This document shows positions 1-23,276 of a stretch of 23,276 nt of DNA, one piece after another. The number at the start of each line of letters is the position of its first letter. Positions within the stretch are counted from its first letter, which is position 1. The translations under genes and the position numbers were made by a program. Origin of the DNA: a virus; IMG/VR virus record IMGVR_UViG_3300011115_000145, positions 1-23,276 of that record. One strand, given 5' to 3'. Under the pieces are notes generated by a model. It was not told the DNA's origin. It saw only the letters and a list, made by a program, of their open reading frames with translations, and made no database searches.

Positions 1-2
1 TT

Positions 3-191
3 CGTGATGGTGACCCTAAAAAAGATTTTGAAGACAAGATGAAAAAGGAACTTGGTGATATCATGTGGATGCTAGCTGCTGTGTCTGCTGATGCTAATCT
101 CTCCCTGTCGGAAATCTGTACAGTAAATCTCGCTAAACTTGAGGACAGAAAGAGTCGCTCACAGATAAAAGGAAGTGGTGACAACAGATAA
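3..191 (+). CDS. MazG-like nucleotide pyrophosphohydrolase, C-terminal part (5' end outside window)
   Basis: The reading frame enters from the left edge and ends at TAA 189-191, leaving 62 visible residues. The segment KKELGDIMWMLAAV matches the second half of the all-alpha NTP pyrophosphohydrolase metal site (E-x-x-D inside an 'E-LGD-x-x-W' helix). The tail NLAKLEDRKSR followed by GSGDNR is the usual end of phage MazG-like proteins. Such enzymes hydrolyse (d)NTPs to the monophosphate and PPi, and in phages they are thought to adjust host nucleotide or alarmone pools. The neighbouring ribonucleotide reductase fits a nucleotide-metabolism module. The first metal-binding half (EExxE) lies outside the window, so activity cannot be judged. 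A terminator follows directly. Confidence 0.8.
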   Translation, partial: RDGDPKKDFEDKMKKELGDIMWMLAAVSADANLSLSEICTVNLAKLEDRKSRSQIKGSGDNR

Positions 192-216
192 ATTCTAGTA
201 TAACCATCATCCCTAC

Positions 217-239
217 GGGAGCATTAGCTCCCTTTTTTT
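217..239 (+). terminator. Rho-independent terminator after the MazG-like gene
   Basis: A perfect 6-bp stem, GGGAGC (217-222) with GCTCCC (227-232), closes an ATTA loop and is followed by seven T residues (233-239). It lies 26 nt beyond the MazG-like stop codon and 20 nt before the nrdJ start. It should end or attenuate the upstream transcript. No convincing promoter is visible between it and nrdJ, so partial read-through or a phage-specific promoter would be needed. Confidence 0.85.
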
Positions 240-259
240 ATCTTTAGAACAGGAAAACT

Positions 260-2173
260 ATGAACGATATTAAAACCCCTTGGTCATCTGTTGGCTACCT
301 AACTTATAAGAGAACGTACTCTCGCCGCCTTAATGAGGCTGACATTAATAGTCCAACAGAAGAATTCACCGACACCATCAAGCGTGTTGTGGATGCCACC
401 AATGACCAGCTAGGCTGCAACTTCACAGCAGAAGAACAAGAGCGATTAACTAAACACTTCCTTGAACTTAAGGGCAGTGTTGCTGGGCGTTTCTTGTGGC
501 AGCTTGGAACCAATACAGTGGATAAGCTTGGGCTAGCTAGCCTTCAGAACTGTGCCTTCACTGTGGTGGACAAACCAGTGGAGCCGTTCACTTGGGCTAT
601 GGATTTGTTGATGCTTGGCAGTGGTGTTGGTTACAACATCCAGAAAAGGAATGTAGATAAGCTACCTCCTGTCAACGAAAACTTCAAAGCCCCTACCCGC
701 TTGAATAGCTCTGATGCCAACTTCATTGTTCCTGATAGCCGTGAAGGATGGGTAGCTTTGTTGGGTAAGACATTGAAGGCAGCATTCCTAGCCCACCGCA
801 GCGGTAACCAAACCTTCACCTACAGCACACAGCTTATCCGTAGCAAGGGCGCACCCATCAAGGGCTTTGGCGGTACTGCCAGCGGCCCTGAGGACTTGGT
901 GTGGGGCATAGGTAAGATTAGCGATATCCTCTCCCGCCGTGCTGGTCGCAAGCTCCGTCCCATTGATTGCTTGGACATTATGAATATCATTGGTGCTGTT
1001 GTGGTAGCTGGCAATGTACGCCGCTCCGCTCAGATTGCCATTGGGGATCCTGATGATGTGGAATTCTTACTGGCTAAGCGCTGGGACATGGGTAACATTC
1101 CGTCATGGAGAGCCATGTCGAATAACAGTGTTGTCTGTAATGACATTGAAGACCTGCACGATTTCTTCTGGGATGGCTACGAAGGTAAGGGTGAACCCTA
1201 TGGTTTGATTAACTTGCGTTTATCCCGTAAGATTGGTCGCTTAGGCGAGACTCAATACCCTGACCCTGATGTGCAAGGATACAACCCCTGTGCAGAACAG
1301 AGTTTAGCTGACAAAGAAACCTGCTGCCTAGCAGAAATCTTCTTGCCTAACATTACCTCTCAGGAAGAGTTGATGGATGTAGCAACATTGCTATATCGAA
1401 TTAACAAGCATAGCTTGTCCCTTCCTTGCCACCTTGAATCGACAGAAGCCATTGTGAACAAGAACATGCGTATGGGCATTGGTATCACAGGGGTATTGGA
1501 AAGCACTCCAGAGCAGCTTAGCTGGCTCAAGGATACCTACACCTACCTCAGGGATTATGACGAGCAATACAGCGCTAAGAATGGGTTTAATAAATCTATT
1601 AAGCTAACCACTATTAAGCCCAGTGGAACTCTGTCCCTACTGCCGGGTGTTACACCGGGGTGTCATCCAGCTTATGCGCGATATATGATTAGACGTATCC
1701 GTATCAGCGCTAACCATTCGCTGGTGCAGACTTGTCGTGACCACGGGTATCCTGTTGAGTATCAACAGAACTCCGATGGCTCTACTGACCACAGCACAGT
1801 GGTTGTATCATTCCCCTTCCGACATTCTCAGGTGGCTACATTGGCTAGTCAAGTGGATGCACTGGCACAGCTTGATACTGTACGTTGGTTGCAGGAAAAC
1901 TGGAGCGACAACAGTGTTAGCTGTACTGTGTACTATAAGAAGGAAGAGCTTCCTGATATTAAGAAGTATCTAAAGAAGTTTTACAAAGGCTCACACAAGA
2001 GTTTGTCTTTCTTGCTGCATAGTGGGCATGGCTTTAAGCAAGCACCGCTGGAGGAAATTACCAAAGAGCAATACGATGAGTTGGTAGCATCCACTAAACT
2101 AATCACACAGGTGGGTGAAGCCACTATTGGGTTGGATGACGATTGTGCTACTGGTGCGTGTCCAGTTAGATGA
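260..2173 (+). CDS. nrdJ: Class II (adenosylcobalamin-dependent) ribonucleoside-triphosphate reductase
   Basis: The 637-residue protein matches monomeric B12-dependent RNRs of the Lactobacillus leichmannii RTPR type, which reduce ribonucleoside triphosphates to dNTPs. Visible signatures are GRFLWQLGT (77-84), SLQNC with Cys98 as the first active-site cysteine, GSGVGYNIQ (about 120-128), AGNVRRSAQIAIGD (250-263), NPCAE with the thiyl-radical Cys344 and Glu346, and Cys355, the partner of Cys98. IKPSGTLS forms a phosphate-binding loop, and the terminal CATGAC (Cys629/Cys634) is the swinging redox pair. It is about 100 residues shorter than the 739-residue L. leichmannii enzyme but has all key residues. 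AGGA lies 6 nt upstream of the ATG. The stop overlaps the next gene by ATGA, implying translational coupling. A cobalamin-supplied host is implied. Confidence 0.93.
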   Translation: MNDIKTPWSSVGYLTYKRTYSRRLNEADINSPTEEFTDTIKRVVDATNDQLGCNFTAEEQERLTKHFLELKGSVAGRFLWQLGTNTVDKLGLASLQNCAFTVVDKPVEPFTWAMDLLMLGSGVGYNIQKRNVDKLPPVNENFKAPTRLNSSDANFIVPDSREGWVALLGKTLKAAFLAHRSGNQTFTYSTQLIRSKGAPIKGFGGTASGPEDLVWGIGKISDILSRRAGRKLRPIDCLDIMNIIGAVVVAGNVRRSAQIAIGDPDDVEFLLAKRWDMGNIPSWRAMSNNSVVCNDIEDLHDFFWDGYEGKGEPYGLINLRLSRKIGRLGETQYPDPDVQGYNPCAEQSLADKETCCLAEIFLPNITSQEELMDVATLLYRINKHSLSLPCHLESTEAIVNKNMRMGIGITGVLESTPEQLSWLKDTYTYLRDYDEQYSAKNGFNKSIKLTTIKPSGTLSLLPGVTPGCHPAYARYMIRRIRISANHSLVQTCRDHGYPVEYQQNSDGSTDHSTVVVSFPFRHSQVATLASQVDALAQLDTVRWLQENWSDNSVSCTVYYKKEELPDIKKYLKKFYKGSHKSLSFLLHSGHGFKQAPLEEITKEQYDELVASTKLITQVGEATIGLDDDCATGACPVR

Positions 2174-2646
2174 TAGAGATAGTCATATCTCCAGCCATGC
2201 TGGTCGAGGCCAGAGACAAGGCTGCTGAGATGGGACAGCTTCGCAATAGCATCATCAGAGGGGCTGGCAATATTGCTGGCTTCATTGGTGAGGCTATTGC
2301 CCAGCAAGTGCTAGGTGGGAAACTGTGTAACACCTACGACTATGACTTGGTTTTAGATGATGGGATTAAGATAGATGTTAAGACTAAGCAGACGGGCTAC
2401 GTTCCCCTGCCTTCTTACGACTGTTCTATTGCCGCTCTAAATACCAAGCAAGACTGTGACTACTATGCCTTTGTTCGTGTGAAGAATGACTTCTCAATTG
2501 GTTGGTATTTAGGTGTGTATAATAAAGACCAATACATGAAGGACGCTGTGTTCATGCAGAAGGGAACTATAGATCCATCCAATGGGTATACAGTTAAGAG
2601 TGATTGTTACAACATAAAGATTAATCAATTGAAGGATAAACCATGA
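2170..2646 (+). CDS. PD-(D/E)XK-superfamily-like nuclease (putative)
   Basis: The 158-residue protein starts inside the nrdJ stop (ATGA overlap). An alpha-helical N-terminus with Glu41 (GFIGEAIAQQ) is followed by beta strands YDYDLVLDDG (56-65) and IKIDVKTK (66-73). The arrangement E-(n)-D-(n)-D69-V-K71 is the catalytic core pattern of restriction-endonuclease-fold enzymes. The size fits small phage nucleases, resolvases or single-domain REases. Coupling to ribonucleotide reductase suggests a role in DNA metabolism, for example degrading host DNA to supply nucleotides, but this is inference. No DNA-binding domain is seen outside the core. A structure prediction that places E41, D69 and K71 together would settle the fold. 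Confidence 0.6.
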   Translation: MIEIVISPAMLVEARDKAAEMGQLRNSIIRGAGNIAGFIGEAIAQQVLGGKLCNTYDYDLVLDDGIKIDVKTKQTGYVPLPSYDCSIAALNTKQDCDYYAFVRVKNDFSIGWYLGVYNKDQYMKDAVFMQKGTIDPSNGYTVKSDCYNIKINQLKDKP

Positions 2647-2825
2647 CTGAGAAATCAGAAAGAACCGCCCCTCTACGGATTCAATTCGATCAGGGCAGAA
2701 TGGCCTTTTACAAAGGCTGGCTTACTAATCAATATGAGCCTAGCACAGTGCAGGGTAAGGAGTGGCAAAGAGGCTTTGATAGGGGTTACTTTGAGAACAT
2801 CTTTGCGTTAAAGCAAAAGGCGTAA
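2643..2825 (+). CDS. Small protein resembling ribosome modulation factor (RMF/CrpP-like), uncertain
   Basis: This 60-residue protein overlaps the nuclease stop by ATGA and has AAGGAT as its ribosome-binding site. Its core runs A-F-Y-K-G, a short linker with Tyr-Glu-Pro, then KEWQRGFDRGY. RMF-family proteins show a comparable layout: an 'A-x-x-x-G' helix, a linker with a Pro-Tyr element, then 'W-L-x-G-W-R-x' in a second helix. RMF dimerises 70S ribosomes into inactive 100S particles, and phage or plasmid relatives exist. The neighbourhood of two tRNA genes would fit a translation-related role. The similarity is by eye only; alternatively it is an unrelated small phage protein. It is rich in charged residues and has no membrane segment or cysteine. 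Confidence 0.4.
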   Translation: MTEKSERTAPLRIQFDQGRMAFYKGWLTNQYEPSTVQGKEWQRGFDRGYFENIFALKQKA

Positions 2826-2831
2826 AGCATT

Positions 2832-2907
2832 TCCGGTTTAGCTCAGTTGGTAGAGCAACCGCCTTGTAAGCGGTAGGTCGGCGGTTCAAGTCCGTCAACC
2901 GGAACCA
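2832..2907 (+). tRNA. tRNA-Thr (anticodon UGU)
   Basis: A complete 76-nt cloverleaf is present, including an encoded CCA (2905-2907). The acceptor stem TCCGGTT/AACCGGA (2832-2838 with 2897-2903) pairs perfectly. The D arm contains AGCTCAGTTGGTAGAGC. The anticodon stem ACCGC/GCGGT encloses the loop CTTGTAA, with TGT at 2865-2867. The T arm contains GGTTCAAGTCC. It decodes ACA and possibly other ACN codons. It lies 6 nt after the RMF-like gene, so it is probably cut out of the same transcript. Confidence 0.97.
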
Positions 2908-2910
2908 TAC

Positions 2911-2987
2911 TTGTCCTTAGCTCAGTTGGATAGAGCAACAGCCTTCTAAGCTGTAGGTCATTGGTTCAATTCCAATAGGACAAACCA
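2911..2987 (+). tRNA. tRNA-Arg (anticodon UCU)
   Basis: A complete 77-nt cloverleaf is present, including CCA (2985-2987). The acceptor stem TTGTCCT/AGGACAA (2911-2917 with 2977-2983) pairs perfectly. The anticodon stem ACAGC/GCTGT surrounds the loop CTTCTAA with TCT at 2945-2947. The T arm is ATTGG-TTCAATT-CCAAT. It reads AGA and AGG. Only 3 nt separate it from the tRNA-Thr, so both are likely processed from one precursor. AGA appears often in the long virion genes here, so codon-supply compensation is a reasonable inference. Confidence 0.97.
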
Positions 2988-3003
2988 TTAACAAAGGAAC
3001 AAC

Positions 3004-3183
3004 ATGACTCTTAATTTAAACTTCTTTAATCTGCTTACACTAATATTTGTAGCAGCTAAACTATTCAATGTTATTGATTGGGATTGGTGGCTGGTATTAC
3101 TACCTACAATAGTAACAGTGGGACTCTTCACAGCAGTGATTGCTTTAGCACTGGTGATACCTATCAAGCGATCAAGGAAATAA
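3004..3183 (+). CDS. Small integral membrane protein (59 residues)
   Basis: The frame starts at ATG 3004 after a strong AAAGGA (2993-2998) and ends at TAA 3181-3183. The protein begins MTLNLNFFNLLTLIFVAAK, with a first hydrophobic segment at about 7-18. The element VIDWDWWLVLLP follows, then a second hydrophobic stretch (about 31-53), ending in a basic IKRSRK tail. A short membrane protein with an 'I-x-W-x-W-W-V-L-x-P' element is common in tailed phages, with no assigned function. Two membrane passes with both ends cytoplasmic are predicted from charge. It closes the plus-strand arm directly before the convergent terminator. A holin-like or superinfection role cannot be shown. Confidence 0.75.
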   Translation: MTLNLNFFNLLTLIFVAAKLFNVIDWDWWLVLLPTIVTVGLFTAVIALALVIPIKRSRK

Positions 3184-3184
3184 A

Positions 3185-3204
3185 GAAAGGGCATTAGCCC
3201 TTTC
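3185..3204. terminator. Bidirectional terminator between convergent arms
   Basis: A perfect 8-bp inverted repeat, GAAAGGGC/GCCCTTTC (3185-3192 with 3197-3204), has an ATTA loop. It sits in the 22-nt space between the plus-strand stop (3183) and the minus-strand stop (3206). Read on the minus strand, the hairpin is followed by TTTATTT. On the plus strand only TTTC closes the stem, so termination is likely stronger for the minus-strand operon. It shares the central GCATTAGC with the terminator at 217-239. Confidence 0.75.
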
Positions 3205-3205
3205 C

Positions 3206-6200
3206 TCATCTTCTTTCTACTAGCCCACCCTTGGCTAGCTTCTGAGTTAGCTCTCTGACCTTGTTAACACTTTTAACTTGACTAGCAGCATCACTAGCCC
3301 AGCCTTCCTGTAATACTTTTAACTCTTTGTTTAAAGAACGCAGTAACATAGCCTTTTCTTTAGAGCCTTGCTTTTCTAAGATATTACTTGTCGTAGTTAA
3401 CAAGTCTTTAGTAAGGATTATATTCTTGGCTGCTCCTTTTCCTGTAGTAAAGGAAGAAAGACCAGACTTTTCAATATAATCTAGATTAGATAGTTCATTG
3501 TGATACCTCTGTCCCATGCCAGCTTTGGTTGAAGTGATATCAGCTTTCTCCATATAATTATTAAAGAGATTTCTTATCTCTTTATATATTTTATTAGCAG
3601 CAACATCACCCTTCTCCGTATAGAGGTCAGAACTCAAATCAATAATTCTATCTTTTATTTTTACCTCTTCCTTTTTGCGGTTTAGAAATCCCTTCTTATC
3701 CCAATCTTTCCCAAGCAAAGATACTTTCTCAGGATTAGCGGCAGCAAGAGTAACATCGTTAGCCGCTGATCTAACTTCTAATTGATTGCCTGTTCCTTTA
3801 CCTTCAGGACGAAGCTTGTCCGTCTCTGTAATCATGTCTTCTGTTTCTTTAAAGTTAGAAGATCTTGGCAGACCAACAGGACGAATAACTCTGTCAGACC
3901 CGTTGATAGACTGAGCAATAATATTTAAGTTCTTATTGTCATATGCTGTAGGAGCCATGTTAATTCTCTTGAACATGTAGTCAGCGTATGGCATCTCTGT
4001 ATAGACAATCTTATCTGCATTAGGCCCACCAAAAGCAGGGGACTCAAAGTTTAAATTCAAATCTCTAGTGAATGATGTACCACCCACTTCCATTTCACTA
4101 TGGTATTTTTCAATCTGTTGTGGGTCTAAGAAGCCTGTCTTATATCTAGTAGTAGGCTCAGCCGCATACGCAGCTTTGCCATGATAGAGTTTCACTGGTG
4201 GAGTATCTTTGTACTCTTCTCTCAGTGCATCTAGTTTCTTCTGTGCTTTGACAGCCATATCTTGTACGATGCCAATGTCCTCAGCCTTAGACGGGTTTAT
4301 TTCTCTTCCTTCTTTAATACGGAAGTCACCCTGCACCACTGCAATAACATCTTCAACGTCTGGAAGCTCTTTAACCTGAGGAAGATTAGTTAACTTATCA
4401 AAAGAATATGTTCTAGATTCCCGCACAGCAGCAAGCACTTGCTTTCTACTGGTTGGGCCTCTTCCTACAGTATCTAAATTTCCTTGAAGAATTTTAGATT
4501 CAGGGATGGAGGGAAGAGTTTCTCTCTCTTTCTTTACAACCAGTTTAGCTTTCTCAGGATTGTTCCAAGAGTAAGGAGTATCAGGATCAAAGTCACCGAC
4601 ATCTTCTCCCTGTGCTTCATACTTCTTGTACAGATCGTATTGCTTCTTCCACTCAGGCACTTCTTCTTCTGGTAGTTTAACTGCTGGTGCTTCCGCTTTG
4701 GGAAGGGTAGGCTCAGGAGCGTCAACAAAACGTCCTTCTCTTTCTACATCACCAAAGTATGGCCCTTCGTCTTTAACAACCTTTGAAGTAGATGTAGGCC
4801 GAAAGACAGGACGCTTAGTAGATGTAATAGATTCAATAGGTTCTACCACACTCTTACCTAAAGCAGTTTCTTTTGTTGCCTTGAGGGCAGCAGCAGTCTC
4901 TTCAATTTCCGTGCCAACTTTCTTTCCTAGCATGGAGTCCATCTGCTGTAGTAGGTCAGCGCCAAGCTTGGTAATACCACGTTCTATAGTTTCTCCAGCT
5001 AGCTTCTTAGCCACGATACCACCACCAGCATATCCCACCACACCACCAGTGGCTTTGCCATCAGGCTTCAGAATATTCTGCACTGCTTCAGCATAAGCTA
5101 ATCCAGTTTCATATTCCTTAGTTTCTGTAAGGTCTTTACCTGTGTTCTGTTTGTACAAAGCAGCGGCCTGACGCTTCACTTCAGCGGGTTTGGCTGCATA
5201 CCTATTCTCTATAACACGAGCAGCCCCTAAGCCGCCTTCTATGGCCTTTGATCTAGCTATATCTACAGCAACAGTCTTAGCTTCTTTCTGCATGCCAGCA
5301 AGCGTATTCTCCAGCGCTATCTTCTGTAGATCTTTGTTAGCATTCTTATAGAAGTCAGTGGATGTTAAAGCCTCGTAAGAAGCTATCAATTGTGGAGCAA
5401 GCATTTCTTTGGCTTGCCTATCAACAACCTTATCACCTGTAGTGGTGAACAGCTTATTGAAAGGAACATCAAGACGAGTTAGCTCTTTCTCAAATGGAGT
5501 TGGATTAACCTTGATAGAGATACCAGCAAACATCTTCAATAAACCAGCATCGTTAAAAGAAGCTTCAGTCTTTGTAACTGGCTGTGCCACTGGCAGTTCC
5601 TGTTTCAACACAGGTACTTTTGACATCAGCACATTCTTTGCAGACGAGATAAATCCCTCTTCTCCCTGCTTGATTTCATAGACAGACCTAGGAAGGGTTT
5701 CATTCCTATCAACAGCCCCAATGATATCGCTCAGTTGCTGCATTGGAATAAGCGCTCTGCCAAAGTATTGACCAGCCCACTCACCAAAGAATGTACTTAC
5801 TTTCTTCTCTGCCACATCTTCACCAGTTGCCGAGGCTTGCCAATTAGATGCTGCTGTAGCAAACTGATCGCCTAGCCAATTACCTGTACCTGCTGGCATC
5901 TTAAATCCAGTTACTGCCTCAAGCAATTCTTTAGCTTTGAATTCACTTGTAGTTCCATTCTCTAGCTTAACCAAGTAATCACCTAGTGCTAGGAAGGGGG
6001 CGGCAGGGAAGAAGGCTCTAGTATCAACCAAGCTACCATCAGTATTCTTAGCATCGTACCACTCAGTGTCTTGGTTATCTTTTCTGTATTTATAAGCGGC
6101 GTAAATTGCGCCTGTGCCTACAATACCTTTGGACAGCTTCTCTAGTCCAGCCATCCTCTTGTTAAGATCTTTACTAGCGACATCAATAGAACCTGACACA

Positions 6201-8782
6201 AGACCTATTGGGCTGTGTGTAGCTGTCCACTCCATAGCGTTAGCCATGAAACGAGGAAAAGGTATTAGCGTTGACCCTACAGGGCCAAGCTCTTCAACAA
6301 ACTTAACCGCATGATAAACCGGCCCTTTAGTAGGCATCTTACTAAATGTAGCGAGTAATGCTTCATTTGTAGCATTCTTTAGAACGTCCAAAGGAATATT
6401 CTTATCTTGAGCCAAGACACTGTACATGTCTATGCCAACACGATCTAGTTGCTTCTCTACGTTAGCAGCGAAGATGGCTCTTCTAAAGAAAGCATCCTGT
6501 GCTACGTTAAAGGTATTAGCAATCTGTCCTACTCTGGACAAACCTTGATCACCAGCTTCACCAGCCGTTTTCAGGATAAGACTATTTAGTGTTGGAGAAC
6601 CCGCCAACAACTTCTCTGCCACCTCAGCAGATAAGCCAGCATCAGATAAGTAAGAAGCTGTTCTGAATGCATCATTCCATACACCCTTGATGCCATTAGT
6701 AAACGAACCAGTAACAGGCTTTCCTGTGTATATCTCTGCGGATGTTTTACCCACTCTGTACAGAGCAGACTCAACAGCTTCAGAGGCTGCTCCAAACGTA
6801 ACCACGGTTAAGCCTGAGTAGGCGTTGCGTACAGTGGTAGCTATCTGAGAAACCATCAAGGCTTTCAGTTCTTTATCCATTCGCATGCCAATGTCTTTAA
6901 CAAAACCAAACGAATCAGTAATGGCATTCCTATTACCATACATCAGGTCTACTTCTTTAGCAGCAGCAGGGTCAATGTTCTTTAGTTTATTCTGTATCCT
7001 CGACAAAACAGAATAGCTCTGCATTGTGCTGGCTGCATCACTCACTGTGGTTCTGTTCATACGAGCAAACTCTTCAGGAGTGATGTTTGCTTTTGCAAAT
7101 GCATCCTTCAAAGCAACATCGTCAATGTTATCTATGTTAAGGAACACATTCTTAACAGCATCAGATACCTTCTCTCCCTGCTTAGGGGCAAACTCAGGTA
7201 GGCTAGTCCATACTTCTTGTGCAAGCTGTGTGGCTTTTCTATTAATCTCTTTTCTAACCTGCATCTGCGCTACAGCAGATTCGTTCTTCGCAAAAGCTCT
7301 TTCGTAATCCATCCCTGACAACCCCTCAAGGTTGATCTGTTGCTTGTCCAGTAGGTTACGCCCTTCAAAGATATCGTAGTCATCTTCTAGTTGCTTCTGT
7401 GTACCTGTAGATGCTTTAACCTCCAGCTTAGGAGCGGGAGCTTGGGGAAGCCCTGCTTTTTTTCTAGCTAGGATTTCGTCTAGACTGCTTTGACCACCGC
7501 CTAGCTTCTTACCTGCTTTAAGAACAGCAGCAGCTTCAGCCGAACCCATAACACCGCTAACAGCACCTGAGATAACTGCTTGCTTGATGTTGATGCCTTC
7601 TTCTACTTTCTTTCTAAGTAAATCTAAAGTTGGCTTAAGCTTATCCTGTTCTTCAGGACTAAGAGAAGGGAATCTATCTTCAGCATTTTTAAGCTGAGCA
7701 GCAGCAATTGTTAACTCTATCTTTTGCTGCCCTGTATCGGACGCTACGCCCTGTGCTGTTTCTATAGCAGGTATAGCAGCTACTTTGCCTATGTTACTAA
7801 CTAAAGCTTTCTTGAGTCCCTGCTCAGCTACAGCTTTTTGAATGGGGGTAGCAAGCATCTTCCCTGCCCCCAACGACACAAAGGTAAGTGGGTCTGAGAA
7901 CATAGACAGTAATGAATCTGTTACTGGTCTAATTCCTTTCTGTCCTTTGCCTCCTGCTGTCATCATAGATGGGTCTGCTATATTATCCCATAAGGTATAA
8001 GCAGCATCCATTTTTAACTTATCTTCTTGTTTAGCACTATTTAAAAATTGTATTTCAGAACCTAATGAAAATGGATTGCTTCTCTTCAGAAAACGCATTT
8101 GCTGAGCAAAGCGGTTAACATAGTCTTCTGTAGATTCGTTAGGTTTCTGCAATTCGCTCTTACCAAAACGAGCTAGTACATACTCATCAATTGTTTTCTT
8201 CAGCGCAGGGGATTGTATCAAGGCATCGAAAGGAATCTTGTTCTCTTCTGCTAGTCTTGTTTGTTCTACCTTCTCCTTCATAGCCTCTGCTCTGGGCTTG
8301 AATTCTCCAGCAAGTTTAGATTTAAAACTAAACGCTGCTGATACTTTAGACTCATCAGTTGTAGGAGCAGGAGCCTTTGCTGTCATTACCTCTGCTTTAG
8401 GTTCAGTAGCCTTGATATCATAGAGAGAAGGTGTACGAACTTGCTTGTCTCTTGCTGGAAGTGTAGGCTCTACAGCTACAGGCTCAGTAGTGGCTACACC
8501 AGCCTTCTTAGATGTAGCAGCTATCTCACGATCTAATGATTGAACATCAGCAGCAGCCCTATCTTCTCTAGCTTTGTCTTTTAAACGCTGGGCTTCGGAA
8601 AGAGCAATAGAGGCTTTCTCTTTCTCTGCTTGGAGAATAGAGAGCCTCTCTTTATCTTTTGCTTGCTGGTCTGGCCTAGTAACCAGAGAAGTAGATTTCT
8701 TTGGAACCAGATCATCAAAAGAAACTTCTTTTGGTTTCTGGTTACTAGGAATTAAATCATCAAAAGAAAGGTCATAAGCCAT
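3206..8782 (-). CDS. Giant ejection-type internal virion protein (1858 residues)
   Basis: This is the last and largest gene of the virion operon, probably a protein packaged in the head and injected, as T7 gp16-type proteins are. Residues 1-30 carry a duplicated SFDDLIP/SFDDLVP motif. A charged helical segment with coiled-coil character follows (about 40-95). The middle (about 450-1240) is a long helical region with weakly hydrophobic stretches, such as one at about 643-670 and PFPRFMANAMEW near 840. A Gly-rich element YAGGGIV lies at 1251-1257 and appears to divide the protein. The C-terminal 600 residues include LYHG (1532-1535), SFTRD (1570-1574) and YTEMPYADYM near Glu1596, which together resemble an ADP-ribosyltransferase-like fold. 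The last nine residues are AKGGLVERR. No lytic transglycosylase motif was recognised. The start ATG lies 3 nt after the 510-residue gene. The virion role is inferred from size and position. Confidence 0.7.
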   Translation of the reverse strand: MAYDLSFDDLIPSNQKPKEVSFDDLVPKKSTSLVTRPDQQAKDKERLSILQAEKEKASIALSEAQRLKDKAREDRAAADVQSLDREIAATSKKAGVATTEPVAVEPTLPARDKQVRTPSLYDIKATEPKAEVMTAKAPAPTTDESKVSAAFSFKSKLAGEFKPRAEAMKEKVEQTRLAEENKIPFDALIQSPALKKTIDEYVLARFGKSELQKPNESTEDYVNRFAQQMRFLKRSNPFSLGSEIQFLNSAKQEDKLKMDAAYTLWDNIADPSMMTAGGKGQKGIRPVTDSLLSMFSDPLTFVSLGAGKMLATPIQKAVAEQGLKKALVSNIGKVAAIPAIETAQGVASDTGQQKIELTIAAAQLKNAEDRFPSLSPEEQDKLKPTLDLLRKKVEEGINIKQAVISGAVSGVMGSAEAAAVLKAGKKLGGGQSSLDEILARKKAGLPQAPAPKLEVKASTGTQKQLEDDYDIFEGRNLLDKQQINLEGLSGMDYERAFAKNESAVAQMQVRKEINRKATQLAQEVWTSLPEFAPKQGEKVSDAVKNVFLNIDNIDDVALKDAFAKANITPEEFARMNRTTVSDAASTMQSYSVLSRIQNKLKNIDPAAAKEVDLMYGNRNAITDSFGFVKDIGMRMDKELKALMVSQIATTVRNAYSGLTVVTFGAASEAVESALYRVGKTSAEIYTGKPVTGSFTNGIKGVWNDAFRTASYLSDAGLSAEVAEKLLAGSPTLNSLILKTAGEAGDQGLSRVGQIANTFNVAQDAFFRRAIFAANVEKQLDRVGIDMYSVLAQDKNIPLDVLKNATNEALLATFSKMPTKGPVYHAVKFVEELGPVGSTLIPFPRFMANAMEWTATHSPIGLVSGSIDVASKDLNKRMAGLEKLSKGIVGTGAIYAAYKYRKDNQDTEWYDAKNTDGSLVDTRAFFPAAPFLALGDYLVKLENGTTSEFKAKELLEAVTGFKMPAGTGNWLGDQFATAASNWQASATGEDVAEKKVSTFFGEWAGQYFGRALIPMQQLSDIIGAVDRNETLPRSVYEIKQGEEGFISSAKNVLMSKVPVLKQELPVAQPVTKTEASFNDAGLLKMFAGISIKVNPTPFEKELTRLDVPFNKLFTTTGDKVVDRQAKEMLAPQLIASYEALTSTDFYKNANKDLQKIALENTLAGMQKEAKTVAVDIARSKAIEGGLGAARVIENRYAAKPAEVKRQAAALYKQNTGKDLTETKEYETGLAYAEAVQNILKPDGKATGGVVGYAGGGIVAKKLAGETIERGITKLGADLLQQMDSMLGKKVGTEIEETAAALKATKETALGKSVVEPIESITSTKRPVFRPTSTSKVVKDEGPYFGDVEREGRFVDAPEPTLPKAEAPAVKLPEEEVPEWKKQYDLYKKYEAQGEDVGDFDPDTPYSWNNPEKAKLVVKKERETLPSIPESKILQGNLDTVGRGPTSRKQVLAAVRESRTYSFDKLTNLPQVKELPDVEDVIAVVQGDFRIKEGREINPSKAEDIGIVQDMAVKAQKKLDALREEYKDTPPVKLYHGKAAYAAEPTTRYKTGFLDPQQIEKYHSEMEVGGTSFTRDLNLNFESPAFGGPNADKIVYTEMPYADYMFKRINMAPTAYDNKNLNIIAQSINGSDRVIRPVGLPRSSNFKETEDMITETDKLRPEGKGTGNQLEVRSAANDVTLAAANPEKVSLLGKDWDKKGFLNRKKEEVKIKDRIIDLSSDLYTEKGDVAANKIYKEIRNLFNNYMEKADITSTKAGMGQRYHNELSNLDYIEKSGLSSFTTGKGAAKNIILTKDLLTTTSNILEKQGSKEKAMLLRSLNKELKVLQEGWASDAASQVKSVNKVRELTQKLAKGGLVERR

Positions 8783-8785
8783 ATA

Positions 8786-10318
8786 TTAGAATCCCGGAAT
8801 TTTTGCTTCTCTCAAACGCGCTATAACATCGTCTCTTTTAGCACCTCTAGCAATAGCCTCTTCAGCTTTCTTAACAGCAGCATCTTGTTCAGGAGTAAAG
8901 GTTACTCCTCTTGGTCTAATAGACGCTGCTGCTGGTGCTGCTGGTGTTGCGGATGGTGTCGTTGTTCCCGAAGGAGCAATGAATCTACCCTGTGCATCAG
9001 GCAAAACATTCACAGAGATAAGGGCGTTTCTGTGGAAGTCAGATAGAGGCATTCCATCTTGATCAGTGAATTGTCTAGTCAGACCAGACTTAGCTGCACT
9101 GATAGCGGCAGTGAAGCGATCACCCTTAACCAAGGCAGTGGGAACCATCTGCACAGTACCGTCAGGATTGACAGTAGTTATCAAAGATCCGGGTGGTAGT
9201 GCCTCTGTGACAGCGGATGCTACAGCCCTGCTGGCGATAGTAATATAGTTAGCTTGTGTAACTTCTTTCGGAGTAGCGTCTTTAGCTACTAAAGCTCTGC
9301 GTTCAGAAAGCGTCTTCTTCAGTTTATCTGCTTCCGTTACAGAAGTATTAGGATCTTGAATCCTATTGATGAGGTCAGTCTGAATTGCTGCTTCAGTACT
9401 ATCTTTGCTCAATAGTTTTTGTCGTTGGTCAAGTTCAGTTTCTAATGCTTTCTTCTCTACTGGCGTAGTCTTAGGGTCTTGGATTTTATTAACAAGTTCA
9501 GTTCTGATGTCTTCCTCAGTCCTCTTAACCTGTGCTTTACCCATAGCCTCAATAGCAACAAAGGTAGATACCTGTGACGTAGCCTTAGCTAGTCTCTTCA
9601 ATGCTTCAGGATTTGACGGATCTTTTTCGTAAGCGGTCTTGGCATCAACAATATCTAGTTGAGCAGCATCCTTAGCCTCAGAGAAGGTCTTCTTATTCTT
9701 AAGAATACTCAAATCATATTGCGCCCCAGAAGGAGTAATTGTTCTAGTGTATTCCTTAGCAGCTTGTAGTTGTTCCAACGATACACCATAAGCAGCAGTG
9801 GCCTGTGCTATTCCTGATTGAGTGCCACGCAAGCCAGACTTCTTCATCATGCCAGACAGGAAGCCTTCTCCCTCAGTGGATTCTGGAGTGATCGATTTAA
9901 ACGCAGAAGAGGCTTTGTTAACTGCCTCAGGAATAGTAAATAGTTTATTAATACGATCTTCAGCAGTTAGCGGAGAATCAGACTTAGCTGCTGTAACAAA
10001 GTTATTGATGTTGAATCCAGTAGCATCAAAGTCTTTATCCTTCATCCTAGTGTATAGCATGTCCAATACTCCCCTGTCCTGTGCGAGGGAAACAAGTTGG
10101 TCAGGCGTAGCGTCAGGAGCAAAGCCCTTGATTACATTAATCTTTTCTTTAACATCGTTAGATATAGTACGGTTCTCTTTAATAACATTAGAATAGTTTT
10201 CGTACAAGGCTTTAACTTGAAGAGCAGATCTTGCCTTAGCGTCTTCTTCTTCTTTCTTTAAATCCTCTACTGCTGCACTAGCAAAGCCACCACCAAAAGA
10301 TGTCCAATTCATTCCCAT
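8786..10318 (-). CDS. Internal virion-type helical protein (510 residues)
   Basis: The protein begins MGMNWTSFGGGFASAAVED, a small Gly/Ala-rich N-terminus as found in several podoviral internal proteins, then becomes largely helical and charged. Residues about 269-309 and 310-348 are two tandem copies of a 41-residue unit, each with IQDP followed by a helix ending in KD[SA]T. A Pro/Ala linker near 460-475 leads to a C-terminal unit with FTPEQDAAVKKAEEAIARG. It lies between the 168- and 1858-residue genes with 1-3 nt spacing. AGAGG precedes the ATG by 7 nt; a second ATG two codons later is also possible. No catalytic motif is visible. A role as an ejection or internal core protein is inferred from context. 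Confidence 0.6.
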   Translation of the reverse strand: MGMNWTSFGGGFASAAVEDLKKEEEDAKARSALQVKALYENYSNVIKENRTISNDVKEKINVIKGFAPDATPDQLVSLAQDRGVLDMLYTRMKDKDFDATGFNINNFVTAAKSDSPLTAEDRINKLFTIPEAVNKASSAFKSITPESTEGEGFLSGMMKKSGLRGTQSGIAQATAAYGVSLEQLQAAKEYTRTITPSGAQYDLSILKNKKTFSEAKDAAQLDIVDAKTAYEKDPSNPEALKRLAKATSQVSTFVAIEAMGKAQVKRTEEDIRTELVNKIQDPKTTPVEKKALETELDQRQKLLSKDSTEAAIQTDLINRIQDPNTSVTEADKLKKTLSERRALVAKDATPKEVTQANYITIASRAVASAVTEALPPGSLITTVNPDGTVQMVPTALVKGDRFTAAISAAKSGLTRQFTDQDGMPLSDFHRNALISVNVLPDAQGRFIAPSGTTTPSATPAAPAAASIRPRGVTFTPEQDAAVKKAEEAIARGAKRDDVIARLREAKIPGF

Positions 10319-10319
10319 A

Positions 10320-10826
10320 TTAAACCTCTACTTTACTTTTACGTTGCATTAGTCCTGCCTTCACTTCTTTAAGTTCAGGGACAGGTTCAGTCTCCTCAGT
10401 AGGAGCTTTCATTAAATCAGCCACAGCCATCTTAACCGCTCTTGCTGGGATGGTACGCATAGTATCATGTTCGTCAGAATAAATAACTGTTTTAATATCG
10501 TGCAGCATTGCTGTTGTCTTCAGCATTTCAATGATGATAGGCATAACAAGAATACCTGTGTCTAATGTGTGAGTACCTTTCTGTACCCCACTAAGCATAA
10601 TCACTTCAGCTAGAGAAGCTAAAGGTGCTTTAGTTTCCAGTGCATCAAGCACAGGATTAATCATCTCTTTAGAAGATAACTTAGAAATATAAGTATTTGC
10701 TACGTCTGAGAGCTTTGTATATTTAGGAGGACTCTGCCACGCTCTACTTTTAGGTGGCGCTGTCCATGATATACCCGCTGGTACAGATTTGAGCGCCTGT
10801 CCAGCAGTTAGTTCATTTGTTGCCAT
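10320..10826 (-). CDS. Conserved-looking phage protein of the ejection cluster (168 residues)
   Basis: I do not recognise a named family. The N-terminus is Pro/Trp-rich (GISWTAPPKSRAWQSPPKY, about 18-36). An alpha-helical core follows with LSDVANTYISKL and LETKAPLASLAEVIMLSGVQKGTHTLDTG-type features, then a hydrophobic strand-like ILVMPIIIEML (about 91-101) that is too short and isolated to call a membrane segment. The tail is charged, ending QRKSKVEV. Translation probably couples to the preceding 71-residue gene: the start sits 14 nt inside that gene and has AGGAGA at a good distance. The layout between small and large internal proteins suggests a virion component, but no function can be assigned. 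Confidence 0.55.
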   Translation of the reverse strand: MATNELTAGQALKSVPAGISWTAPPKSRAWQSPPKYTKLSDVANTYISKLSSKEMINPVLDALETKAPLASLAEVIMLSGVQKGTHTLDTGILVMPIIIEMLKTTAMLHDIKTVIYSDEHDTMRTIPARAVKMAVADLMKAPTEETEPVPELKEVKAGLMQRKSKVEV

Positions 10827-11028
10827 CTAAAATCTCCTGTCTTGTTTCTCTAATGCCTTCAATATAATCAGCTATCATCTTTAACGATGGGTCTTCTTTG
10901 GAGGACTTCTCTTTCATGGAAGGCGCAGCTACCAACCCCTTTGATTTAGAAACTTTAGTTAAGGGAGAGGCTTTCCTCTTAGCTAGGACATCTTCTATTT
11001 TATTAAAATAAGTTTTAATGTGTTGCAT
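10813..11028 (-). CDS. Small basic protein, unknown function (71 residues)
   Basis: The 71-residue protein is Lys/Ser-rich, with a helical N-terminus (MQHIKTYFNKIEDVLAKRK), a low-complexity centre with many Lys and Ser, and a C-terminal helix (MIADYIEGIRETRQEIL). It overlaps the following gene by 14 nt and starts 10 nt after the 798-residue gene. The Shine-Dalgarno is weak. Its place in the gapless minus-strand operon argues that it is real. It could be a small scaffold or chaperone of the ejection proteins, but nothing in the sequence proves it. Confidence 0.5.
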   Translation of the reverse strand: MQHIKTYFNKIEDVLAKRKASPLTKVSKSKGLVAAPSMKEKSSKEDPSLKMIADYIEGIRETRQEILDGNK

Positions 11029-11038
11029 GATATTCTAC

Positions 11039-13435
11039 TTAAAGATCTTTGATGATTTCATAAGCTAATTTTCCCCAAGAAAGACTAGCATCAGCGTCTG
11101 CTTTAATTTCAACTGCTGTCTTACTAGCATTAGCTGTGATTGTGGTAACAGCCAACTGAGTAAGTCTATCCTTATCATTCTCCCCTGCTTTATATGAGAG
11201 TTCCAATAAGTCCCTGTATGTTTGAGACTGTTGGGAATATGTAGATGCAGATAGATCTGTAGCATTCTTTGCATTCACTGCATTAATTGCGTTAGCTTCT
11301 CTTGTGTTAGCAGTAGAAACATCAGCCAATATTTTAGCATTAGCTAGATCAATCTGTGAACCTAGTTGAGAATTAAACTCTTCTCTTCTGTTTTGCTCAT
11401 TAGCATTAAATTTAGCTATTTCATTAGTAGCAGCGTTGTTAGCTATCAACACTCTATTCTGTTCAGACGCATTATACTGTGAGGCTTGAAGAGCAAGACT
11501 AGAACTGATCTTGTCAGCTTCTAAAGCATTAGAAGCGTTAACGGCCTTAGCAGCATTCTCTGCTGCTGTATCACTAAGAATAGATTGCGTGATAGCCTGT
11601 GTTTTTATCACAGCCATTTGTTGCTTGTTGTCCAAGTTCTTCATATCCATTTCTAAAAAAGCTTTAGAAGTTAATACGTTTGCTTGTTGACGATTATTAA
11701 GATTAGTTAAATCAAGAGTCGCAGCAGTAGCAGCATTAGCAATGGTAGTAGCCTGTGCAGAACTAAGCTCAGCCAATCCAATACTTTTCATTATTTCAGA
11801 ATTATGCAATGCTGTATTCTGAGCAGCAGTAAATGTAAGATTAGCATTCTCTGCAATACGGGAAGAATTAAGCACGGCAGCTTGTTGTTTATTATCTAAT
11901 ATCTTACCTTGCATAGCTGCTTCAATTTGTGCGTTAGCCAAGGCAGTTTGTTGTCTGTTAGAAGTATTAGCCATATCCACTTGTACTTGCATTGTGCTGT
12001 TATGCAGGGCAGTTTGCTGTACATTATTCAAATTGATATTGGCTTGTTCAACATAACGGGCAGCATTAAGCACAGCAGCTTGCTGAGAATTACTTAAGTT
12101 TTGACCTTGCAGTGCTGCCCTAATTTGGGTATTAGCCAGCATTGTTTGCTGCGTATTACTTATGTTCTGACTTTGCAAAGCAAATGAGTGAGTTGCGTTA
12201 GTAAGTCTTGCCTGTTGTTCGTTAGACAAATTCTGTAGAGATAAACCCTGTTGAGCAGCGGCATTAGCTAAAGCAACCTGTTGTCGGTTGTTTAAGTTCT
12301 GCATGTTCATTGTTTCAAACACCTTAGCGTCTTGAGCAGCAATAGGTAAGGCGCTTTCCATAGCTGCTTGGAACACGGCTGTGCTAGCCATAGAACTATT
12401 ACCAAGACCCCTAGAGGCCATTGCAGAGTTAGCGGCTCTAATAGCACCAGCAGCCCATGCAGGGGTAGAGCCATCGTTAAAACTCTTCATCAATGAAGAT
12501 AGTTGGCCCTGTACTGTGGACAACGCATTAACATCACCCTGTGCTGCTCGTGCTAATGTTCCATCATCTACAGTGAATGCTGCCAACTTAGCAGCAACAA
12601 CTTTAGCATCAGGAGCCAGCCCTTCAGCAACAAGAGCCGTTGATTGTGCCATATCAGATTCTTTAATCTGAGCAGCTTGCACAAGTTGATTTTCCTGTAC
12701 AACCCCTTGGGCTGCTTCCGCTTTTTGAGGCGCTGCTGTTTGTGCGGCTTGTGATTCTACTTTAGGAACAGTGGTTGCAGCTTCAACAAGTTCTCCAGCA
12801 CCTGTGGTTCGTGTTTGAGCGGTTACAGGAGCTTTATATTCTTCACCTACTTTTTGTATTGCAGCAGTAGCTTCGCTAGATAGAGCACCAATAGCAGCAG
12901 TTGTTAAAGCCGAAGTACTGAGTGTTCCTTGGGCTGCACTAGCCTTATCCAGTTCTGTCTGTAAAGCAGTCTGTGATGTATCAGCAGTTATGCTTTTAGC
13001 TGTTATAGCAGTGGGTAGAGTGGCTTGCTTAACATCCGTTGTAGGTATGATAGTTGCTGTTGCATCTGTTGTATCAGCAGCTTTTGTGTACGTTACATTC
13101 GCTGGTGTAGAAGTTTGAGCAGCAGTTGCTGTTGTTGCTACTGGTTTAACAGGGATAGCATCAGAGCCAGTTGTATCAGAGCCAGCACCACCAGCAACTG
13201 TGTCAGAACCAGCACCACCAACAGCACCACCAACATCACCACCACCAGCATAGTAGCGTCTCTTTACCATACCGCCTTCAGCCATCTTAGTGACATACTT
13301 AGAAGTGATGGCTGAAAATCTATTAGACTCTGAAGGGGTTGATGCCAGATATTCATCAAACATTTGCATAGGGCCATCGTAACCCATCTTACGGGCCACA
13401 ATCTCGCGCTGCTGTTCTGTAAAAGTTTCTCTCAT
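11039..13435 (-). CDS. Repeat-rich ejection-type virion protein with 22-residue repeats (798 residues)
   Basis: Residues 1-50 form a charged globular start. The motif AEGGMVKRR (52-60) and YYAGGGDV (61-68) follow, then a Gly/Ala/Asp/Thr-rich linker (about 69-95) and a low-complexity Ala/Thr region to about 250. Residues 379-620 are eleven exactly phased 22-residue repeats with consensus N[LIT][SND]NxQQxAxLxN. The end (620-798) is Ala/Asn-rich and probably helical. The 22-residue period equals two hendecads, which favours a long helical or coiled-coil rod. AEGGMVKRR nearly repeats the C-terminus of the 1858-residue protein, linking the two functionally. AGGA lies about 12 nt before ATG 13435. 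The function is inferred: internal core, ejection conduit or tail-associated rod. Confidence 0.65.
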   Translation of the reverse strand: MRETFTEQQREIVARKMGYDGPMQMFDEYLASTPSESNRFSAITSKYVTKMAEGGMVKRRYYAGGGDVGGAVGGAGSDTVAGGAGSDTTGSDAIPVKPVATTATAAQTSTPANVTYTKAADTTDATATIIPTTDVKQATLPTAITAKSITADTSQTALQTELDKASAAQGTLSTSALTTAAIGALSSEATAAIQKVGEEYKAPVTAQTRTTGAGELVEAATTVPKVESQAAQTAAPQKAEAAQGVVQENQLVQAAQIKESDMAQSTALVAEGLAPDAKVVAAKLAAFTVDDGTLARAAQGDVNALSTVQGQLSSLMKSFNDGSTPAWAAGAIRAANSAMASRGLGNSSMASTAVFQAAMESALPIAAQDAKVFETMNMQNLNNRQQVALANAAAQQGLSLQNLSNEQQARLTNATHSFALQSQNISNTQQTMLANTQIRAALQGQNLSNSQQAAVLNAARYVEQANINLNNVQQTALHNSTMQVQVDMANTSNRQQTALANAQIEAAMQGKILDNKQQAAVLNSSRIAENANLTFTAAQNTALHNSEIMKSIGLAELSSAQATTIANAATAATLDLTNLNNRQQANVLTSKAFLEMDMKNLDNKQQMAVIKTQAITQSILSDTAAENAAKAVNASNALEADKISSSLALQASQYNASEQNRVLIANNAATNEIAKFNANEQNRREEFNSQLGSQIDLANAKILADVSTANTREANAINAVNAKNATDLSASTYSQQSQTYRDLLELSYKAGENDKDRLTQLAVTTITANASKTAVEIKADADASLSWGKLAYEIIKDL
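11576..12301 (-). repeat. Eleven tandem 66-bp (22-residue) coding repeats, with 198-bp higher-order period
   Basis: Inside the 798-residue gene, eleven consecutive 22-residue units run without insertion or deletion (11 x 66 = 726 bp). Units 3-5 and 6-8 form two copies of a three-unit block: the first unit ends in AA[LM]QG, the second carries QQAAVLN and ends AN, and the third carries TALHNS. A matching DNA stretch around 11865-11882 recurs at 12063-12080, exactly 198 bp away. Units 9-11 look like a more diverged third block. Confidence 0.9.
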
Positions 13436-13453
13436 TATCTAGTCATCCTATAT

Positions 13454-13507
13454 AAATACTCATTGAATTATGTATTAGTTAAATACTCATTGAACTCTGT
13501 ATTGGTT
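13454..13507. repeat. 27-bp tandem duplication at the end of the metallopeptidase gene
   Basis: Positions 13454-13480 and 13481-13507 are adjacent copies that differ at 3 of 27 bases. On the minus strand both encode NTxFNEYL. In the first-transcribed copy x is GAG (Glu); in the second it is TAA, the stop codon of the 103-residue protein. Confidence 0.85.
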
Positions 13508-13779
13508 TTCAATACACCTATAAGACCAGTAGCTATACAGCATACTTGTCTCTCTGACATCCTTGTTTGCATCACCTCATCTAACGCATGGATTACCTCA
13601 TGCAATAAAGTGTCTGCTTCTAGCAAAGGATGCTGCCCCTTCTTTATCTCTATACTCAGCTTATCATTCAAACATTGCCCTAAAGTTTCTTGCTTATCTG
13701 TAGAGCCGTCTAATTGTTCTTTAACAGTTATAGTATATTCCCTACCAAAAATGTTAATTTTATTAGGTATTGCTTGCAT
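13468..13779 (-). CDS. Putative zinc metallopeptidase with HExxH motif (103 residues)
   Basis: The protein contains LLHEVIHALDE with His60, Glu61 and His64 as the HExxH zinc site. Glu76 in MSERQV, 12 residues after His64, is a plausible third ligand, as in ImmA/IrrE- and SprT-like minimal gluzincins. An N-terminal beta region (INIFGREYTITVKE) precedes it. Proteins of this type and length are frequent in tailed phages and of unclear substrate. It begins 2 nt after the endolysin stop with no strong ribosome-binding site, so translation is probably coupled. Placement between endolysin and internal virion proteins suggests cleavage of a virion or cell-envelope target. The C-terminus lies in a 27-bp tandem duplication and has probably been shortened by 10 codons. 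Confidence 0.7.
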   Translation of the reverse strand: MQAIPNKINIFGREYTITVKEQLDGSTDKQETLGQCLNDKLSIEIKKGQHPLLEADTLLHEVIHALDEVMQTRMSERQVCCIATGLIGVLKTNTEFNEYLTNT

Positions 13780-13781
13780 AA

Positions 13782-14309
13782 TTATGTAAGCATTGTCCGT
13801 GCTTCTTTATCTATTTTAGCCACCCTAGCAAGCCAGCCCCTCAAGAACTTAACTTGATCTGGTCTTCTAGCTATAATGTCCCTATAGAAACTTTCTTTTT
13901 GTTTAGTAAAACTGTTCAGCAAATCTACTGATGCAGTTTTAATAATCTTCTCCATAGTAGCTGGGCCTATAATACCATCAGCATTGCTTCCAATAGCTCG
14001 TTGAATAAACTTGACAGACTGACCAGCACCAGCATTAACAGCAAAATCAAAAACTAGGTAATCAATACCAGAAGGTAGATCATCACCACATACCTTATCC
14101 CAATACATTGCTTTATAGAAAGGCTTAACTTTATCTTTTGTTAACTCCCTCATAGCGTTGGGTGGTAATTCCTTAACTTTCAGATAAGCTATCCATGCTG
14201 CTTTAGTAACTCCAAGGTTAGTCTCCCCTCCTTTATCAAAAGGGTCATTGACATAGCCTCCTTCAGATTTGATTACTAGATCAAAAGATTTATCAAAATT
14301 CAGTTTCAT
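13782..14309 (-). CDS. Endolysin, glycoside hydrolase family 108 lysozyme
   Basis: The 175-residue protein has the GH108 signature near the N-terminus: SEGGYVNDPFDKGGETN with Glu16 as the expected catalytic acid, followed by LGVT. A helical lysozyme core includes YDLVFDF-like SGIDYLVFDFAVNAG (about 80-94). The C-terminal part (about 105-175) has the family's peptidoglycan-binding_3 pattern, with ADGIIGPATMEKI. It cleaves peptidoglycan at the end of infection. No signal peptide or SAR segment is visible, so release should need the holin encoded upstream. A full-length enzyme of this family is usually about 170-190 residues, so it looks intact. Confidence 0.93.
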   Translation of the reverse strand: MKLNFDKSFDLVIKSEGGYVNDPFDKGGETNLGVTKAAWIAYLKVKELPPNAMRELTKDKVKPFYKAMYWDKVCGDDLPSGIDYLVFDFAVNAGAGQSVKFIQRAIGSNADGIIGPATMEKIIKTASVDLLNSFTKQKESFYRDIIARRPDQVKFLRGWLARVAKIDKEARTMLT

Positions 14310-14324
14310 TTTAGTCTTCTTAGT

Positions 14325-14384
14325 TTATACAAAGTGCTGAGATACTAACCCACTGCGTTGTGTTGATGGTTTCTTTACTAACAT
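14325..14384 (-). CDS. Possible 19-residue microprotein between holin and endolysin
   Basis: In the 93-nt gap between the holin and endolysin genes, ATG 14384 opens a frame ending at TAA 14325-14327. It encodes MLVKKPSTQRSGLVSQHFV. A strong AAAGGAAG lies about 7 nt upstream, better than the ribosome-binding site of the endolysin itself. It could be a real short peptide or a translated leader that sets endolysin timing. Length alone gives no statistical support. Confidence 0.25.
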   Translation of the reverse strand: MLVKKPSTQRSGLVSQHFV

Positions 14385-14402
14385 TATTACTTCCTTTAAA
14401 TA

Positions 14403-14903
14403 TTAAATCTTCTCTGCTGGGTTAGACTTGTAAAGCAAATCATTCTTAGCCTGACTGCTTGCCGAAGAACCGAAATAAAAACTAATGATGCCTGTCCAAG
14501 CGGTTCCCAAAGCACCAAGCATTATATCAATCTGAGGAGCATGCTGAATCTGTCCGTACATTAATCCAGCCAAGATACCGAAGAATCCCATTGTTACGCT
14601 TATAGCTAGCACAGGAGGAATCCATGACCTCGTTGCGACCTGCATGTCTCTAGCTGACTTCTTATCCTCAACCGCAAGCTTAGCAAAGTCTAGGTTCATA
14701 GACTGTGCTTGTTTCTTAAGCTCAAGCTCAGCTAGTTGAATAGAAGCAACCTGTTCTGCTGTAAGTTTATTGCTGCTAATTATGTCCTGCACTGCGTCAG
14801 GTTCACAGCCGATAGCCTTAGCTACAGCGCTAACAGCCATACCAGCTAATGGGCCACCTAAAGCGGTAGCAATTGTGGGAGCAATAGACTTAAGCCAATC
14901 CAT
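14403..14903 (-). CDS. Holin of the 3TM family (gene-transfer-release type)
   Basis: The 166-residue protein starts with DWLKSIAPTIATALGGPLAG, the usual beginning of Holin_3TM proteins (PF11351-like). An amphipathic linker with LTAEQVASIQLAELEL follows, then KKSARDMQ before the membrane part. Membrane segments are at about 96-117 (WIPPVLAISVTMGFFGILAG) and 125-147, plus the weakly hydrophobic N-terminal stretch at about 14-32. It should form inner-membrane lesions that release the endolysin. AAGGAATC precedes the ATG. The C-terminus (FGSSASSQAKNDLLYKS) is typical of the family. Together with the 73-residue 2TM protein and the endolysin it forms the lysis cassette. Confidence 0.85.
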   Translation of the reverse strand: MDWLKSIAPTIATALGGPLAGMAVSAVAKAIGCEPDAVQDIISSNKLTAEQVASIQLAELELKKQAQSMNLDFAKLAVEDKKSARDMQVATRSWIPPVLAISVTMGFFGILAGLMYGQIQHAPQIDIMLGALGTAWTGIISFYFGSSASSQAKNDLLYKSNPAEKI

Positions 14904-14912
14904 TTTGATTCC

Positions 14913-15134
14913 TTATTTATGTTTAGAAGTACGAATATCTACAATTTTCTCCGCAGTCTTCCCTGCAAAGATTGCGGTGATAACAATAATCATTGCCTGT
15001 CCAAGCAAATCTACATAGGCTCCTCTTGTCTCAAGCTCAAAGATGGAAAGAAAAGCAAAGCAGAAATAACTAAACAAAAAGAATAGGACAGTTATTGGCT
15101 GGATATTCTTAGCAACCCAAGATTCTTCAGTCAT
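14913..15134 (-). CDS. Two-membrane-segment lysis-cassette protein (73 residues)
   Basis: The protein has a short charged N-terminus (MTEESWVAKNIQP), membrane segments at about 12-32 and 43-59, and a basic tail (KIVDIRTSKHK). The element GKTAEKIVDIR resembles small proteins commonly placed next to 3TM holins. Its start overlaps the upstream stop by one base (TAATG), showing coupled translation. It could be an antiholin, a second holin or a partner of the 166-residue holin; the sequence does not decide. It ends 9 nt before the holin start. Confidence 0.65.
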   Translation of the reverse strand: MTEESWVAKNIQPITVLFFLFSYFCFAFLSIFELETRGAYVDLLGQAMIIVITAIFAGKTAEKIVDIRTSKHK

Positions 15135-15412
15135 TATTTTATTCTTTCGTACAACATTTCAATTTTAGTTCTAATACTTATATTGTCAGATGTCCCAAGA
15201 GACATTGCTAATCCATTATATATAGTAGTGAGTTGATCTTTAGAACAAAACATTCCGTATTTATCTAGCCACTTTTCTGTTTTCTCTTTTCTTTCCTTAG
15301 GATCATTTGTAGAATAAGCTACATTGGCAAAATCAGAAACACTACATGTAGGCTTAGGCGTAGCTCCATATACTAGAGTTACTAGCACTAAGAATACTGC
15401 TGTATGCCTCAT
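15134..15412 (-). CDS. Secreted small two-cysteine protein of the lysis cassette (92 residues)
   Basis: The N-terminus MRHTAVFLVLVTLVYGA is a signal peptide with a likely SPase I site after Ala17. The mature part of about 75 residues has two cysteines (Cys23 and Cys56), which may form a periplasmic disulfide, and a charged helical centre (DPKERKEKTEKWLDKYG). No lipobox is seen: Cys23 is preceded by KPT rather than L-A-G. It is therefore not a standard o-spanin. It overlaps the XhlA-like gene by ATGA at 15409-15412. A periplasmic lysis helper or host-envelope factor is possible, but no family was recognised. Confidence 0.6.
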   Translation of the reverse strand: MRHTAVFLVLVTLVYGATPKPTCSVSDFANVAYSTNDPKERKEKTEKWLDKYGMFCSKDQLTTIYNGLAMSLGTSDNISIRTKIEMLYERIK

Positions 15413-15579
15413 CTAACATGTGTTAGGAAAGACCATATAATAGCAGCCATACCCGCTAACAAAGTTCCACAAGCCTTCACCATAATGCCTTCTAATCTTT
15501 TTAGCCTAGCATTAATTTGTTCGTATCTCTCAGCACACACTGCTTCGTGTGAATTCAAACGCGCTTCTGTCTCGTCCAT
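15409..15579 (-). CDS. XhlA-like small membrane protein (56 residues)
   Basis: ATG 15579 opens a 56-codon frame ending with TGA 15409-15411. The first 35 residues form a charged helix (MDETEARLNSHEAVCAERY, then QINARLKRLEGIM), followed by one membrane segment (about 36-52, GTLLAGMAAIIWSFL) and a short basic tail. An N-terminal coiled-coil helix with 'HE...R...I..RL.RLE' followed by a C-terminal membrane anchor is the layout of the hemolysin XhlA family, which works with holins in phage lysis. GGA lies 6 nt upstream of the start. The stop overlaps the next gene by ATGA. It opens the lysis block directly after the 884-residue spike gene. Confidence 0.7.
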   Translation of the reverse strand: MDETEARLNSHEAVCAERYEQINARLKRLEGIMVKACGTLLAGMAAIIWSFLTHVR

Positions 15580-15621
15580 AAGTTATTCCAAAGTATATGA
15601 GTAATGGATATATTCCACAAT

Positions 15622-18276
15622 TTAACTAAACATCAAGAAAAAGCTACTGCCAGAAAGAAATGTCCAGCCAGTATTATTGCCAGCATTTACGTTTGTTGCA
15701 GCAGTTGCAGTCCACGTTGCTCCACCAGTTGCTGCGCTATCTTGTACGGAAAGATAAGTGGCTGTGTTTGTGCCACTTGCATCAGATAAAGTTGCTTGTG
15801 TTCCAGAAGTAGTGCTTTGCAAATACTTGAGTGTTGTTCCTGATGTAACAAAAGAACCGACAGTGCTAGTTGCTCCTGCTTTTAACTGTATTGTGCCAAG
15901 ACTAAATGTCAATGCACGGGTTGACCCAAGTGTTAATGCATCCGCACCAACTAATGTTCCCGCCCCACTTTTTGTAATAGGGAAATCCATTGTCTTGGTA
16001 TTGCTGGTAATAGTTTGCGTACCACTAGTAGCACCAAAAGTCATTGTGTTGGCGCTTGTAGTAAGCGTCATCCCAGTGGATAGCTTTAGATCACCATAAA
16101 CAGTAATGCCCGAAGTCGCTCCCCATGTACCCGCATATCCTGTGAAATCTACACTTTTAGCGGTGTATGCTGATGTTCCAAGAAATGTAAGTGCATAACT
16201 TCCTGCTTTGAAGTTAAAACTTATGGAGTTTGCTTCTGACAATGCTCCAGATAAAACACTAATGGCAAGACTACTATTATAAGTAATATTAACAATCGGG
16301 GTTCCTGTTACTGTTAATCCTGTTACGGTTGCAGTAGTCCAAACAGTGCCTGTACCAGAACAAGCAATATTACCTATGCCAAATGCAAGTGTACGAGTAA
16401 CTGCTCCTGACCCTGCAAACAGCCCTGTAGTTAATGTTTTACCATTAAGGTCAAGCGTCCCAGAAGTAAGAGTAAAAGTATTAGCAGTAGCAATAGTAAC
16501 AGCGTCTTGTAATTGAACTGTTCCCGTTAGGTTATCAACTGTAATTGGTTGTGTAAATGATTTACCATTTCCAGTAATTTGTTGGGTTACTCTACCAATA
16601 AAACTAATAATTCCAGTACCGCTGAGCGTAGTTCCTGTCCCATTCTTCCAAGAGCCATAGACATTGGGTGTGAGGGTGCTGGTTGCTAATGTCATTGCAG
16701 TTGTTCGTGCAGACATATCTATAGTTCCGAAGTTCCACGAAGAGTCAACACTAATTATCCCAGTAACACTACCAGTGTTATCAAATGTAGCACTGTCTTG
16801 TGCTAATGGAAAATTGTCTATTGCTGGAGTTCCACCGCTTGTTGCTGCCCAGCCAGTAGCACTCCAGTTTTGAGCGCCAGCAAGGTTCCAGTACACAGTT
16901 TTAGCAGCGGGAAACGTAATTCCTGAATTACCACCGCAATTCCCAGCCCTTGTTGGAGATGAACCTGACGCTACTCCTGCAATCGTAATATCACGAAAAT
17001 CGCCATCAGTAGCAGATAGTGCAGCAGCCGTTAAAGTGCGTGAAGTACCAAACGTATTAGAGCGTATAAAAACGCGGCGCACTGCTGTAGCTCCAGCAGC
17101 AGTAAGGGTTCCACTTATAGTCTGATTAGCAGCAAAGGTGCATTGCATTAGCCCTGTAGCAGCAGGGGCTGTAACTGTAAAGTTATTAAATGTATTTGCG
17201 CCAGTAACAACATGAGTAACGGCTGTTGTTCCTGTAAATGCTACGTTGTAATATGTTAATCCATTTCCCGCAAAGGTTGTTGCGGAAGCAGATGACATAT
17301 TTATTTGTGATGTACCGACATTTAATGTTAAATTTGTAGAGGTTGTGAGAACAACTGGTGATGTTGAAGTTAGTGTTACTGTGCTGCTGCCTAAATTAAT
17401 AGTACGAACATTGGCGTTACTAGATGATATAGAACCAGCCGTGACAGAAAAATTGCTGGTAGTAAAGGTTCCTTGGGTTAAAGTAATTGCCCCAGAAGCA
17501 GAAGCAGTAAAGGCATCTGCCAAAGTAACGGTAACTCCTGAACCATTTATTGTTGTAGAGTTAATCGTCCGACCATTACTGGTTATTGTTCCAGACGCAA
17601 TAAATGTTGGGACAAGAGAAGTATATACGCCGCTAGCATTGCTACTTAATGTTAAATCTCCACAAGCGTTGTAAGTCCCAGAAGCAGTACCAACGCCCCC
17701 ACCATTAAAACTAACATTCTTTAAATAACTTCCGCTTGTAATTGTTATGTTATTGCCAGAACAAGTTACATTAGGGGCGTTAGAAGTCGTGCCACCAGTA
17801 GTTCCAAATTCAATTCCAGCAGCTCCTGAAAAACTAAAACCGCCTGTTCCTGTATAAGTAAATCCAGTGGCGGTTGCCATTTGCAAAGCAAAAGCACCTG
17901 CGGATATAGCAATATTACCAGTGCCAAAAGCAATCGCACGGGTATTAGAATAATTAGAAGTAAAACTACCCAGACTCCAAGTAAAATTATTTAATGTAAT
18001 TGTTCCACTTATAAAATCTAGGGTAGACGTAGAACCTGCACTTGTATTGCCAGAAAGCGACAAATTAATATCAGATTTATTTACATTTATGAAATTAGCA
18101 GCAGCAGTTATTGTAACGACAACTGTTGCAGAAGCACCTGAATTAGCATCAAAAATTGCACCATCAGCGCTTGTGGGAACTCCAGCGCCTCCAGCCCCAC
18201 CAGATGAAGCTGCCCAATTAGTGGTTGTTACGCTATCCCAAGTACCAGAACCGCCAACCCAATAATAAGTTGCCAT
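15622..18276 (-). CDS. Large beta-rich tail spike/adhesin-like protein with two homologous halves (884 residues)
   Basis: The protein is rich in Thr, Ser, Gly and Ala with regular beta-strand spacing, as in beta-helical phage fibres and adhesins. It begins YYWVGGSGTWDSVTTTNW with SSGG and ADGAIFDANSG shortly after. A second copy begins at residue 462 (YWNLAGAQNWSATGWAATSGG, then DSATFDNTG). This indicates two large tandem modules, about 4-459 and 460-884. It ends GWTFLSGSSFFLMFS; 'NAGNNTGWTF' endings are common in phage structural proteins. Few charged residues occur. CGGAG precedes the ATG, 3 nt after the 52-residue gene. Position after the fibre anchor gene suggests receptor binding. No N-terminal particle-anchoring domain was recognised. 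Confidence 0.7.
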   Translation of the reverse strand: MATYYWVGGSGTWDSVTTTNWAASSGGAGGAGVPTSADGAIFDANSGASATVVVTITAAANFINVNKSDINLSLSGNTSAGSTSTLDFISGTITLNNFTWSLGSFTSNYSNTRAIAFGTGNIAISAGAFALQMATATGFTYTGTGGFSFSGAAGIEFGTTGGTTSNAPNVTCSGNNITITSGSYLKNVSFNGGGVGTASGTYNACGDLTLSSNASGVYTSLVPTFIASGTITSNGRTINSTTINGSGVTVTLADAFTASASGAITLTQGTFTTSNFSVTAGSISSSNANVRTINLGSSTVTLTSTSPVVLTTSTNLTLNVGTSQINMSSASATTFAGNGLTYYNVAFTGTTAVTHVVTGANTFNNFTVTAPAATGLMQCTFAANQTISGTLTAAGATAVRRVFIRSNTFGTSRTLTAAALSATDGDFRDITIAGVASGSSPTRAGNCGGNSGITFPAAKTVYWNLAGAQNWSATGWAATSGGTPAIDNFPLAQDSATFDNTGSVTGIISVDSSWNFGTIDMSARTTAMTLATSTLTPNVYGSWKNGTGTTLSGTGIISFIGRVTQQITGNGKSFTQPITVDNLTGTVQLQDAVTIATANTFTLTSGTLDLNGKTLTTGLFAGSGAVTRTLAFGIGNIACSGTGTVWTTATVTGLTVTGTPIVNITYNSSLAISVLSGALSEANSISFNFKAGSYALTFLGTSAYTAKSVDFTGYAGTWGATSGITVYGDLKLSTGMTLTTSANTMTFGATSGTQTITSNTKTMDFPITKSGAGTLVGADALTLGSTRALTFSLGTIQLKAGATSTVGSFVTSGTTLKYLQSTTSGTQATLSDASGTNTATYLSVQDSAATGGATWTATAATNVNAGNNTGWTFLSGSSFFLMFS

Positions 18277-18279
18277 GCT

Positions 18280-18438
18280 TTACTCCGTAGGAGCCGTAAT
18301 AACAGCAATCCAGTTATCCAGACGTTGCTGTTTCATTGTCTCCAACTCTGCATCACTCAAGCCGTGATCATCAGGCAGCACCAAGGCATCACGGAATGTG
18401 CCGTAGGTTGTGTCAAATTCAAATTCAATGCTTACCAT
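18280..18438 (-). CDS. Small conserved-type phage protein between fibre genes (52 residues)
   Basis: ATG 18438 with a strong AAGGAG upstream opens a 52-codon frame ending at TAA 18280-18282. The protein starts MVSIEFEFDTTYGTFRDAL, then has LPDDHGLSDAEL and a helix with MKQQRLDNWIAVI. I recall similar 50-60-residue proteins beside tail-fibre genes in environmental tailed phages, without known function. It lies 9 nt after the fibre anchor gene and 3 nt before the spike gene. A small fibre chaperone or connector is conceivable. The good ribosome-binding site and tight packing support expression. Confidence 0.7.
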   Translation of the reverse strand: MVSIEFEFDTTYGTFRDALVLPDDHGLSDAELETMKQQRLDNWIAVITAPTE

Positions 18439-18447
18439 ATCTACTCC

Positions 18448-19146
18448 TTATGCCGATGCTACACAGCGCCACTTGCTTGTGGCTGCGTTCCAAATAAAGC
18501 CTATATCCAAACGAGCAGTAGTAACTGTAGTTGATGGCAAAGTGGCTGTAGAGGATTCAAACGATGCTCCCCAAGTAATAGCAACAGCAGCAGTACCAGT
18601 AATTGCAATTATTAACTTTTGACCATTAACAGGTGTTCCTGTCAAGTTGGTAGTAAAGGATGTAATGGCTAACGTCTGTCCCGTAATCACCATCATATCA
18701 TAACTGTCGGTGTTTAGCGTAGGTGTTGCGCTATTGGCAGTGCTTGCTAATACCCTTGGTTGAACCCATTTATTAGTTAATGTTGAAGTGCTGGATATTG
18801 TTGGGGTAGCCACACCGCCCTGAGTGATTGAGCCTGTAACCGTTAGACCACCGCCAATCGTTCCTGCCCCACTAAAAAAGAAATCTTTAAACTTTAAGGA
18901 GGTACTTCCTATATCAACAGTGGCTGTTGTCTTTGGTGTGAATGCTGAGGCAGAAGCCACAACATCTTGCGAAGGCCCGAGCTTTGTAATAGGAGCGCCA
19001 TTAGCAGCACTGCCATCGTGGACATGTCCTGTGGAATTATTAAAAGCGGATTGCAAGGCATCAAATTCTCCGTCCAAATCTGATGCATTAATAATATTAC
19101 CATCAGCAATATTATTAACTGTATCTGCCCTAGTATAACCTGTCAT
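18448..19146 (-). CDS. Tail fibre protein with podovirus-type N-terminal anchor (232 residues)
   Basis: The N-terminus (MTGYTRADTVNNIADGNIIN, then ASDLDGEFDALQSAF and GHVHDGSAANGAPITKLG) is the common phage fibre start with its 'TGH-x-HDG' element, which in many podoviruses attaches the fibre to the tail. Residues about 65-125 include DIGSTSLKFKDFFFSG and GGLTVTGSI, typical shaft elements. The C-terminal domain (about 130-232) is beta-rich with AVAITWGASFESS and KWRCVASA. It is short for a complete receptor-binding fibre, so it may be a baseplate-like connector for the 884-residue protein. GTTAAGGAAAAATT precedes the ATG; its TAA is the stop of the nozzle gene. Confidence 0.8.
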   Translation of the reverse strand: MTGYTRADTVNNIADGNIINASDLDGEFDALQSAFNNSTGHVHDGSAANGAPITKLGPSQDVVASASAFTPKTTATVDIGSTSLKFKDFFFSGAGTIGGGLTVTGSITQGGVATPTISSTSTLTNKWVQPRVLASTANSATPTLNTDSYDMMVITGQTLAITSFTTNLTGTPVNGQKLIIAITGTAAVAITWGASFESSTATLPSTTVTTARLDIGFIWNAATSKWRCVASA

Positions 19147-19155
19147 AATTTTTCC

Positions 19156-21153
19156 TTAACGTCTATCATGTAATGAATACTCTAGCGTAGCAGCATCCAA
19201 AGAGAAGGGAGAATTTGTACCTGTAGAAGTAAACTGTAAAGATACAAAGAATCCCGAGCCAATTAACTGTGTTTCAAATAATTTCTTAAGCTTAGCTCCA
19301 TATGTAGTTGTACCATATTTTGCTGTGCTTGTACCATAAAAGCTAACATCAGATGTTGCGTTACTTAATACTACTGTAACAGGCTGTACACTACCTATAT
19401 TGTCAAAATCAAATTTCAAATTAGCGTTTATTGATAAGCTTCCTTGAGGATCTGTATAAAGCAAAAGCTTATATATTGTCTTCCTCATTCTGGAATCATC
19501 CATAAATATATAAGGAGTAGCAAAAGAAGCTGAGATATTAGAACCATCAAAACTATTACCACTCTCCATCTGATATACATACCCATCTGTATTTGCAAAT
19601 ATAATAGTTTCTACACTATTAGCAAAATAAGAATCAGCAACATAAGCCTTTATTCCAGATAGTTCTGCCCAAGCTATATTACTAGAAGTATCACTAGCCA
19701 TTTGAGTACCTAAAATACCCACAGCACTAGAAGCCGTAACGTTTTCGTTAAATCCTAGTAGCCTGTATTGAGACTTCTGTTTTATAACAACACTGGCAAA
19801 GCTAGTACAAGAAGAAATTAGATCGGTCATTTCTTTTTGAATTGTTTTTGAGACTAATCCTAAATTAAAATCACCCACCCTATCTGTAAGACCAAGTAGC
19901 CGTAAGCCATCTGGCCCCAAGAAAATTACATCCCCGCTAACTTCTTGTATTGTGTCGGAAGATATGCATCCTACATTTCTAGTTATTGGTTGAAGATTAA
20001 AATCTGATAGTGTATTACCAACCAACTGGTTTATTGTTCTTTCTGAAAAGATTATTAAGATATCTCTGAATACAATTAATCCAGTAATCTTAGCACCAAT
20101 AGAAATAATACCAGAGCCGTTAGCAGCGGTAAAATCCGTATCGCTATAAGGAGCAGTAAATATTAAGTTACTGCCAACAGCAAAGAATAATTGATTCTTA
20201 TGGAATACAACAAACTCTGCCCCTTCTAAATCTGAAGTGGTATTCAATTCAGTGAAAGTTGTTCCATCATAAATGAATGGAAAATTGTATCCATCTACGC
20301 CAGCAATTTTTTCTGTGTTTGCCATTCTATACTTAGCGTTACGCATCTTTAATGCGCCACTTCTATCTAAAGATAGCCAAGTAACTGAAGCGTTGTCAGC
20401 GGGGCTAGAAGCTAAGGCAGGACTAATAGATAGTGTTGTACCTCCACTAGTAACTGTGGCATTAGCCGTTACAGTATATACTTTCTCTACACCCGCAATA
20501 CTGAAGGTATCTCCAATTCTAGGAGAACCAGTTAGACCATCTATAATTAAAGAAGACCCTGTTTGAGATGCCCCATTAATTAGCACTGTACCATAGGAAG
20601 GCACACTAATCTTTGCCCAAGTAGTTCCAGTAGAAGAATATACACTTCCGTTCCTACTAGCAATAGCCCTATCATTCCAGTAAGCCACGCCTAACACTGT
20701 GCCAGAGTGGGACGTAAAAGTTACAGATGCTTTATCAGCGGGACTACTAGCTAAAGAAGTAGTTAGAGTTAGTGTAGCTCTTTTATTATTACTATCAAAA
20801 GAAACTCCACTAGTTGCAATAGTATATGTTCCTGTTACTCCAGAGATAGTAAATGTAGACCCCTCTAATGGGGCGCTATAAATATTAGCAATTACTAATG
20901 TTGTTCCTGTCTGTCCACTTCCGTGTACTTTTGGCTCACCATAAGCAGGAATAAAACTAGAGGAATACTTTGAATATCCTTCTATCCTAGAATACCCACC
21001 ACTAGTGGAAGGCTCAAAGTTCTTTAGTATACGGGCGCTTCCGGGAGCTTTAACCCCGTGCTGTAGTGGGGAAAGACTAGATATAAGTCCCCCACTAAAT
21101 TCAAACCCGTAGGTCTTCCAAGCGTCTGCCATATTATTTAACCCTATCGCCAA
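19156..21153 (-). CDS. Tail nozzle / tail tubular protein B-like (665 residues)
   Basis: The start region APGSARILKNFEPSTSGGYS and RIEGYSKY is the N-terminal signature of podoviral tail hub/nozzle proteins (T7 gp12-type or P22 gp10-type). A propeller-like beta region follows, with repeated F-x-x-G-N and 'I-x-F-S-E-R-T-I-N-Q-L' type elements around residues 360-430. The C-terminus (SPFSLDAATLEYSLHDRR) is also typical of the family. Two similar beta domains of about 75-80 residues (about 71-149 and 187-262) are inserted near the N-terminus, each with QTG[ST][TS]L and LASSPAD[KN]ASVT. It starts 20 nt inside the adaptor gene. The protein closes the distal tail and contacts fibres encoded next. 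Confidence 0.8.
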   Translation of the reverse strand: MAIGLNNMADAWKTYGFEFSGGLISSLSPLQHGVKAPGSARILKNFEPSTSGGYSRIEGYSKYSSSFIPAYGEPKVHGSGQTGTTLVIANIYSAPLEGSTFTISGVTGTYTIATSGVSFDSNNKRATLTLTTSLASSPADKASVTFTSHSGTVLGVAYWNDRAIASRNGSVYSSTGTTWAKISVPSYGTVLINGASQTGSSLIIDGLTGSPRIGDTFSIAGVEKVYTVTANATVTSGGTTLSISPALASSPADNASVTWLSLDRSGALKMRNAKYRMANTEKIAGVDGYNFPFIYDGTTFTELNTTSDLEGAEFVVFHKNQLFFAVGSNLIFTAPYSDTDFTAANGSGIISIGAKITGLIVFRDILIIFSERTINQLVGNTLSDFNLQPITRNVGCISSDTIQEVSGDVIFLGPDGLRLLGLTDRVGDFNLGLVSKTIQKEMTDLISSCTSFASVVIKQKSQYRLLGFNENVTASSAVGILGTQMASDTSSNIAWAELSGIKAYVADSYFANSVETIIFANTDGYVYQMESGNSFDGSNISASFATPYIFMDDSRMRKTIYKLLLYTDPQGSLSINANLKFDFDNIGSVQPVTVVLSNATSDVSFYGTSTAKYGTTTYGAKLKKLFETQLIGSGFFVSLQFTSTGTNSPFSLDAATLEYSLHDRR

Positions 21154-21862
21154 ACGATCTCACTGAGCCACTGGCAGGAGTGATCATTCCAGAACGAACA
21201 TAGCCATAACGATTCACCAGCATGCTACGCATTCTCTTAACGCCTTCATCATACTTCTGTTTTGATATACCAGCAGATTGTTCATTACCTCTAAACATAT
21301 AAGCATAGAACATTGCACCATCTATAATTACATGTCTAAATCTTTCTGGGATATCTGGTACATCATCATATTTTTCTAGATCAACTGGAATTCTATAATA
21401 CTCATAGAGTAATTCATAAGCTTGATCGGGAGCAGGTACAAGACCAAACTCCGAGCTAGGTGTTTGAAATACATAAGTAGGTAAAGATAGTTTATTTGTT
21501 TCTGAAGTATATTCGTGATCAATATATCTATTAAGATAATCCTCATACGAAATGGACTCTAACTTCACTGTCCTATTTCCAAGCGTAGCATCTTCTTTAA
21601 TTCTGAAAGAATCAAAATCAAGTGTGTTTGCATCTGTTGGATAAGCATATCTAATAGTGCCAGCAGTTAGTGTCTCTTCTGCTAGTACATGATTAAAGGG
21701 CCACTCGTAGTGAGTGTGATTAATATCCCTAATTGAGGTATTAACTGCGTCTTTAACCTTAGCGTAGAAACCAGTTGCCGAAGAAAAATTAGACGAGGAC
21801 AACTCAACCTCATTAAGGGATCTATTAACTTCATTAGTTAAATCCAAAAAATTGTAGGCCAT
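21134..21862 (-). CDS. Tail adaptor / tail tubular protein A-like (242 residues)
   Basis: The start FLDLTNEVNRSLNEVEL followed by SNF, the element VKDAVNTSIRDIN, EWPFNHVLAEETLTAGTIRY and later YEDYLNRY form the pattern of podoviral head-tail adaptors of the T7 gp11 type. Such proteins form a dodecameric ring between portal and nozzle. The helical C-terminal part has PDIPERFRHVIIDGAMFYAY. Length is close to the usual 190-240 residues. The ribosome-binding site AAGGAA is inside the end of the preceding gene, and the last 20 nt overlap the nozzle gene. The adaptor-nozzle order agrees with T7-like tail modules. Confidence 0.82.
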   Translation of the reverse strand: MAYNFLDLTNEVNRSLNEVELSSSNFSSATGFYAKVKDAVNTSIRDINHTHYEWPFNHVLAEETLTAGTIRYAYPTDANTLDFDSFRIKEDATLGNRTVKLESISYEDYLNRYIDHEYTSETNKLSLPTYVFQTPSSEFGLVPAPDQAYELLYEYYRIPVDLEKYDDVPDIPERFRHVIIDGAMFYAYMFRGNEQSAGISKQKYDEGVKRMRSMLVNRYGYVRSGMITPASGSVRSFGDRVK

Positions 21863-21863
21863 G

Positions 21864-22184
21864 TTATTGTTCCTTAATTTTTAGTTTAATAACACGCTCT
21901 GCGGTATTACCTGAGGTATCTGTCATGCTACAAGTAAACTTATATTCTGTATTATTAGTTCCTAAACCCACATAGATTGTAGCAACAGCACCACCAGAAA
22001 TAGTCTGTGATATATTCTGTATTCCGTTCACAATAGCACTAGCTTCAATCTGTGTTTTAACTCCACTAGCATCATCTACATACCAAATAACAGAACTAAT
22101 TGTAGCCGTTCCTAGCCATCTAGACCAATCTACGCTATAGTCTAGTACTTCATTTGGATCTTTATTAGGCCATCTAAACGACAT
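21864..22184 (-). CDS. Small Ig-like virion protein near the tail adaptor (106 residues)
   Basis: The protein starts MSFRWPNKDPNEVLDYSVDW, a start I associate with a family of short phage structural proteins encoded next to adaptor genes. The rest is a single beta-sandwich-like domain with TISSVIWYVDD, IYVGLGTNNTEYKFTCSMT and a closing strand VIKLKIKEQ. A decoration or head-completion role is likely, but no specific function is proven. AGCTTAAGGAAAAATA directly precedes the ATG. It ends one base before the adaptor start. Confidence 0.65.
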   Translation of the reverse strand: MSFRWPNKDPNEVLDYSVDWSRWLGTATISSVIWYVDDASGVKTQIEASAIVNGIQNISQTISGGAVATIYVGLGTNNTEYKFTCSMTDTSGNTAERVIKLKIKEQ

Positions 22185-22206
22185 TATTTTTCCTTAAGCT
22201 TTTAAT

Positions 22207-22977
22207 CTAGCTGAATGACGATACACTAGCTACTCGTCTTGCTGATGTATCTCTAGCTGAGATATATACTTTTCTATTGTCTCTCTGTACAAGCATTGTT
22301 CTATCTTTACTAAGAGTGTGTCTTTCAACATACACTGTACGACTCCTACTATAAAGATCTATTATAGGGACATAATCAAAAGAGGTAGTAGATATTGTAA
22401 CACTACCAAGATAGGTTATACCAGATATACCCTCTATGGGTATAATAATACCCACAGCAATACTGACATTTCCTACACTAACAACTGCCTCTATTCCATC
22501 TACAGGAATCCTGTTGACAGTTCGAATCAGTGCATTCCCTAAAGATGCAACAGCCTCAACACCAGTTATAGCAGTAGCAGCGTTAGCCACTACAACTACA
22601 TTGCCTAGACCAGCAACTGTCCCTATTCCACCTACAGGAACCCTGTTGATAGACCGAATCAGTACACTCCCTACGGACGCTGTAACACTAACTCCAGATA
22701 CAGCAGCAGTAGTCTGTACCGCTACAACCACACCACCCACAGCACTTGTTGCTGCTACTCCGCTAATTAAGACATTGGTTTTGACAGCTACAGTGATGCT
22801 GCCTACTGAGCTTGTGGCTTCCAATCCATTAGGAACGTAAGTAACACCAGCTATACCATATCTTGAAGTACCATATTTCCCTACGCCATATACAGCACCG
22901 TTTGTTGTAGTGTTTGCTGCGGAAGTATTGCCATATAGTGCGCTAAATGGTGTACCAAAGGGTGCTATGCCAAACAT
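22207..22977 (-). CDS. Virion-type protein with seven 22-residue beta repeats (256 residues)
   Basis: Residues 1-50 are Gly/Tyr-rich (FGTPFSALYGN, YGVGKYGTSRYGIAG). Residues 51-204 hold seven uninterrupted 22-residue repeats with consensus G[VI]xAxxxxG[SN]VxVxxxxxxx[VI]. The C-terminal 50 residues change character: basic and Tyr/Arg-rich (YSRSRTVYVERHTLSKDRTM), ending in SARRVASVSSFS. Alternating Val/Ile and Gly residues predict a beta solenoid or stacked hairpins. Comparable repeats occur in phage decoration proteins. The gene lies between two small virion-type genes at the head end of the operon, so a capsid decoration or head-tail role is likely. It has only a weak ribosome-binding site (GGATAA). 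Confidence 0.6.
   Translation of the reverse strand: MFGIAPFGTPFSALYGNTSAANTTTNGAVYGVGKYGTSRYGIAGVTYVPNGLEATSSVGSITVAVKTNVLISGVAATSAVGGVVVAVQTTAAVSGVSVTASVGSVLIRSINRVPVGGIGTVAGLGNVVVVANAATAITGVEAVASLGNALIRTVNRIPVDGIEAVVSVGNVSIAVGIIIPIEGISGITYLGSVTISTTSFDYVPIIDLYSRSRTVYVERHTLSKDRTMLVQRDNRKVYISARDTSARRVASVSSFS
22366..22827 (-). repeat. Seven tandem 66-bp (22-residue) beta-type coding repeats
   Basis: Seven units of exactly 66 bp encode residues 51-204 of the 256-residue protein. Units 3 and 5 are closest: they share LIR[ST][IV]NR[VI]PV[GD] and a closely similar DNA stretch at about 22500-22545 and 22632-22677, 132 bp apart. This indicates a two-unit duplication step. Confidence 0.88.
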
Positions 22978-22980
22978 AAC

Positions 22981-23276
22981 TTATCCGCTAAGAGAAGTGT
23001 TTTCAACCCACCGGCAAGTTCGTTCATCTAACATGTAGTTATCACCGGGCTTTGGCAGTATAAAGGCATCCCTGTCAGGGTCATAGGTGTACCCAATCCC
23101 AGCGGAATTTTTACGGATTGTGGCGTTATAGGATGTTTGCTTCCAGTTAGATTCACCAAACAAGCCAGTTAAAAACTCCACACCCTTGGCTTCAGACTCA
23201 ACGCCATCAACCAATAGTTCAGAATTATTAACAACAACAACCGTAGTGACTACGTTGTTTTCATCAAGTTTTGCAA
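22981..23276 (-). CDS. Small virion-associated-type protein, 5' end outside window
   Basis: The frame is open from the right edge to the stop at 22981. It reads AKLDENNVVTTVVVVNNSEL, then DGVESEAKGVEFLTGLFGE, NWKQTSYNATIRKN, AGIGYTYDPDRDAFILPKPG and ends ERTCRWVENTSLSG. A TTG at 23214 could be read as a start, but the upstream residues fit the family pattern and continue past the edge. I therefore call a partial gene of at least 97 residues. Proteins with 'W-x-QTSYN ... AGIGYTYD..RDAF' are frequent in tailed phages, usually near capsid or tail genes, with no biochemical role known to me. The spacing to the next gene is 3 nt. Confidence 0.8.
   Translation of the reverse strand, partial: AKLDENNVVTTVVVVNNSELLVDGVESEAKGVEFLTGLFGESNWKQTSYNATIRKNSAGIGYTYDPDRDAFILPKPGDNYMLDERTCRWVENTSLSG

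What the first reader, a model, noticed from the sequence alone, without database searches (positions are those of the whole stretch)
3863..4225. Possible ADP-ribosyltransferase-like domain near the C-terminus of a giant ejected protein
Residues about 1520-1640 of the 1858-residue protein show LYHG (His1534), then SFTRD (Ser1570), then YTEMPYADY (Glu1596). This order and spacing resemble the three catalytic elements (H/R, S-T-S, E) of ART-fold domains. Polyvalent and MuF-type phage proteins are known to carry ART domains as host-modifying effectors. If the protein is injected with the DNA, this would be an enzyme delivered before any phage gene is expressed. The catalytic residues are not a perfect match to a known subfamily.
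Basis: partly seen in the sequence, partly recalled or inferred. Interest (0 to 1): 0.72.

Follow-up and report, generated by a model that had tools for sequence, protein, structure and literature searches.

The report
Phage-borne ADP-ribosyltransferase with matching eraser
A phage protein that is probably carried in the virus particle ends in an enzyme-like domain predicted to tag host proteins with ADP-ribose, and every near-complete related phage genome tested that has this domain also carries a gene for an enzyme that removes such tags, while those without it do not, which points to a matched write-and-erase pair.

Summary
Residues ~1530-1656 of the 1858-aa protein form a predicted ADP-ribosyltransferase (ART) fold (AlphaFold pLDDT 89.9; the listed PDB matches with Z 5 or more are all ARTs). 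H1534 (strand 1) and S1570 (strand 2) are invariant in 93 distinct sequences, but E1596 is not (64/93; K in 15). The invariant acid motif is E1646-x-E1648 (strand 5), just outside the given range. No Pfam, NCBIfam or PHROG family covers it. The module is usually fused to an HMO-2011 gp22-like protein, sometimes a separate gene just downstream, and is missing from HMO-2011 and its cultured relatives. New here: every TerL-defined relative of at least 50 kb with the module (19/19) also encodes a DraG/Tri1-like ADP-ribosyl-arginine hydrolase; none without it does (0/19). Two ~95% identical phages differ by both genes together. Best reading: a virion-delivered ART that modifies host protein, probably at arginine, paired with a phage-encoded eraser. 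Activity, virion location, ejection and target are not shown. The window is a fragment that ends before the place where its own eraser gene would lie.

The parts
3206..8782 (-). 1858-aa protein: HMO-2011 gp22-like N-terminal part fused to a C-terminal ART-bearing module
5072..8782 (-). residues 1-1237: gp22-like part (HMO-2011 gp22 is 1128 aa and lacks the module)
4454..5071 (-). residues 1238-1443: variable linker that starts at the fusion joint (GG-rich 'ATGGVVGYAGGGIV')
3779..4447 (-). residues 1446-1668: conserved module, two helices then the ART-like core (modelled 1475-1668)
4181..4183 (-). H1534, strand 1, invariant 93/93 (NAD-binding His position)
4067..4075 (-). S1570-F1571-T1572, strand 2, invariant 93/93
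3995..3997 (-).
3839..3847 (-). E1646-T-E1648, ExE motif at the start of strand 5, both Glu invariant 93/93; the likely catalytic acid pair
3239..3778 (-). residues 1669-1848: variable C-terminal segment
3209..3238 (-). residues 1849-1858 LAKGGLVERR: recurrent C-terminal tag, kept in the ART-less gp22 of G024

Best explanation
The C-terminal module is an ADP-ribosyltransferase of the ART fold, a separate clade with H1534 (strand 1), S1570-F-T (strand 2) and E1646-x-E1648 (strand 5). It rides on, or is encoded next to, a gp22-like late protein that is probably packaged in the head and delivered with the DNA; it then transfers ADP-ribose from NAD+ to a host protein, most likely on arginine. The same phages encode a DraG/Tri1-like ADP-ribosyl-arginine hydrolase, on the strand of and next to the replication genes, that removes the mark, either to end an early pulse of modification or to protect the producing cell when the protein is made late. 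Shown here by computation: predicted fold, invariant residues, fusion/split architecture, strict co-occurrence with the hydrolase and joint absence in one of a near-identical pair. Inferred: activity, arginine target, virion delivery, timing and host target.
For: AF2 model from 74 sequences: pLDDT 89.9, pTM 0.85. VIA-align: the rows shown with Z>=5 are all ARTs (diphtheria toxin 6.2, ExoA 5.7, cholix 5.2, tankyrase 5.2, ParT 5.0); Foldseek top hits tankyrase 1/2 (E 0.03-0.06) and ParT. H, S and ExE invariant in 93 sequences on strands 1, 2 and 5, the positions given for R-S-E/H-Y-E ARTs in PMC7827354. Hydrolase PF03747: 19/19 records >=50 kb with the module, 0/19 without. Reverse test: each hydrolase-bearing contig examined that also holds gp22 has the module; the six without it hold no gp22 match. 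G005 (both) and G024 (neither) are ~95% identical over most of their length, the hydrolase gene being cleanly absent between joined flanks. TerL tree: the module changed state at least 5 times; 4 well-supported independent pairs, all concordant. Hydrolase nearest 6dre/6drh (2e-40), DraG 1e-30, NCBIfam Tri1 1e-51, ARH3 only 1e-8. Module also a stand-alone ORF in 9 loci.
Against: Fold matches are modest (best Foldseek E 0.03; Z about 6, below the tool's caution line of 8), and a profile search of PDB sequences finds no ART. hhalign with the RPP1 ART is not significant. The H plus S plus ExE combination is neither class's textbook set. The independent-pair sign test cannot reach 0.05 (p 0.125 with 4 pairs). 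G005 and G024 differ in a few other genes too. No evidence for virion location or activity. The window's own hydrolase gene would lie off its left end.
Confidence: 0.75

Rival explanations
1. ART fold, but the product is a small molecule or a nucleic-acid adduct (NADase, DNA or RNA modifier) rather than protein ADP-ribosylation; the hydrolase acts on that product.
For: ART folds include NADases and nucleic-acid modifiers; the RES toxin is among the weak Foldseek hits.
Against: The linked hydrolase is nearest Tri1/DraG, protein ADP-ribosyl-arginine hydrolases, and PMC9503650 argues such domains prefer macromolecular conjugates.
Confidence: 0.13
2. The hydrolase is not the module's partner but counters host ADP-ribosylation defences; both genes are separate accessories of the same lineages.
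For: Phage de-ADP-ribosylating enzymes are discussed as acting on host-made marks; module and hydrolase lie far apart in the genome; few independent changes.
Against: 19/19 versus 0/19, concordance in all four independent pairs and joint absence in the near-identical pair G005/G024.
Confidence: 0.2
3. A non-enzymatic structural domain of a virion protein whose resemblance to ARTs is only an arrangement of strands.
For: Fold scores are modest and no sequence profile detects an ART.
Against: Invariant H, S and ExE on the right strands; ART-only top matches; module missing from relatives that keep gp22; linkage to a hydrolase.
Confidence: 0.1
4. The first reader's exact site, H1534-S1570-E1596.
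For: Residues are present in the window.
Against: E1596 is K, D, T or S in many homologues and lies on strand 3.
Confidence: 0.02

Closest known systems
T4 Alt (virion ART injected with DNA; Alt/VIP2 clade, R-S-E)
   Same: Proposed logic: head protein ART acting at the start of infection (described in PMC5512222 and PMC10468400); Ser on strand 2 and Glu on strand 5
   Different: Strand-1 His instead of Arg; no sequence kinship found; here paired with a hydrolase
ART domains of polyvalent proteins / N4-ART (Tox-ART-HYD2; PF18760)
   Same: ART on a giant phage protein, strand-1 His, LYHG motif shared with RPP1
   Different: Strand 2 Ser not Tyr, strand 5 ExE not Asp; no PF18760 match; hhalign not significant
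Tre1/Tri1 effector-immunity pair and DraT/DraG
   Same: ART paired with a DraG/Tri1-type hydrolase; the biology of these pairs is from general knowledge
   Different: Here the ART is on a phage late protein and the hydrolase is elsewhere in the genome; not a secretion-system effector
ART-ARG toxin-antitoxin pair of some Aeromonas phages (PMC9503650)
   Same: Phage-encoded ART plus ADP-ribosylglycohydrolase
   Different: Those are described as toxin-antitoxin pairs; here the ART is fused to, or beside, a gp22-like protein
DraG-like ARH reported in five HMO-2011-type metagenomic genomes (PMC9038755)
   Same: Probably the same hydrolase in the same phage group
   Different: That paper calls its role unclear and, in the passages read, does not link it to an ART

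Membership tests
ART superfamily fold | ART core fold | tested here: met
   Model pLDDT 89.9; rows with Z>=5 shown are ARTs, though Z is only about 6
ART superfamily fold | R/H on strand 1, S/Y on strand 2, E on strand 5 | tested here: met
   H1534 strand 1, S1570 strand 2, E1648 at start of strand 5, all 93/93
ART superfamily fold | NAD+-dependent transferase or glycohydrolase activity | not testable with these tools
   needs purified protein
R-S-E class (Alt/VIP2-like) | Arg on strand 1 | tested here: not met
   His in 93/93
R-S-E class (Alt/VIP2-like) | ARTT loop X-X-aromatic-X-X-E/Q-X-E | tested here: inconclusive
   ExE present; aromatic/hydrophobic residue (F/Y/W/M/L) two, not three, before the first Glu
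H-Y-E class | Tyr on strand 2 | tested here: not met
   Ser in 93/93
ART-PolyVal / Tox-ART-HYD2 (PF18760) | Match to the family model or its N4-like prototype | tested here: not met
   No Pfam ART match in any of 33 members; hhalign with RPP1 ART prob 1.8%
ART-PolyVal / Tox-ART-HYD2 (PF18760) | H (strand 1), Y (strand 2), D (strand 5) | tested here: not met
   H, S, E in 93/93; definition from PMC5512222
PF03747 ADP-ribosylglycohydrolase (partner gene) | Model match and metal-site motifs GDA, TDD, DADT | tested here: met
   E 1.3e-52; motifs conserved
Virion-ejected effector | Protein present in virions and delivered to host | not testable with these tools
   Only gene position and gp22 homology

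The most novel reading that the evidence does not exclude
A large group of aquatic phages uses a timed write-and-erase system: a virion-delivered ART of a new clade marks host protein at entry, and an early phage hydrolase removes the mark, so ADP-ribosylation acts as a transient switch during takeover.
Probability: 0.45. Interest if true: 0.82.

Novelty: new variant of a known kind. Interest (0 to 1): 0.7.

Why it matters
It gives a probable partner and role to a phage ADP-ribosyl hydrolase whose function was recorded as unclear in PMC9038755, adds an ART clade not covered by the Pfam, NCBIfam and PHROG models searched, and makes a testable case that some phages encode both the writer and the eraser of a host modification.

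Tried and rejected
E1596 as catalytic acid: rejected by conservation. Sequence-profile links to known ARTs: none in PDB sequences, Pfam, NCBIfam, PADLOC or PHROGs beyond weak hits to unnamed families. hhalign to RPP1 ART-PolyVal: not significant. Bacterial genome scan: no relative confirmed. tblastn of the domain in isolate phages: none. First AF2 model (33 sequences, with two extra helices) was weaker and gave ART hits at poorer scores. HMO-2011 DNA polymerase as group marker was too diverged; TerL was used. Fragments G033 and G035 carry the hydrolase without the module, but no gp22 match lies on them, so they say nothing. gp22 and its neighbours have no informative Pfam or PHROG hit that would name an ejection protein. 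No paper found with virion proteomics for this group.

Full report
What was checked. The ORF at 3206-8782 (minus) encodes 1858 residues. The record is a 23,276-base virus fragment. Its gene order matches the region of Puniceispirillum phage HMO-2011 that runs from a class II ribonucleotide reductase, on the opposite strand, to gp22, gp23 and gp25. HMO-2011 gp22 (1128 aa) matches only the N-terminal part of the giant protein, so the last ~600 residues are an addition.

Anatomy of the addition. A scan of viral contigs with the whole protein and then with the domain profile gave loci with 92 distinct relatives. In 88 distinct ORFs the module is fused to the gp22-like part; in 9 loci it is a separate ORF of about 610-690 codons starting at the end of the gp22-like ORF; 13 are cut by a contig end. 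In the split forms the second gene follows a purine-rich stretch or an ATG just after the first gene's stop, so the module can stand alone. HMO-2011, ctYwJ313 and contig G024 have gp22 without it.

Conservation. Across 93 sequences, with mean pairwise identity 46%, H1534, G1535, S1570, F1571, T1572, D1574, P1598-Y-A, R1634, E1646, E1648 and K1656 never vary; E1596 does. The invariant acids are therefore E1646-x-E1648, at window 3839-3847, outside the stated range. An aromatic or other hydrophobic residue sits two positions before the first Glu, close to but not identical with the ARTT loop of R-S-E ARTs as given in PMC7827354.

Fold. A model of residues 1475-1668 from 74 phage sequences has mean pLDDT 89.9 and pTM 0.85, with strands at model positions 56-61, 95-98, 118-123, 162-164 and 174-177. 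H1534 is on the first, S1570 on the second and E1648 opens the fifth, which is where PMC7827354 places the R/H, S/Y and E of ARTs. Foldseek's best PDB matches are tankyrases and ParT (E 0.03-0.2). VIA-align lists ARTs throughout the 50 rows shown, with model residues 55-193 against diphtheria toxin 16-170 at Z 6.2; by range ends alone this puts H1534 near that toxin's active-site His and E1648 near tankyrase's catalytic Glu, an approximate reading because only range ends are given and the active-site numbers are from general knowledge. These scores are modest and the tool warns about Z under 8; the uniformity of the hits, rather than any one score, carries the claim. Sequence profiles see no ART.

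The partner gene. PF03747 (ADP-ribosylglycohydrolase) was found in 23 of 28 records that carry the module; the five without it are contigs of 29-46 kb. Restricting to records of at least 50 kb, with relatives defined by TerL, 19 of 19 with the module have the hydrolase and 0 of 19 without it do, the latter including HMO-2011, ctYwJ313 and ten Roseobacter CRP phages. Three of the 19 positives (G013, G015, G018) were included by the module alone, without a TerL check. Fisher's p is 2.8e-11 but the records are related. On a TerL tree the module changed state at least five times; four well-supported independent pairs all go the same way, too few for a sign test to reach 0.05. The sharpest case is G005 and G024, ~95% identical over most of their length: G005's 277-aa hydrolase is missing from G024 with its two flanks 14 bases apart, and the ART part of gp22 is replaced by a short stretch. 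A few other genes also differ between them. In the reverse direction, 10 of 16 hydrolase-bearing contigs have the module and the six others have no gp22 match.

What the hydrolase is. Its best solved relatives are 6dre/6drh and DraG, with ARH3 far behind; NCBIfam's best models are Tri1 and DraG, both below their strict equivalog cut-offs. Metal-site motifs are intact. In G001 and G005 it lies on the strand of the replication genes, near integrase and primase-like ORFs. That it is expressed early is inference from this position. The window ends about 10 kb short of where the gene lies in G001, so its own copy could not be seen.

Interpretation. The protein works like an ART effector with a cognate eraser. 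It cannot be filed in the R-S-E class (no Arg), the H-Y-E class (no Tyr) or ART-PolyVal (no match, other residues); it is best called a separate ART-fold clade. Protein arginine as target is suggested by the ExE motif and the type of hydrolase, not shown. PMC9503650 describes virion ARTs and rare phage ADP-ribosylglycohydrolases, including an ART-ARG pair in Aeromonas phages; PMC9038755 reports a DraG-like gene in five HMO-2011-type genomes with unclear role. I found no paper in the searched library that links the two in this group; the library omits most subscription papers.

Limits. No activity, virion or infection data. The ejection idea rests on gp22's place in the late structural region and on a terminal tag shared with other proteins of that region. 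The number of independent gain or loss events is small. The relatives come from IMG/VR contigs whose completeness is not stated; the 50-kb cut is a stand-in for near-completeness, based on 53-56 kb isolate genomes.

Noticed in passing
window 3209-3238 (minus); G024, G032 and G017 proteins in loci L396-L407; P0003 (window 11039-13435, minus) near residue 55: A KGG[LFM][AV]SRR-like motif recurs at the C-terminus of gp22 with or without the ART module, at the C-terminus of another late protein in G032, and near residue 55 of the gp25-like protein; it may be a virion-assembly signal.
   Followed up: partly
G005 and G024 (L396-L401): In G024 the ART part of gp22 is replaced by a short stretch, and ORFs next to gp22 (88 aa, HNH-like by eye, and 236 aa) are not found in G005.
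   Followed up: partly
window 2170-2646 (plus): A 158-aa ORF after the ribonucleotide reductase has a weak PADLOC match to a type II methyl-directed restriction enzyme (E 0.0002).
   Followed up: no
L206:1802-4036 (G001 41802-44036): A 744-aa late protein after the portal gene has weak Hint-domain matches, possibly an intein or Hint module.
   Followed up: no
G035 (L408-L409), contig 19737-20504: A divergent hydrolase (about 35% identical) occurs in the HMO-2011 clade on a 30-kb fragment without a gp22 match; whether that phage has an ART is unknown.
   Followed up: partly

Follow-up and report, generated by a model that had tools for sequence, protein, structure and literature searches.

The late repeat protein of an HMO-2011-type podovirus carries eleven 22-residue units, and this array is one member of a family-wide length series that advances in steps of five units. 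The number of units ranges from 3 to 34 among 228 orthologues. The first-pass annotation had called for repeat number to be compared among related phages; its observation of an unusually regular array is confirmed and was, if anything, understated. We judge the chances to be even that the array is a solenoid that acts as a spacer in the virion or its ejection apparatus, adjustable in five-helix steps.

The repeat protein and its array

The window, i.e. the whole stretch of DNA analyzed here, is a 23,276-base record and represents a fragment of an HMO-2011-type podovirus; it also encodes a class II ribonucleotide reductase, an endolysin, and tail genes. The late gene for the repeat protein (798 aa, 11039–13435, minus strand) lies downstream of the endolysin gene (13782–14309, minus strand; phrog_315, E = 9e-48), and both array anchors were found in the orthologue at 337 of the 346 fetched loci. 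All parts of the protein are likewise on the minus strand. A conserved N-terminal module (aa 1–68, 13232–13435), recovered as tblastn segment 1–68 in relatives, is followed in the translation by a variable T/A/P-rich linker (aa 69–318, 12482–13231); the length preceding the anchor varies widely in relatives. The upstream anchor (aa 319–376, 12308–12481), a conserved domain (PAWAAGAIR...PIAAQDA) matched by orthologue profiles, adjoins the array. The C-terminal region (aa 627–798, 11042–11557) retains a degenerate 22/11 register and was modeled by AlphaFold2 as long helices at low confidence, and it may form a coiled coil. The window repeat protein has no PHROG or Pfam match, and its profile (A2) matched no PDB chain when compared with solved structures. 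Elsewhere in the window we noted tandem tRNA-Thr (TGT) and tRNA-Arg (TCT) genes (2832–2987, plus strand) and a 256-aa ORF (22207–22977, minus strand) with a 22/44-residue period of its own, which is of a different, glycine/valine-rich kind.

The array had previously been framed at 11576–12301 (minus strand, residues 379–620 of the 798-aa ORF) as eleven 22-residue units without indels. Its natural register begins at QQ (aa 385), which by translation and unit comparison places the eleven units at aa 385–626 (11558–12283, minus strand), and the 22-residue frame runs on past unit 11 in degenerate form. Self-identity was 69/220 at lag 22, 56/198 at lag 44, and 73/176 at lag 66, and each of these values was reached by 0 of 2000 composition-preserving shuffles. 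At lag 11, by contrast, 238 of the 2000 shuffles at least matched the observed identity (29), and there is no internal 11-residue sequence repeat. Both the 22-residue unit and the 66-residue level, which is the stronger, are therefore real, and the nested period proposed earlier stands. It reflects the resemblance of units 3–5 (aa 429–494, 11954–12151, minus strand; junction types G, N, D) to units 6–8, 66 residues on (aa 495–560, 11756–11953, minus strand), with 14, 11, and 9 of 22 residues identical in the unit identity matrix. The 66-residue level is explained by the junction types of 11-unit arrays such as that of the window, in which they run D Q, G N D, G N D, D D L. The units had also been called perfect; this holds for their length and freedom from indels but not for their sequence, since pairs of units share between 2 and 14 of 22 residues. 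Nor is there a perfect repeat at the DNA level, where the best pair of window units is 67% identical, and the window array was missing from the output of Tandem Repeats Finder.

Orthologues were found in HMO-2011 (ORF phage1322_25), roseophages CRP-1, -2, -9, -13, -207, -345, and -603, pelagiphages HTVC103P, 104P, and 115P, Sinorhizobium phage phiM6, Rhizobium phages, and Pseudoalteromonas phage Slicky01. The HMO-2011, roseophage, pelagiphage, and phiM6 proteins share the flanks and the 22-residue units but mostly have 6 units, compared with 11 in the window, and are annotated as hypothetical, as are nearly all relatives; the closest annotated record (MW202701, about 70% identical) is labeled huntingtin. 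A Peptidase_S74 domain is fused to the C-terminus of the repeat protein in roseophages CRP-738 (L043) and CRP-3 (L044). A search of bacterial and archaeal genomes with one sequence pattern returned 37 matches, none of them a relative. Literature searches for a '22-residue repeat' in phages found nothing, those for hendecads in bacteriophages listed nothing on this family, and the available text of papers on related phages does not describe the repeat protein.

A length series in steps of five units

To count units, orthologues were made non-redundant at 95% identity, and nine loci without both anchors as well as three contig-end truncations (L079, L290, and L313) were dropped. A first profile for the array end was discarded since it drifted along the repeat; a junction scoring matrix was used instead and located the end with a margin of at least 64 bits except in the three truncated contigs. 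Unit numbers were taken from this matrix because the C-terminal anchor is ambiguous in the pelagiphage-like clade. The distance from the upstream anchor to the conserved downstream stretch was 3 mod 11 in 230 of 231 non-redundant orthologues, and the 11-residue bias was absent from the lengths of the flanks, both before and after the array.

Unit numbers among the 228 counted arrays (with the number of arrays in brackets) were 3 (4), 4 (1), 5.5 (10), 6 (52), 7 (5), 8.5 (5), 9 (6), 11 (38), 11.5 (1), 14 (35, leaving out the truncated L290), 16 (33), 19 (7), 21 (15), 26 (9, plus L089), 29 (2), 31 (2), and 34 (2). Two ladders, both rising by five units (110 residues) at a time, accommodate 203 of these arrays, with 25 lying off both. 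The first, 6+5k (6, 11, 16, 21, 26, and 31 units), holds 150 arrays, and the second, 4+5k (4, 9, 14, 19, 29, and 34 units), holds 53, including a single 4-unit array (Slicky01) that may be there by coincidence. Among named phages, HMO-2011 and several CRP phages have 6 units, HTVC104P has 9, and phiM6 has 3. L089, whose unit 24 is two residues short, is the sole counted array off the 11-residue grid. By our reading, the orthologue of Vibrio phage CHOED, outside the counted set, has about two units and one extra residue, and is thus off the grid by one. The N-terminal linker tends to be longer in orthologues with more units (rho = 0.61, n = 205, uncorrected for kinship), and array length did not correlate with the length of the large downstream protein (rho = 0.004, n = 93).

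On an approximate flank tree (FastTree, 228 orthologues), the ladder class switches 11 times and unit number changes at least 65 times, with 52–54 of the changes being multiples of five. These are not 65 independent duplications, because arrays recombine. Close pairs that differ by exactly five units include L280/L343 (flank identity 96.7%), L085/L274 (96.3%), L047/L075, and L255/L258; the pair L209/L261, 84% identical, differs by three. In the first two pairs, the flanks are 92–100% identical at the DNA level and most affected array units 61–79%, and identity recovers at one or both ends. Such a drop between near-identical flanks indicates that an internal stretch was swapped with that of a diverged array, in line with the earlier proposal that the array changes length by recombination. 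For the close pairs, recent slippage of tandem units was rejected as the cause of the length change.

The added units are recognizable by type. Typing on the non-redundant set from the first 119 orthologues described arrays as N1–N5, then k copies of M1–M5, then C1–C6, although the profiles were built from the same arrays, and the fit is hence a matter of consistency rather than an independent test. All 11-unit arrays read N1–N5 C1–C6, and 16-unit arrays have M1–M5 inserted. Six-unit arrays resemble C1–C6, clearly so at C2 and C4–C6, with units 1 and 3 being variable. L004 contains three M-like blocks that are mutually 61–76% identical, and L078, L085, and L088 carry another, different five-unit block.

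The step might nevertheless be historical. An early five-unit block followed by exchange of like with like would yield it with no structural rule, a reading that we take seriously while holding it to be somewhat improbable. It sits well with the exchange of internal segments in close pairs, with unit types that are conserved family-wide, and with lag 5 being the strongest internal similarity in 21- and 26-unit arrays and tying with lag 3 in 16-unit arrays. That five-unit steps might come from the pairing of similar units is also a reason to doubt a solenoid with a five-unit structural rule. Arrays of 11 units, that of the window included, are more similar at lag 3 than at lag 5, which likewise counts against such a rule; three-unit steps, which that similarity would favor, are nevertheless nearly absent, and this speaks against a purely historical step. 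So do the step of five common to two ladders of different offset and the differing contents of the blocks.

Predicted fold of the array

Two AlphaFold2 models were obtained. Model one covered aa 314–798 of the window protein with 28 sequences (pTM 0.55, confidence 70–88 over most of the array); model two, a monomer, was built from 33 ungapped 16-unit arrays with L003 first (mean pLDDT 83.3, pTM 0.74). Both monomer models show one helix per unit, with the chain broken at every unit. In units 1–15 of model two, helices span 15–17 residues except in units 1, 5, 10, 13, and 14 (13, 12, 12, 8+5, and 14 residues, respectively); units 1, 5, 10, and 13–15 have D/E15-[LMIVFT]16 in their sequence. Of 856 units, 96% have S, N, D, or T at position 20, as expected of a helix N-cap. 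The array is accordingly modeled, i.e. predicted, as a helical solenoid with one short helix per unit. The rod or right-handed coiled coil that had been suggested from the 22-residue period is not what the models show, given the break at every unit and the N-cap signature.

Two considerations temper this prediction. Given a repetitive sequence, AlphaFold2 can produce a regular solenoid. Furthermore, proline is absent from the predicted turns (0 in 62,874 array residues) and small indels are nearly so, which is unusual for loops. The same absence of proline would suit a continuous hendecad coiled coil in which each unit is two hendecads and the protein forms a trimeric or higher rod of variable length. 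Array lengths on the 11-residue grid (230/231), among them half-unit arrays of 5.5, 8.5, and 11.5 units, also agree with such a rod, as do the long helices predicted for the C-terminal part, the two orthologues that terminate in a trimeric Peptidase_S74 domain, and the couplings in the last six units (Neff 35), which carry local helical signal only (i+3/4, weakly i+7 and i+11). However, the continuous helix that defines a hendecad coiled coil is missing from the monomer predictions, which break the array per unit at good confidence, and the N-cap signature likewise argues against it. The half-unit changes in L232 and L254 sit at the array start. Lastly, five-unit steps count against a uniform rod, which would not require them. 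On balance, we consider the coiled coil unlikely.

In fold searches with both models, no PDB match reached E = 0.001, and the best query-normalized TM-score from Foldseek was about 0.2 among the solved chains listed. In a viral structure library, only three matches reached the E = 0.001 level, and by their identity these are probably homologues. The best VIA Z scores were 9.0 for model one and 6.3 for model two; these matches may reflect common helical arrangements. TPR, HEAT, PPR, and DHR proteins are all-helix tandem repeats like the array, but they have two helices per unit, whereas the array has one per 22 residues.

In the solenoid reading, each 22-residue unit would be one helix of ~16 residues, a fixed turn would directly precede N-x-QQ, and the family would gain or lose recognizable unit types in five-unit blocks (110 residues). 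The step size together with the short helices leads us to infer that five consecutive helices may make up a structural repeat, which might correspond to a single turn of a superhelix. We propose that the flanking domains would then be properly positioned only if whole blocks are added or removed. Against this reading stand the 25 arrays off the ladders, the three-unit difference between L209 and L261, the off-grid CHOED array, the missing correlation with the large downstream protein, and couplings whose signal is only local. Alleles of different length spread between phages by the swapping of internal array segments.

The late gene block and the place of the repeat protein

Downstream of the repeat gene, on the same strand, lie a small gene (71 aa, 10813–11028; an ORF with no PHROG), a 168-aa gene (10320–10826; 14 phage records match), which is the first large member of the block, a 510-aa gene (8786–10318; conserved in size and order, one phage record matches), and, at the end of the late operon, an 1858-aa gene (3206–8782; conserved in order, nine phage records match). 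In relatives, the repeat gene is followed by ORFs of ~150–250, ~300–900, and ~1000–1900 aa, sometimes with one gene inserted, so that a series of small, middle, and large proteins recurs in the late operon. Of 170 loci with enough sequence, 126 encode a protein with a PIPG-like motif as the next member. The motif is missing from the 168-aa protein of the window, and several of the loci without it keep the size order of the block. In CRP-603 (L040, 4680–5618), a cell-wall hydrolase (PF07486, E = 1.4e-23) is encoded between the repeat gene and the next gene of the block.

In size and position only, this block resembles podoviral ejection cassettes: its three larger genes rise in size much as do gp14, gp15, and gp16 of T7 in the available text of PMC8954989. 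It differs from gp14–gp16 in that the tested profiles had no sequence match to the solved chains, with those of the first and last block genes (A8 and A9) retrieving only unrelated solved chains at low significance, and in that the repeat protein would be an extra component. Gene order makes a role in an ejection conduit, as suggested in the first-pass annotation, plausible. At the head of a conserved late block, the repeat protein would most likely be a spacer or wall part of the virion's ejection apparatus.

Alternatively, the protein could be a tail needle or fiber outside the virion. Its gene lies between lysis/fiber genes and the downstream block, and Peptidase_S74, carried by the CRP-3 and CRP-738 orthologues, is typical of trimeric fibers. 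The domain is, however, present in just 2 of 31 orthologues scanned; the PHROG match is phrog_6121 ('virion structural protein') for the orthologue in CRP-3 and phrog_4287 ('DNA ejection protein') for the S74 part of the one in CRP-738. We regard a fiber as unlikely. A tape measure protein does not fit, the cultured relatives being short-tailed according to the available text of PMC6918029 and PMC9038755. Still, the 11-residue units of tape measure proteins, as presented in the available text of Belcaid et al. 2011 (PMC3271669), are likewise a phage tandem array that varies by whole units; those units are marked by W/F and belong to long-tailed phages, whereas the present ones are 22 residues long, step by five, and belong to podoviruses.

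The boldest version of the solenoid reading is that the array is a new alpha-solenoid with five helices per turn, stacked into a hollow structure, and that phages retune their DNA-delivery conduit by recombining whole turns; we think this quite improbable as it stands. The array is confidently predicted, yet has no good match among solved folds. The available text of PMC9038755 counts HMO-2011-type phages among the most abundant marine viruses, yet their repeat protein is annotated as hypothetical. The natural series, from 6 to 34 units in five-unit rungs, is a ready experiment on how phages size ejection or tail parts.
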